Shown: positions 1 through 64,000 of the stretch, piece after piece | How the letters are laid out: each line of letters opens with the position of its first letter | Position numbering within the stretch: the stretch's first letter is position 1 | NCBI GenBank assembly: GCA_004322535.1 | Contig: SCUZ01000083.1 | Span: 58,074-122,073 of the forward strand | Length of the DNA: 64,000 bases | From: Rugosibacter sp. | Lineage (GTDB): Bacteria; Pseudomonadota; Gammaproteobacteria; Burkholderiales; Rhodocyclaceae | Direction: 5' to 3' | Notes under the pieces: generated by a model | What the model was told of the DNA's origin: nothing | The model's database searches: none | The model's input: the letters and a program-made list of their open reading frames with translations, nothing else | Program-made: the position numbers and the translations under genes

Positions 1-305
1 TTGCCGATGCCCGGATCGCCACCGATCAGCACCACGCCACCAGCAACCAGCCCGCCGCCCAGCACGCGGTCGAATTCCTCAATGCCGGTGGGCTGGCGGG
101 GTTCTTCGCGCGGTTGAATCTTGCCCAGCGTCTGCAAACTGCTCACTCCGGCCAGCGAGGCAAAGCTGCGCCCGGCGGGGGTGGCGGTTTCCATCACGGC
201 TTCAACCAGCGTGTTCCATTGTGCGCAACCGGGGCACTGACCCTGCCATTTGAGGGCTGTTGCGCCGCATTCGGTGCAGGAATAGATGGATTTCGGTTTG
301 GCCAT
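1..305 (-). CDS. radA: DNA repair protein RadA, N-terminal part (truncated by window edge)
   Basis: Reverse-strand translation [36 protein letters not shown]...[29 protein letters not shown]: zinc finger plus Walker A. Confidence 0.93.
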   Translation of the reverse strand, partial: [101 protein letters not shown]

Positions 306-330
306 TTTTTGTATTTTTGTGATTTTCAAT

Positions 331-1428
331 TCATTGATTGACTTCGATGACAGGCACGCGCGGCGTGATGGCACAAAACAATTCATACGCAACGGTTCCA
401 GCGGCAGTCGCCACGTCATCCGCAGGGAGACCTTCGCCCCAGAGCGTTACCTTTGTGCCCACGATCGCCGTATCGCCAGCGCCGATTTTTTCAAGCCCGG
501 TCAAATCAACGCACAGCTTATCCATCGACACGCGACCCAGCGTGCGCACGCGTTGCCCTGCCACTAGCACCGGCGTGCCGGTAGGCGCATGGCGCGGGTA
601 GCCGTCGGCATAACCGCAGGCCACGATGCCGATGCGCATCGGCTGCTCGGCAACGAAAGTGCCACCATACCCCACGCGGCCGCCCGCTGCGATGTCGCGC
701 ACACCGATCAGCTTGCTGGCCAGCGTCATCACGGGTTTGAGACCAAGCTCCTCTGCGCTCTGCCGCGCAGGAAAAGGGGACGCACCATACAGCATGATGC
801 CCGGCCGCACCCAGTCGGCCTGGCTTTCAGGAAAGCGCAGCAGCGCGGCGGAATTGGCCAGGGACAACGGCAACGCATGCCCGTTGGTCATCGTGCGCAA
901 ACAGTTCATCTGCTCTGCGATGCCACGGTCTTCGTCCGCATCGGCAAAATGTGTCATCACGGTAATGGATGCGGCACAGCCAGCGGCTTCCAGCCGCGCC
1001 AGCACAAAGGCAAACTCGTCGGCGGTAAATCCCAACCGGTGCATGCCGGTATCAAGTTTCAGATATATTGGCAAATGCACTGGCAAGCGCGCGGCAATCA
1101 GCGCATCCACCTGCCACAACGCATGCAGTACAGGTGTGAGTTCCCACTCGGCGAACAGCGGCAACTCGTCCGCCTGATAAAACCCTTCGAGCAACAAAAT
1201 CGGCTGACGAATGCCGGCTTTGCGCAGTGCGATGGCGCTGTCGATTTCAATCAGCGTAAAGCCATCGGCCACGTCTTCTAAAGCACGCGCTGCGGGCAGC
1301 ACGCCATGCCCGTAGGCATTGGCCTTGATCACGCTCCAGATGTTCGAACGATTCGCCACCTGGCGAACCCTGGCATGGTTGTGGCGTAATGCGGCCCAAT
1401 CAAGGCGCGCATGAATCGGTCGGGACAT
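331..1428 (-). CDS. alr: Alanine racemase
   Basis: PLP-lysine motif AVIKANAYGHG-like (SVIKANAYGHGVLPAARAL), MTHFADAD, RVSMDKLCVDLT. Confidence 0.95.
   Translation of the reverse strand: MSRPIHARLDWAALRHNHARVRQVANRSNIWSVIKANAYGHGVLPAARALEDVADGFTLIEIDSAIALRKAGIRQPILLLEGFYQADELPLFAEWELTPVLHALWQVDALIAARLPVHLPIYLKLDTGMHRLGFTADEFAFVLARLEAAGCAASITVMTHFADADEDRGIAEQMNCLRTMTNGHALPLSLANSAALLRFPESQADWVRPGIMLYGASPFPARQSAEELGLKPVMTLASKLIGVRDIAAGGRVGYGGTFVAEQPMRIGIVACGYADGYPRHAPTGTPVLVAGQRVRTLGRVSMDKLCVDLTGLEKIGAGDTAIVGTKVTLWGEGLPADDVATAAGTVAYELFCAITPRVPVIEVNQ
466..491 (-). repeat. 26-bp interspersed element, copy inside alr
   Basis: aaaaaatcggcgctggcgatacggcg. Confidence 0.75.
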
Positions 1429-1657
1429 GTGATCAATAGAGGGTGAGTGGTGCTGGATTACACAGCGGGGTCAAGGTTGCAATTCAATCACAAAATCACT
1501 CGCCTTGACCAACTCGCCAGCGTTCATGCGAGAGCGTCATATCCTTGTTGCAGCTTTCGTGCTATAAAACCGCAACTTTTAACCATGGTCGCTTGTCTGA
1601 CACGGTGCCTGCCGTTTTCCTGCACGCCGTTCCTTACGCGCACCTCGCATCCCATAC

Positions 1658-2920
1658 ATGAAGTTAGGTTTTTATATCATCATGGCCGCGCAGTTTTTTT
1701 CTGCGCTGGCCGACAATGTTTTGTTGATTGCTGCCATTGGCATGTTGCACGCCATGCAGGCCCCGGTGGAATACACGCCGCTACTTAAAACCTCATTCAC
1801 AGTTTCGTATGTGCTACTGGCAGCCTTTGTCGGTGCTTTTGCCGACTCCATGCCCAAATGGCGAGTCATGTTTATCAGCAATGGCATCAAGATTTTGGGC
1901 TGCAGCTTGATGTTTTTTGATGTGCATCCACTGCTTGCCTATGCCGTCGTCGGGCTGGGTGCCGCCGCTTATTCACCCGCCAAATACGGCATCGTGACTG
2001 AATATCTGCCCCACCGCCTGTTAGTGGTTGCCAACGGCTGGATCGAAGGACTCACCGTGCTGGCCATTATCCTGGGCGTGGCACTCGGCGGCTTGTTGAT
2101 CAGGCCGGATATTGCGCAGTCCTTGCTGGCGTTTGATTTTCCATTGATTGATACCGGCATCAATACCACGGGCGAAGTAGGTTTGGTAGTGACGGGCGCT
2201 TTATATCTTTTGGCAGCAGTTTTTAATCTGTATGTGCCCGATACCGGAGTTGACCACAAGGCCATCAAGAACAATCCTGTGTATCTGGTACAAGAATTCA
2301 CGCACTGCTTTAAACTGTTATGGAAAGACAAGCTCGGTAGAATCTCTCTGGCCGTCACCACACTGTTTTGGGGTGCAGGCGCCACCTTGCAGTTTCTGGT
2401 GCTGGATTGGGCCAAAATTGCACTTAACATTGATCTCTCGCAGGCCACTTTGCTGCAAGGCCTTGTGGCTGTGGGTGTAGCCATTGGTGCGGTACTTGCT
2501 GCGCGCATGATTACCTTGCGTGAATCAGTGCGCGTGATTCCCATGGGCATCGCGATGGGTGTCGTTGTGATGGGCATGATCTTTGTGCACAACACCGTAG
2601 TGGCTTCGATACTGCTGGTTTTTATTGGCATCCTTTCTGGATTTTTTGTGGTCCCGATGAATGCCTTGCTGCAACATCGAGGGCATATTTTGATGGGTGC
2701 AGGACACTCGATTGCGGTGCAAAACTTCAATGAAAATCTGTCCATTTTGGTCATGACGTCACTGTATTCCGCTCTGCTGGGGATCCAGCTTTCGATCTAT
2801 TGGATCATTGCGCTCTTTGCATTTTTTGTCATCAGCAGCATGTGGCTGGTGATGCGTCATCATCAGGCAAACCAGCGTGAACATGATGATGTCGTGCACC
2901 TGGATGACGGCGCACTATAA
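1658..2920 (+). CDS. lplT: Lysophospholipid transporter LplT (MFS)
   Basis: MFS protein with FFSALADNVLLIAAI and SPAKYGIVTEYLP motifs typical of LplT. Confidence 0.85.
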   Translation: MKLGFYIIMAAQFFSALADNVLLIAAIGMLHAMQAPVEYTPLLKTSFTVSYVLLAAFVGAFADSMPKWRVMFISNGIKILGCSLMFFDVHPLLAYAVVGLGAAAYSPAKYGIVTEYLPHRLLVVANGWIEGLTVLAIILGVALGGLLIRPDIAQSLLAFDFPLIDTGINTTGEVGLVVTGALYLLAAVFNLYVPDTGVDHKAIKNNPVYLVQEFTHCFKLLWKDKLGRISLAVTTLFWGAGATLQFLVLDWAKIALNIDLSQATLLQGLVAVGVAIGAVLAARMITLRESVRVIPMGIAMGVVVMGMIFVHNTVVASILLVFIGILSGFFVVPMNALLQHRGHILMGAGHSIAVQNFNENLSILVMTSLYSALLGIQLSIYWIIALFAFFVISSMWLVMRHHQANQREHDDVVHLDDGAL

Positions 2921-2992
2921 GTAGAGCGTCAAGCGCAAAAAAAACAATAAACCCAGACTGCTTGAATCCGTGTGGTTATAGTTGCGTAGTGG

Positions 2993-3499
2993 TTATAGAC
3001 GTACAGGTCTGTTGGGTAATTCGTTCGGGTTTTTTATACCTGCCGGAAAATGCTGCACCAACAACTCGCTGGCTTTCGTGATCGCTTCCAGCGCACCACC
3101 ACGATAGTTTTTTTGTCTAAACGCCGCTTCCAGGCCACGACACAAGGCATCCCATTGAGCTTGCGGCACACGTTGTGCAATGCCTCGATCAGCAAGAATC
3201 TCTACCCGGCGATCGATGAGCTGCACATAGATCAATATGCCGCTGTTTTCTTCTGTGTCCCACACGCCCAACTGCGCAAATAATTGCGTTGCCCGATGCC
3301 GCACAGGAAAATCACGCCACAGGGCAATCATCGGCAATGGCCCTTCAAACACAAACCGTAATTCGCCACGATGGATTTTTTCAGAAGCCGACACAGCGGA
3401 TTCAATCGCCGTTAAATCTGCAGGACGAAAAACGCCCTGCGCGAACCAGTCCGGGGTGAGCAAATGCGTGATTATGCGTTGCAGATTCATTTTCACCAT
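2993..3499 (-). CDS. TPM-domain protein
   Basis: TPM-domain-like pattern (IESAVSASEKIHRGELRFV...GVWDTEENSGILIYVQLIDRRVEILADRGI). Confidence 0.8.
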   Translation of the reverse strand: MVKMNLQRIITHLLTPDWFAQGVFRPADLTAIESAVSASEKIHRGELRFVFEGPLPMIALWRDFPVRHRATQLFAQLGVWDTEENSGILIYVQLIDRRVEILADRGIAQRVPQAQWDALCRGLEAAFRQKNYRGGALEAITKASELLVQHFPAGIKNPNELPNRPVRL

Positions 3500-4350
3500 C
3501 TCCCCGATGCACCACCGCCGCCAAAGCCACCGCCACCACCGCTAAAACCGCCGCCGAATCCCCCAGAGCGGCCGCCCATGCCGCCACCTAACCCGCCGCG
3601 CATAAAAGAGAAGAACAGAACAAAGATGCCAAACACCAAACCAATAAGCCACGAGCCCAGCAGCCAGCCACCAATCAGGACGCCGATGCCTGCGGCAAGC
3701 AAGGAACCGCCCAAACCCAGCAAGCGGTTCAGCAGCGGTGCAAAAAACGCGGCACCCGCCAGCAACGGCAGCAACCCGCTCTCAATTTGCCCCCCCCTGT
3801 TGGCGGCTGAACCGGCACTTGGCGGAGGTAGCGGCTCACCCTCGATAACGGTTTGAATTGCCGTGACTCCGGCATCAATACCGCCGAAGTAATCGCCCTC
3901 GCGAAAACGCGGCGTAATCACTTCGCTGATAATTCGCTTGGCGGTAGCGTCATTGAGCGCTCCTTCCAACCCGTAACCTACCTCGATGCGCAGTTGCCGG
4001 TCATCTTTAGCGATAAGCAGAATGACGCCATCATCGACCCCCTTGCGCCCTACCTTCCACGCTTCTGCCAGACGTATGCCAAACTGTTCGATGCTTTCCG
4101 GTTGAAAAGTCGGCGCTAGCAACACGGCGATTTGCGCGCCTTTTTTCTGCTCGAAAGCGCTTAATCTTGCCTCCAGTGCAGCGCGCTGGGGTGCGCTTAA
4201 GGTACCCGTCAGATCTGTTACTCGCTGAGTTAGCGGCGGCAGAGCCAGCAAGCCATCAGCCGCGCTAGCAACGGGTAGCACGACCAAGGTTCCCAGTGCA
4301 AGCACTGCAACTGGCAATGCTCGCATCCAGCGCAGCAGCTTCATCATCAA
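3493..4350 (-). CDS. TPM-domain membrane protein (YgcG family), Gly-rich C-terminus
   Basis: Signal peptide, VTDLTGTLSAPQRAALEARLSAFEQKKGAQIAVLL, C-terminal GGGFGGGGASGRW. Confidence 0.87.
   Translation of the reverse strand: MMMKLLRWMRALPVAVLALGTLVVLPVASAADGLLALPPLTQRVTDLTGTLSAPQRAALEARLSAFEQKKGAQIAVLLAPTFQPESIEQFGIRLAEAWKVGRKGVDDGVILLIAKDDRQLRIEVGYGLEGALNDATAKRIISEVITPRFREGDYFGGIDAGVTAIQTVIEGEPLPPPSAGSAANRGGQIESGLLPLLAGAAFFAPLLNRLLGLGGSLLAAGIGVLIGGWLLGSWLIGLVFGIFVLFFSFMRGGLGGGMGGRSGGFGGGFSGGGGGFGGGGASGRW
4104..4129 (+). repeat. 26-bp interspersed element, copy inside TPM gene
   Basis: gaaaagtcggcgctagcaacacggcg. Confidence 0.8.
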
Positions 4351-4355
4351 CCTCG

Positions 4356-4985
4356 TTAGTTGCCGGATGCAGCTGGTGCGGTTGCAGGTGCGGGAGCTGT
4401 ACCAAATTGCACACGCGGTGGAGTGGCAATGGATTTTTCATTCTCAACGGTAAAGTTGGCTTTAGGCTTCCAGCCCATAAGCATGGCCGTCAAGTTATTA
4501 GGAAAGACGCGAACCGACACGTTGTAATCCTGCACCGACTTGATGTAGCGATTACGCGCAACGGTGATGCGATTTTCTGTGCCTTCCAACTGCGCTTGCA
4601 GGTCACGAAAGCTCGCATCGGCTTTCAGGTTGGGATAGTTTTCAGCGACTACCAGCAGTCGTGCCAACGCTCCACCCAACTCGCTCTGCACTTTTTGAAA
4701 TCTGGCAAAAGCCGCTTCATCGTTGATCAGTTCAGGCGTGGCTTTCAATCCGGCAACATTGGCGCGGGCTTCTGTCACTCGCGTTAATACGTCTTTTTCA
4801 TGCGCGGCATAGCCTTGCACGGTAGCCACCAGATTCGGGATGAGGTCTGCACGGCGTTGATATTGGTTGAGTACCTCAGACCAGGCACTCTTCACCTGCT
4901 CATCATTTACCTGCACCTGGTTGTAGCCACAACCAGAAAGCATTAAGGCGAGAAATGAAAACAAGGCCACCATGCGTAATTTCAT
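4356..4985 (-). CDS. lemA: LemA family lipoprotein
   Basis: Start at MKLRMVALFSFLALMLSGCGYNQVQ (lipobox); NQYQRRADLIPNLVATVQGYAAHEKDVL is LemA signature. Confidence 0.93.
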   Translation of the reverse strand: MKLRMVALFSFLALMLSGCGYNQVQVNDEQVKSAWSEVLNQYQRRADLIPNLVATVQGYAAHEKDVLTRVTEARANVAGLKATPELINDEAAFARFQKVQSELGGALARLLVVAENYPNLKADASFRDLQAQLEGTENRITVARNRYIKSVQDYNVSVRVFPNNLTAMLMGWKPKANFTVENEKSIATPPRVQFGTAPAPATAPAASGN

Positions 4986-5138
4986 TTGAGTCTCCCGAAA
5001 ATAATTGACAGATGCAAATAATACTTGCACCTGTCAATATGCAGTTTTGCCACCTTAAAATCAAGGACTCATTTTGCATGATCTGGCTGCACACGTCGGC
5101 CAGATGATAGATCATGGCCGATAGGCTGGCAGACAAAA

Positions 5139-5729
5139 TTATGCTCGTGCCGCAATTGCCACTGTTCGAGACTCTGTCTTGACTGCCGAGGAACTTATGT
5201 CAGCGGCAGTTGACTGAATGTCGCCACCTATCTGCCCGCCTTCTTCAATCAGAATTTTTCCATAACGGATCTTGCCGGTAACGCGACCAGTCGCATGAAT
5301 GATCAACTGGCTTCGGGCAGTGAGTTCACCCTCAAAGATGCCGTATATTTCTGCAGTATCGATACTCACGGTGCCACAGAATATGCCCTGTTCGGCAATG
5401 CGGATGATATGGCTATCCATGGTCGCTTCGACCCTGCCCTCCACAACCAGCGTATCGCAATCAAGAATTTCTGCGCCCTTGAGCTTGACATCGGGACCTA
5501 CGAGCAGACGGTTGCCAACACTTTTCTCGGCTTTCAACAATTGTGTGGCGGAGACAGATGAAGTATCAGAAGGGACCGAGTTCGCAGTGTCTGCTATGGG
5601 TATGGGTAGCGATTGAGCTGCAGCGGGTTTGGGTACCGGTGCAGGCATGGGAATCGATGGCCGGCCAAACAGACCACGCGCACTATTCGATCCATCGGAC
5701 TTGCCGGTGAAATCTGGAGTTTTAAGCAT
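5139..5729 (-). CDS. Bactofilin
   Basis: Polar-uncharged repeats GAEILDCDTLVVEGRVEATMDSHIIRIAEQGIFCGTVSIDTAEIYGIFEGELTARSQLII. Confidence 0.88.
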   Translation of the reverse strand: MLKTPDFTGKSDGSNSARGLFGRPSIPMPAPVPKPAAAQSLPIPIADTANSVPSDTSSVSATQLLKAEKSVGNRLLVGPDVKLKGAEILDCDTLVVEGRVEATMDSHIIRIAEQGIFCGTVSIDTAEIYGIFEGELTARSQLIIHATGRVTGKIRYGKILIEEGGQIGGDIQSTAADISSSAVKTESRTVAIAARA

Positions 5730-5995
5730 GGATTTTCCTTTTCAGAAATGACTACAGGACAGCCGGACGATCATCCGGCCCTTGTGCTACTGAATAAACC
5801 ATACGCATGAACTTTCCTTTTATTTTGCTTGTAGCCAGCAATCCGTCATATCTCTTCACCGTCGCATGGCATTCCCGCGTTCAGGACGAAAGACCGAAGC
5901 TGACGTATCTCAAGTGCCGTTGCCCCAGGCATTGCTGATATGTCCGCTTCGGTTGCGACAGTGATACTACGTACCCGGCATACCCGGAACCCGAA

Positions 5996-6817
5996 TTAGC
6001 GGCCAAGCCCCAGGCCGTGCCCAACACTGGCAGCGCCACCGATACCAAGACCCATGCCACCACCTACGCTACCGCCTTGCAGCTGTTTAGTCCGGACACC
6101 AGTATCAATTTGAGCCCGGCCGCTGATGCCGGCACTCTCGCCATTGGTGTTGGCATTCCCCTGTCCTGTCATGGCCGAGCCCCGAGTAGACACATGCGCA
6201 TCCGTTGCGACATGAGCGCTGGGGCTAACGTTCAAGGTCTGGGCGATCTGGCCCCAACCCATGCCTTGACTACGAAGTTGCAGGACTCCGGCTGTGCCTG
6301 CTGTGCCAGCGACTTGTGTGCTTTTTTCTGTGCCGAACGCAGTAGATTCACCCAGCAACACCATTTGCAATTGCTTTGGCGTTGGATTGGCAATACCTTG
6401 CGCCGCTAATTTGGCTCGGGTTAAAGATAGCGCACGACTAACCTCGCCGTATTCCATCGGTGGGGTCGGCGGCGAGAAAACCAGCTGGCCGGATGTACCC
6501 GATTTTCCACTCGCTGTCAGCGATACAGGCGTGCTACTGCGTAACCCATTGATCAGGTTCAATGCATTCTCATGGGAGCCGGCAAGCGTCTCAAACTCAC
6601 TGGCCAGGTGGTTGGCGGCAACCAGTTCGGCAGCACTCTCATGCCCGGAAACAGCTCCAGCGGCTGCAGTTTTCGAGCTTGCGGCCATTTCGCCGGACTT
6701 GGCGGAAATTGCTCCAGATGCTGCTCCAGAAGCCGTTGCGCCCGCTGCCATTGCTACGGACGTGACAAAGTAAATAGTACTCAGGGCTAACAGTTGTTTT
6801 ATGCATCGCTTCTTCAT
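5996..6817 (-). CDS. Exported Ala/Gly-rich protein of unknown function
   Basis: Signal peptide, LRSQGMGWGQIAQTLNV motif, Gly-rich tail; aaggag seven bases upstream of ATG. Confidence 0.7.
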   Translation of the reverse strand: MKKRCIKQLLALSTIYFVTSVAMAAGATASGAASGAISAKSGEMAASSKTAAAGAVSGHESAAELVAANHLASEFETLAGSHENALNLINGLRSSTPVSLTASGKSGTSGQLVFSPPTPPMEYGEVSRALSLTRAKLAAQGIANPTPKQLQMVLLGESTAFGTEKSTQVAGTAGTAGVLQLRSQGMGWGQIAQTLNVSPSAHVATDAHVSTRGSAMTGQGNANTNGESAGISGRAQIDTGVRTKQLQGGSVGGGMGLGIGGAASVGHGLGLGR

Positions 6818-6886
6818 CCTACATCTCCTTCTCTAGTGATTACCGAGGATCCTCTCGGCCGGAAAAACGAATCAAGTTCAGAGTTC

Positions 6887-7456
6887 TTAACTACTCAATG
6901 ATTGCTGTGCAACCACACCATCAACAATTTTCACGTGATCGCCAGCTGCCACCGCCGGCGGATTGCGCTGATAGAGCGTACGCAGCACGCCATTCTCCAT
7001 ACGCACTCGGATGCGATACGACGAAGTTTTGTGCGTATTTTTTTCGATCTCATTGCCAGCGTAGGCACCACCAGCGCCACCTAAAAGGGTCATCGCAGTG
7101 CGGCCATTACCTTGACCGATGCTATTGCCTACCAGGGCGCCGGCAACTCCTCCGGCAATTGCCCCCACGCCACTGCCCTGACCTTTCATTTCGACCAGGT
7201 TCACCGATTCCACGACGCCGCAGTAACGGCAGGCAGAAGCCACTGTGCGGTCGTGCCCGGCGGAACCGGTACCAGACTCCGGCAGTGCTTTCTGTGTGGC
7301 TTCCGCAATAGATGATGCCGTAGATGCCGTACCCGCTTCGGAATGGGCCAGCGGTAGGGCTCCGGTTAAAGTCGCGATGCCTAGCAAACTAAACACGGTA
7401 ACGGCAATCGCTGCAATCACCATTAATGGATAGAGTAGTTTGGGACGAGTTTGCAT
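6887..7456 (-). CDS. Glycine-zipper (2TM) envelope protein
   Basis: Start at MQTRPKLLYPLMVIAAIAV; GVGAIAGGVAGALVGNSIGQGNGRTAMTLLGGAGGAYAGNEIEKN glycine zipper. Confidence 0.8.
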   Translation of the reverse strand: MQTRPKLLYPLMVIAAIAVTVFSLLGIATLTGALPLAHSEAGTASTASSIAEATQKALPESGTGSAGHDRTVASACRYCGVVESVNLVEMKGQGSGVGAIAGGVAGALVGNSIGQGNGRTAMTLLGGAGGAYAGNEIEKNTHKTSSYRIRVRMENGVLRTLYQRNPPAVAAGDHVKIVDGVVAQQSLSS

Positions 7457-7586
7457 TTTGTCGTTTCTCTCTTTTCTGATCAGGGTCTCATATTCACATG
7501 AGGTACCAATCTTCTTTCCGATGGGTACAGACCATGCCACGAACAAGCCATCTGCAGCCAATTACCCATGTCCCGGCGAAGCCGTA

Positions 7587-7754
7587 TCAGGAAATTCCGG
7601 CAAAACGCTTACTCGTCAGCGAAGTGCCAACGATATCGCCCACCAGGCAGGAAACAGTGCCTGTTTCCTGCCTGGTAGGATTCGAGGTACAAGCTGCGAC
7701 AGGTGGAAGCGCTGCGAGCAAGAAAATTCTTTTTTTAATTCGCTGTCTGTTCAT
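7587..7754 (-). CDS. Small (55 aa) predicted lipoprotein
   Basis: MNRQRIKKRIFLLAALPPVAACTSNPTRQETGTVSCLVGDIVGTSLTSKRFAGIS; lipobox VAAC; aaggag SD seven bases before ATG; downstream of a sigma54-type promoter. Confidence 0.6.
   Translation of the reverse strand: MNRQRIKKRIFLLAALPPVAACTSNPTRQETGTVSCLVGDIVGTSLTSKRFAGIS
7642..7676. repeat. 16-bp perfect inverted repeat, 3-nt loop
   Basis: accaggcaggaaacag-tgc-ctgtttcctgcctggt read directly. Confidence 0.95.
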
Positions 7755-7812
7755 GGCATTGCTCCTTAAGTCAATTGGGCATTTTGATGCAATGCTCAAC
7801 CACCTGTGTATA

Positions 7813-7828
7813 AGCAACCACTATGCCA
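7813..7828 (-). promoter_or_regulatory. sigma54 (-24/-12) promoter
   Basis: Minus strand TGGCATAGTGGTTGCT vs consensus TGGCAC-N5-TTGCW; GG and GC separated by exactly 10 nt. Confidence 0.75.
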
Positions 7829-7846
7829 GATTATTTTTATAATAAA

Positions 7847-7859
7847 TTTCAATGGCTTA
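7847..7859 (+). promoter_or_regulatory. IHF-like site between enhancer and promoter
   Basis: TTTCAATGGCTTA vs WATCAANNNNTTR (one mismatch), next to an A/T-rich tract. Confidence 0.4.
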
Positions 7860-7892
7860 TGTTAGCCAGGCAATTCCCACGTCATGACGATC

Positions 7893-7910
7893 TGTCGCCA
7901 TCAAGCGACA
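7893..7910. promoter_or_regulatory. QseF/GlrR-type enhancer site 1 (TGTC-N10-GACA)
   Basis: TGTCgccatcaagcGACA inside an 11-bp-arm inverted repeat (7888-7915). Confidence 0.7.
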
Positions 7911-7957
7911 GATCGCTGCAAAGGTTTTACAACCCGATGAACCCTAATGATTTTTAC

Positions 7958-7975
7958 TGTCGCGCTGTGGCGACA
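7958..7975. promoter_or_regulatory. QseF/GlrR-type enhancer site 2 (TGTC-N10-GACA)
   Basis: TGTCgcgctgtggcGACA, centred 65 bp from site 1, abutting the qseF stop codon. Confidence 0.7.
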
Positions 7976-7976
7976 G

Positions 7977-9356
7977 TTACTTGAACAACGAAGGATCCAT
8001 GGAATGGCGCTGCAGGAGCTTGTAAAAATCCGTACGGTTTCGCTGCGCCAAAGTGGCAGCACTCGCAACGCTACCCCCCGTCATTTTGAGCAGCCGCGCC
8101 AGGTAATCGGCTTCAAAGCGACGCCGTGCTTCATCGAAGGGGATAATATCTTCCAGTTCCCGGATGGCATTTTGCACCAGTGCAAGTGGTACGATGGATC
8201 CGGTAGACAAGGCAACTGCCTGCTCTACTACATTGAGCAGTTGACGCACGTTACCGGGCCAGCTGGCGCGTACTAGAATCTCCATCGCCTCCGGCGCAAA
8301 TCCATTAACTTCCTTTCGGTAGTTTTCCGAGATCTTGTGTAGAAAATACCTGGCCAGCAGAGGAATATCGTCACGCCGTTCAGCCAATGATGGAATCGCC
8401 AGCGCCACCACCTTGAGGCGATAAAACAAATCACTACGAAACCGTCCTTCGGCCATTTCCACGTCCAGATCGCGGTGCGTAGCACTAATGACACGAATAT
8501 CCACACGCTGCGATTTAGCCTCACCTAATGGCCTCACCTCGCGCTGCTCCAGCATGCGCAGCAATTTTACTTGCAATGGCAAAGGCATATCGCCAATCTC
8601 ATCCAGGAAAAGCGTGCCACCATCGGCCTCCCTGACTAACCCTGCATAGTCTTTATTCGCCCCGGTAAATGCCCCGCGCACATAGCCAAAAAGCTCGGAT
8701 TCCAGAAGGTTTTCAGGGATTGCCCCACAATTCACAGCGACAAAACTCGCCTGAGACCGTGCGCTGGCAAAATGAATTGCCTGGGCCAACAGCTCTTTCC
8801 CGGTGCCTGATTCTCCATACAACATGACACTGGCGTCGCTAGCAGCAACCAATCGGGCTTGCGCCAAAAGACCTTCCATGACGGGACTTTGGGTAACAAT
8901 ACCCGCTCGCCATGTTTGCTCGCCCATAGCCTCAGTGGTGTCACTGACAGAAAAGCGCAGTGCCTGCTCCACTTGGGCAATCAGCGCTTTGGCATCATAA
9001 GGCTTGGTCAGATAGCCAAACACGCCACGATTTGTCGCTGCAATCGCATCCGGAATGGTGCCATGCGCCGTGAGTATGATCACCGGTAGCGCCGGATGCG
9101 TCGCGTTGATCGCCTCAAACAATGCCGAACCATCCATACCCGGCATACGCAGATCGGTAATCACCAGATGCGGCCGTTCAACCGCAATCATGGCCAGTGC
9201 GTGTTCTGCCTTGTCTGTCGTCATGACTCCATATCCTGCTGCCTCGAGCCGAATGGTCAACAGGCGAAGCAAATCCGGGTCATCATCAACCAATAAAATC
9301 TGTGATCGCGTTTGTAGCCGAGTTTGTGAGCTATTTTTTGCATTCGGCGAGCTCAT
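7977..9356 (-). CDS. qseF: Sigma54-dependent response regulator QseF/GlrR
   Basis: REC domain, AAA+ GESGTGKELLAQAIH, GAFTGA, C-terminal HTH; next to QseG and histidine kinase. Confidence 0.92.
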   Translation of the reverse strand: MSSPNAKNSSQTRLQTRSQILLVDDDPDLLRLLTIRLEAAGYGVMTTDKAEHALAMIAVERPHLVITDLRMPGMDGSALFEAINATHPALPVIILTAHGTIPDAIAATNRGVFGYLTKPYDAKALIAQVEQALRFSVSDTTEAMGEQTWRAGIVTQSPVMEGLLAQARLVAASDASVMLYGESGTGKELLAQAIHFASARSQASFVAVNCGAIPENLLESELFGYVRGAFTGANKDYAGLVREADGGTLFLDEIGDMPLPLQVKLLRMLEQREVRPLGEAKSQRVDIRVISATHRDLDVEMAEGRFRSDLFYRLKVVALAIPSLAERRDDIPLLARYFLHKISENYRKEVNGFAPEAMEILVRASWPGNVRQLLNVVEQAVALSTGSIVPLALVQNAIRELEDIIPFDEARRRFEADYLARLLKMTGGSVASAATLAQRNRTDFYKLLQRHSMDPSLFK

Positions 9357-9871
9357 GGTTTTCCTTTGATCACATTCTCACGCTGCATCATTTTTTTCTC
9401 GATATCCTTTAACGCTTCAAGCTTGCCATCAAGGTCATCAGCACGGCGAATTTGGGTTTGCAATGCTTCCTCCAATCTTTGGCGTTCGGCCAAGTCGGTA
9501 CTCAACATAGCGGCCAAAGCATGAAGCGGAAGATCACGACGCCCCGTTTCCTTGACCAAGGGATCGAGCAATTGTTGCGCATGGCGGATGTCTCCGCCAG
9601 GAACAGACAAGGCAATGGCATATTGAAGTTGATAGAAAGTCGATTTATCTTTCGCATAACTCTTGCGTGCGCGTTCAGTTTCCTTGGCAAGCTCGGGTAC
9701 CGACAACAAGCGTAGTTGATCAAAGTAAGCAAGCAATGCACTCGCACTGCCTGGTGCATTCCAATACACCGGGCTGGGGGGCGCAACAACTTCTGCCGGT
9801 TTGATGGCTGCACAGCCCGAGAGCAGGGCCAGGGGTAAACCCAGGAACAAATAGTTATAAAACGTTTTCAT
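9353..9871 (-). CDS. qseG: QseG-like outer-membrane lipoprotein
   Basis: Lipobox LLSGC, located between qseE and qseF. Confidence 0.75.
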   Translation of the reverse strand: MKTFYNYLFLGLPLALLSGCAAIKPAEVVAPPSPVYWNAPGSASALLAYFDQLRLLSVPELAKETERARKSYAKDKSTFYQLQYAIALSVPGGDIRHAQQLLDPLVKETGRRDLPLHALAAMLSTDLAERQRLEEALQTQIRRADDLDGKLEALKDIEKKMMQRENVIKGKP

Positions 9872-9877
9872 GGCGGG

Positions 9878-11329
9878 TCATAAATTCAAAGGGAGTTGTA
9901 CCGTGAAGTGCCCTTTTCCTCGGCCAACGGTGATTTCCCCGCCCAAGGTGAGTACATGTTCTTTGGCGATAGATAACCCCAACCCCGAGCCTTTGACAAC
10001 GCCAGCAGCTACGGCCTGGCCACGATAAAACGGATCAAACAAATTATCCCTCTCTTCATCCGCGACGCCTGGACCCTCATCAATCACGGATAGCAAAACA
10101 TGATTATCATTTTTTTTTGCCGACACGGTAATCGTACCATTTGCAGGTGAGTACTTAATGGCATTAGACAGCAGATTATCAAACACGATACGCAACCGCT
10201 CGGGATCTGTACGCAAAACAAAATCATCGACTTGCCTATCTAACTTGATATGTCGTGAGGCCATCGCCAGGTGTTGCTTATCGATTACCTTCGCAATGAT
10301 TTCAATGGGTTTTACAGGTTGCAATTTAAGCGGTGTTTGCTGAAACTCCGACTCACCATGACGCAACAGATCTTCAATCAGGCGTTGCAAGTCAAGACTA
10401 TGTTGACGCAGGATATAGACAATTTCACGCTGTTTTTCTGTTAACGGCCCTGCAATTTCCTCAGATAATAAATCCGACCCTTCGCGCAATGCCGTTAAAG
10501 GTGTTTTTAGCTCATGCGAAATCTGGCGCAAAAAACGGCTTTTTTGTTCCCCTAGGTGAACCAAACGCAACCGCAACCAATCCAGCCGGTCACCCAGCTG
10601 CTTCAAGTCATCAGGGCCATTCACTTCGATCCTGGTCTCAAGCCGGCGTTCGCCCAGATCACGAATACCCTGTTCAAGCTGGGCAATCGGCTTAGCGAGA
10701 AGATGCGTAAACCCGGCGACGATGAATATCGACAAGGGCAGCAACAAGAAAAGCTGCCTTTTAACTTGTATCTCCGTTTGCTCGGCCAACACGCGCAAAG
10801 ACTCTGCCTCTTTATCGATCACCTTGCTCGAGCGTGTTAATAGCTGCCGCGTTGTATCGGCAATATCGGCATACCGAATCGCTGCATCCGCCGCGCCTGT
10901 CGCATCAATGCCGATTTTTACGAGATAGGCATTGAGTTGCTGTTCTTCTTGCTGCAGGGCCGTTAGCTCTAGCCGCATGGAGGCTTCAAGTGGCAACTCG
11001 CCCAATTGTGCGCTGGCATTCACAAAGCGCTGATGCAAAGTGAGATAGCTCTTCCATAAAGTCGAATCTTTCAAGATGACACTCTGTTGCGCAACGCGTT
11101 CCAATGAATTGGCCGTTTCGCTTAATTCTCTTGCGGCATGGGTCACTCGCGCGGCATCATAAATAGCACGCTGGCTTTGTGTCGATAGTCGCTGTATGGC
11201 GACGGTATTAATCAGCAAACCAATAATCAATGGCAAAACCGCCAGCAAAAAGCCGGCTGACAGCAGCTTGAAGAACGATTTTGGATAATGGATATTCATA
11301 ATAAGCCGTGCTGCAAAATCTGTTCCCAA
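9878..11329 (-). CDS. qseE: Sensor histidine kinase QseE/GlrK
   Basis: Two TM segments, HAMP, RQISHELKTPLTALREGSDLL H-box, GSGLGLSIAKE ATPase. Confidence 0.9.
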   Translation of the reverse strand: MGTDFAARLIMNIHYPKSFFKLLSAGFLLAVLPLIIGLLINTVAIQRLSTQSQRAIYDAARVTHAARELSETANSLERVAQQSVILKDSTLWKSYLTLHQRFVNASAQLGELPLEASMRLELTALQQEEQQLNAYLVKIGIDATGAADAAIRYADIADTTRQLLTRSSKVIDKEAESLRVLAEQTEIQVKRQLFLLLPLSIFIVAGFTHLLAKPIAQLEQGIRDLGERRLETRIEVNGPDDLKQLGDRLDWLRLRLVHLGEQKSRFLRQISHELKTPLTALREGSDLLSEEIAGPLTEKQREIVYILRQHSLDLQRLIEDLLRHGESEFQQTPLKLQPVKPIEIIAKVIDKQHLAMASRHIKLDRQVDDFVLRTDPERLRIVFDNLLSNAIKYSPANGTITVSAKKNDNHVLLSVIDEGPGVADEERDNLFDPFYRGQAVAAGVVKGSGLGLSIAKEHVLTLGGEITVGRGKGHFTVQLPLNL

Positions 11330-11360
11330 TGAGAGGGTGATCGGAATAGGTCACGAACGC

Positions 11361-12104
11361 CTATTGATTGGCTTTTAATTGGCGCATCGTCCTGCGCATA
11401 AAACAGAGATCTTCCCAGGCTTTCGCCTTATCGAGAGGACTGCGCAATAGATAGGCGGGATGGTAGGTGACAATCACAGGAATACCCTCGTAATCATGCA
11501 CCCTAGTCCGTGCAGCGCCGATTTTTACTTCAGTTTGTAGCAATGTCTGCGCAGCGGGGCGGCCCATGGCGACAATGAGCTTAGGCTGGATCAAGGCAAT
11601 TTGTTGTGCAAGATAAGGCCGGCAGGCTGCAAGCTCGTCGTGGTCGGGAGTTCGATTTTCCGGTGGACGACACTTAACGGCATTGGCAATATAAACATCC
11701 CGTCCGCGCTGCAGACCAATCGAAGTCAGCATGTTATCCAGCAGCTGACCCGCCTGACCGACAAATGGCTCGCCGCGTTCATCCTCTTCCGCGCCCGGCC
11801 CTTCACCGACAAAAAGCCAGTCGGCTTGCCGGTCGCCAACGCCTAGCACGGCTTGTTTGCGCACTTCACAAAGTCGGCACTGGCGACACGCCGCAACGGT
11901 TGCAGCCAGCTCATCCCAATCCATGGGCATAGCGATTCTCGTCGCGCGCGTGACTGCCGTATTGTCTGTCGGGGCTCGCTCGGCAGCCGAATGAGTCGCC
12001 TCGGCCCGTAGCTCGGTCGCCGTAGCAGCGACGGATGGCGCGCGAAGTTTCCACACTGGCCCCAAGCCCATTTCGTGCAGTATTTGTTGGCGACTAGGAT
12101 TCAT
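11361..12104 (-). CDS. Family 4 (type 4/5) uracil-DNA glycosylase
   Basis: CRQCRLCEVRKQAVLGVGD, GEGPGAEEDERGEPFVGQAGQLLD, VTYHPAYLLRSP. Confidence 0.92.
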   Translation of the reverse strand: MNPSRQQILHEMGLGPVWKLRAPSVAATATELRAEATHSAAERAPTDNTAVTRATRIAMPMDWDELAATVAACRQCRLCEVRKQAVLGVGDRQADWLFVGEGPGAEEDERGEPFVGQAGQLLDNMLTSIGLQRGRDVYIANAVKCRPPENRTPDHDELAACRPYLAQQIALIQPKLIVAMGRPAAQTLLQTEVKIGAARTRVHDYEGIPVIVTYHPAYLLRSPLDKAKAWEDLCFMRRTMRQLKANQ

Positions 12105-12111
12105 CAGTTAT

Positions 12112-12570
12112 TTATAACTCTCGTGCCATCACGATCGCATCTTCCCGTTGTTCATGGGCTGGATAATAGCCGTGTCGCCGACCAATCTCAATGAACCCCT
12201 GGCGTGTGTACAAGGCCAGCGCCGCTCGATTCGTAGCACGCACTTCGAGCAGCATGCGCGTCACCTGCCGCGTCTTGGCACGCGCCATCAGGTACTGCAA
12301 AAAGGCTGCGCCAACCCCTTGTCGTTGAAACGCGGGTAACACGCTGATGTTCAGCAAATCAGCCTCGCCCACCGCCATCATCACCACGCCATAGCCCACC
12401 AAGGAGTTGCTGCTGTCATACGCCAGCAAGACATCGTGGCCTGCGGCGAGCGAATCGGCAAACTGGCCGCGCGTCCACGGTGAAGCATGCAGCGTGGCCT
12501 CGGCGGCCACTACTGTATCCAGGTCAGCCAAGGTCATCGCGATGATGCGCAGGTATTGGTCAAATGTCAT
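12112..12570 (-). CDS. rimI: Ribosomal protein S18-alanine N-acetyltransferase
   Basis: GNAT motif LLNISVLPAFQRQGVGAAFLQYL; next to tsaB. Confidence 0.9.
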   Translation of the reverse strand: MTFDQYLRIIAMTLADLDTVVAAEATLHASPWTRGQFADSLAAGHDVLLAYDSSNSLVGYGVVMMAVGEADLLNISVLPAFQRQGVGAAFLQYLMARAKTRQVTRMLLEVRATNRAALALYTRQGFIEIGRRHGYYPAHEQREDAIVMAREL

Positions 12571-13256
12571 TTCAATCCGCCGCGCGCCAAGCGTTCGGCC
12601 GTGGTAAATGCCACTTTGTCGCGCACATAAATGGGCTGGGCATCGGCTGCTGCTACCCCTCGGCCATCGGCCAACATGGGTACTGCCAAGCGTGCCACGG
12701 CGGCAGCTGAAGGAAAAGCATCAGGGTGAGTGCCCGCCAAGTCTGGCTTACGGCTAGTCAATAAGTCAACATAGGTTTTAAATCCATCGCCCACGCCCCA
12801 TGCGCTTTGAAAAGTCGGCGCCGGTGATGCGGCGGGTGCGATACAATGCGGTGCCATCACTTCATGCGCCACATCCCCTTCGATAGTATATGCGGCCGCA
12901 TAAATTTCATTCATGCGTGCATCGAGACACGTCCAGACATTGCGCTCGCCCGATGCCAGGGCCAACGCGGCCAGGGTTGAGATAGGTGCAACGGGCACAT
13001 CCAGACCAAACGCCAAGCCCTGCGCCACACCGCACGCCAAGCGCAAACCTGTAAACCCGCCCGGGCCTGCGCCAAACGCAATGCCATCGAGTTGCTTGAG
13101 CGTTATGCCGGATAGTGCCAGCAGTTCATGCGCCCAGGGTAAAAGATATTCCGAGCCACTGTTCGGGTGATCGGCAAACCGTTCGGTGAGCTCGCCATCC
13201 TGCCAAAGTGCGACGGATAGGCGTCGTGTCGCCGTCTCGAATGCCAGAAAACGCAC
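12567..13256 (-). CDS. tsaB: tRNA t6A biosynthesis protein TsaB
   Basis: FETATRRLSVALW, GIAFGAGPGGFTGLRLACGVAQGLAFG. Confidence 0.93.
   Translation of the reverse strand: MRFLAFETATRRLSVALWQDGELTERFADHPNSGSEYLLPWAHELLALSGITLKQLDGIAFGAGPGGFTGLRLACGVAQGLAFGLDVPVAPISTLAALALASGERNVWTCLDARMNEIYAAAYTIEGDVAHEVMAPHCIAPAASPAPTFQSAWGVGDGFKTYVDLLTSRKPDLAGTHPDAFPSAAAVARLAVPMLADGRGVAAADAQPIYVRDKVAFTTAERLARGGLK
12809..12834 (+). repeat. 26-bp interspersed element, copy inside tsaB
   Basis: gaaaagtcggcgccggtgatgcggcg. Confidence 0.88.
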
Positions 13257-13281
13257 GGTTGCTGATTAAACGCAGCGCTGG

Positions 13282-14142
13282 TTAAACGCGCGGACGACCA
13301 AACATGCCGCGCAAGGCGTCTTGCAAATCAGCAGGCAGTACAATCGTTTTGGCGTTTTCCGAGGTGGCCAGGCTGCCTAGCGTCTGGATATATTTCTCAC
13401 CCAGCAAATAGCGCACGGGGGCATCGTCACTCCCCAGCGCCACGGCGACGCGCTTGATGGCTTCCGCACTGGCGGTAGCCAAAGTCACTTGTGCTTCGGC
13501 TTGTAGTCGCGCCGCTTGTAACTGGGCTTCCGCGTTGAGAATGGTCGATTGCTTGGTGCCTTCAGCGCGGGTCACTGTGGCTTTGCGTTCACGCTCGGCA
13601 GACGCTTGCGCCTCCATCGCGCGCTGCATTGATTCAGACGGCTTGATGTCTTGTATTTCGACCGATTTGACGGTCAGCCCCCAATCAATGGCTTCGTCGG
13701 CAATGCTCTCGCGCAAACGCGCCTTGATTGCATCGCGGTTGGACAACGCCTCGTCCAGATTCATTTCACCAATAATTGAACGCAGCGTGGTCATGATCAT
13801 GTTGCGTATCGCTTCAGAAAAATCTGTCACGCCATACACCGCCTTGACCGGATCGGTGATCTTGATGAACGCAATCGCATTGGTCACAATCACGGCATTG
13901 TCTTTAGTGATGACTTCCTGCTCTTGCACATCCAGAATAATGTCTTTGGTTACCAGCTTGTAACGCACCTGATCCAGATAAGGAATGATGATATTCAACC
14001 CAGGCAACAATGTTTTATGGTACTTGCCCAACCGCTCGACAACCCATTCCTCGCCTTGCGCCACAATGCGCACGCCCTTGGCCACGGTCACTGCGGCGAA
14101 AACAAAGAGTGCAATTACAAAAAATCCAAGCTCACCCATCAT
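13282..14142 (-). CDS. SPFH/stomatin family protein (QmcA-like)
   Basis: EEWVVERLGKYHKTLLPGLNIIIPYLDQVRYKL. Confidence 0.9.
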   Translation of the reverse strand: MMGELGFFVIALFVFAAVTVAKGVRIVAQGEEWVVERLGKYHKTLLPGLNIIIPYLDQVRYKLVTKDIILDVQEQEVITKDNAVIVTNAIAFIKITDPVKAVYGVTDFSEAIRNMIMTTLRSIIGEMNLDEALSNRDAIKARLRESIADEAIDWGLTVKSVEIQDIKPSESMQRAMEAQASAERERKATVTRAEGTKQSTILNAEAQLQAARLQAEAQVTLATASAEAIKRVAVALGSDDAPVRYLLGEKYIQTLGSLATSENAKTIVLPADLQDALRGMFGRPRV

Positions 14143-14149
14143 GCGCTCC

Positions 14150-14599
14150 TCAAGTTTTACCCACTTTTAAAAACTGGCCATCCACTGCCAGCACTTTGAC
14201 TCGCATGCCAGCCGCAATGGATTCATCAGCCAGGCAAGTCCACCGCTCTGCCCCCATGATGGGCTTTTGAAAGCGCACTTCACCGCGACCTGATGAGGAC
14301 CCCACAGGTTCAATTGCGCTCACGAGCACCCCGATCTCACCTAATGCCTCATCCGCTTGGCCCGAGCGTGTTTTGTTCGCATGGCGAAAAAACCTGAACC
14401 ACAACACCGTCATCACTATCGAAGCAGCTGTCCATAGCAATACCTGCGCAGTAAAGCTCAAGTTCGGGAGCACCAATAAGGCCACGCCCACAAGTAGCGC
14501 GCCTATGGCAAACCAGATGATAAAAAAACTGAACAAGGCCAGCTCAGCCAAAGCCAGTCCCATGCCTAATACCATCCAGTGCCACCAGAGAATTTGCAT
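14150..14599 (-). CDS. NfeD family protein
   Basis: TM segments and NfeD-like OB domain; paired with SPFH gene. Confidence 0.85.
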   Translation of the reverse strand: MQILWWHWMVLGMGLALAELALFSFFIIWFAIGALLVGVALLVLPNLSFTAQVLLWTAASIVMTVLWFRFFRHANKTRSGQADEALGEIGVLVSAIEPVGSSSGRGEVRFQKPIMGAERWTCLADESIAAGMRVKVLAVDGQFLKVGKT

Positions 14600-14602
14600 G
14601 GT

Positions 14603-16999
14603 TTATTTTTTGTGGCTAGCGAGTCGCATCGAAGTATCAATCACGGTATCCGGATTCAACGAGATGGTCTGGATACCTTCATCCATGAGCCACTCGGCAA
14701 AGTCAGCGTGATCCGACGGGCCTTGACCACAAATGCCAACATACTTGCCCAGGCGATTACACGTGGCAATCGTCATGGACAATAATTTTTTAACGGCCAG
14801 ATCGCGCTCATCAAACGAATGTGCCACCAAACCAGAATCACGATCCAGGCCTAGTGTCAGCTGGGTCAGATCATTGGAACCGATTGAGTAGCCATCGAAA
14901 TGCTCAAGAAACTGCTCAGCCAACAAGGCATTGGATGGAATTTCACACATCATGATCAGCTTGAGCTCGTTTTCGCCGCGGCGCAGACCATGCGCCGCCA
15001 GCAATTCGACCACCGTACGGGCTTCGTCCACCGTGCGCACGAAGGGCACCATGATTTGCACATTGGTGAGCCCCATGTCATTGCGTACGCGCTTCATGGC
15101 ACGGCATTCGAGTTCAAAGCAAGCGCGGAAAGACGGCGCGATGTAACGTGAAGCGCCACGGAACCCCAACATGGGGTTTTCTTCTTCCGGCTCATAAATC
15201 TCGCCGCCGAGCAATTTGCGGTATTCGTTTGATTTGAAATCCGACAAACGAACAATCACCGGCTGCGGATAAAACGCCGCCGCAATGGTGGCCACCCCTT
15301 CAGTCAACTTCTCGACAAAAAATGTCTCAGGCGAAGAATAGCCGCGCGAACGGCGCAAAATTTCTTCCTTCAGGCTTGCAGGTACCTGATCAATTTCAAG
15401 GATTGCCTTGGGATGAATACCGATCATGTTATTGATAACAAACTCAAGCCGAGCCAAGCCAACCCCGGCATTCGGAATCTGCGCAAACTCAAAGGCGAGT
15501 TCGGGGTTGCCCACGTTCATCATGATTTTGACTGGCAACTTGGGCAAATTACCCACATCCTGCCGCGTGATTTCAAACTCAAGCGCATCGCGATACACAT
15601 AACCCGTATCACCTTCGGCACACGATATGGTCACGCTCTCGCCTTCGGTCAAGGCGGTAGTGGCACTGCCACAGCCCACAATGGCAGGGATGCCCAGTTC
15701 GCGCGCAATAATCGCCGCATGGCAAGTACGTCCGCCACGATTGGTCACAATCGCTGAAGCCCGCTTCATGACTGGCTCCCAGTTGGGGTCTGTCATGTCC
15801 GCTACCAGCACATCACCTGGTTGTACCAGGTGCATTTGGGCGGGATCTTTGACCACACGCACCACGCCAGAACCGATTTTTTGCCCAATGGCGCGGCCAC
15901 TGGTGAGCACTTTGCCATGCTGCTTGAGCTTGTATTTTTCAATCACCGAAGCATGGTCATCTTGCGATTTCACAGTCTCTGGACGCGCCTGCAGGATATA
16001 CAGCTTGCCATCCTGACCATCCTTGCCCCATTCGATGTCCATCGGCATCTGGTAGTGCGCTTCAATGATCATGGCATAACGTGCCAACTCAAGAATATCT
16101 GCGTCGGCTAGCGAGAAAACATTCCGATCATTTTCCGGCACATCTATTGTTTCCGTACTGCGCCCGGCCTGCCGCGAGTCGGTAAAAATCATCTTGATCA
16201 GCTTGCTGCCCATATTTCGCCGAATGATGGAAGGCTTGCCCAGCGCCAACGTGGCTTTATGGACATAGAACTCATCCGGATTTACCGCCCCTTGCACCAC
16301 GGTTTCGCCCAAGCCATAACTTGAAGTGATAAAAACGACTTTATCGAAGCCTGATTCCGTATCCATCGTAAACATCACGCCGGAAGCGCCGGTGTCTGAA
16401 CGCACCATGCGCTGCACACCCGCTGACAAGGCCACCTCGGCATGCGCAAAACCCTTATGCACGCGATAAGCAATCGCGCGATCGTTGTAGAGCGAGGCAA
16501 AAACTTCCTTGATGGCATGCAGAATATTGTCATAGCCATGGATGTTCAAAAAACTTTCCTGCTGGCCGGCAAATGAAGCATCCGGCAAATCCTCTGCCGT
16601 TGCGGAAGAACGCACTGCAAAGCTTGCTTCAGCACCACTTGACGCAATGAGGAGCGCGTATTCTTGTTTAATTTCATCTTCCAGCTTGGGCGGAAACGGG
16701 GTATCCACAACCCACTGACGAATCTGCGCACCCACTTTTGCAAGTTTTTCAACATCATCCACGTTCAATGCATCCAGCGCGGCATTGATGCGATCAGCCA
16801 GCCCTTGATGGGCGAGAAACTCGCGGTACGCCAATGCCGTGGTTGCAAACCCGCCTGGCACGCGCACTTGCGATGCCGCCAGTTGACTGATCATCTCCCC
16901 CAGTGATGCATTTTTGCCGCCAACATCTCCCACATCCGTCATGCGTAAATGTTCAAAACCAATCGCGTAGCGATGTGTGAAAGGTGTAGATGAAGACAT
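14603..16999 (-). CDS. ppsA: Phosphoenolpyruvate synthase
   Basis: [24 protein letters not shown] phosphohistidine motif, [21 protein letters not shown]. Confidence 0.95.
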
Positions 17000-17081
17000 A
17001 CAAGTTCCTTCTGTTAACATGGAGGGAAAGCTGCCATTTTATAGCCATTTACCTGCCTTCTACCTTCCTGAGAGATTATTC

Positions 17082-17924
17082 ATGACCCTTCCCACGCCCA
17101 TGCCTGCCCGGCATACCGTATTTTTTGTCTCCGATGGCACAGGTATTACCGCCGAAACGCTGGGGCACAGTTTGCTTTCTCAATTTGAAGACATCCAAAC
17201 AGCTCAAGTGCGCATGCCCTTTATTGACTCCGTTGCCAAGGCAACTGACTGTGTCGCCAGAATCAATGCCGCAGGAATGAAGGATGGCAATCGAGCCATC
17301 GTGATTTCAACTCTGGTGAATCCGGAAACCGTGACGGTGCTGCACCAGGCCAATGCCTTGATTCTCGATTTTTTCGGCGCCTTTATCTCGCCACTGGAAG
17401 CCGAGTTTGGCATGAAGTCCAGCCACACCATTGGGCGCAGTCATAGCCTGGTGAATTCATCAGAATACGTGGCGCGTATGGATGCGATCAATTTCACGCT
17501 GGCCCATGACGACGGTGTATCCAGCACTGAGCTGGATAAATCAGATGTCATCCTCGTCGGCGTCTCGCGCAGTGGCAAAACGCCAACCAGCCTGTATCTG
17601 GCAATCCAGTTTGGTATCAAGGTAGCCAACTATCCTTTGATTCCGGAAGATTTTGAACGCAACAAACTCCCCGATGGGCTCACCAAACATCGGCACAAGC
17701 TGTTTGGTTTAACCATCAACCCTGATCGACTCTCTGCCATCCGTCAGGAACGTCGCCCTGAGAGCACCTACGCATCCCTCGAAAACTGTCGCTGGGAAAT
17801 TGACCAAGCGCAAAAGATGATGCGCCGCGAAGGGATTGAGTGGCTTGAATCAACCACTAAATCCATTGAGGAAATTGGCGCGACCCTGCTGCAAACCTTG
17901 AAAATTGATCGACGCACGTGCTAA
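17082..17924 (+). CDS. ppsR: PEP synthase regulatory protein (kinase/pyrophosphorylase)
   Basis: [40 protein letters not shown]; divergent from ppsA. Confidence 0.93.
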
Positions 17925-17963
17925 GCCCCATCCATCTTTGAGCACTTACCCCAGGATCTTGCC

Positions 17964-19733
17964 GTGACCTCCACACTTTTGCGCAACACCTCCCGCCTGC
18001 TCTTGGCCTTCTCGCTCTTTGCAGCAAACTGCCAAGCCTTTGGCGCTTCGCGGTTTCCTGTGGCCGCAGAAAACGGCATGGTCGTCACGGCGCAACACCT
18101 GGCAACTAAAGTTGGTGTAGATGTCTTGAAAAAGGGCGGCAATGCCATTGATGCGGCTGTCGCCGTAGGTTATGCCCTCGCCGTGGTCTACCCTGCGGCC
18201 GGTAATCTGGGCGGCGGCGGATTCATGACCATACAACTCGCCGATGGCCGCAAAACCTTTTTGGACTTCCGCGAAAAAGCACCACTGGCTGCAACTCCCT
18301 CCATGTATCTGGACGCGAGCGGCAAGGTCATCAAAAACCTGAGCACCCATGGCTATCTTGCCGCAGGTGTACCCGGCACCGTCGCCGGGCTGGAATTAGC
18401 TCGCACCCGCTATGGCACGCTGCCGCGTCGCCAACTTGTCGCCCCGGCCATTGAGCTTGCCCAAAAAGGCTTTGTACTCGATGAGGGTGACGTGGACATG
18501 CTTGCTCACGCGACAGCCCGCTTTCAACAAGATGTGCCCAGCGCTGCTATTTTTCTGCACCATGGCCAGCCATTGACTGTGGGCGAACGGCTGGTGCAAA
18601 AAGACCTAGCCCGCTCACTGAGCCTCATCAGTCGTGACGGGTTAAAGGCGTTTTACAACGGCCCTATCAGCCAGGCCATCGTTGCCGCGAGTCAGAAAGG
18701 TCATGGAATTTTGAGCAAATCTGATTTTGCAAATTACCAAGCGCGCGAACTCGCTCCGATCGAGTGCGACTATCGTGGTTATCACATCGTCTCGGCACCA
18801 CCGCCAAGTTCGGGAGGCGTAGTCGTCTGCGAAATCCTCAACATCCTCGAAGGCTATCCGTTAAAAGAACTAGGTTACCTTTCCGCGCAGGCTGTGCATT
18901 ATCAAATCGAAGCCATGCGCCATGCGTATGCCGACCGCAACAACTATCTGGGCGACCCGAGTTTTGTACCCAATCCGCTGCAACCATTGCTCGACAAAAC
19001 CTACGCAGCAAACATCCGCGCGGCAATCAATCCCTCAAAAGCAGGCGCTTCACTGGAAATCAAACCCGGCAAAGCGCCACACGATATTCACTACGACATT
19101 TCATCCGACATCCCGCGCGAAGGTACAAACACCACGCATTATTCGATTGTCGATACAGCGGGCAATGCCGTATCCGTTACCTACACCCTCAACGCCTGGT
19201 TCGGCGCCGCCGTCACCGCGGGGAAAACCGGCATCCTGCTCAACAACGAAATGGACGACTTCACCATCAAGCCCGGCGTACCCAACCTGTTTGGCCTGGT
19301 GCAGGGCAGCGCTAATGCCATCGCACCTGGCAAACGACCACTGAGTTCAATGAGCCCGACCATTGTTTCACGCGACGGCAAGCCAGTCATGGTGATCGGC
19401 ACGCCAGGCGGCAGCCGCATCATCAGCGTGGTCGTACATTCGATTATCAATGTCATAGACTATGGCATGAACATTCAAGAAGCCGTGGATGCCCCGCGTT
19501 TCCACCAGCAATGGCTGCCGGATGTCACCGAAGTCGAAACTTTCGCGCTCAGCCCCGACACACAGAAGCTGCTGATCGACATGGGCCACCAATTGGGCAA
19601 CCCGCAACCCGCCAACCACGCCGCCGGCATTTTGATCGGCGCACCTGCGCTCGGCGGCAAACCGCGCGGCAACAACCGCTTCTACGGCGCCATTGATCCG
19701 CGCCGGAATACGGGGCTGGCGGCGGGGTATTGA
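17964..19733 (+). CDS. ggt: Gamma-glutamyltranspeptidase
   Basis: GTNTTHYSIVDTAGNAVSVTYTLN nucleophile region, GGSRIISVVVHSIINVIDYGMN. Confidence 0.94.
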   Translation: MTSTLLRNTSRLLLAFSLFAANCQAFGASRFPVAAENGMVVTAQHLATKVGVDVLKKGGNAIDAAVAVGYALAVVYPAAGNLGGGGFMTIQLADGRKTFLDFREKAPLAATPSMYLDASGKVIKNLSTHGYLAAGVPGTVAGLELARTRYGTLPRRQLVAPAIELAQKGFVLDEGDVDMLAHATARFQQDVPSAAIFLHHGQPLTVGERLVQKDLARSLSLISRDGLKAFYNGPISQAIVAASQKGHGILSKSDFANYQARELAPIECDYRGYHIVSAPPPSSGGVVVCEILNILEGYPLKELGYLSAQAVHYQIEAMRHAYADRNNYLGDPSFVPNPLQPLLDKTYAANIRAAINPSKAGASLEIKPGKAPHDIHYDISSDIPREGTNTTHYSIVDTAGNAVSVTYTLNAWFGAAVTAGKTGILLNNEMDDFTIKPGVPNLFGLVQGSANAIAPGKRPLSSMSPTIVSRDGKPVMVIGTPGGSRIISVVVHSIINVIDYGMNIQEAVDAPRFHQQWLPDVTEVETFALSPDTQKLLIDMGHQLGNPQPANHAAGILIGAPALGGKPRGNNRFYGAIDPRRNTGLAAGY

Positions 19734-19753
19734 CGCACGGCCAATGACGCAAG

Positions 19754-19779
19754 GAAAAGTCGGCGCCGATAAAACGGCG
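19754..19779 (+). repeat. 26-bp interspersed element, ggt/M29 intergenic
   Basis: gaaaagtcggcgccgataaaacggcg. Confidence 0.88.
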
Positions 19780-19912
19780 ATAATGCCTTTTTTCACCTCT
19801 CTTGCTACTGCGGCTAGTGCCGCGATGCATCACCTTGAGCGGACGCCCTACATCCTGCACGGGGCGCGGAAAAATATAAATATCATGAATAAAATTAAAC
19901 AAACCTGGCCCC

Positions 19913-20938
19913 ATGACTCATTTACCCCAAACAGCCATTGATACCGCGACAAAGCATCTGCACGACATTCTTTCACTGGCCATTGAGCATCACCACGCGC
20001 AGGCTGCCTTGGTGGTATCGGATGCACAATGTGCTCTCGCGATTGCCCTGACCCGGGCTTACCGCAGCTGTCTTCCAGCAGCCTGTTTCATCGACTTTGA
20101 TGCAGTATCACCGGAGGAGACTCTCGCGGCCATTGATCTGCTTGCGCCCGGGGATTTGGTGGTGTTGATTCAGTCGACCAGCTTTCGTCTTGAGGCTTAT
20201 CGCATTCGCATCGAACTTTTCAAACGTTCGCTGAAAGTCATTGAACACCCGCATTTGTCGCGCATGCCGGGAATAGAGGCCATCCACTACATCGACTCGC
20301 TGGCCTATGATCTGGCGTATTACCGCGATGTTGGCCATGCGCTCAAGGAACGCATCGACCGGGCGCAATCCGGTGTACTCGACAGTGGTGGCGAGCGGTT
20401 GGTCTTTGCCTCAGCTTTTGAATCTGCCAAGCTGAACGTGGGCGATTACCGGACGATGAAAAACGTGGGCGGGCAGTTCCCCATTGGCGAGGTATTTACA
20501 GAATCGCAAGATTTGGAATCCGTCAATGGCCGCGTACGTATTTTTATTTTTGGCGACACCTCGTTCGCGGTCAACAAGCCGGCAAACCCCATCACGCTGA
20601 CGATCACCAAGGGGCGCGTTACCGAGGTCTTCGACTCCACGCCGGAGTTCGACCAGGTACTTGCCAATATCCGCGCCGATGAGGGTGAAATCTGGATGCG
20701 CGAGCTGGGCTTTGGCATGAACCGCGCACTCACTCAGGATAAAACGGTAAGCGATATTGGCACCTATGAACGCATGTGCGGCATCCATTTGTCGCTCGGC
20801 GCCAAACACGGGCTTTACAACAAGCCTCAAATTCGCCGCGCCACCGCGAGACATCATGTGGATGTATTTGCCGTCACCGAAACGGTTCATCTTGACGATC
20901 ATGTCGTCTACCAAAATGGTGCCTGGCAGCCGTTTTAA
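19913..20938 (+). CDS. Aminopeptidase T (M29)-like protein
   Basis: C-terminal GIHLSLGAKHGLYNK...HHVDVF metal-ligand-like pattern; ELGFGMN. Confidence 0.5.
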   Translation: MTHLPQTAIDTATKHLHDILSLAIEHHHAQAALVVSDAQCALAIALTRAYRSCLPAACFIDFDAVSPEETLAAIDLLAPGDLVVLIQSTSFRLEAYRIRIELFKRSLKVIEHPHLSRMPGIEAIHYIDSLAYDLAYYRDVGHALKERIDRAQSGVLDSGGERLVFASAFESAKLNVGDYRTMKNVGGQFPIGEVFTESQDLESVNGRVRIFIFGDTSFAVNKPANPITLTITKGRVTEVFDSTPEFDQVLANIRADEGEIWMRELGFGMNRALTQDKTVSDIGTYERMCGIHLSLGAKHGLYNKPQIRRATARHHVDVFAVTETVHLDDHVVYQNGAWQPF

Positions 20939-20940
20939 CT

Positions 20941-20966
20941 GAAAAGTCGGCGCTGGTGACACGCCG
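20941..20966 (+). repeat. 26-bp interspersed element, just after M29-like stop
   Basis: gaaaagtcggcgctggtgacacgccg. Confidence 0.88.
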
Positions 20967-21004
20967 CGAAGTCAATACTTCCGGGGTGCGGCGGCTAGGG
21001 ATTA

Positions 21005-21796
21005 TTACGACAGTTGTTGACGCTGACGTACCGCCTCAAACAAGCACACCGCCACCGCTGCCGCGACATTGAGCGATTCGCTCGTGGCAGCAAGCGGAAT
21101 CGTGGCGCGCTGTTGCGCAACGGCAATGAGTTCTGCCGACAGCCCTGCGCCTTCGTTGCCGAATAGCCAGACAACCGGTTGGCGCAGATCAAGTGCATAC
21201 AAGCTGGCACCATCACGAGCCACAGTAGCTACAGAGATGCCGCTGCAGGTAATCAGTGTCGCGGCCAGATCCGCCTGTTCGCGTATCCGTAAATTGAAAT
21301 GTGCGCCCTGCCCAGCACGCAGCACACGTGGCGTCCATGCACCTGCACAGCCGGGGCCGAGCACGATGTCACGCACGCCAGCTGCCGCTGCGGTGCGCAG
21401 GATGGCGCCGACGTTGCCGGCATCTTGTATCGCATCAAGCAGCACTGCATCCCCTGCGACAGCACCTTGCGGGGTTGGTGGAATAGCAATGACAGCGGCA
21501 ATGCCGGTGGGCGTGGCGACTCCGGAAATTTCACGGAACAGGGCATCGCTTAACAGCAGGCATTCAATATCCCCGGCATGGGTGAGCAGTGCCACAATCT
21601 GTGGATTTTGCTGCCCGCTTTCGCTAACCAGTAATTGCTGCACCGTGATGCCATGCGCGAAGCAGTCGGCCACCAGATGAATGCCATCGGCCAGCGTGCG
21701 CCCTTCGCGGCGCGGTGCGCGCGGGTCACTCGCCAGCGCACTGAGCGCTTTGAATGCGGGGTTAGCGCGCGAGGTAATGAGCCGCAGGGTATTCAT
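21005..21796 (-). CDS. TrmH/SpoU family rRNA methyltransferase
   Basis: ITSRANPAFKAL start, QDAGNVGAILRTAAAAGV, WLFGNEGAGLS, SLNVAAAVAVCLFE. Confidence 0.92.
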   Translation of the reverse strand: MNTLRLITSRANPAFKALSALASDPRAPRREGRTLADGIHLVADCFAHGITVQQLLVSESGQQNPQIVALLTHAGDIECLLLSDALFREISGVATPTGIAAVIAIPPTPQGAVAGDAVLLDAIQDAGNVGAILRTAAAAGVRDIVLGPGCAGAWTPRVLRAGQGAHFNLRIREQADLAATLITCSGISVATVARDGASLYALDLRQPVVWLFGNEGAGLSAELIAVAQQRATIPLAATSESLNVAAAVAVCLFEAVRQRQQLS

Positions 21797-21845
21797 GTCC
21801 TTTATTTAGTTGCTGCGCGGCACACCAAAACGATCCGCATCGCGT

Positions 21846-22451
21846 TCATGATTTATTCAACAAGGCGCGCACCGGCGCAAAACTTTTCCGATGAAAACAG
21901 GCCGGGCCATACATCTCCAGGGCCGCCCGATGTGCTGCAGTGTCATAGCCCTTGTGCCGGTCAAGCGCATAGTGCGGATAGTCGGCATGGATACGCAGCA
22001 TTTCCGCATCGCGCGCGGTTTTGGCGAGTATGGATGCAGCCGAGATGGCGGGTTCCAGCGCATCGCCGCCAATGATGGCACGCGATGGCATAGCGAGTCG
22101 AGGGCAGCGATTACCGTCAATCAAGGCTTGTGTCGGTTGTAGCGGCAAGGCCTCAACAGCGCGGCGCATGGCGAGCAGCGTGGCTTGCAGAATGTTGATC
22201 TGATCGATTTCTTCCACTGTCGCGAAAGCAATGCCGAAGGCAAGCGCTTTTTCGCGAATTTCCAGCGCCAGGCGCTCGCGTTTTTTCTCGCTCAATTTCT
22301 TCGAATCATCCAGGCCGTCAATCGGCCGCGCCGGATCGAGAATCACCGCTGCCGCATACACGGGGCCTGCCAACGGGCCGCGGCCTGCTTCATCTACGCC
22401 GCAGATGCGTTGCATCATCGAGAGCTGAACCATCCGGATTTTCTCGCTCAT
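21846..22451 (-). CDS. rnhB: Ribonuclease HII
   Basis: [34 protein letters not shown]. Confidence 0.95.
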
Positions 22452-23605
22452 GCCATTTGCGGTTTTTTTTGCAGATACGGCAGAATGGCAGCGGCCGCTT
22501 TTTGTGCTGTGTTTTGTCGTAGTTGAATATGAATGTCGGCAAACACACGCTGTATCGCCATTTGCGTTTTTTGGTCGGCCAGCAAATTGCCCACGGCTTG
22601 GGCCAGATTTTCTGGCGTAGCATCATCCTGCAAAAATTCTGGCACGACAAAGCGGCCGGCCAAAATGTTAGGCAAACCGATCCATGGTTGGTAACCCATA
22701 TGGCGCATGATGCGCCATGACCACGGCGATATTTTGTAGGTAATCACCATGGGACGGCCAACCAGTGCGGCCTCCAGAGTCGCTGTGCCACTGGCCACCA
22801 AAGCCACATCGCATGCGGCAAGCGCATCGAGTGAATGGCCAAACATTATTTTCAACGGCAACTCATTTGCCTTGAGTTTCCACAGAGCGGTTTCAAATTG
22901 CAACCGGGTATCGCCCGAGGCCATGGGCACTAAAAACAGCGCGTTGGGGTTTTGGGCATGCAGCAATTGGGCGGTGGCAATGAAGGTTTCCGCCATGTAG
23001 CGCAGCTCCGCTTGCCGACTCCCGGGGAGCAGTGCGATCACTGGTTGATCCAGCGGAATATCCAAGCGTTCACGCATAGCATCGCGATTTGTCTGGAGCG
23101 GAATCACATCGGCCATGGGGTGGCCTACATAACTGCACTTAACCGATGTTTGGGCATACAGCGCTGGCTCGAATGGATATAGCGCCAGAATATGCGACAT
23201 GGAGTCAACGATTTTTTTCAACCGGTTTTTGCGCCAGGCCCAAATCGAAGGGCTCACAAAATGCACGGTGGGAATGCCTGCCCGCTTGAGTTTTTTTTCC
23301 AGCCACACATTGAAGTCGTAGCCATCAACGCCAATAAAAATATCCGGGCGGTTTTTGAGCAAGGTTTTGAGTAGTTGGCGGCGCATGCGGGCAATCTCGC
23401 GATAATTTCGCAATGCCTCGAAATAACCGCGCACGGCAAGCTTTTCAGCTGGCCAGCGCGAATCAAATCCCTCACGCTGCATTTTTGGCCCGCCTATGCC
23501 ATAAAAGCTCGCGTCGGACAATAATTGGGGCTTCAGTGCGGCGATAAGATGTGCCGCTAATTGGTCGCTGGAGGCTTCGCCAGCAACCATCGCAATGCGT
23601 GCCAT
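22448..23605 (-). CDS. lpxB: Lipid-A-disaccharide synthase
   Basis: [47 protein letters not shown]. Confidence 0.96.
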
Positions 23606-24381
23606 CAGCGGATAATTCCTCGGCCAGACTGGGCAAGAAAATTCGCCAGTACATCGAGCTCAGGCACCGTCAAGGCTTCTGCTGCAATCGTTGTGCTGGC
23701 TTCTTCGAATGAGAGGCCTTTTTTGTACAGGGTTTTAAAAGCACGACGAATCGCTGCAATGGCGTCGGGTGAAAACCCTCGCCGTTTCAAGCCTTCGGTG
23801 TTAATACTCCGTGGCTGCGCCGGGCTACCCGCTGCCATGACATACGGCGGCATATCCTGCAGTAAAACAGAACTCACGGATGTCATGCCATGAGCGCCAA
23901 TTCTCACGAATTGATGCACCCCGGTAAAGCCCCCCAGAATGACCCAGTCCCCCACATGCACGTGTCCTGCAAGTTGCGTGCTGTTGGCAAAAATTACATG
24001 GTTGCCGATCTGGCAATCATGTGCCACATGCACATAGGCCATGATCCAATTGTCATTACCCATGCGCGTGACACCCGCGTCCTGCACTGTACCGCAGTTG
24101 AATGTGCAGCATTCGCGGATGGTGTTGCGGTCGCCAATTTCAAGCCGCGTGGGTTCGCCCGCATGTTTTTTATCTTGCGGCACTTCGCCTATCGAGCAAA
24201 ACTGGAATATCCGGTTGTCTTCGCCAATCGAAGTATGCCCGGTGACGACAACATGCGGCCCAATGACAGTATTGCTGCCGATCTCGACATGCTCGCCGAT
24301 GAGCGAATAAGGGCCCACAGTGACGCCCTTGCCCAGCTTCGCGTTGGCGTGAACAATGGCGGTCGGATGAATAGCCGTCAT
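23605..24381 (-). CDS. lpxA: UDP-N-acetylglucosamine acyltransferase
   Basis: Start at [17 protein letters not shown]; hexapeptide repeats. Confidence 0.95.
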
Positions 24382-24854
24382 GCGCTGGGCTTGACCGAGC
24401 AAATTAAATCGGCTTCAGCAACGGTAGTACCATCAACCCGTGCGATCGCCGAATATTTCCATATACCGCGCTTGTTAAGCAATAGCTTGACGTCGATCAA
24501 CAGTTGATCGCCAGGGCTAACAGGTTTTTTAAAACGCGCATTATCAATGCCAACAAAATAGTAAACCGAGTTGTCGTCAGGGAGCTGGCCAAGCGTCTTG
24601 AATGACAAAATCGCCGCTGCTTGCGCCATGGCTTCAATCACCAAGACACCGGGCATTACCGGATGATGCGGATAATGACCTGGAAAGAACGGCTCGTTAA
24701 TACTGACGTTTTTCAGGGCGCTAATTCGCTCACCGGGGATGACTTCCAGCACACGGTCAATCAGCAAAAATGGATAGCGATGCGGTAAATAATTCAGGAC
24801 TTGATGGATGTCCATCTGGGCATCATTTAATTCGCCCGAGTTGTTTTCGCTCAT
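24378..24854 (-). CDS. fabZ: 3-hydroxyacyl-ACP dehydratase
   Basis: [39 protein letters not shown]. Confidence 0.96.
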
Positions 24855-25945
24855 GGCTTTTTCTCCCTGGCTAGAAGCCGTTGTTCAAGGGCGCGAATTT
24901 TATCGGCCATTGCATCAAGATGGCGCAGATGCGAAAAATTTCTTAGCCAGTCAGCGTGGGCAAGAAACGGGGAGGATCCGCTATAGGTCCCGGCACGCGT
25001 GATCGACTTGGTAACCAAAGTGCCAGTGGTCACCACCACATCGTCAGCGAGTGTCAAATGGCCCTGTATCATGGCAGCACCGCCGATACTACACCGCGCG
25101 CCAATACTGGCGCTGCCAGCAACACCCACACAGCCTGCAATGGCCGTGTTTGTGCCAATCTTCACGTTATGCCCAATCTGAATCTGGTTATCCAGCTTGA
25201 CGCCATTGCCGACGGTAGTATCGCCTAGTGCACCGCGATCGATTGTGGTGTTCGCACCAATTTCAACATCGTCGCCGATCACAACACGTCCGTTTTGCGG
25301 GATTTTCACCCAGGCACCTTCAGGTTCTCTGGCAAAGCCAAATCCATCCGCACCAATGACTACCCCCGAATGAACAATACATCGCGCGCCAATTTCGCAT
25401 CCAGCATAAATAGTCACGTGTGGCGCCAAGCGCGTTGCAGACTCAATGACGACGTGTTCACCAATGCTGCAATTCGCGCCGATCACAACATGTTCGCCAA
25501 TCTGGGCACCGGTGCCTATTGTCACATGCGGGCCGATAGAGGCCGAGGCAGCTACCTGACCTTCAATGACTGCGCTGGCGTGAATTCCGGGAATGACTCT
25601 GGGTGGAGGTGACAACCACTGGGCGACGCGGGCGTAATACAAGTAGGGTTGTGGCGTGACAATGGCTGCAAATCCGGTTACAGATGCGTTTGAATTTATA
25701 AAATCTGCGCCTATCGCATCGGCAGGCTGCGCCATGATCACGGCCGATGCACGCGTATGACCCAATAATGCGCGATATTTTGGGTTCGATAAAAAAGACA
25801 AGTCGCCAGGGCCAGCGGTTTCCAGCGGTGCAACACGCTCAATGGATATATTGGACAAATCGAATGAATTCGCCGTATCACCAGCACCGACTATTTCGCC
25901 CCCAAGACGAGCGACAATCTCACCCAGTCGCAACACCACAGTCAA
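24851..25945 (-). CDS. lpxD: UDP-3-O-acylglucosamine N-acyltransferase
   Basis: Hexapeptide repeats, [23 protein letters not shown]. Confidence 0.95.
25871..25896 (-). repeat. 26-bp interspersed element, copy inside lpxD
   Basis: aaatagtcggtgctggtgatacggcg. Confidence 0.7.
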
Positions 25946-25951
25946 ACCAAC

Positions 25952-26452
25952 CTACTTCGTGCCATCGCCCAGCGCTTTAATCACCTTGTCGGTAATGTCG
26001 ATGCGCTGGTTGAAATAGACGGCTTCTTGCAGAATGATGTCAAATTTTTCAGCGTCAGCAATCTGTTTAATCACTTTGTTTATCCGCTCAAAAATGGCCG
26101 CCATTTCATCATTTTGACGCTGGCTGAGATCTTCACGAAACTCACGTTGCTTACGCTGAAGATCACGGGTCAAATCCGCCAGCTCACGTTCTTTGGCACG
26201 CCGGTCGGCTTCCGTCAAGGTTGGCGAATTTTTATCTAATGATTCCTGTAGCGTCTGCAGCTGCTTCACCATGCGCTGCAGTTCTTGGTCACGCTTCTCG
26301 AAATCTTTTTCTATTCTTTTTTTCGCTTTGGCAGCCTGTGGCGACTCCGCCAAAATGCGCTGGTTATTTATAAAACCAATTTTAGTTTCGGCGTGTGCCG
26401 CGCCACACAGCATGAGCAACGCAATGCTAGTAATCGCAATATTTTTTAGCAT
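25952..26452 (-). CDS. skp: OmpH/Skp periplasmic chaperone
   Basis: Signal peptide, KIGFINNQRILAESPQAAKAKKRIEKDFEKRDQEL coiled coil. Confidence 0.93.
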   Translation of the reverse strand: MLKNIAITSIALLMLCGAAHAETKIGFINNQRILAESPQAAKAKKRIEKDFEKRDQELQRMVKQLQTLQESLDKNSPTLTEADRRAKERELADLTRDLQRKQREFREDLSQRQNDEMAAIFERINKVIKQIADAEKFDIILQEAVYFNQRIDITDKVIKALGDGTK

Positions 26453-26474
26453 GACAGTCTCGAAAAGTCGTTTT

Positions 26475-28754
26475 TTAGAAAGTGGAGCCTAACTGAAACT
26501 GGAAGGATTGAACTTTGTCTTCCGGTTTTTTGTTAAGCGGTTTAGCAAAAGAAAATTTAAGTGGTCCTACAGGTGAGTTCCATGAAGCAGAAAGACCGGT
26601 ACTAGCCCGAAAATTACTCGCAGAGAGTTTTTCTCCTTCACCAAACACCCCGCCCGCATCAACGAAAGCACTGAAGCGGAATGAGCGATCCTGCTTGGCC
26701 CCTGGCAGACCAAATAATAGCTCGGTACTGCCCGTCACGCGCTTGGTGCCCCCTAAAAAGTCACCCGTCAGCACATCCCTCGGCCCCAAACTGTTGGATT
26801 CAAACCCGCGTACAGAGCCAATACCACCCGCATAGAAGTTTTTAAAGAAAGGCACTTCTTTGTTGCCATAGGCACGCGCCACGCCGAGCTCACCCGTCAA
26901 TGCCAAGGTAAAGATGTCATTTAAGCGAGAGAAGCGCTGGTGTTTATATGTACCACGCATAAAAGTGGCGGTGCTACCAGGTAACGCAACTTCGAGGCTA
27001 ACGCTATTTAACGTGCCCTTGGTCGGGTACAGCAAGCTGTCACGTTCATCCTTCTGCCAGCCCACAGTGCCGGATAAGGTATTGCTTGCCGAGCCAAATT
27101 TATTGACGTAATCAATATACCGTTGCGCCGAAAAAGTCCCTGTTTTTAAATTCGTATGGTCAACAGATAAGCCGAGGAAAAGATAGTTATCCTCGCCAAT
27201 CGGCAACCCATAGCGCACGCCACCACCGGTTGAGTCTGCTGTAAAACTACTGACCGACAACGAGGATGTGTCTGTTCGGCGGGTATAAATATCAAAGCCT
27301 CGGCTAACACCATCGACCGTGTAATAGGGGTCAGTATGCGACAAAGACAACACGCGGTTGGATTTACTGGTACTTATTTGCACACCAATATGCTTGCCAC
27401 TGCCAAAAACGTTTTCCTGCTGCACGGCTCCCGATAAAGTCAATTTTTCAGAACTGGAAAAACCTGCACCCAGTGAAATATTACCGGTGGGCTTTTCTTT
27501 GACTTTCAAATCCACATCAATTTGATCTGTTGCCCCAGCAACAGCAGGAGTTTCCATGGTGACATCTTCAAAATATCCCAAACGATCTACGCGATCGCGT
27601 GACTTCTTGATACGTTCGCCGTTATACCAGGCGGACTCCATCTGACGAACTTCACGGCGAATAACCTCATCGCGAGTGCGTGTGTTTCCCACTACATTGA
27701 TGTGCCGCACATAGACGCGCCGACCGGGGTCGACCATCAACGTAAAAGCGACCTGACGTTTTTCTTTATCAAGCTCAGGTGCTGCATTCACATTGGCAAA
27801 TGCGTAACCATCGTCTCCTAAACGATCGCTTATCGCTTTTGTTGTTTCAGTCATTGATTCGCGCGAAAAAACATCGCCAGGTTTCATCTTCACCAACTTC
27901 AGCAACTCCGTCTCAGGCAACAGAAGATTGCCCGCCAGCTTAACGGTTGAAATGGTGTACTTTTCACCTTCACTGATGTTGATAGTGATGTAAATATCTT
28001 GCTTGTCAGCAGAAATAGATACCTGGGTAGATTCGACATTGAATTCGAGGTAACCCTGATTCATGTAGTAAGAGCGCAGCGTTTCCAGATCACCTGAAAG
28101 CTTTTGTTTTGAGTACTGATCGTTTTTCGTGTACCACGTCAGCCAACCCGAAGTGCTAAGCGCCATCAACTTGAGCAGATTGCTATCTTTATAGGCTTTT
28201 GCGCCGACGATATTGATTTGCTTGATTTTGGCAACTTCACCTTCATTCACAACAAACTTGATTGCCACACGATTACGTTCGAGTGGGGTGACCGTCACTT
28301 TGATATCGACTGCATAGCGGCCTTGCGAAAGAAATTGACGCTTGAGTTCTTGCTCGGCACGCTCCACCATCGCACGGTCAAAAATACGCGATTCAGCAAG
28401 CCCGATATCACGCAAACCTTTCTTAAGATCTTCGGCCTTGAAGGACTTCAGCCCAACAAAATCAAGTGTTGCAATGGCTGGGCGTTCTTCGAGCACGACC
28501 ACCAGAATCTGGCCATCAATTTCAAGCCGGACATCCTTAAAAAATCCGGTGGCGAACAGCGCTTTGATGGCGCTGGCGGCTTTTTCATCATTGATCGTGT
28601 CGCCAATCTTGACGGGCAAATACGAGAACACAGTACCTGCCTCTGTGCGTTGAATCCCTTCAACACGAATATCTTTGATTTGGAATGGCTCGAACGCAAA
28701 AACCGCACGCGCCAGCAAAGCTGAAACTAAACCAGCAAGTAATTTTTTATTCAT
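26475..28754 (-). CDS. bamA: Outer membrane protein assembly factor BamA
   Basis: POTRA repeats FQIKDIRVEGIQRTEAGTVFSYLPV; C-terminal barrel FQFQLGSTF. Confidence 0.96.
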   Translation of the reverse strand: MNKKLLAGLVSALLARAVFAFEPFQIKDIRVEGIQRTEAGTVFSYLPVKIGDTINDEKAASAIKALFATGFFKDVRLEIDGQILVVVLEERPAIATLDFVGLKSFKAEDLKKGLRDIGLAESRIFDRAMVERAEQELKRQFLSQGRYAVDIKVTVTPLERNRVAIKFVVNEGEVAKIKQINIVGAKAYKDSNLLKLMALSTSGWLTWYTKNDQYSKQKLSGDLETLRSYYMNQGYLEFNVESTQVSISADKQDIYITINISEGEKYTISTVKLAGNLLLPETELLKLVKMKPGDVFSRESMTETTKAISDRLGDDGYAFANVNAAPELDKEKRQVAFTLMVDPGRRVYVRHINVVGNTRTRDEVIRREVRQMESAWYNGERIKKSRDRVDRLGYFEDVTMETPAVAGATDQIDVDLKVKEKPTGNISLGAGFSSSEKLTLSGAVQQENVFGSGKHIGVQISTSKSNRVLSLSHTDPYYTVDGVSRGFDIYTRRTDTSSLSVSSFTADSTGGGVRYGLPIGEDNYLFLGLSVDHTNLKTGTFSAQRYIDYVNKFGSASNTLSGTVGWQKDERDSLLYPTKGTLNSVSLEVALPGSTATFMRGTYKHQRFSRLNDIFTLALTGELGVARAYGNKEVPFFKNFYAGGIGSVRGFESNSLGPRDVLTGDFLGGTKRVTGSTELLFGLPGAKQDRSFRFSAFVDAGGVFGEGEKLSASNFRASTGLSASWNSPVGPLKFSFAKPLNKKPEDKVQSFQFQLGSTF

Positions 28755-28814
28755 TGTTATTCGTTCGATAAAAACACAGATTAGCCAGAAAAATAGCTAG
28801 AAAATAGCCGAAAA

Positions 28815-30188
28815 TCAACTGGAAAAAAGACGATTAAAGTCGTTATAAAAAGCAAACAGCATGAGCAGTGCCAGCAGGGCAAAACCTACCTGTTGTCCAA
28901 TCGCCAAAACTCGATCAGAGAGCGGCTTTCCCTTGATGAATTCTGCAAGATAATACATTAAATGCCCCCCATCCAGAACCGGAACAGGCAGCAAATTAAG
29001 CACACCAAGGCTGATACTGATCAACGCAATAAAACTAAGGTAATAGCCCAGCCCAAGACGCGCTGTTTGGCCTGCGTAATCGGCAATGGTGACGGGACCG
29101 GAAAGATTTTTCCAGGACAACTCCCCCGTGATCATGCGTCCCATCATGCGCAAACTGATAATCGCGGTATCCCATGTTTTAACCACCGCGCGAGTCGCGG
29201 CTTCCCAAGGGTTATAACGAACCAGAGTGGTCATTTCAGTCATCACTGACACATCTTCCTTGACAGCCATCCCCAGTCTGCCAACACGTGCTTCACCCTC
29301 CCCATTCAGCTGAGGGGTTGCCGTCAGATTCATCTGCTGCCCGGTCCGCTCAATAGTAAAAACTAACGGACGCCCAGCAGCATTGCGTGCGATAGCGCCA
29401 ATGTCAGCCCACTCGGAAATTTTTTTGCCATCAATTTCCAGCACCCGATCATCCGTACGAAAGCCAGCAATGGCAGCGGCAGAGGTCGGCATAATCTGTC
29501 CGACAATCGCAGGCAAAGGCGGCCTGTAGAGCAGTAAACCCAGTGGGGTCAATGGATCTTTTTCGATCTCGGCCAGTGAAAACCGCAGATTATCGAGGTG
29601 ATAACTCACTGACGACCCCTCGCTTGTCGTACCATCCAGCTCCAGCGCCGCCACATTCATCGCCTGCCGCATCACTTCCCAGCGTAGATCCTGCCAGCTG
29701 GCAATGGATTTGCCATTCACGGCACGCACGGTGAAACCCGCTTCAATTCCGGCAACCGCTGCGGGGCTTCCCTGTGGTGGAACACCCAGGCGCGGCTTCA
29801 ATTCGATCATGCCCGCCATGAACACCAGCCAGTAAAGAAAAATGGCCAGCAGCAAATTAGCTACAGGTCCGGCAACAACAATAAAGGCACGGCGACCAAC
29901 AGTTTGCTGGTTAAAAGCGCGTGACAACTCGCTAGCGGCGACATCACCCTCACGCTCATCAAGCATCTTGACATAGCCACCCAAGGGCAACAGCCCAATG
30001 GCCCATTCCGTTTGATCGCTACCGAAACGACGTGACCACATGACCGGCCCAAAGCCGATCGCAAACCGTAATACTTTGACACCGCATCGGCGTGCAGCAA
30101 AATAATGGCCCAGCTCATGAATCAAGACCAACAGGCCCAGTGCCAAGAGAAAAGCGCCTGCATAGAGTGCGATCATTTGAAAATTCAC
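28815..30188 (-). CDS. rseP: Site-2 protease RseP
   Basis: LIHELGHYFAARRCGV (HExxH), PDZ, NLLPVPVLDGGHL. Confidence 0.96.
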   Translation of the reverse strand: MNFQMIALYAGAFLLALGLLVLIHELGHYFAARRCGVKVLRFAIGFGPVMWSRRFGSDQTEWAIGLLPLGGYVKMLDEREGDVAASELSRAFNQQTVGRRAFIVVAGPVANLLLAIFLYWLVFMAGMIELKPRLGVPPQGSPAAVAGIEAGFTVRAVNGKSIASWQDLRWEVMRQAMNVAALELDGTTSEGSSVSYHLDNLRFSLAEIEKDPLTPLGLLLYRPPLPAIVGQIMPTSAAAIAGFRTDDRVLEIDGKKISEWADIGAIARNAAGRPLVFTIERTGQQMNLTATPQLNGEGEARVGRLGMAVKEDVSVMTEMTTLVRYNPWEAATRAVVKTWDTAIISLRMMGRMITGELSWKNLSGPVTIADYAGQTARLGLGYYLSFIALISISLGVLNLLPVPVLDGGHLMYYLAEFIKGKPLSDRVLAIGQQVGFALLALLMLFAFYNDFNRLFSS

Positions 30189-30198
30189 TAGCTACTCC

Positions 30199-31380
30199 TC
30201 ATTGTACGTAAGCGGGCAAAGCACGTTTAGCTGCAACTCGCCCCTGATGATCAGCCGCCATAACCATATCTATCGTCGTCACGGCACTGTGCGGCACAAC
30301 CTCTAGCGCTTCAGCAATCACTGCGGCAATTTTAAGGAAGGGTAAATGCCCCGCCAAAAATGCGCTCACCGCGACTTCATTTGCTGCATTCAACACAGCC
30401 GGCGCATTCCCGCCCGCCCGCAAGGCCTGATATGCCAAGCCAAGACAAGGAAAACGTGCCAGATCCGGACGCTCGAACGTAAGCTGCCCTATGGCAAACA
30501 AATCGAGTTTTTGCACACCGGAATCAATGCGTTGCGGCCAAGCCAGGGCATGTGCAATCGGAGTTCGCATATCCGGATTACCCAGTTGAGCGAGCACAGA
30601 GCCATCGGCATATTCAACCAGCGAATGAATAACGCTTTGTGGGTGAATCACTACTTCAATACGATCAGCTGGTGCGTTAAACAACCAATGCGCCTCGATG
30701 ACTTCAAGCCCCTTGTTCATCATGGTTGCTGAATCAACGGAAATTTTTCTTCCCATGACCCATTTGGGATGGGCTACCGCTTGCGCCGGGGTCACACTCG
30801 ATAGTGCTTCTATCTTGATATCCCGAAATGGTCCTCCTGAGGCTGTGAGCAAAATACGGCTGATTCCAGCAGGAGAAAAATCTCCTGCATATCCTGCGGG
30901 CATGGATTGAAATATCGCATTGTGTTCACTGTCGATCGGCAACAAGCACGCGCCAGATTGACGCACTTCTGCCATGAAAATATCACCCGCCATGACCAGT
31001 GCTTCTTTATTGGCCAGCAAAACGCGTTTGCCAGCGCTCACCGCAGCCAGCGTCGGCATAAGACCTGCTGCACCGACAATAGCCGCCATGACCGCATCCA
31101 CTTCAGACAAGCTGGCAATATGTGCCAGCGCGTTAGCGCCATACAAAACCTGGGTGTTAGAGCCACCGGCTGAAAGCAGATGTGTCAACTGTTGTGCAGC
31201 TGTCGCACTGCCAGTCACTGCATAAGCGGGGTTGAATTGATGGCACTGTTCGGCAAGCAGTTCGATGCGGGTATGGCCGCTAAGTGCAACGACCTTATAC
31301 CGATCTGGATGACGCGCGACAACATCCAGCGCGCTTACGCCAATAGAGCCGGTTGCACCGAGAATAGTCAGATTCATCAT
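30199..31380 (-). CDS. dxr: 1-deoxy-D-xylulose 5-phosphate reductoisomerase
   Basis: [46 protein letters not shown]. Confidence 0.96.
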
Positions 31381-32177
31381 ACGAAAAAATAGAGCACGAA
31401 TGCAGCCAGCGGCAAGGTGGACGTCAAGCTGTCGATGCGATCCAATATACCTCCATGGCCAGGCAGCAACCCGCTGCTATCCTTTATCCCCACTTGGCGT
31501 TTTAATAATGACTCGAATAAATCACCCACCACACTTACTGCTGTCAGCAGCAGCAAAATCAACGCCAACTGACCCCAGTGCAAGGTGTTCGTTGCAGGGG
31601 AATAAACCAGCAAACACACACTATAGACTCCTACCCCCAACAGCGCCCCGGCAACGCCTTCCCAGGTTTTACCCGGACTGATGGTGGGAGCCAATTTATG
31701 TCGGCCAAACGCACGGCCTGTGAAATACGCCCCGATATCAGCCACCCAAACAATTGCCATCGTTGCCAGTAACACCCACGGACCGACAGTGTATAAAAAC
31801 ACCATGGCAGCCCATGTGGGCAGAATTACCAGAACACCCATGAGATAGCCCAAAAAGTCATTCCCGCCAAGTGTCCATTTTCGCCATAGCCAAAAGGGCA
31901 CGATCGTTAACCAGAACACCACAGAAATAGTCAACAGAATGGGTGTCAATGTTGCGGAAAAAATGTGCACTTGCCAGCAGAACAGCAATAAAACAAAGGC
32001 ATACATGATGCGCGCCGGTTGATCTTGCCGCATCAAGCCACCCCATTCCCAGGCGGCGCAGGCAGCAATCAGCGCAAAAGCGAACGCGGCTACGCTAGCG
32101 GAAAACGTAAACAGCACTGCACCCAACCCAACTACCAGGCATAGTGCGGTAATTACGCGTTGATTAAGATTGGACAT
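31377..32177 (-). CDS. cdsA: Phosphatidate cytidylyltransferase
   Basis: [36 protein letters not shown]. Confidence 0.95.
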
Positions 32178-32234
32178 CCTGCCGGCATGCGCCCATCAAT
32201 GACACAGTCATTGCCAATGGCAAACTCATGAGTG

Positions 32235-33035
32235 CTATAAAGTCGGCGCCGATGATACGGCGACCGAGCTTGTCTGATCATTTTTCTGGTCGCTTACCTG
32301 CTCACCAGTTCGCCCAAAACGGCGCTCGCGCTGCTGGTAAGAGTGAATCGCTTCACTTAATGCGGACTCAGTGAAGTCAGGCCACAACGTATCAGTAAAA
32401 TAAAATTCACTATAGGCCAACTGCCACAGCAAAAAATTGCTGATGCGCTGCTCACCCCCCGTGCGAATGAACAAATCGGGCTCGGGCGCATAGGCCATCA
32501 TCAAATGAGGAATCAGATCAGCCTCTGTGTAATGTCCGATTTTTTCTGGATGAGCCAGCGCTAACTGATTGGCCGCCTGCAAGATATCCCAGCGACCACC
32601 ATAGTTAGCAGCAATCGTCAGCGTCAAACGCGTATTGTTGGCAGTAAGTGCCTCACCTTCGTGAATCAATGCTAACAACTGTGGCTCAAAGGCCTGCAAG
32701 TCGCCCACAACATGCAAACAAACACCATTCGCATTTAGTTTACTAATTTCACTCTGTAGTGCAGTGAAAAAAAGATTCATCAAAAACGAAACTTCATCGG
32801 CGGGGCGACGCCAGTTTTCCGAAGAAAAAGCAAACAGGGTAAGGTACTCAATGCCTTGCGAAATGCAAGCCTTTACCATCGAACGAACAGTCTCAACACC
32901 TCGTTTATGGCCAGCCACGCGTGGCAAGAAACGTTTTTTCGCCCAACGCCCATTCCCATCCATGATCATGGCGACATGTCGCGGAATATCACTGACATTC
33001 GGTATCGTCTGGGTTGAACTCGTGAATTTTGCCAT
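32235..33035 (-). CDS. uppS: Undecaprenyl diphosphate synthase
   Basis: [50 protein letters not shown]. Confidence 0.96.
32237..32262 (+). repeat. 26-bp interspersed element overlapping uppS 3' end
   Basis: ataaagtcggcgccgatgatacggcg. Confidence 0.88.
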
Positions 33036-33081
33036 TAGAATTTCTTCGCAGTTCGGTGCAAGACAATCGCGGTGATGTGGG

Positions 33082-33642
33082 TCAAACCGCCATCAAATCT
33101 TTTTCTTTATCGGCTAGCAGCTTGTCCACCTCAAGCACATAACGATCAGTCAGCTTCTGGATGTCGTCTTGTACGCGGCGCTCCTCATCTTCGGAAATCT
33201 CTTTATTTTTCAGCGCCTCCTTGAGGTGTGTATTGCCATCGCGACGCAGATTACGTATCGCGATCTTGGCATTTTCACCTTCATGCTTCACGACTTTGAT
33301 CAAGTCACGGCGACGCTCTTCGGTCAAAGCCGGCATCGGCACACGAATCACATCACCTTGCGTGGCAGGGTTTAACCCTAGATCAGCATCACGAATGGCC
33401 TTTTCAACTTTGGACACCATGGGTTTTTCCCATGGCTGTACACCAATCGTTCGCGCATCAAGCAGAGTGATATTCGCTACTTGGTTGATCGGCATTGGCG
33501 AACCATAATAATCAACTTGAACATGATCCAGTATGCCCGTATGCGCTCGGCCGGTGCGCACTTTCGCCAGATCGGCTTGCAGCGACTCCAAACTCTTTTG
33601 CATCTTTTGTTCGGTGATTTTTTTCAGCTCGGGGATCATCAA
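33082..33642 (-). CDS. frr: Ribosome recycling factor
   Basis: [32 protein letters not shown]. Confidence 0.97.
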
Positions 33643-33694
33643 AAGACTCCTGAATTAAACGCCTGCATGCGCGCCTGCACATGGCCTAACAAGT

Positions 33695-34411
33695 TTAAAC
33701 GTGAACCAGTGTTCCTTCGTCTTCGCCCATCACCACACGCAAGAGCGCGCCTGATTTAAAAATTGAAAACACATTGATCGGTAGTTTTTGGTCTCGACAC
33801 AAGGCAAACGCGGTGGCATCCATAACGGCGAGATTGCGTTGAATCACCTCATCAAAACTGATGCGCGCAAAACGCGTTGCCGCAGCGTCTTTTTTAGGAT
33901 CAGCGGTATAGATGCCATCAACCTTTGTCGCCTTCAATACGATTTCAGCGCCTATTTCCGCACCTCGCAAGGCTGCCGCAGTATCTGTTGTGAAGAAGGG
34001 GTTCCCCGTACCTGCCGCAAAAATAACCACCTTGCCTTCTTCAAGGTACCGAATGGCCTTGCCGCGAATATAGGGCTCAACAACCTGCTCCACATTGAGT
34101 GCAGACTGCACCCGGGCGCCAAGTCCTGCCTGACGCATGGCATCTGACAAAGCCATCCCGTTCATCACTGTCGCCAGCATACCCATGTAATCAGCTGTGG
34201 CTCGATCCATGCCGGTAGCCACACCCGACATGCCACGGAAAATGTTTCCACCGCCAATGACCACACCGACTTCAACGCCCAGATCAACCACGCCTTTAAT
34301 TTCAGCCACAATACTATTGAGCATCGGGGTATTAATGCCATAAGCATCATCTCCCATCAGTGCCTCGCCAGAGAGCTTGAGCAAAATACGGCGAAATTTT
34401 GGCGCGGCCAT
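33695..34411 (-). CDS. pyrH: UMP kinase
   Basis: [47 protein letters not shown]. Confidence 0.97.
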
Positions 34412-34414
34412 GTA

Positions 34415-35314
34415 TTATTTGTTTTCTGCAGCAGCAGCGGCTTGAGCAGCGACTTCGGCAGCAAAGTCCGTCACTTTTTTCTCGATGCCTTCACCCACCA
34501 CGTACAGGGTAAAGCTGGCAACTGAAGCGGCCTTGGAATTCAAAAGCTGCTCAATGGTTTGTTTACCATCTGCGGCTTTGACGAACACCTGGCCTAACAA
34601 AGTGACATCGCGCAGATATTTTTGCACGGTTCCTTCAGCAATTTTTTCCAGCATGGCCTCAGGCTTGCCTGATTCGCGCGCTTTTTCTATGGCAATACGA
34701 CGCTCTGTTTCCAGCAATTCAGGAGAAACTCCGGAGGCATCCAGTGACTTCGGTTTAGAGGCTGCAATATGCATCGCAATATCTTTAGCCAAGGACTCAT
34801 CGCCACCCACCACATCCACCATGACACCAATTTTCGAGCCGCCGTGAATATACGAAGCCAGCCGCCCTTTTGCTTCAAAGCGCACAAAACGGCGCAAGCT
34901 CATGTTTTCGCCAATCTTGCCGATCAACCCCGTGCGCAAGGATTCAACAGTGCCACCGCCTAACTCTAACGCAGATAATGCAGCAATATCAGCCGGATTT
35001 TTTGTGGCTACCAAAGCGGCGCAATCGGCAGCCAGCTTGAGAAAATCATCGTTCTTGGCAACAAAATCAGTTTCCGAATTAATTTCCAGAATGCTGCCCA
35101 ATTTGCCATCAGCGCTGATATGCATGGCAACCACACCTTCGGCGGCGACACGACTTGCAGCCTTGGATGCCTTGCTACCGAGCTTAACGCGCAGAATTTC
35201 TTCAGCTTTATCCATTTCGCCAGCAGCTTCTGTTAGCGCTTTTTTGCACTCCATCATGGGCGCATCGGTCTTTTCGCGCAATTCTTTGACCATACTTGCG
35301 GTGATTTCCGCCAT
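34415..35314 (-). CDS. tsf: Elongation factor Ts
   Basis: [34 protein letters not shown]. Confidence 0.97.
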
Positions 35315-35358
35315 CGCTTGACTCCAATTTCAGAAACATTACACAAAAAAGCGGCATC

Positions 35359-35397
35359 AAAAAACGGGGAGCGACTAAATTCTAAATGCCCTCCCCG
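35359..35397 (-). terminator. Intrinsic terminator/attenuator-like hairpin between rpsB and tsf
   Basis: Minus-strand cggggag...ctccccg followed by a T-run. Confidence 0.6.
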
Positions 35398-35417
35398 CCA
35401 TTAGCCACGCTTGCAAA

Positions 35418-36176
35418 TCAATCTGCAGACGCACCCTCACCATCAACTTCAATAAACTCTTCGTCACCGGCCAACTCTTGGACGAGATCGCCCATGGCTT
35501 GATTTTGGCCTTCCAGAATAGCGTCAGCAATACCACGCGCATACAAGCGAATAGCGCGTGTAGAGTCGTCATTGCCAGGAATAACGTAAGTCACGCCTTC
35601 AGGCGAGTGATTGGTATCCACCACGCCAATCAACGGAATACCGAGCTTGCCGGCTTCAGTGATGGCAATTTTGTGATAACCCACATCGATGACAAAAATC
35701 GCATCGGGCAAACCGGCCATGTTTTTAATACCGCCGATGGACTTTCTGAGCTTGTCCATCTCCCGTTGCAAAGTGAGGCCTTCTTTTTTAGACAATTTGG
35801 CCAAGCCACCGTCTGTTTCCAGCTGCTCCAACTCATGTAGGCGCTTGACAGACAACTTCAAGGTTTTGAAGTTGGTCATCATGCCGCCGAGCCAGCGGTC
35901 ATCGACGTAAGGCATACCGCAACGCGTAGCCTCTTCAGCGATAATCTCGCGCGCCTGACGTTTGGTACTGACGAAAAGAATCGTGCCTTTTTTAGCGGCC
36001 AGCTTGCGGACGAACGCAATCGCTTCGTTGTATTTAACGAAGGTCTTTTCAAGGTTAACAATATGGATTTTGTTGCGATGGCCGAAGATATAAGGGGCCA
36101 TCTTGGGATTCCAGAAACGTGTTTGGTGGCCGAAGTGAACGCCGGCCTCCAACATTTGGCGCATAGTAGTGCTCAT
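35418..36176 (-). CDS. rpsB: 30S ribosomal protein S2
   Basis: Start at [32 protein letters not shown]. Confidence 0.96.
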
Positions 36177-36382
36177 CGAGTATCTCCGATTGGGTTGAAC
36201 CGCCGCCCGGCCGTGCTGCTCTGCAAGGGTTAAATCTTGCAAACGCCACCCTATCGGTGCCAGACGTGTGGATTTCCGTCCAGGACCATCCCGGACAGAA
36301 TCGCTATTCTAGCCGCCCTACCCCATGGGATGCAAGCGCATCAGCTGGCAATGACTTCATCCCATGCAATGCGCCCACAATC

Positions 36383-36408
36383 GAAAAGTCGGCGCCGGTA
36401 ATACGACG
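36383..36408 (+). repeat. 26-bp interspersed element, rpsB/map intergenic
   Basis: gaaaagtcggcgccggtaatacgacg. Confidence 0.88.
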
Positions 36409-36475
36409 CGTAGCGTGCGAAACCAGGGCGTGAGCGGTTAAAATGATCTGCTTTATCACCTCCTGCTGATTTCTC

Positions 36476-37285
36476 ATGTCCATTTCCATTAAAACCCCTG
36501 ACGACATCGTCCAGATGCGCGAGGTTTGCCGTCTTGCCGCCGAGGTGCTGGATTACATTGAACCCTTCGTTAAACCCGGCGTAACCACAGCCGAGCTGGA
36601 TCGACTGTGCCATGACTACACCGTGAATGTACAAAACTGCATTCCCGCACCACTCAACTACGCCCCGCCAGGGCATACGCCATTCCCCAAATCCATCTGT
36701 GCTTCGATCAATCATCAGGTATGTCATGGTGTGCCGAATGATCGGCCCTTGAAAAACGGGGATATTGTCAACTTGGATATCACAAATATAAAAAATGGTT
36801 GGCACGGAGACACCAGCCGTACGTTTATTGTGGGTGACGCATCGATTCTGGCCAAGCGACTAGTCAAAGTGACTTTTGAATGCATGTGGATCGGAATTGC
36901 ACAAGTTAAACCCGGTGTGCGACTGGGTGCGATTGGTGCGGCTATCCAAAAGTATGCTGAAGCAGCTGGCTTTTCAGTAGTGCGCGAATTTTGCGGCCAT
37001 GGCACAGGGCGTAAATTTCATGAAGAACCCCAGGTGTTGCACTACGGCAGCGCCAACAGCGGACCGATCATGGAGCCAGGCATGGTCTTTACCATCGAGC
37101 CCATGATCAATGCCGGCAAAGCGGCTATTTCAGAGCTGCCCGATGGCTGGTCGATTGTAACCAAAGACCGCAGTCTTTCTGCTCAGTTTGAGCATACCCT
37201 GACAGTCACCGAAACAGGCGTCGAAGTATTAACCCTGTCTGCTGGCACACTACCCTGTCCTGAACACATCAAAATTCTCGCCTGA
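36476..37285 (+). CDS. map: Methionine aminopeptidase, type I
   Basis: GDIVNLDITNIKNGWHGDTSRTF, EFCGHGTGRKFHEEPQVLHYG, FTIEPMI. Confidence 0.96.
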   Translation: MSISIKTPDDIVQMREVCRLAAEVLDYIEPFVKPGVTTAELDRLCHDYTVNVQNCIPAPLNYAPPGHTPFPKSICASINHQVCHGVPNDRPLKNGDIVNLDITNIKNGWHGDTSRTFIVGDASILAKRLVKVTFECMWIGIAQVKPGVRLGAIGAAIQKYAEAAGFSVVREFCGHGTGRKFHEEPQVLHYGSANSGPIMEPGMVFTIEPMINAGKAAISELPDGWSIVTKDRSLSAQFEHTLTVTETGVEVLTLSAGTLPCPEHIKILA

Positions 37286-37286
37286 C

Positions 37287-39899
37287 ATGGAAGACATGCG
37301 CGCACTTGCTGCGGCGACACGGCAGCAACTGGCAGCAGCACAGGCGCAGTTAGCGAGCATCTGGCGCCAAAACCAACATAGCCGCGAATTGCTCGCCAAC
37401 CGTGCAACCTTGGTAGATGACATTCTGCGCGAACTTTGGATAGCGCTTGATCTACCAACAGACATGGCACTGGTCGCTGTCGGTGGTTATGGCCGTGGTG
37501 CACTTTACCCAGCGTCTGACGTGGATTTTCTGATTTTGCAACCTCAACCGACTGGCGATGCCACCTTGGCTACCCCTGTGGGCGAAGCGGCAGCACGCGA
37601 AGAAAAAATAGCTGCCCTGGTCGGCATTCTGTGGGATATCGGGCTCGATATTGGTCACAGCGTGCGCACGGTAAGCGAGTGCCTGACAGAATCGGCGCGC
37701 GACATCACCATACAGACGTCGCTACTTGAGGCACGTTATCTGATTGGTGACTCCAGCCTGTATGAAAACTTTGAGAAAAGTTTCCGCGCTGCACTCAATC
37801 CCGTAGCTTTTCTAAAAGCCAAGCAGTTAGAACAAGCCGAGCGCTACGCGCGTTATAACGACACCCCCTACAGTCTGGAACCCAATTGCAAAGAAAATCC
37901 CGGCGGGTTGCGTGACTTGCAAATCATTCACTGGGTTGCGCGTGCTGCGCAGCTGGGTGATACATGGCAGGCCTTGGCGCAGGCTGGCATCATTACCGCG
38001 ATTGAAGCACGGCTGTTAGCCCGCAGCGAAAGCCGCCTGCGTGAATTACGCATTCACTTGCATTTGCTAACAGGTCGCCGCGAAGATCGTCTGCTGTTTG
38101 ATTACCAGGAAAAGCTCGCGGACACCTTAGGCATGGTGGCGACAGAAGCCAAGCGCGCCTCTGAAGTGCTGATGCAGCACTATTACAAAACAGCCAAACT
38201 GGTCACCCAGCTCAATACTCTCACCATGCAAGCCCTGGCCGATCACCTGCTGCCAACCCAGGCGGGGGCGCCTGTCGTCATCAACGCGCACTTTCAATCG
38301 GTGCGCGAACTGCTCGATGTGCGCGAAGATGACACCTTTGAGCGTTCGCCCCGCGCTCTGCTTGAATGTTTTCTAGTGCAAATGCAGCGTGGTGAAATCA
38401 AGGGCATGACGCCCCGCACCTTGCGCGCCCTGTGGCGGTCGCGTCATCGGATCAATGCCCGGTTTCGCGCTGATCCAGCAAATCGCGCGCTGTTTCTTAG
38501 CCTTTTTCAGCAACCGCATCTTATTCATGCTCTGCGGCGGATGAATCAATACGACATCCTTGGTCGCTACCTGCCAGCCTTTGGCCGCATCGTTGGTCAG
38601 ATGCAACACGATTTGTTTCACGTCTACACTGTCGATCAACATATTTTGCAAGTCATACGCAATCTACGGCGTTTTACGATGCCTGAGTTTGCGCACGAGT
38701 ATCCGTTTTGCTCGCGACTCATGGCCGAGTTTGACCGTCACTGGCTGCTCTATCTTGCCGCCTTGTTCCATGACATCGCCAAAGGACGCGGTGGCGACCA
38801 TTCCACACTCGGTGTCGCTGATGCAACCACGTTTTGTCATGACCATGGCCTTAACCAGGAAGACACTGATTTAGTGGCCTTCCTTGTTGCAGAGCACCTG
38901 ACCATGTCGCAAGTCGCGCAAAAAAAAGACCTTTCAGACCCGCAGGTCATCGCAGCATTTGCCCAGCGCGTGGGCGATGTGCGACGCCTGACCGCGCTAT
39001 ACCTCGTGACCGTGGCGGACGTTCGTGGCACCAGTCCCAAAGTGTGGAATAACTGGAAAGGCAAGCTGCTGGAAGACTTGTATCGCATGACAGCCAAGCT
39101 ACTCGCCGGTGATGCAATACCACAGCTCGCCGGCGTCGCCGAACGCCAAGAAGATGCCCGCCGCATTCTGCGTTATTACGGCTTGCGTCACGGGGTTGAA
39201 CAAACCTTATGGGAACAGCTCGATATCAGTTACTTCATGCGCCAGCATGCCGAAGAAATTGCCTGGCACACACGCAATCTTTATCACTGCGTTGATACGC
39301 AAGAGCCCGTTGTTCGCGCCCATCTCAACCCCAATGGCGAGGGGTTGCAGGTCATGGTGTATTGTCCCGACCAGCCGCAACTGTTTGCCCGTTTGTGTGG
39401 ATTTTTCGCGCGCCTTGGGTACAACATTCTGGATGCTCGCATCCATACCACCCGCAACGGCCACGCCTTGGACAGCTTCATTATTTTCGCCCCAGGTTTT
39501 GGGGTCGCCTATCGCGACATGATCGGCCTGATCGAACATGATCTAATACAGCAACTGATCACCCGGCCACCACTGCCTTCAATACCCGCAGGACGGCTGT
39601 CGCGCCTGGTTCGTCATTTCCCGATCACCCCGGCATGCGAGATTCGCCCGGACGAGCGCGGCGAGCAATATCTGATGAACATCAGCGCAGTAGATCGCCC
39701 CGGGCTACTCTACGCCATCGCTCAAGTACTGGATGAATACCACGTCAGATTACACACAGCAAAAATTGGTACCCTGGGCGAGCGCGTTGAAGATGTATTT
39801 TTAGTCAGCGGACAAGCCTTAACGCAAACTGGCACACTCGTTAAACTAGAACAAGATCTGCTTACCGCATTACAGGTGAACGACAGATCGGCTTCATAA
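37287..39899 (+). CDS. glnD: [Protein-PII] uridylyltransferase
   Basis: VGGYGRGALYPASDVDFLIL nucleotidyltransferase, HD domain LFHDIAKGRGGDHS, C-terminal ACT domains. Confidence 0.96.
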   Translation: MEDMRALAAATRQQLAAAQAQLASIWRQNQHSRELLANRATLVDDILRELWIALDLPTDMALVAVGGYGRGALYPASDVDFLILQPQPTGDATLATPVGEAAAREEKIAALVGILWDIGLDIGHSVRTVSECLTESARDITIQTSLLEARYLIGDSSLYENFEKSFRAALNPVAFLKAKQLEQAERYARYNDTPYSLEPNCKENPGGLRDLQIIHWVARAAQLGDTWQALAQAGIITAIEARLLARSESRLRELRIHLHLLTGRREDRLLFDYQEKLADTLGMVATEAKRASEVLMQHYYKTAKLVTQLNTLTMQALADHLLPTQAGAPVVINAHFQSVRELLDVREDDTFERSPRALLECFLVQMQRGEIKGMTPRTLRALWRSRHRINARFRADPANRALFLSLFQQPHLIHALRRMNQYDILGRYLPAFGRIVGQMQHDLFHVYTVDQHILQVIRNLRRFTMPEFAHEYPFCSRLMAEFDRHWLLYLAALFHDIAKGRGGDHSTLGVADATTFCHDHGLNQEDTDLVAFLVAEHLTMSQVAQKKDLSDPQVIAAFAQRVGDVRRLTALYLVTVADVRGTSPKVWNNWKGKLLEDLYRMTAKLLAGDAIPQLAGVAERQEDARRILRYYGLRHGVEQTLWEQLDISYFMRQHAEEIAWHTRNLYHCVDTQEPVVRAHLNPNGEGLQVMVYCPDQPQLFARLCGFFARLGYNILDARIHTTRNGHALDSFIIFAPGFGVAYRDMIGLIEHDLIQQLITRPPLPSIPAGRLSRLVRHFPITPACEIRPDERGEQYLMNISAVDRPGLLYAIAQVLDEYHVRLHTAKIGTLGERVEDVFLVSGQALTQTGTLVKLEQDLLTALQVNDRSAS

Positions 39900-39924
39900 A
39901 AAAATCGGCGCTGGTGATACGGCG
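39899..39924 (+). repeat. 26-bp interspersed element immediately after glnD
   Basis: aaaaaatcggcgctggtgatacggcg. Confidence 0.88.
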
Positions 39925-39969
39925 AGAACAAAAAACTTAACTCACAAATGGCTTCTGCCATACCAAAAA

Positions 39970-40872
39970 ATGTCCATAAAATATCTATCGTTTCCGCTCA
40001 TCGCCATTCTGATCTGGGCGTTCAATACAATCGTGAGCAAACTTTCCGCCGGCGCCATTGATCCAGGCGTTATTTCGTTTGACCGCTGGTTATTGGCAGG
40101 GCTAGTCATGACGCCCTTCATGGTGCAAAAAGTATGGGCAAACAGGGCGGCTGTGGTCAGCTATCTGCCAAAAATTATCGTATTCTCGTTTTTAGGCATG
40201 GTTCTATTTCAAAGCCTGGCTTACTACGCAGCGGCCAGCACGTCAGCCACCAACATGGGACTGATTGGCTCGTTGATGCCATTAAATACCATGCTGTTCA
40301 GTACGCTGCTTCTCAAAGAACGACCAACACCCTTGCTGGTCGTGGGCGCGGCATTATCCATTTTTGGCATTCTGATTCTCGTGACTAAAGGGCAACCCCT
40401 TAATCTAATGAGCCAAGGCATTGCCATTGGTGACGGGCTGATGCTCATTGGGACAATTGCCTATGGTGCCTATAGCGTCCTGTTGCGCAAATGGGCTGTG
40501 CCATTACCCCCCTGGCAAATGCTTTACATGCAAATCATGGTAGCTGTACTCATGCTGCTACCGGTATATTTGCTCTCACCAGATTCGCCCATCACACAAG
40601 AGAACCTCCCGCTGGTTTTATTCGCGGGTATTTTCTCGTCCATTGCTGCCGGATTTTTCTGGATGCAAGGCGTAGTCCATCTAGGCGCCAATCGGGCGAT
40701 GCTCTTCATGAACCTGTTACCTATTTTTGTGGCACTCATCGCTGTCGCAGCATTGAATGAAAAGTTGCACACGTTCCATGTCGTAGGAGGCTTAGTCACG
40801 CTAGCCGGTGTCTTGCTGGCGGAGCTACCCAAGATGCGACGTACAGTACCGGTATCACCCACCAATAAATAA
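39970..40872 (+). CDS. DMT-superfamily (EamA) permease
   Basis: 10-TM EamA-like pattern, internal duplication. Confidence 0.85.
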   Translation: MSIKYLSFPLIAILIWAFNTIVSKLSAGAIDPGVISFDRWLLAGLVMTPFMVQKVWANRAAVVSYLPKIIVFSFLGMVLFQSLAYYAAASTSATNMGLIGSLMPLNTMLFSTLLLKERPTPLLVVGAALSIFGILILVTKGQPLNLMSQGIAIGDGLMLIGTIAYGAYSVLLRKWAVPLPPWQMLYMQIMVAVLMLLPVYLLSPDSPITQENLPLVLFAGIFSSIAAGFFWMQGVVHLGANRAMLFMNLLPIFVALIAVAALNEKLHTFHVVGGLVTLAGVLLAELPKMRRTVPVSPTNK

Positions 40873-40887
40873 GTAAATAAGCACAAA

Positions 40888-40920
40888 AAAGCCATCACTG
40901 TTTTACGCAGTGATGGCTTT
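40888..40920. terminator. Bidirectional intrinsic terminator between convergent genes
   Basis: aaagccatcactg-ttttacg-cagtgatggcttt, 13-bp stem with A/T flanks. Confidence 0.88.
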
Positions 40921-40944
40921 CACAACCGAACATGAAGCGAGCGT

Positions 40945-42051
40945 TTAACTCGTCTCAGCAAGCCAGTCGGGCCAGCCAGCGCGACGGTTTGCTTCACGTG
41001 CCAAGACCCGTTCTGCCGGGCTGGCAAAGTTTAAATCCCAGTTCTTCAGACGCGGCATGGCAATCAATTTAAACCAAATGGGTGGAATGAACGCACTGAG
41101 CGCGCAGACAAAAATATTGGGCATTTGCGGTGCATCAGCGTGCGGGCGAAGCTCATCAAACCGCATAAAACCGTCGCGGTGATGATCAATGTGATTAGTG
41201 ATTTCATAGCCAACCACACGATCCCACCAGTTCAGATGATTCCATGTATGCTGAACCTCCACCGGCGCACCTGGTATGCGTATCAACCCATAGTGTTGCA
41301 GATAGTTGAGTGCCTCAAGCGCAAATTTGGCGATGATCTGCGCTGTAAAAACCAAGGCAGCGGCCAACCAGCCGCCGAGAAAATAAGCACCCAGAGGAAC
41401 CAGTAAAACGAGCAACACTTCCCAGATAATCATGTTTTTCATCGAGAAAAACGGCGCGCCAAGTGCATGCCTTCTTTTACGCTCGTTAGCCCAAAGCATT
41501 TGATAATTATGTACAGTGCAGCGCCACATGAATGTATAGGCATTTTCTCCACGGTACGCCGTATCGCCATCCGCTGGCGTATCAAAATCCAGATGATGCA
41601 CGGTAAGGTGTGGCACATCGCGGTTGGGGTCGGCAAAGAAAGCGCACATCAGCATCGCAACGCCGCGCGAAAAAGCATCGCGCCTATGCATCAATTCATG
41701 CGCCACAGGCACATTCGGCGCAACCGAAAGCCAAACCAGACTGGCAATCCCGCCAATCACTGCCACCACTGTTGGCCACCCTGAAGGCAGGCCTACCCCG
41801 GCACCCACCCGCCAGGCGAAAGCGCCAAACAGGGCAATCATGAGTACCAGGTGCAGATACAACGGAATATCGGCCAGCATCGGATGCCTGATTTTCCTTA
41901 ACTGATAGTCACGTCCAGAAAAAAGCGCCAGCACGAACAGTACAGGATACGTACCAATCCCTGCCCACATCCAGTATCCGCCCGCAGCAAAACCAGCGAT
42001 ACCGATGATGAGCATCAATGAAACGACATAGTAGCGAAGGTAATCAAACAT
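40945..42051 (-). CDS. XylM/AlkB-type membrane di-iron monooxygenase
   Basis: Histidine boxes HELMHRR, HLTVHHLD, EITNHIDHHRDG; DPNRD...DTPADGDTAYRG and closing APQMPNIFVCAL...IPPIWFKLIA resemble XylM. Confidence 0.87.
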   Translation of the reverse strand: MFDYLRYYVVSLMLIIGIAGFAAGGYWMWAGIGTYPVLFVLALFSGRDYQLRKIRHPMLADIPLYLHLVLMIALFGAFAWRVGAGVGLPSGWPTVVAVIGGIASLVWLSVAPNVPVAHELMHRRDAFSRGVAMLMCAFFADPNRDVPHLTVHHLDFDTPADGDTAYRGENAYTFMWRCTVHNYQMLWANERKRRHALGAPFFSMKNMIIWEVLLVLLVPLGAYFLGGWLAAALVFTAQIIAKFALEALNYLQHYGLIRIPGAPVEVQHTWNHLNWWDRVVGYEITNHIDHHRDGFMRFDELRPHADAPQMPNIFVCALSAFIPPIWFKLIAMPRLKNWDLNFASPAERVLAREANRRAGWPDWLAETS

Positions 42052-42079
42052 AGGAACCTCTTTTCTCCTGCGAACAAGC

Positions 42080-42586
42080 TTACAAATAAACGTTGAGGTT
42101 TTTGCTCAATAAAACGTTCTGCTTGAGAATAATCATACGCTTGGCCAGTTTGTAGCCTTCGGCCGTTTTACGCCAGATATCCTCACGATTGCCAATCAGG
42201 GTGTCCTGATCTTTTTCATTGCGATTGCGATAGGCGAGAAAATTCGAATAGACCAGCATTTCGTCTTCTTTCTCCGTTGGCACCACTTCGATATTGGTAA
42301 TCAAGTGAGTGTAGCGTGTGGCCGGATCCTCCGACCAGGCAGTACCCGTTTCAAGACGCCGCAGCCGTTTTTTAAGGTCTTCCAGATTGTCGTCGTAAAA
42401 CGCCATGCGGGTCATGTCATGCACCTGCTCTGTTTTGTCGCGGCGATAGCGGTTTTCAATACCGGGCATGTGATAGTGAATATCGTCTGTCAGCATGCCA
42501 ACCCATTCTTTATAGCGCTCCTGATCAAGCAGGCGGGCTTCGCGGTACAAGGTCTGTTCGATCGTTTTGAGAATTTCCAGATTCAT
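42080..42586 (-). CDS. Aromatic-ring-hydroxylating dioxygenase beta subunit
   Basis: EARLLDQERYKEWVGMLTDDIHYHMPG; LIGNREDIWRKTAEGYKLAKRMIILKQNVLLSKNLNVYL. Confidence 0.9.
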   Translation of the reverse strand: MNLEILKTIEQTLYREARLLDQERYKEWVGMLTDDIHYHMPGIENRYRRDKTEQVHDMTRMAFYDDNLEDLKKRLRRLETGTAWSEDPATRYTHLITNIEVVPTEKEDEMLVYSNFLAYRNRNEKDQDTLIGNREDIWRKTAEGYKLAKRMIILKQNVLLSKNLNVYL

Positions 42587-42628
42587 TGTGACTCTTTCTT
42601 GGACTAGATAGACATGGAGAAATAAGAC

Positions 42629-43996
42629 TCAAGCAACTTTAAGCCCGGCCTTAGGGCCCATGGTCTCTTTCCCGTTTAAACGGGGCGAATACCGTTCCGG
42701 CACGTCTTTCCAGTTCTCCGCATTCATCAAGTCCAGCCAGCGCTGATACATGTTGCGCTGGTTCGCATCGTTATATTGGCCTTGATACACAATGCCCGGC
42801 AATTCGGGATGTTCAATGCGACGGTTGATCCCGCTGCGGTAATGCAGTTTTTCCCGCCGGGTAACCACGCCACGGTTGGTTTGCGTGCAGTTTTCCCAGT
42901 TTTCGCCATCATCCATTTCAAACGCGCCGCCTGGGCCAAACGTTTGCATGACACCTTTGGTGATCTCGTTTTTGATGTCATCCGGCATACTCTTGTTGAC
43001 GATGACCCAGGTACGCAATTCAAACTGCGTCGGCCCTTTGGGCATCCACTGACGGAAGGTGGAAATACCCGGCAGGAACGAAACATTCGGAAAAATCGAG
43101 GCGGAAGCCACTGAACCAAAAATCTTCGAACGCATTTCACCCAGTCGCTCAGCCATTTTCGGACGAATCTTGTTGTAATACTCCAGCACTTTTGGCCGAC
43201 CAAGAAGAAACAAATCGCCAACGCCTTCGGTACCGAATTCCCAACCGTGACCATTCATGCTCGCGTGGTAAGAGCTCTTCATGTCGATCGCCGGGAAAGG
43301 CTGGCCATTATTCATGGCACGCGTGCCCGAATCATGCGTCCAACCAGCGTGATAGGCATCCCCAATAAAGTTTTCAACACCAAACTTCCAGTTCGCGCCA
43401 ATGACTGACTTGATACAGCCGCCGATGAGTTCGGTACCCCCATCTTCATTGTCGAGCAGCATGTCGAGGTACCAACGGAAGTCACCGAGATAATCTTCCA
43501 GACTGGGAGCAGCTTCGTCAAACGTGGCAAAAACCAGACCTTTGTAATTGCCAACTTTGGCGACCTGTTTCAAACCCCACTGGGATTTATCAATATCACC
43601 CGCATCGTAGCAATACTCTTCGTGCATGCCCATGAGCGCGCCATCCGTACCAAAGCCCCAGCCGTGGTAGTTGCACACAAAGCGACGGGTATTTCCGGCA
43701 TCGGCAAAATTGACCTTGTTGCCACGATGAGGGCAGGAATTGAGAAACACTTTAACGGAGTTGTCTTTTTGGCGGCAAACAATGACGCCATCTTCACCCA
43801 TGTAAGTGGTAAGAAAATCGCCCGGATTTGGAATTTGCGACTCATGCGCAACGAACAACCAGCAGCGGGCAAAAATCTGTTCCATTTCGCGATCGTAAAT
43901 GGCTTGCTCCCAGAACACGCGGCGATCCAGCCAACCTTCGTCCAGATTCATGTAGCTATCGTAGCGACCATTGTCCTTGAATTTCTCAATTTTCAT
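42629..43996 (-). CDS. Aromatic-ring-hydroxylating dioxygenase alpha subunit (Rieske)
   Basis: Start MKIEKFKDNGRYD with aaggag SD; Rieske CPHRGN...CNYHGWGFG; iron ligands in NFIGDAYHAGWTH. Confidence 0.93.
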   Translation of the reverse strand: MKIEKFKDNGRYDSYMNLDEGWLDRRVFWEQAIYDREMEQIFARCWLFVAHESQIPNPGDFLTTYMGEDGVIVCRQKDNSVKVFLNSCPHRGNKVNFADAGNTRRFVCNYHGWGFGTDGALMGMHEEYCYDAGDIDKSQWGLKQVAKVGNYKGLVFATFDEAAPSLEDYLGDFRWYLDMLLDNEDGGTELIGGCIKSVIGANWKFGVENFIGDAYHAGWTHDSGTRAMNNGQPFPAIDMKSSYHASMNGHGWEFGTEGVGDLFLLGRPKVLEYYNKIRPKMAERLGEMRSKIFGSVASASIFPNVSFLPGISTFRQWMPKGPTQFELRTWVIVNKSMPDDIKNEITKGVMQTFGPGGAFEMDDGENWENCTQTNRGVVTRREKLHYRSGINRRIEHPELPGIVYQGQYNDANQRNMYQRWLDLMNAENWKDVPERYSPRLNGKETMGPKAGLKVA

Positions 43997-44042
43997 TGCA
44001 GCATCTCCTTTTTTATGGACGTCAAAGCGACTATTATTTCTG

Positions 44043-44056
44043 TTGTCTATAGACAA
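44043..44056. promoter_or_regulatory. Perfect 14-bp palindrome upstream of dioxygenase operon (possible operator)
   Basis: TTGTCTATAGACAA, 47-60 bp upstream of the start codon. Confidence 0.45.
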
Positions 44057-44140
44057 AATCCCAAAAATAAATAATTTCTGTTTTAAAACGTGTTTTTATT
44101 ATTACTGACTAAATCATGATACTTTGCTTCTTGCAAAAGA

Positions 44141-47100
44141 TCAATCACCCGCATCACGACATAAATGCCGCGCAAGCCGGACCAGCCTGCCATGCGCCAC
44201 ATAGAAAATACCCAGTTGCTGCGGCAAATTCTCCCCTTTAAAGAGGTGTGAATACCTTTCCAGTTGGGTGCGAAAACGCTCGGCGTGAGTGGCAAACTGC
44301 GCCTCACTCGGCTGCGGGCCAAGGTCAGCCGTTTTATAGTCAATAATCCAGCGCACACCGCTGTCAGTAAACGTGCGATCAATCACCCGTGTTTCCATCG
44401 AACCCATCGATTCTGTCATATCCGCAGCGCCGGCTTTTGAGAGAGCCAATTCAGCCGCCGCATTTTCATGTGCCGCCAGCAACCAGTGGCCCGCTTCGCT
44501 GGTCACCGCTGTACGCAGCATCGCTACCACGCGCGCCGCGCCACGACTGGCCTCGGCAGGTGCCCAACCACGGCTGGCAAGCCAGCTTTCAGCGGCAGGC
44601 TGCAAGCCGTTCAGGCGCGCCTCATTCCACACATCCACCTGGCCCGCCATTTGTTCAAGGCATGCATGGGTGAGCGTGCCAAGCACGGCGGCCAGGGCAT
44701 CTGTGGTTGTTTCCTGCGCGAAGGTATCAGTGGTGTTTGGCAGCGTTAGTGGCGGAGACAATGCAGACAATACTGACGAATCAGCCTTAAGCATGCGCAC
44801 TGGCAGATTTTTCTGCCGAACCAGTTGCGGCACAAAGGTGGCAAGATCGGATGCATTAGCCCATACGTCCTGAGCAACTGCTGATCGGTCTTCCCCTCCG
44901 ATAAATAGTTTTGACGCACTCAATGTTGGCCACAAGCGGCCTAGCGGTGTTCCCGCCAGCGGTGGAGCGAGCCCTGCTCCATCTCCTGGCGTCCCCTCTT
45001 TGCCCGCCCACACACCCGCCACCAGATGCAGGCGACGCACTGCGCGGGTGGCCGCGACATACAGCACCCGCGCTTCCTCGTTGCTTTTGCGTTCCTGCTC
45101 CAGTTTTTGCAGGAAGTCATATACCGTCGGTTCTGCCTTGTTCGCACGCCGTGCATTCACTGGGGCAGCAACCAGCCGCTCGCCAGAAACCAAAGCAAAG
45201 GTATCCCACGCCAGCAAGGACACGTCACGCCCAGAGGATTTTTTATGCAGTCCCGGCAAAATCACCGTATCAAATTCCAGCCCCTTGGATTTATGAACGG
45301 TCATCAGCTGCAACCGGCCATCGGCAGCGGCATCGACTGCCGCAAAAAGCGCTGCCATGTCGTCCTCCAGGCTATCCACCGCAAAGCGCCCCGCCGCATC
45401 GAGTGTATCCAGCCGATTGAAAAAAGCATGGGCGTCCTGGCGCATGTTTTCGTGCATAAGACACTGTGGCCCGCCGAGTTGCTGCCAGACGTTTTCAATC
45501 CACGCCCGCCGTCGCTGTCGCCCCTGCCCTGCCAACGCTTCGGTCAACACAGACCGCATAAACTGTACCCGCAGCTGGCCATCTCTACTCAAGCGCGCAA
45601 CGCGCTGGGCATCATTCATTAACGACCAGATCGTCGCCGCATGATCGTCCCCCGCCAAGGCAAATAAATCGGCCAGGGTTAAGCCGCACCACGGCGCGCG
45701 CAAAATCGCCAGCCAGTTCAGCCTGTCGCCTCGATGGTGCAAGGCACGCGTGAGCGCAATCAAATCCTGCACGATCTGCCGTCCCACTAAAGGTTCGATA
45801 TCCACAGCAGAAAAATGCCAGTTGGTGTGTTGCCGCAACGCGGTGACCAGCGCCGCCAAATGGTCCCGCGCGCGCACTAAAACGGCAATCTGCCGCTGCG
45901 GATCCTGTCGCCATTCCTCGCTGATGATCGCGATCATTTTTTGCGCTTCGCACCGCGCAACGATCTCGCCATCAGCAGATTGATCAACCGCCACCAGATG
46001 CACGCTGACCCCAGCCTGAGGCAGGATTTCCCGCGTGGCAACGAAGGGACGATAGGTAATCTCGCCGCGTAACGGCTCATCCGCCGCAGGAAAGACTTGC
46101 GGGAAATGCATATTGATCCAATCCACCACCGCCGGGCATGAGCGGTTGTTGCGCGATAGCCGCAGGGGCGTTAATGGCACCTCGCCTATCCCCGTTTTTG
46201 CCACGCGCAAAAACAAACCCACATCGGCCTTGCGAAAACGATAAATGGATTGCATCGGGTCGCCCACGGCAAACAGCGTGCGGCCATCATTCGGTTGCCA
46301 GCCAGCCGTTAGGCGTTTGAGCAATTCAATCTGCATCGGACTGGTATCCTGAAACTCATCCACCAGCAAGTGTCGAATACGGTAATCCAGCCGCAAGCCC
46401 AATTCTGTGGGGTCAAACTCATCCCCCAGAGCCGCAATGGCCCGAGCGGAAAGCTCGCCAAAATCAACCTCGCCGTTTTCGCGGAACACCAGCCACAGTT
46501 CAGCAGCGGCGAGCTTCATCAAGCCCACCAGCGCCTTGATGATTTCATCTTGCGAGTGCTCGGCCGAGTTTTCCACCGAGTTCCTCGGCTGAGGCAAATC
46601 ACGAAGGCGCTGCAAGGCAATCACCGCTGACATATCCACCTCGGCAAGAAATGCCAGCATCGCATCTTTTTGCGCCTTGAATTCTTTGCCCGCAGGAAAG
46701 CCGTTTTTCACCGTGACTATTTTGCGCGGCTCGTTTTTTTGCGTCAGCAACAGATCGGCCAGCGCGCGCCAAGCGGCAAGTTGCGTTACATCGGGTAATA
46801 AAGGCTCGGCCCAATCCAGTAAAATTCCATCGCCTGATCCACCGAGCTGCGCTGCCGCAAAGCGTGCCAGCGGCATCAAGCGGCTTTGCCAGGCATCGTT
46901 TAGCGTCGTCGCAATGAGTGCCAGCTCTTCATTCACCAGCGCACAAACCGCATCTTCAATGGCGGCTTCGGGCTGCTCAAGCTGCGCAATCTCGCGCCAT
47001 TGCTCGCGCCGCGCCAGCATGTCGGCAAGCAGACTCGCCAGCCGCGTGACATCGTTATCCAGATAGCCCAGTGCAATGGCCACGTTTTGCGCATGCGCGT

Positions 47101-47599
47101 CATTGTCTTCGAGATGATCCAGCGCGCGCCGCGCTGCCTCGTCATAATGGCGGCGCGCATCTTCTGCCACACCCGGTTGTGCGCCAAAGCGTGACAGTAG
47201 CGGCATCTGCCGCGCCAAACTGGAACATAACGCATCGATGGTGGTCAGCCGCAAGCGGCCCGGCTGGGTTTCCAGTTGCCAGCCGCATTCGGCGGATCGC
47301 GCCAGTGCGGCACGGGCCAGATCGAAGGTAATGCGCTTATGCTCGGCATCCGGCAGCTCACCCGCATGTGCGGCATGCAGGCTTGCTTGAATTCGCTGCC
47401 GCATTTCTCCTGCGGCCTTGCGGGTAAAGGTGATGGCAATGATTTCTTCGGGCTCATCCACCGTGGCCAATAACCGCAAAAAGCGCTGTGTGAGCAGCTC
47501 TGTCTTGCCTGCTCCTGCGGGTGCCTCGACAATGAAGGAAGCCATGTCCAACGCACGCCGGCGATTGTCTTTATCTTCCTGCAGCAAGGCGTTGATCAT
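44141..47599 (-). CDS. UvrD/REP-family helicase-nuclease (AddA-like)
   Basis: FIVEAPAGAGKTELLTQRFLRLL, LLVDEFQDTSPMQIELL, VGDPMQSIYRFRKA, C-terminal nuclease IDYKTA. Confidence 0.9.
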   Translation of the reverse strand: MINALLQEDKDNRRRALDMASFIVEAPAGAGKTELLTQRFLRLLATVDEPEEIIAITFTRKAAGEMRQRIQASLHAAHAGELPDAEHKRITFDLARAALARSAECGWQLETQPGRLRLTTIDALCSSLARQMPLLSRFGAQPGVAEDARRHYDEAARRALDHLEDNDAHAQNVAIALGYLDNDVTRLASLLADMLARREQWREIAQLEQPEAAIEDAVCALVNEELALIATTLNDAWQSRLMPLARFAAAQLGGSGDGILLDWAEPLLPDVTQLAAWRALADLLLTQKNEPRKIVTVKNGFPAGKEFKAQKDAMLAFLAEVDMSAVIALQRLRDLPQPRNSVENSAEHSQDEIIKALVGLMKLAAAELWLVFRENGEVDFGELSARAIAALGDEFDPTELGLRLDYRIRHLLVDEFQDTSPMQIELLKRLTAGWQPNDGRTLFAVGDPMQSIYRFRKADVGLFLRVAKTGIGEVPLTPLRLSRNNRSCPAVVDWINMHFPQVFPAADEPLRGEITYRPFVATREILPQAGVSVHLVAVDQSADGEIVARCEAQKMIAIISEEWRQDPQRQIAVLVRARDHLAALVTALRQHTNWHFSAVDIEPLVGRQIVQDLIALTRALHHRGDRLNWLAILRAPWCGLTLADLFALAGDDHAATIWSLMNDAQRVARLSRDGQLRVQFMRSVLTEALAGQGRQRRRAWIENVWQQLGGPQCLMHENMRQDAHAFFNRLDTLDAAGRFAVDSLEDDMAALFAAVDAAADGRLQLMTVHKSKGLEFDTVILPGLHKKSSGRDVSLLAWDTFALVSGERLVAAPVNARRANKAEPTVYDFLQKLEQERKSNEEARVLYVAATRAVRRLHLVAGVWAGKEGTPGDGAGLAPPLAGTPLGRLWPTLSASKLFIGGEDRSAVAQDVWANASDLATFVPQLVRQKNLPVRMLKADSSVLSALSPPLTLPNTTDTFAQETTTDALAAVLGTLTHACLEQMAGQVDVWNEARLNGLQPAAESWLASRGWAPAEASRGAARVVAMLRTAVTSEAGHWLLAAHENAAAELALSKAGAADMTESMGSMETRVIDRTFTDSGVRWIIDYKTADLGPQPSEAQFATHAERFRTQLERYSHLFKGENLPQQLGIFYVAHGRLVRLARHLCRDAGD

Positions 47600-50391
47600 G
47601 ATGCGAGTTCCGTTTTTTCCTGCATCGTGCTTTCCCATTGCGCCTTCCGCTCGGCAACGCGCAACAAGGGGCTGACGTCACAATACGCGAGATCTTTTTC
47701 ATTCTCGAACACCACCGCCGCGCAGCCGTGGCGTATTTCCAGCGCCAGCTCGGTCAATCGCTCCGCCCAGCGCTCACGCACTGCGGGCCAATTCGGAAAG
47801 TCGGCCTCGGCATAGCGCCGCCGCTGGGCGTCCAGCGGCAGCACATCGGGCAACAGCCCGGCCTCTTCTGCCACGCCGGAAAACCCCGCCTCATCCATCA
47901 CCACGCGCGCCAGCACCACGGCCGCCACCGCCCGATCAGGAAAAGCCAGCGCAGCGTAAACAGGCAGCTGCAACTCGGCCATGCGCGGTTGCGCCCAGCT
48001 ATCCGCCTTGGCACTGTGTCCGCTTTTGTAATCGATAATCACCAAGCGGCCATCAGTCAACTCATCAATACGATCAACCACCACACGCACCGGCAGGCCT
48101 TCAATATTCAAGTCATGCCGCGCCTCACAGGCAAACACCCGAAACGGCGCGCGCTGCGCTTCAACCACTAACCAGCGCGCCAGCACGCGTTGCAAATGCG
48201 CCACTTCCAGCTGCGCCAGGCGCGTTGGCAAGGGCTCAATGGCACGCTGCAGAAATTTTTCCAGCGCGTGATTCACCGCCTGTTGAATGCATGCTTCACA
48301 CTCTGGCACTGACATCTGCAACAAATCAGCCTGGCTGCGCCCGCGCCAGAAATGCTCCAGGGCCAAATGCAACAACGCGCCGCGAGCTTTTGCATCCAGC
48401 CCGAAAGTCGGCGCTGGCAAGACGGCGGCACCCAGTCGATAACGGTAAAAACCCCACGCGGGGCACAACGCTTGCGCCTGCAACAAGGCCGTGCCACCGC
48501 GAATCGCTTCGTTTGCCGTGACATCCGGCGCACGCGCATCTTCAAACTGCTCCATCGCGGCATTTTCCGGCGAAGGCGAAATGGCGCACTCCAAATTCTG
48601 CTGAAAATCCTGTCGATGGTGCATCATCTCGGCCAACAACGGACTGGGCTGGAGTTGTTTCTCGCCTTCCCTCCCGGCCCAGGAGAACACCACCGTCGGC
48701 GCGCTCTTCAGCCACAGCGCTTGCATGGTTTGCGCCTGCAGAGTCAGACTGTCGGCACGTGCAGCGGGCACCCCGGCACGGCGTTGCAATTCAGCCGACA
48801 GCAAGGGGTTCGGGTGCGGTGCCGGGGGCCACACGCCCTCATTCATGCCCAGGAGCCACAGACCATCCACGGGTCCGGCCACAGCATCCGCCAGCGTGCA
48901 CACCTCAACGCGCGCCGGGCGCTCACGCGGGGTGTGAAACTGCACATCACGACACTGGCGCTGCACCTGGCGCAACGCCTCGCTTGCCGTCACCGTGCCC
49001 AGCATCGCATCCAGTTGCGCCAAAGCCGCCAAAACTTCTCGCAATGCCTCGCACGCGGCACGCTCGGCAGGCCACATCGCGCGCTGCCCCGGCCAGCCCA
49101 GCGCAATCAACAAGGCATCAAAACGCTCGCCCCACACGCTGGGCAACTGGCGACGCAACTGCGCAAAATCGCGGCTGGCATCCAACAAAACCGTTGTATG
49201 CGCCTTGAGCTGCGGCGCAGAATCATTCACTAAACATCGCACCAGCGCACGCTGCCAGCGTTCCAGCGACACATCGGATGGCAATAGCTTACGCAAAGCC
49301 ACTTCTGCTTGCGCTCGCACATCGGCTTCCGCAACGTCAGCCGACCAGCCCGGACCGCACAACAAAGCGCCAACCCCTGCCAGCGCCATGCGCTGCGGAT
49401 GCACTGCCAGTTGCAACAACCGCAAACCCATATCCACCAGCGATTCTGCCGCCAGAGGCGTGCCGGTCGCAAACGCATAATCGCGCTCGTCTGCTGCCGA
49501 TGCCATATCTACCGCACCTACGGATTCCGCATGCAAAGCTTCTTCAAGGGCGCGGGCCAGCAGATGCCTTTGGGCAGGCAAATCGGCTACCGCAATCCGC
49601 ACGCGGGCCCGTTCATTTTGCGCCATCATCCCTCGCGCCCAATGCGCTGCAGCCTGGCATTCCGCCTCGGCATCCACACATTCACCCGCACGGATTTGCG
49701 TCTCGTCTGCAGTGCCTCCCATGTAACTGAAATCCACCTGAAACAACACCACACCGCGCGCAGCAAGCGCCGCAAAAAGACGTGCGTGCAGTGGGTCAGG
49801 CACAATGAAGCCAGCGACACCCACTTGCGCGGGCAAACCTGCCAGCCCCCGCTCAATACAAGCGATGCGCCACATCAGCGCAGCATCTGCCGTGTGCCAG
49901 TTACCCGGCTCACAGATTTTTTCCGCCTGCTTGCGCCAGCGCAAAAAAGCCCGATATTCTTCCGTTTGCAACGCTTCAGGCACCGTGATACGCCAAGCCA
50001 GGCGCACACTTTCTGCTTCAGCCGCGGCCAGCGCCATGCCGTCTCGATCAAATAAATCAGCCACTTCGTCTGTGCCTGGCAACGCGTCTAAATCATTAGC
50101 TACCGCTTGCTCCCACACACTGCGCTCTTGCGGCCAGGTAAGAAACCGCCCCGGCAACGCCGATGGCGAAATCTCCCCACGCAACAACGCCGCCGAGGTC
50201 AGATGATCCAGCCATTGCGCAGGCGTAGCACTCAGCAGCGCATGCCACGCCGCCGCCCCCGCACGCATCTGCGCCACCCCATGCGCCCGGCGCAAATCCG
50301 CCGCCAGCCGCGCCGTGGAACACAGCACGACAACGTCGGGGCTAGCGGGTAAATCACCGAGAAGGATGACGGGTAAATCAGTCGGCATCAT
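47596..50391 (-). CDS. PD-(D/E)XK nuclease / AddB-like DNA repair protein
   Basis: C-terminal ARGALLHLALEHFW...GRLVIIDYKSG nuclease motifs; overlaps the AddA-like gene. Confidence 0.85.
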   Translation of the reverse strand: MMPTDLPVILLGDLPASPDVVVLCSTARLAADLRRAHGVAQMRAGAAAWHALLSATPAQWLDHLTSAALLRGEISPSALPGRFLTWPQERSVWEQAVANDLDALPGTDEVADLFDRDGMALAAAEAESVRLAWRITVPEALQTEEYRAFLRWRKQAEKICEPGNWHTADAALMWRIACIERGLAGLPAQVGVAGFIVPDPLHARLFAALAARGVVLFQVDFSYMGGTADETQIRAGECVDAEAECQAAAHWARGMMAQNERARVRIAVADLPAQRHLLARALEEALHAESVGAVDMASAADERDYAFATGTPLAAESLVDMGLRLLQLAVHPQRMALAGVGALLCGPGWSADVAEADVRAQAEVALRKLLPSDVSLERWQRALVRCLVNDSAPQLKAHTTVLLDASRDFAQLRRQLPSVWGERFDALLIALGWPGQRAMWPAERAACEALREVLAALAQLDAMLGTVTASEALRQVQRQCRDVQFHTPRERPARVEVCTLADAVAGPVDGLWLLGMNEGVWPPAPHPNPLLSAELQRRAGVPAARADSLTLQAQTMQALWLKSAPTVVFSWAGREGEKQLQPSPLLAEMMHHRQDFQQNLECAISPSPENAAMEQFEDARAPDVTANEAIRGGTALLQAQALCPAWGFYRYRLGAAVLPAPTFGLDAKARGALLHLALEHFWRGRSQADLLQMSVPECEACIQQAVNHALEKFLQRAIEPLPTRLAQLEVAHLQRVLARWLVVEAQRAPFRVFACEARHDLNIEGLPVRVVVDRIDELTDGRLVIIDYKSGHSAKADSWAQPRMAELQLPVYAALAFPDRAVAAVVLARVVMDEAGFSGVAEEAGLLPDVLPLDAQRRRYAEADFPNWPAVRERWAERLTELALEIRHGCAAVVFENEKDLAYCDVSPLLRVAERKAQWESTMQEKTELAS
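48402..48427 (+). repeat. 26-bp interspersed element, copy inside AddB-like gene
   Basis: cgaaagtcggcgctggcaagacggcg. Confidence 0.78.
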
Positions 50392-50443
50392 GTGTTAACG
50401 AAAGATGCACAGCGACACAATAGAAAACCTGGGTGTGTGCCCA

Positions 50444-51817
50444 TTAGGTGTTGCTATTTTCGTTATTCAGCAGCAACTCAATTGCCTGCACCGCGCGGGG
50501 TTGTGCTTCGATGGGAACCAGATCGCGGATTTCTTTGTCTTCGCCCGTCACCTTGAGTTCTTGAAATTTGCGCGCGGTAACTAGCACGCGCGATTCGAGC
50601 GTGGCAACAGATTTGTTGTAGGCTGAAACAGCATCGTTCAGATTCTTGCCGACGCCCGCCCAGTGCTCGCCCAGCACGGCAATGCGCTCATATAACTCGC
50701 GCCCCAGTGCGCTGATGCGTTCGGCATTATCATTGAGCGCCTGCTGCGTCCAGCCGTAGGCCACCGCACGCAACAGGGCGATCAGCGTAGTCGGCGTGGC
50801 GAGAATCACGCGCGCATCAACACCCGCTTCAATCAATGAGGGGTCGGCTTCGAGCGCTGCGGAATAGAACATTTCACCGGGCAAGAACAGGACGACGAAA
50901 TCCGGCGTCGGCTGGAACTGTTCCCAATACGCCTTGCGGCCAAGCTTGACGAGATGGTCGCGCACCTGCCGCGCATGGTCGGCAAGCTTGCGTTTTTTTT
51001 CATTTTCGTCGGTCGCCTCGAGCGCTTCAAGGTAGGCGGCGAGCGGTGCCTTGGCATCAACAACGATATTCTTGCCTCCGGGCAGTTTGATGATGAGGTC
51101 AGGACGCAGGCGGCCTTCTTCGGTGTTGGTGCTTTCCTGCTCGAGAAAATCGCAGTGATCGAGCATGCCGGCCATTTCCACCACGCGCTTTAATTGCAGC
51201 TCGCCCCAGCGGCCGCGCGTTTGCGGTGCGCGCAGGGCTTTGACCAGATTGCCGGTCTCGGCGCGCAGTGCACCTTGCACTTCGGACATCTGGCGCACTT
51301 GCTCGGTGAGCGTGGCGTAAGCGTCGATACGCTGCTTTTCGATATTGCCGATCTGCAGCTCGAATTTTTCCAGCGTCGCCTTGACGGGCACCACCATTTC
51401 AGCAATGGTTTGCTGGCGCTTGTCCAGATCGGTTTTCGAGGCGGTCAATGCGGCAGTTTGCTGCGCTTCCAGCGCAGCGCGGGCGAGCTCAAGGAAGGAC
51501 TGATTGTTCTTGGCCAGCGCATCCGCTGAAATCACCTTGAAAGCGTCGCTAAAACTGTCGCGCGCGGCTTCCAGCGTTGCTTGCCGCTCGGCAAACAAGG
51601 TCCGCTCGGCTTGTAGCGCAGTTTCCAGTTCGGCACGCCGTATCGCCAGCGCCGACTTTTCGTCACGCAATAAAGAAAGCTCAGCCTCACGCGCCGCCAG
51701 TTGCACTTTTATTTCGCGCACGCGCATGAGCAGCAGAAAAGCCAGCAACCCGCCGCCGAGCAAAAACCCGAAGACGAATACAACGAGATTGCCTATCAGG
51801 TTATTCATTAAAGCCAC
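50444..51817 (-). CDS. rmuC: DNA recombination protein RmuC
   Basis: N-terminal TM, coiled coil, RGRWGELQLKRVVEMAGMLDHCDF. Confidence 0.94.
   Translation of the reverse strand: MALMNNLIGNLVVFVFGFLLGGGLLAFLLLMRVREIKVQLAAREAELSLLRDEKSALAIRRAELETALQAERTLFAERQATLEAARDSFSDAFKVISADALAKNNQSFLELARAALEAQQTAALTASKTDLDKRQQTIAEMVVPVKATLEKFELQIGNIEKQRIDAYATLTEQVRQMSEVQGALRAETGNLVKALRAPQTRGRWGELQLKRVVEMAGMLDHCDFLEQESTNTEEGRLRPDLIIKLPGGKNIVVDAKAPLAAYLEALEATDENEKKRKLADHARQVRDHLVKLGRKAYWEQFQPTPDFVVLFLPGEMFYSAALEADPSLIEAGVDARVILATPTTLIALLRAVAYGWTQQALNDNAERISALGRELYERIAVLGEHWAGVGKNLNDAVSAYNKSVATLESRVLVTARKFQELKVTGEDKEIRDLVPIEAQPRAVQAIELLLNNENSNT
51636..51661 (-). repeat. 26-bp interspersed element, copy inside rmuC
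   Basis: gaaaagtcggcgctggcgatacggcg (one base from consensus). Confidence 0.85.
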
Positions 51818-52193
51818 GGATCAATCGCCCGGCTTTTTTTGTGGGCCGTCCGCGCAACGTCGCGCCAGGCGTCGGTGCCATTTGCTTCATTTCGCGCTGC
51901 TGGGCGCGATGCACCACGCTTTCGGGCGTTTCAGCATAGAGCAGGCGTGCTTCAGGCGCAGAGCGGCGCTGCGCATGAGTACCACGCACGCATACTACCC
52001 AAAGCGTGTCGCTCAACTGCATTTCCACCAGATCGCCACATTTGACCTCACGCGAGGGCTTCACCGGCTGACCATTGAGCTTGATGCGCCCACCCTCGAT
52101 TGCCTCGGTAGCCAAACGGCGCGTTTTAAAAAACCGCGCGGCCCACAACCATTTATCGATGCGTTGCCGCGAAAGGTCAGCGTCTTCAGTCAT
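51801..52193 (-). CDS. hslR: S4-domain RNA-binding protein (Hsp15/HslR)
   Basis: QRIDKWLWAARFFKTRRLATEAIEGGRIKLNGQPVKPSREVKCGD. Confidence 0.9.
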   Translation of the reverse strand: MTEDADLSRQRIDKWLWAARFFKTRRLATEAIEGGRIKLNGQPVKPSREVKCGDLVEMQLSDTLWVVCVRGTHAQRRSAPEARLLYAETPESVVHRAQQREMKQMAPTPGATLRGRPTKKAGRLIRGFNE

Positions 52194-52906
52194 GAAAGAT
52201 CATGAAAATACACGAATTCCTCCAGCGCCGCGCGCCCGGTCACCAGCGTATTGACAATAGCGGAAGGATCGGCATAGCCCAATGCCATGCCGCACACCAG
52301 CTGCTCGTGCTCACCCAGATTGAGTAGCGAGCCGATGATGCGGTGGTAGTCAATCCACGCAGCTTGCGGGCAGGTGTCCAGCCCGCGCGCACGAGCGGCC
52401 AACATGACGTTCTGCAAGAACATGCCGAAATCAAGCCAGCTGCCCATGGCCAGGCGGCGATCAATCACGAACATCAATACAACGGGCGCATCAAACAACG
52501 TATAGTTTTTGCGGTGTTGCGCGCGAGTTTTTTCGGTTTCACCTTTGCCAATGCCCAATAAGCCATAAAGATCCCAGCCCACTTTGCGCCGCCGCGCGAG
52601 ATACGGATCAAAAAATTCCTTGGCGTAGTAGTCATACTCAGGCTTATGGCTGGTGTCGCCGGCATCAAACGCCTGGCAGACTTCATCGACCAGCCGGTTG
52701 CGCATCTGGCCGGTTAACACATGCACATGCCAGGGTTGCGTGTTGGTGCCCGATGGCGCGCGTGCAGCAGCCTGCAACAGATCGGCAATCATCTCGCGTG
52801 GCACAGTAGTAGGCAAAAAGGCGCGGATCGATTTTCTTCCCATCATTACGGAATCCACTGCGGCTTTTACAGCAGCGGCATCCATTGCATTTTTCTCGAT
52901 CATCAT
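52190..52906 (-). CDS. Nitroreductase family protein
   Basis: GRKSIRAFLPTTVPREMIADLLQAAARAPSGTNTQPWHVHVLTG. Confidence 0.9.
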   Translation of the reverse strand: MMIEKNAMDAAAVKAAVDSVMMGRKSIRAFLPTTVPREMIADLLQAAARAPSGTNTQPWHVHVLTGQMRNRLVDEVCQAFDAGDTSHKPEYDYYAKEFFDPYLARRRKVGWDLYGLLGIGKGETEKTRAQHRKNYTLFDAPVVLMFVIDRRLAMGSWLDFGMFLQNVMLAARARGLDTCPQAAWIDYHRIIGSLLNLGEHEQLVCGMALGYADPSAIVNTLVTGRAALEEFVYFHDLS

Positions 52907-52957
52907 TTGTTGCTTCTCTTGAAATAAAAGATTGCCAGCATGGGCAACACGGGAACT

Positions 52958-54937
52958 TTACGATGCTTCTTTCAACTGCTCCAAAATCTGCGGGTTTTCC
53001 AGCGTCGACACGTCTTGCGTGATGGCCTCGCCTTTCGCCAGGCTACGCAGCAGGCGCCGCATGATTTTTCCGGATCGTGTTTTAGGCAGGTTGTCGCCAA
53101 AGCGAATTTCTTTCGGCTTGGCAATCGGGCCAATTTCCTTAGCCACCCAATTGCGCAGATCATTGGCGATTTTTTTCGTATCTTCTGCGCTGGGTCGCGC
53201 TTGCTTGAGCACGACAAAAGCGCAAATCGTTTCGCCCGTCACATCGTCGGGACGACCGACCACCGCAGCCTCAGCTACTAATGGATTGGATACCAGCGCT
53301 GACTCGATTTCCATCGTGCCCATGCGATGTCCGGAGACATTAAGCACATCGTCAATGCGTCCCGTGATCGTGAAATAGCCGGTTTCCGCGTCCCGCATCG
53401 CACCGTCGCCTGCAAGATACAGCTTGCCTTGAAAATCCTGCGGGAAATAGGATTTCTTGAACCGCTCCGGATCGCCCCAGATCGTGCGGATCATCGAAGG
53501 CCAAGGCTTGGTCACCACCAGAATACCGCCCTTGCCCCACTCCAGTTCGTGGCCAGCCTCATCCACAATCGCCACCTGGATGCCGGGGAAAGGCAAGGTG
53601 CAAGAGCCGGGTACCAAGGGCGTTGCGCCTGGCAAGGGGGTAATCATGTGGCCACCGGTTTCGGTTTGCCAGAAGGTGTCCACAATCGGGCAGCGGCTAC
53701 CGCCAATATTCTGGTAATACCATTCCCACGCCGCCGGATTGATCGGCTCGCCAACCGAACCCAACAGACGCAGTGACGATAAATCATACTTTGAGGGATG
53801 CACGGCGGGGGTGGTTTCAGCGGCCTTGATCAGCGAACGAATCGCCGTCGGTGCAGTGTAAAAAACGCTTACCTTGTGATCCTGAATCATCCGCCAGAAG
53901 CGCCCCGCATCCGGGTACACGGGCACGCCTTCAAAAACGATTTGCGTACCGCCACACGCCAATGGACCATAGGCAATATAGGTATGGCCAGTGACCCAGC
54001 CGATGTCGGCAGTACACCAGAACACATCGTCGGGCTTCAAGTCAAAAGTCCACTTCGTGGTCACAATGGCGTGCAGCAAATAGCCGCCAGAACTATGTTG
54101 GACACCTTTTGGCTGGCCGGTGGAACCCGAGGTATATAACAGGAACAGCGGGTGCTCGGCTTCAACCCACTCCGGCTCGCAGATGTCTGGTTGGCCGGCG
54201 ATGGCGTCATCCCACAGCACGTCGCGTCCGGCGGTCATGGCGCATGCCCCGCCGGTGCGGCGATACACAATGACAGAACGAATGGATTCACAGCCACCTA
54301 AAGCGAGGGCTTCATCCACTGCAGGTTTTAACGGAATTGTTTTGCCTCCGCGGTACTGCTCATCGGCCGTGATCACCGCCACGGCGCCGGCATCCACGAT
54401 CCGCTCCTGCACACTCTTGGCCGAAAAACCGCCAAACACCACCGAGTGAATTGCCCCGATGCGTGCACAGGCTTGCATGGCGACAATCCCTTCGACTGAC
54501 ATCGGCATGTAGATCAGCACGCGGTCGCCTTTTTTGATGCCGCGCGCTTTTAACCCATTGGCGAATTGCGCCACACCACGCAACAACTCCTGATAAGTCA
54601 CCCGTGTAACCCGGCCATCATCCGCTTCAAAAATCAGCGCCACTTTGTCGCCCAGGCCAGCGGCCACATGACGATCCAGACAGTTGTAGGAAACATTCAA
54701 CTTGCCATCAGCAAACCATTGGTAAAACGGCGCATTGGATTCATCCAGCACCTGCGTGAATGGCTTTTGCCAACTCACATGATCGACAGCCAGGCGCGCC
54801 CAATAGCCGGCGTAATCCTGTTCGGCCTCGCGGCACAAAGCCTGATAAGCCGCCATGCCGGAAATGGTGGCTTGGCTCACCACGTCGGGTGACGGTGGAT
54901 AAATGTGCGCGCTATGGCTTGTTACGTCTGCGGACAT
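52958..54937 (-). CDS. acs: Acetyl-CoA synthetase
   Basis: [49 protein letters not shown]. Confidence 0.96.
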
Positions 54938-55131
54938 GTGCTGCTCCTCTTGGTCATTGGTTAATGATGATGCATCGCTGATGCGCTATTCTAGCGTCAC
55001 CCACCCGGAGATGCAGCATGGTGCGGGATGCGCTGCAATCAGAAATGTACGCAGCTTTATCACCTGATTCTGAAGAACAGTAATCCTCTGCGATAATATC
55101 GCCTCCCCTGGACAACACACCTGCCAAACCC

Positions 55132-55656
55132 ATGAACCGCATCATCAATCCCCTGGAAAAACTCATCTTTGCAAGCCGTTGGCTGCAAGCCCCCCTCTAC
55201 CTTGGTTTAATTGTGGCGCAAGGCGTGTATGTGTATCAGTTCATGCATGAGCTGGCGCTTTTGATCTCCCAGGTCGGTAACCTCACCGAAGCACAAGTCA
55301 TGCTCATTGTTCTGGGGCTCATTGACGTGGTGATGATCGCCAACCTGCTGATCATGGTCATCATCGGCGGTTATGAAACCTTTGTCTCCCGGCTTGATCT
55401 CGAAGACAATCCCGACCAGCCGGAATGGCTCTCGCACGTCAATGCCGGTGTACTCAAGGTCAAACTGGCTACTGCGCTGATCGGCATTTCATCCATTCAC
55501 CTGCTGAAAACCTTCATCAATGCAGAACATCTGGCTGACCGGGTCATCCTCTGGCAGGTGGCGATTCATTTGTCGTTCCTGATCTCGGCCCTGGCCATTG
55601 CCTGGACTGACCGCATCATGACGACGACTTTGCAGACGAGCAAAAGCCCACATTAA
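55132..55656 (+). CDS. YqhA/UPF0114 family membrane protein
   Basis: FASRWLQAPLYLGLIVAQGVYVYQF, LIDVVMIANLLIMVIIGGYETFVS. Confidence 0.9.
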   Translation: MNRIINPLEKLIFASRWLQAPLYLGLIVAQGVYVYQFMHELALLISQVGNLTEAQVMLIVLGLIDVVMIANLLIMVIIGGYETFVSRLDLEDNPDQPEWLSHVNAGVLKVKLATALIGISSIHLLKTFINAEHLADRVILWQVAIHLSFLISALAIAWTDRIMTTTLQTSKSPH

Positions 55657-55678
55657 TTTATTAATCTTCGAGATATCC

Positions 55679-57211
55679 ATGAATCCCATTCGCCAGGACG
55701 ACTTTATCCAGTCCATCGCCGACGCTTTTCAGTTCATCAGCTATTACCACCCGCTCGATTTTATCCAGGCGCTGGGCGAAGCTTATGAGCGCGAAGAATC
55801 GCCCGCCGCGAAAGACGCCATTGCACAGATTCTGACCAACAGTCGCATGGCCGCTGAAGGCCACCGCCCGATCTGCCAGGACACCGGCATTGCGGTGGTG
55901 TTTCTTAAAGTCGGCATGAATGTGCGCTGGGATGCCACGCTTTCGCTGCAAGAGATGGTCGATGAAGGCGTGCGCCGCGCTTATCTGGACGTCAATAATC
56001 CGTTGCGCGCCTCGGTGCTCGCCGACCCGGCTGGCGCACGTAAGAGCACCAAGGACAACACGCCTGCCGTGGTGCATTGTGAAATCGTGCCGGGCGACCA
56101 TGTGGAATTGATTTGTGCGGCCAAAGGCGGTGGTTCCGAAGCGAAAACCAAATTTGCAATGTTGAACCCGTCAGATGATCTGGTCGAGTGGATACTCAAA
56201 ACCGTGCCCACCATGGGCGCCGGCTGGTGTCCGCCAGGAATCCTGGGCATCGGCATTGGCGGCACGCCAGAAAAAGCCATGCTGCTGGCTAAAGAATCCA
56301 TCATGGCACCGTGCAATATCCACGAGCTTAAAAACCGCGCCGCCAGTGGCGAAAAATTGCTGCGCACCGAAGAACTGCGTTTGGAAATTTATGCAAAAGT
56401 GAATGCGCTGGGCATTGGCGCACAAGGCTTGGGCGGGCTCACCACGGTGCTCGATGTGAAAATTCTGGATTACCCAACGCATGCTGCCAACCTGCCAGTA
56501 GCGCTGATTCCCAACTGTGCCGCGACGCGCCACATTCACTTTCATCTGGATGGCTCCGGCCCCGCCAAATTAGAACCTCCCGAACTAGCCGATTGGCCCG
56601 CAGTGACCTGGACGCCGGATACGAAATCGGCTACCAGCGTGAATCTGGATACGCTCACGCGCGAACAAGTTGCCGCCTGGAAACCGGGGCAAAAACTGCT
56701 CCTCAACGGCAAGATACTCACCGGGCGGGATGCCGCGCACAAGCGCATCGCAGATATGCTGGCCAAAGGCGAAAAGCTCCCCGTTGACTTCACCAACCGC
56801 GTCATCTACTACGTCGGCCCGGTGGATCCCGTGCGCGATGAAGTCGTCGGTCCGGCAGGCCCAACCACGGCGACACGCATGGATAAATTCACGCGCATGA
56901 TGCTGGAACAAACCGGCCTCATTTCCATGATCGGCAAATCCGAGCGCGGCCCGGTGGCGATTGAAGCCATCAAGGACAACAAATCCGCTTACCTGATGGC
57001 CGTGGGCGGCGCAGCTTATTTAGTAGCCAAAGCAATCAAATCGGCCAAGGTTGTGGGATTTGCCGATCTGGGCATGGAAGCGATTTACGAATTCGATGTG
57101 AAAGACATGCCGGTAACTGTCGCCGTTGATTCCGCTGGCATTTCGGTACACACCACCGGCCCGCGCGAATGGCAAGCGAAGATCGGCAAGATTCCTGTCA
57201 CTGTCGTTTAG
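55679..57211 (+). CDS. Class I fumarate hydratase
   Basis: GHRPICQDTGIAVVFLKVG, CPPGILGIGIGGTPEKA, GPTTATRMDKFT. Confidence 0.94.
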   Translation: MNPIRQDDFIQSIADAFQFISYYHPLDFIQALGEAYEREESPAAKDAIAQILTNSRMAAEGHRPICQDTGIAVVFLKVGMNVRWDATLSLQEMVDEGVRRAYLDVNNPLRASVLADPAGARKSTKDNTPAVVHCEIVPGDHVELICAAKGGGSEAKTKFAMLNPSDDLVEWILKTVPTMGAGWCPPGILGIGIGGTPEKAMLLAKESIMAPCNIHELKNRAASGEKLLRTEELRLEIYAKVNALGIGAQGLGGLTTVLDVKILDYPTHAANLPVALIPNCAATRHIHFHLDGSGPAKLEPPELADWPAVTWTPDTKSATSVNLDTLTREQVAAWKPGQKLLLNGKILTGRDAAHKRIADMLAKGEKLPVDFTNRVIYYVGPVDPVRDEVVGPAGPTTATRMDKFTRMMLEQTGLISMIGKSERGPVAIEAIKDNKSAYLMAVGGAAYLVAKAIKSAKVVGFADLGMEAIYEFDVKDMPVTVAVDSAGISVHTTGPREWQAKIGKIPVTVV

Positions 57212-57224
57212 CAATGATGATGCT

Positions 57225-57250
57225 CGCCGTACCGCCAGCGCCGACTTTTA
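57225..57250 (-). repeat. 26-bp interspersed element, fumarase/murI intergenic
   Basis: taaaagtcggcgctggcggtacggcg. Confidence 0.88.
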
Positions 57251-57266
57251 AACCACCGTTTAAATA

Positions 57267-58028
57267 ATGATAGGTGTCTTCGATTCCGGCCTCGGCGGCC
57301 TTTCAGTTCTGGCCGCATTGGTCGACGCTCTGCCGCACGCTGACTTTATTTACTTTGCCGACACGGCTCATGTGCCCTATGGCAACAAAAACGATGCGCA
57401 GATCCAGACACGCGTGCTGACCATCGGCAGCCATCTGGTAGAAGTCGGTTGCAAGCTGCTTGTTGTGGCCTGTAACACGGCCACGGCCACAGCAGTTGAA
57501 GCGCTACGCCAAGCACATCCGGGTATTCCGGTGGTAGGTGTCGAGCCCGGGATCAAACCTGCTGCGCAAACTTCCGTCAGCCGCCGCATTGCCGTGTTGA
57601 CGACCGAAGCCACCGCAAAAAGCGCGCGACTGGCACACCTGATTCGCATACACGCAGCGGATGTTGAAGTCTTTATCGAGCCCTGCCCAGGATGGGCCAC
57701 GAAGGTTGAACAACTTAATCTGGACGACCCAACACTGATCAACGATGTGCGCCAACGCGTACAGCCGCTGCTGGATCAAGGCGTTGATCGCCTGGTGCTC
57801 GGCTGCACGCATTACAGCTTTCTTGCACCCCATCTGCGCGCTCTGGCGGGTACGCACGCCACGCTGGTTGACGTAGCCGAAGCGGTTGCCCGCCAGACTC
57901 GACGCCTTGCCGGATCACTCGCCCAAGGGCACGGAAAACTTCTACTGGAGGCTTCAGCTCACCCGGAAAAACTGCATGCTGCGCTGGATCGACTGCATCT
58001 TTCCCGCCTTGCTACGCGTGCAGTCTAA
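57267..58028 (+). CDS. murI: Glutamate racemase
   Basis: IGVFDSGLGGLSVL, VACNTATATAVEALR, VLGCTHYSFL. Confidence 0.95.
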   Translation: MIGVFDSGLGGLSVLAALVDALPHADFIYFADTAHVPYGNKNDAQIQTRVLTIGSHLVEVGCKLLVVACNTATATAVEALRQAHPGIPVVGVEPGIKPAAQTSVSRRIAVLTTEATAKSARLAHLIRIHAADVEVFIEPCPGWATKVEQLNLDDPTLINDVRQRVQPLLDQGVDRLVLGCTHYSFLAPHLRALAGTHATLVDVAEAVARQTRRLAGSLAQGHGKLLLEASAHPEKLHAALDRLHLSRLATRAV

Positions 58029-60247
58029 GCGCGCTGCACGTGGATCACACCAGGTACATCGCGCAGCACAAGCATCACTTTCTGTAAATGCTCAGCACTG
58101 TCCAACTCGAGTGTAAAGCGCATACGCGCCACGTTGTTTTTGCTGTGAGTTTTAGCGGCAGTGACATTGATTTTCTGCCGCATGAGCGAATCCGAAATAT
58201 CGCGCAGCAAGCCTTGTCGATCAGTCGCTTCCACTTGTACATCAACAGAATAAACTACTGCGTCTGTAGCACCTTGCGCGCCTTCTTCTCTGGCGCTCCA
58301 CGCCGCTTCAATTGCTCGCTCGGGCGCGCGTGCAACCATCCGAAGAAAGTTCTCACATGCCACACGGTGAATGGAAACCCCTTTTCCGCGCGTCACAAAC
58401 CCGACAACTGCATCCGGCGGAATGGGTTTACAGCAGCGCCCAATCTGAGTCAATAGCTTATCCACGCCCACAATCAATACGCTGCGCTGACTAGCATCCG
58501 CACGACTCTTGTGCGTGAGCATTTCTGGCGCGGGAGTCGGCGACTTTATCTCGCCACGCAGCGCAGTTTCTATTGTGCGCTGGCCAATGCTGCCACGTGC
58601 AGCGGCTAAAAACATTGCCTCGGGGCTGTTGAGCCCAAGGCGTTCTGCGAGCTTTTCGAGATTAGCCTGCGCGCCTTGCAGCGCGCCTGCGCGTTGCAGC
58701 TCGCGCATGACAACCGTCCGCCCGTGAGCTAACAGATCCGCTTCGTCTTGCTCGGCAAACCACTGCCGCACCTTGCGCCGCGCTTGCGATGTAACGAGAT
58801 AACCCTGCGTCACACTCAGCCAGTCACGCGATGGACCACCTGATTTAATTGCGATAATGTCCACTCGCTGGCCGTTTTGCAGTGGCGTATTGAGTGGCAC
58901 CATGTGACCGTCGACCTTAGCGCCCCTGCAACGGTGCCCCAGTTCGGTATGCAGCCGATAGGCGAAATCCAGCGGTGTCGCGCCACGCGGCAAATCGATC
59001 ACCTTGTCTTGCGGCGTTAACACATAAATCGTGTCGTCCAGCGCTGCCCGCTTGAACTGCGCGACCCATTCGGCCGAATCGGCAATTTCATCGCGCCACG
59101 ACAATAGCTGTCGTAGCCAGGCAATTTTGTCCTCATAGACGCCAACGGCATGATCTGATTTGCCCGCTTCCTTATAGCGCCAGTGGGCAGCAACGCCCAG
59201 CTCGGCGTGGTCATGCATCTCCTTTGTGCGAATTTGCACTTCAAGTGCACCGCCATCTTCCACGACCACCGCCGTATGTAACGAACGATAAAAATTGCCT
59301 TTGGGCTGTGCGATATAGTCGTCAAATTCACCACGAATCGGCTGCCAGAAATTGTGCACCAGACTCAATGCGGTGTAGCAATCTCTCTCCTCGCTCACAA
59401 TGATGCGCACCGCACGCACGTCGTACACTTCAGAAAAATCAAGCCGCTTGCTGCGCATTTTTTGCCAGATGCTGTAAATATGTTTTGGTCGCCCATACAC
59501 TTCCGCTGCTATACCTGCGGCAAGCAAGGCTTGATGCAGGCGCTGAACCACCTCGGCAATAAAGCTTTCACGAGTCAGCCGCCTTTCATCGAGCATGCGG
59601 GCGATATGTTTGTAGGTATCTGGCTCAAGATAACGAAATGCGCGATCTTCAAGCTCCCACTTGAGTTGCCAAATGCCCAGTCGGTTGGCCAGCGGTGCAT
59701 AGATCAACAGGCTTTCACGAGCCATCTCTTGCTGCAAAGGGCTTGGTTGATCGGCGAGAAACCGCAAGGTTTGCACGCGACTGGCAAGGCGCAGTAAAAC
59801 AACGCGAATATCATCCACCATTGCCAGCAGCATTTTGCGCAAAATCTCTGTCTGCGCCTGCATCATGCGGCCATCAGTCGCAGCCCGGGTGAGCGGTCGC
59901 AACACACCCAGCCGATGCAGGCTCTGCACCAGTTTGGCCGCCGTCTCGCCAAAGCCGACTTTTAAAAGCTCAGGGGCATCTTGCCGATAATCCATCGCTG
60001 CGAAAAGCATCGCCGCCACACGCACGTCAGCATCTAGCCCCAGTGATGCAACAACAAGCGCTGTACCCAGCGCATGCTGAAACGTGAGTTCGCCACTGGA
60101 GAGTTTCGTCTCGCCATACCACTCAGCAGCGAGCGCGATCGCATCCGTCAAGCGAGCGCAACCCGCCTCATCCAAGCCTTCGATCAGGCGAGCTTTGATG
60201 TCGCCAGCGTCAGGCAACCGCTCCAGAGCATGCACAAGAGAAACCAT
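58025..60247 (-). CDS. relA: GTP pyrophosphokinase (RelA-type)
   Basis: YGRPKHIYSIWQKMRSK synthetase, TGS PRGATPLDFAYRLHTELG, C-terminal ACT; expected HD residues look degenerate (AAMLFAAMD). Confidence 0.92.
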   Translation of the reverse strand: MVSLVHALERLPDAGDIKARLIEGLDEAGCARLTDAIALAAEWYGETKLSSGELTFQHALGTALVVASLGLDADVRVAAMLFAAMDYRQDAPELLKVGFGETAAKLVQSLHRLGVLRPLTRAATDGRMMQAQTEILRKMLLAMVDDIRVVLLRLASRVQTLRFLADQPSPLQQEMARESLLIYAPLANRLGIWQLKWELEDRAFRYLEPDTYKHIARMLDERRLTRESFIAEVVQRLHQALLAAGIAAEVYGRPKHIYSIWQKMRSKRLDFSEVYDVRAVRIIVSEERDCYTALSLVHNFWQPIRGEFDDYIAQPKGNFYRSLHTAVVVEDGGALEVQIRTKEMHDHAELGVAAHWRYKEAGKSDHAVGVYEDKIAWLRQLLSWRDEIADSAEWVAQFKRAALDDTIYVLTPQDKVIDLPRGATPLDFAYRLHTELGHRCRGAKVDGHMVPLNTPLQNGQRVDIIAIKSGGPSRDWLSVTQGYLVTSQARRKVRQWFAEQDEADLLAHGRTVVMRELQRAGALQGAQANLEKLAERLGLNSPEAMFLAAARGSIGQRTIETALRGEIKSPTPAPEMLTHKSRADASQRSVLIVGVDKLLTQIGRCCKPIPPDAVVGFVTRGKGVSIHRVACENFLRMVARAPERAIEAAWSAREEGAQGATDAVVYSVDVQVEATDRQGLLRDISDSLMRQKINVTAAKTHSKNNVARMRFTLELDSAEHLQKVMLVLRDVPGVIHVQRA

Positions 60248-60414
60248 GGATGAATTATCCCATGCAGGACCAAAGCCAGACTATAAAACGGCAAGCGGAA
60301 GAGAGTAATATTCACGTCATGTTTCGCTGGGCAGCGAAGCACGCCTAGAAACGCATTTAAAAAAACTGAATTGCCCAACACCCTTTACGCTATCGTTAAA
60401 AACAGGAGATCAAG

Positions 60415-60621
60415 ATGTCACCAAACGTAGGCAGTATTGACCGTGTCATTCGTATCGTTGCAGGAGTTTCTCTCGTCGCACTTGCTGCTACCGGAACTAT
60501 TGGAGCGTGGGGCTATTTAGGCATTTTGCCCATCCTGACCGGCACTTTTCGCTATTGTCCGGCTTATTCGCCCTTTGGCATGAGCACCTGCAAAACCAAC
60601 TCACCCCCTCCGTCAGCCTGA
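60415..60621 (+). CDS. DUF2892 (YgaP-like TM) small membrane protein
   Basis: NVGSIDRVIRIVAGVSLVALAATGTIGAWGYLGILPILTGTFRYCPAYSPFGMSTC. Confidence 0.88.
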   Translation: MSPNVGSIDRVIRIVAGVSLVALAATGTIGAWGYLGILPILTGTFRYCPAYSPFGMSTCKTNSPPPSA

Positions 60622-60701
60622 GCGGCATATTTGCAAAAATGCGCGGCGAGCTATCTGCATCGTCGCCGCGCACAAGTCTGAGCCCGACGGCACCAAACCA
60701 C

Positions 60702-61226
60702 TTACATCGGGAAGTTGTGGTTTTTTCCACTCACAAAACGTTCGTCGACATCAACATCACGACGGGCGAGCCGCAACTTGCCGTCAGCCCCACGCCGCCA
60801 AATGTCGTTACGGCCATAGCAGTAGGTCATTTCTTCATAGACCCGCCGATTGCGCACTGTCTGGCAGTTTGAATAGATGACATACTCATTCGGGTTTTTA
60901 CCCTCGAATACTTCCAGGTTGGTAATGAAATGACGGATACGCTCTGCAGGATCAGTCGTCCATTGCATGCCAGACTCCATTTGCGCAACACGCCGATCAA
61001 GCCCTGCCCAGTTTTCATCGAGGCTAGGCACGTCTTTATCACCGGTGTAGCGATTGTCCTTGCGAAAGCGTAACTGGCTGACGATGGCACGATAGACAAT
61101 GTCTTTTTCCACCATGGTTTCCAGCCATTCACGCCAGCGCTCTTCACGCAGCATGCGGGTTTCCTTGAACAAAGCCTGTTGCACCTCGATATAAATTTCA
61201 TGTGCTACCGGGTTTAATTCTTCCAT
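60702..61226 (-). CDS. Aromatic-ring-hydroxylating dioxygenase beta subunit
   Basis: EARRLREERWREW-like N-terminus (KETRMLREERWREWLETMVEKDIVY), CYGRNDIWRRGADGKLRLARRDVDVDERFV. Confidence 0.9.
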   Translation of the reverse strand: MEELNPVAHEIYIEVQQALFKETRMLREERWREWLETMVEKDIVYRAIVSQLRFRKDNRYTGDKDVPSLDENWAGLDRRVAQMESGMQWTTDPAERIRHFITNLEVFEGKNPNEYVIYSNCQTVRNRRVYEEMTYCYGRNDIWRRGADGKLRLARRDVDVDERFVSGKNHNFPM

Positions 61227-61259
61227 CTGAATTCTCCTTGACGATGATCAATGACACAT

Positions 61260-62591
61260 TTAGCGATTCAATAGCTCATCTTTCCATTTGCCATTATTGG
61301 CGCGAATTTCGTCCCAATCCTTGGCTTTAAGATATTCACGATAAGCCCGGTAAAAACCTCGATAAGAAGTTTCGCCAATCGCTGAAGGTCCGATCACATT
61401 GCCACTGAGCTCATCTTCATGATCATTCTCCATGCCCATCTGCGAATTGAGCATCCCTGTCACGATATGCGGCCCACGATTGAGGTTGGTCATTGATTCC
61501 ATGTTGTCGCTATCATCGGACTCCAGCATTCCACCCGTGCCAAATGTGCGCAACATCGACCGGCGCACTGCCTCCTTGAGTTCCTGGGGCATGCTCTTTT
61601 CGACAATGGTCCAGGTAAATACCTCAATTTGATGCGGCCCACGCGGATGCCAAACCTTGAATGTATTGGTACCCCACAGATAGGAGTTATTCGGGAAAAT
61701 CGATGCATTGAAATGCGAGCCATAATATTTGGCTTGCGCCTCGCTCAACCGCCGGGCCACCTTGGGCTGGTTTTCCGCATACCACTTGGCCGCCATGGCA
61801 CCTTCTTCCCCACCCATGAGTGCTGGCCCGGCGTTGAATAAAATCCCCACGCCATGCCCATGCCGACTAGTGATTTGAACACCAGCACCTTCTGGTGGCA
61901 GATGTTTATTACCCGCAAGAACGCTGAGCGGCCCGCCCAATGCTTTTAGCGAAGCGGCATGCGTCCAACCCACATGGTAAGCATCACCGATGAAATTTTC
62001 TGTGGGTGTTTTCCAGTTGCATTTCAGAATGCTGCGTGCAGGCGGCCCAATCAGTTCTGCACCACCCGTACCATCCATCCAGATATCGAGAAACCAGCGA
62101 TAATCGCCAAGATAATCGGCAAGATTGGGTGCGCTGTGATCAAAGTTGCCATACCAAAACCCCTTGTAGCTTTCGACCCGTACTTCCTTCATGCCCAGTG
62201 TGTCTTTCTTCAGCACATTGCCATACACCTCTTTTTCAAAGGGAACAGACTCCAATGCACCATCCAGCCCATAGGCCCAACCGTGATAAGTACAGGTAAA
62301 GCCACGCGCATTACCGGCTTCTGCATTCACGACACGAGCACCACGGTGCGTGCAGTAGTTGAGAAAGGCCTTGACGCTGCCATCTCGTTGCCGTACCACC
62401 AGCACTTCGTCCTCGCCCATGAAGGTCACGGTATAGTCACCCACATTCGGAATGATGCTGTCGTGCGTCAAAAACAGCCAGCAACGGCCAAAAATCCGCT
62501 CTAGTTCCAATTTATAGATATCGGCGTCCCAGAAAATACGCTTGGCCTGAGTGCCATTTTTCACATCGACCAGACTATTTACATCGACCAT
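61260..62591 (-). CDS. Aromatic-ring-hydroxylating dioxygenase alpha subunit (Rieske)
   Basis: Rieske CTHRGARVVNAEAGNARGFTCTYHGWAYG; NFIGDAYHVGWTH. Confidence 0.94.
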   Translation of the reverse strand: MVDVNSLVDVKNGTQAKRIFWDADIYKLELERIFGRCWLFLTHDSIIPNVGDYTVTFMGEDEVLVVRQRDGSVKAFLNYCTHRGARVVNAEAGNARGFTCTYHGWAYGLDGALESVPFEKEVYGNVLKKDTLGMKEVRVESYKGFWYGNFDHSAPNLADYLGDYRWFLDIWMDGTGGAELIGPPARSILKCNWKTPTENFIGDAYHVGWTHAASLKALGGPLSVLAGNKHLPPEGAGVQITSRHGHGVGILFNAGPALMGGEEGAMAAKWYAENQPKVARRLSEAQAKYYGSHFNASIFPNNSYLWGTNTFKVWHPRGPHQIEVFTWTIVEKSMPQELKEAVRRSMLRTFGTGGMLESDDSDNMESMTNLNRGPHIVTGMLNSQMGMENDHEDELSGNVIGPSAIGETSYRGFYRAYREYLKAKDWDEIRANNGKWKDELLNR

Positions 62592-62693
62592 TTCACGCTC
62601 CTTGATTAAAAAACGTCAGTGACCTGACAACAAAAGCAGGACTCCTGGAACCCAACACCATGTTCTGAAATCTCTATCAAGCGCCTGCATCCT

Positions 62694-63521
62694 TCAAGCG
62701 GCTTTGAGTTCCGCAAAACCACACCCGCAAATCCACTCGGGCACCGCCTCATAACCGATGGTTTCGGCTTTCAGTTTGCCCATGACACCCATGGCGCAAA
62801 TCCAGTTCTTGAGCTCAAATGCACCGTTACCCCCCTGTTCGAGAATCTCGGCATCCGTCAGGGCCAGAAGTGAATCGATGTCACCCTGCTCGACCATGTG
62901 CAAGATGCGCCGATCAAACACCTCATTGACACGCCCCATTTCTGCAGTGCCCACCCAATGGCTGATGCCACCCGTGCCAAATACCACGACCCGCTCATCG
63001 CCAGGCCAGGCATCAATCGCGCAGCGGATGCTCTGCCCGATCGCATAGGCACGCGGGCTACGGATCACCGGTGCGACAGCCGCATTGAGATAAATCGGAA
63101 TCGTGCGCAATTTCGGGTTCGAGCGAACAGCCAGGTGATGCGGAACAGCAATCGCATGATCGACACTGATGGCGTTGGCAAACGCCCAATCAATCCCTTC
63201 GTCATAGCCCCGTTCCAGGATATGGCGTGCAAGTTCGGGATGATTGGCAATTGGCCCGCGCGGAATGTTCAGCCAGTCTTCAACCGGGCCTTCCACATCA
63301 CCAATCGCGATCAGGCAGCGTGGAATGCAATGCGGGCCGAAAATGCAGTAATGATCGTCGCCAATGATGACGACCGTATCCGCCGCTAGCTCACGAATTC
63401 GTTCTTCTATCTGGCGAAAAGAGGCCATGGTGTTATCGACCTTTTCCTTGGGTGCAGCATGGGGCGCGGCCGACATGAAAGGATCATGCGGCATTAAAAA
63501 TCCACCGACAAGTGCTGCCAT
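62694..63521 (-). CDS. Class III extradiol dioxygenase catalytic subunit (LigB-like)
   Basis: VVIIGDDHYCIFGPHCIPRCLI, VPHHLAVR, FGTGGISHWVG. Confidence 0.9.
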   Translation of the reverse strand: MAALVGGFLMPHDPFMSAAPHAAPKEKVDNTMASFRQIEERIRELAADTVVIIGDDHYCIFGPHCIPRCLIAIGDVEGPVEDWLNIPRGPIANHPELARHILERGYDEGIDWAFANAISVDHAIAVPHHLAVRSNPKLRTIPIYLNAAVAPVIRSPRAYAIGQSIRCAIDAWPGDERVVVFGTGGISHWVGTAEMGRVNEVFDRRILHMVEQGDIDSLLALTDAEILEQGGNGAFELKNWICAMGVMGKLKAETIGYEAVPEWICGCGFAELKAA

Positions 63522-63570
63522 GATGTGCTCTCCTGTATTTTTATAGATTTAAGAATTCACTCCAGCGTCA

Positions 63571-63828
63571 TTATTTCTTGTTCATCCGCTGCAGGTACTC
63601 ACCCATCCCACCGGGTCCATGGACTGCCATGAAACCCATCAACAGCAATAACGTGCTGGCACCGCGTCGCGCCATGTCGCCGACAGCAAGCGTGGCGAGA
63701 CTGACTTTTTCATCGGCATCGAGATTGAACTGTTCTGCATACGTGACCGGAGATTGACGAAACTTTTGAGCCTCTTCAGGACTGGTGCCTACAGTCCACA
63801 TCGCTTTTTCAAGTGCGTAACTGCTCAT
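63571..63828 (-). CDS. Extradiol dioxygenase small subunit (LigA-like)
   Basis: LEKAMWTVGTSPEEAQKFRQSPVTYAEQFNLDADEKVSL; directly upstream of ligB-like gene. Confidence 0.88.
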   Translation of the reverse strand: MSSYALEKAMWTVGTSPEEAQKFRQSPVTYAEQFNLDADEKVSLATLAVGDMARRGASTLLLLMGFMAVHGPGGMGEYLQRMNKK

Positions 63829-63885
63829 TGGCGTATGTCCTTTATCGTCCGGCAGATTCGAGCCGTTTACAGGCTCAAGGGTTTG

Positions 63886-64000
63886 CTAGACCAGATAAAC
63901 ATCCAGTACCTGGTCGATACGGTCGTTCAGCACAATGGTTTTCTTGGACTGAATCAGCCAGCTATCGCCTTGGGCAACCAGGCTGTAATAAGCCGTACCA
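63886..64000 (-). CDS. Aromatic-ring-hydroxylating dioxygenase beta subunit, C-terminal part (truncated by window edge)
   Basis: Reverse-strand GTAYYSLVAQGDSWLIQSKKTIVLNDRIDQVLDVYLV*; ends like other RHO beta subunits. Confidence 0.7.
   Translation of the reverse strand, partial: GTAYYSLVAQGDSWLIQSKKTIVLNDRIDQVLDVYLV

Follow-up and report, generated by a model that had tools for sequence, protein, structure and literature searches.

The open reading frame (ORF) considered here follows qseF (glrR) in the 64-kb stretch of DNA that was analysed (the window), and it is the first ORF downstream of a predicted sigma54 promoter. Its translation, up to the stop codon, reads MNRQRIKKRIFLLAALPPVAACTSNPTRQETGTVSCLVGDIVGTSLTSKRFAGIS. 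The protein possesses a VAAC lipobox with Cys22, a mature part of 34 residues, and a second cysteine at position 36. The N-terminal region, MNRQRIKKRIFLLAALPPVAAC by translation, combines a basic n-region, a hydrophobic h-region, and a lipobox ending in Cys, which would make it a substrate of Lgt and LspA. A threonine occupies the +2 position and, by the +2 rule, predicts sorting to the outer membrane. No Pfam or NCBIfam family is matched by the window protein. In a preliminary description the ORF was presented as a native 55-aa micro-lipoprotein, and the particulars listed there, namely the ORF itself, its lipobox, Shine-Dalgarno sequence, 34-aa mature part, second cysteine, and place behind the sigma54 promoter, all match the sequence.

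The ORF lies behind a textbook sigma54 promoter. The product of qseF has NCBIfam GlrR as its best match, at 585.9 bits, which is under the cut-off of 763. The consensus for QseF/GlrR sites is TGTCN10GACA (PMC8745638), also given as TGTN12ACA (PMC6075780). Two sites of the form TGTC-N10-GACA precede the ORF and occur nowhere else in the 64 kb, and TGGCATAGTGGTTGC is likewise the sole strict sigma54 match in the window. Equivalents of the sigma54 site, with the expected spacing, lie upstream of most qseF-linked homologues, the copies directly after qseF. The combination of sites and promoter is that of the QseF/GlrR regulon, and it suggests that the lipoprotein gene is the first cistron of a QseF/sigma54 operon. 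The glycine-zipper 2TM, 273-aa, and bactofilin genes lie on the same strand and possibly form one QseF-driven envelope operon. Coordinates of all features are collected in Table 1.

Table 1. Features of the qseF-proximal locus, in window coordinates.
Feature	Position	Strand	Basis or remark
Bactofilin	5139-5729	-	Downstream gene
273-aa protein	5996-6817	-	Downstream gene; no family match
Glycine zipper 2TM protein (PF05433), intact	6887-7456	-	Next gene; its place beside the lipoprotein gene is conserved among relatives
Window ORF	7587-7754	-	Probable truncated OsmB-like glycine-zipper lipoprotein gene; 55-aa remnant of a ~75-aa protein
Codons from former 3' UTR	7587-7609	-	Junction near 7609/7610; homology to G007 post-stop sequence
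19-bp inverted repeat, 95%, inner 16 bp perfect	7639-7679	-	Within the ORF, codons 26-39; lineage-specific
Signal peptide and lipobox Cys22	7689-7754	-	Translation; conservation persists, dN/dS about 0.1 over codons 1-35
Shine-Dalgarno AAGGAG	7762-7767	-	Sequence; 7 nt ahead of the ATG
Sigma54 -24/-12 promoter TGGCATAGTGGTTGC	7814-7828	-	Predicted start near 7802
QseF/GlrR upstream activating site 2, TGTCGCTTGATGGCGACA	7893-7910	-	Same motif as site 1, 65 nt from it; conserved
QseF/GlrR upstream activating site 1, TGTCGCCACAGCGCGACA	7958-7975	-	Fits TGTC-N10-GACA; same place in congeners
qseF/glrR, sigma54-dependent response regulator	7977-9356	-	NCBIfam GlrR best match and Pfam domains

The corresponding position in two congeners, G007 and G002, is occupied by a longer gene encoding a 75-aa protein (e.g., MNRQRIKKRIFLLAALPLIAACTSNPTKQEIGTVSGAVVGGIVGTSLTGSSAGTIGGAAAGAYIGNRIGKEMQRK). 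These intact orthologues match PF13488 (Gly-zipper_Omp) at 42.4 and 31.0 bits, relative to a gathering score of 25 bits. They also match OsmB (NF007830) as best or second NCBIfam family, at 32 and 39 bits; since the equivalog cut-off is 98 bits, they are not OsmB proper. They resemble OsmB in their length of ~75 aa, lipobox, and glycine-zipper hairpin, and the OsmB profile is covered over most of its length; they differ in standing under a predicted QseF/sigma54 promoter. A search of PDB with a profile of the intact family returned a single chain, a phage tape measure protein (E 0.008), and was uninformative. A second, intact OsmB-like paralogue is present elsewhere in the window genome. Inspection of 200 nt upstream of that paralogue (L048, contig C95) revealed no obvious promoter of the QseF type.

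Homologues at E <= 1e-8, only in part orthologues, were found in 46 of the 299 genomes of the family. They adjoin qseF in about ten genera, in most cases with the glycine-zipper 2TM gene next in line, and the conservation downstream of qseF that the preliminary description had proposed as a check is thereby borne out. Among the loci examined, the order qseF, lipoprotein gene, glycine-zipper gene was seen in 14 genomes of 7 genera. One genome (G130) has qseF and the lipoprotein gene with no glycine-zipper gene in the 1.5 kb covered, while in five genomes of three further genera the glycine-zipper gene comes before the lipoprotein gene (in one of these, qseF lies beyond the covered stretch). The aligned intact proteins share a C-x-x-N-P motif and the glycine zipper, and eleven alignment columns do not vary. 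In two species of one genus (L147 and L149) the lipobox cysteine has been lost (LAAV, LAAP) but the zipper is kept, so that conservation is stronger in the zipper half.

The window protein shares the position of this family, as it occupies the orthologous slot after qseF, behind the upstream activating sites and the sigma54 site. In contrast to the intact relatives, it has no zipper and no family match. Alignments show the loss of nearly all the invariant zipper residues (G36, A37, G53, G57, A58, G61, and G65 in G007 numbering), and most of the eleven family-invariant residues are gone.

Two lesions account for this difference. The first is a deletion: relative to G007, ~75 nt are absent from about codon 47 to the old stop. 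The tail of the window ORF aligns to the post-stop region of G007, and none of 1000 shuffled sequences aligned as well. Since the deletion took the second half of the gene together with its stop, the last residues of the window protein are read from the former 3' UTR. A nonsense mutation, with in-frame relics of the zipper past the new stop, was also considered. The alignment between the tail and the zipper barely beats shuffled sequences (36 of 1000 reached its score), and this reading was supplanted by the deletion because the post-stop alignment to G007 is strong and the zipper alignment weak.

The second lesion concerns the inverted repeat inside the ORF, in which 16 of 16 inner positions pair in the window as opposed to 10 of 16 in G007. 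Among 400,000 simulated mutants carrying the observed number of changes at random places, none exceeded 14 pairs. The change rewrites SGAVVGG to SCLVGD, and it is the reason why Cys36 exists. A functional role for that cysteine, which the preliminary description had noted, is not supported: it is found in the window copy alone and is the product of a lineage-specific lesion. Conversion of an imperfect into a perfect inverted repeat is a signature of quasipalindrome template-switch mutation (PMC7202029), and clustered amino-acid changes arise by the template-switch route in yeast (PMC8604942). The comparison with G007 points to homogenization of the arms through replication template switching as the most likely origin of the repeat; selection for the hairpin is a formal alternative. 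The case resembles those reported (PMC7202029, PMC8604942) in that an imperfect repeat was made perfect by a clustered, multi-nucleotide change within a coding gene. It differs in being deduced between species rather than observed as a single event, and in that both arms have changed, so that the conversion may have taken two or more steps.

The gene has met with several fates in the genus. In the tree, the window, G004, and G005 form one cluster to the exclusion of G007 (outgroup node support, 1.000). The two sister species share a single, common deletion of the whole gene, and the promoter and leader that were kept now precede the glycine-zipper gene. In G003, a frameshift interrupts the lipoprotein gene near codon 27, and with the glycine-zipper gene absent the 273-aa gene comes straight after it (L025/L150). 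Because several relatives are draft assemblies, an isolated lesion of this kind could reflect a sequencing error. In G006 and G008, another short signal-peptide ORF (L026, L027) is the first after the sigma54 site, and the only match shared by these ORFs is weak and confined to their first 28 residues. The ORF in G008 keeps a lipobox cysteine; that in G006 has a tryptophan there. Because the gene has been deleted, frameshifted, or replaced in congeners, and because the window genome holds an intact paralogue, the gene is dispensable in the genus.

Judged by these sequence comparisons, the window ORF is very probably a conserved OsmB-like lipoprotein gene in decay, now truncated, which forms the first cistron of a QseF/sigma54-activated operon. 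It would not be a native micro-lipoprotein, given that relatives encode a ~75-aa glycine-zipper lipoprotein and that its tail was once 3' UTR. The reading frame is kept in the congeners (E 5e-20, 3e-11, and 1e-8), and codons 1-35 compared with G007 gave a dN of 0.052 and a dS of 0.468, similar to the values of 0.042 and 0.483 for qseF. This agrees with the earlier assertion that the ORF is a coding sequence of lipoprotein type. In codons 36-47, dN rises to 0.18. When changes were polarized by hand with G003 and G002, the window lineage received ~6 synonymous and ~4 nonsynonymous changes (Fisher p about 0.01, with approximate site counts). Since codons 1-35 are under purifying selection, either the gene was truncated only recently or its lipid-anchored N-terminal part is still of some use, and a long-dead gene is disfavoured by the intact frame, Shine-Dalgarno sequence, signal peptide, and lipobox. 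As the species is represented by one genome, the lesions could also be confined to this strain or, with lower probability, stem from misassembly.

A retained use would mean that the shortened protein serves as a 34-residue, lipid-anchored peptide under QseF control, its role residing in the conserved CxSNPxxQxxGTVS segment. This is the less probable outcome. The constraint on codons 1-35 and the intact expression and export signals would fit it, and so would the different short ORFs, with a signal peptide or lipoprotein-like, that occupy the slot in G006 and G008. However, the zipper is gone from the window copy although it is what the family conserves best, dN/dS climbs past codon 35, and sister species have deleted the gene outright. 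A stronger version, in which template switch and deletion together produced a new, functional short peptide with a novel cysteine under QseF control, i.e., remodelling and not decay, is rather unlikely.

There is little to recommend the hairpin as a selected regulatory RNA (an attenuator, processing site, or small RNA) to which the ORF would be incidental. The fold predicted for the window RNA is very stable (-37.4 kcal/mol, z -6.8), but the congeners lack it, with z near 0 (for G007, -17.7 kcal/mol and 0.1), and the frame is conserved as protein. The hairpin exists as a single copy in the window genome and so is not a dispersed repeat there, it has no T-run and no terminator was found, and a comparison of the locus with Rfam gave no small-RNA match.

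Least probable of all, and not supported, is the role suggested in the preliminary description, in which the protein would act in envelope stress as an effector or serve QseE/QseG as a feedback ligand. The gene does sit among the predicted targets of the very two-component system that it would act on, and a lipoprotein ligand is conceivable because QseG of E. coli is itself an outer-membrane lipoprotein that binds QseE (PMC6075780). However, the sequence showed no link to QseG, and the five congeners in which the gene is deleted, frameshifted, or replaced (G003, G004, G005, G006, and G008) have kept qseF and sites of the QseF type. An indispensable ligand is unlikely when the closest sister species have deleted its gene and another congener has a frameshift in it.

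For the decaying allele, the following course of events is proposed. In relatives, QseF together with sigma54 RNA polymerase would activate the operon. The intact product, as family and motifs suggest, would be exported, lipidated at Cys22, and sorted to the outer membrane, where it may insert or oligomerize through a GxxxG-type helical hairpin alongside the glycine-zipper 2TM protein encoded by the next gene. In the window lineage, a ~75-nt deletion would have fused codon ~47 to the former 3' UTR, and homogenization of the repeat arms would have rewritten the first zipper repeat and created Cys36. Both lesions would destroy the hairpin of the protein, presumably with loss of its membrane insertion activity. 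Expression of the glycine-zipper protein encoded downstream is now most likely the main task of the promoter, as it is in both sister species that have deleted the gene.

The finding on the window ORF itself is modest. As an example, the window copy offers a clean natural case of probable inverted-repeat arm homogenization in a bacterial coding gene, and a truncated relic whose first description suggested a new micro-lipoprotein ligand is a caution for small-ORF calls made from one genome. The broader value lies in the conserved set of envelope genes behind a QseF/sigma54 promoter, an arrangement for which no description was found in the open-access literature searched. The regulator is of the same kind as in the QseE/QseG/QseF (GlrK/GlrR) system of Enterobacteriaceae, and it shares with that system the consensus of its activating sites and a sigma54 promoter beside the qse locus (PMC6075780, PMC8745638). 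In E. coli, however, QseF targets rpoE and also glmY, which lies upstream of qseEGF, whereas here the site follows qseF and precedes envelope genes. From the predicted sites, QseF and sigma54 appear to drive envelope genes directly in these betaproteobacteria, a family that is probably Rhodocyclaceae sensu lato, and not a small RNA as in E. coli. Behind the site lie the genes of the OsmB-like lipoprotein and the glycine-zipper 2TM protein; BON-like proteins or bactofilin take that place in individual other genomes. In these distant relatives, a sigma54-type site after qseF precedes bactofilin (L037) or, as assigned by eye, BON-domain-like small proteins (L040 and L044), which may point to a broader set of envelope genes under QseF.
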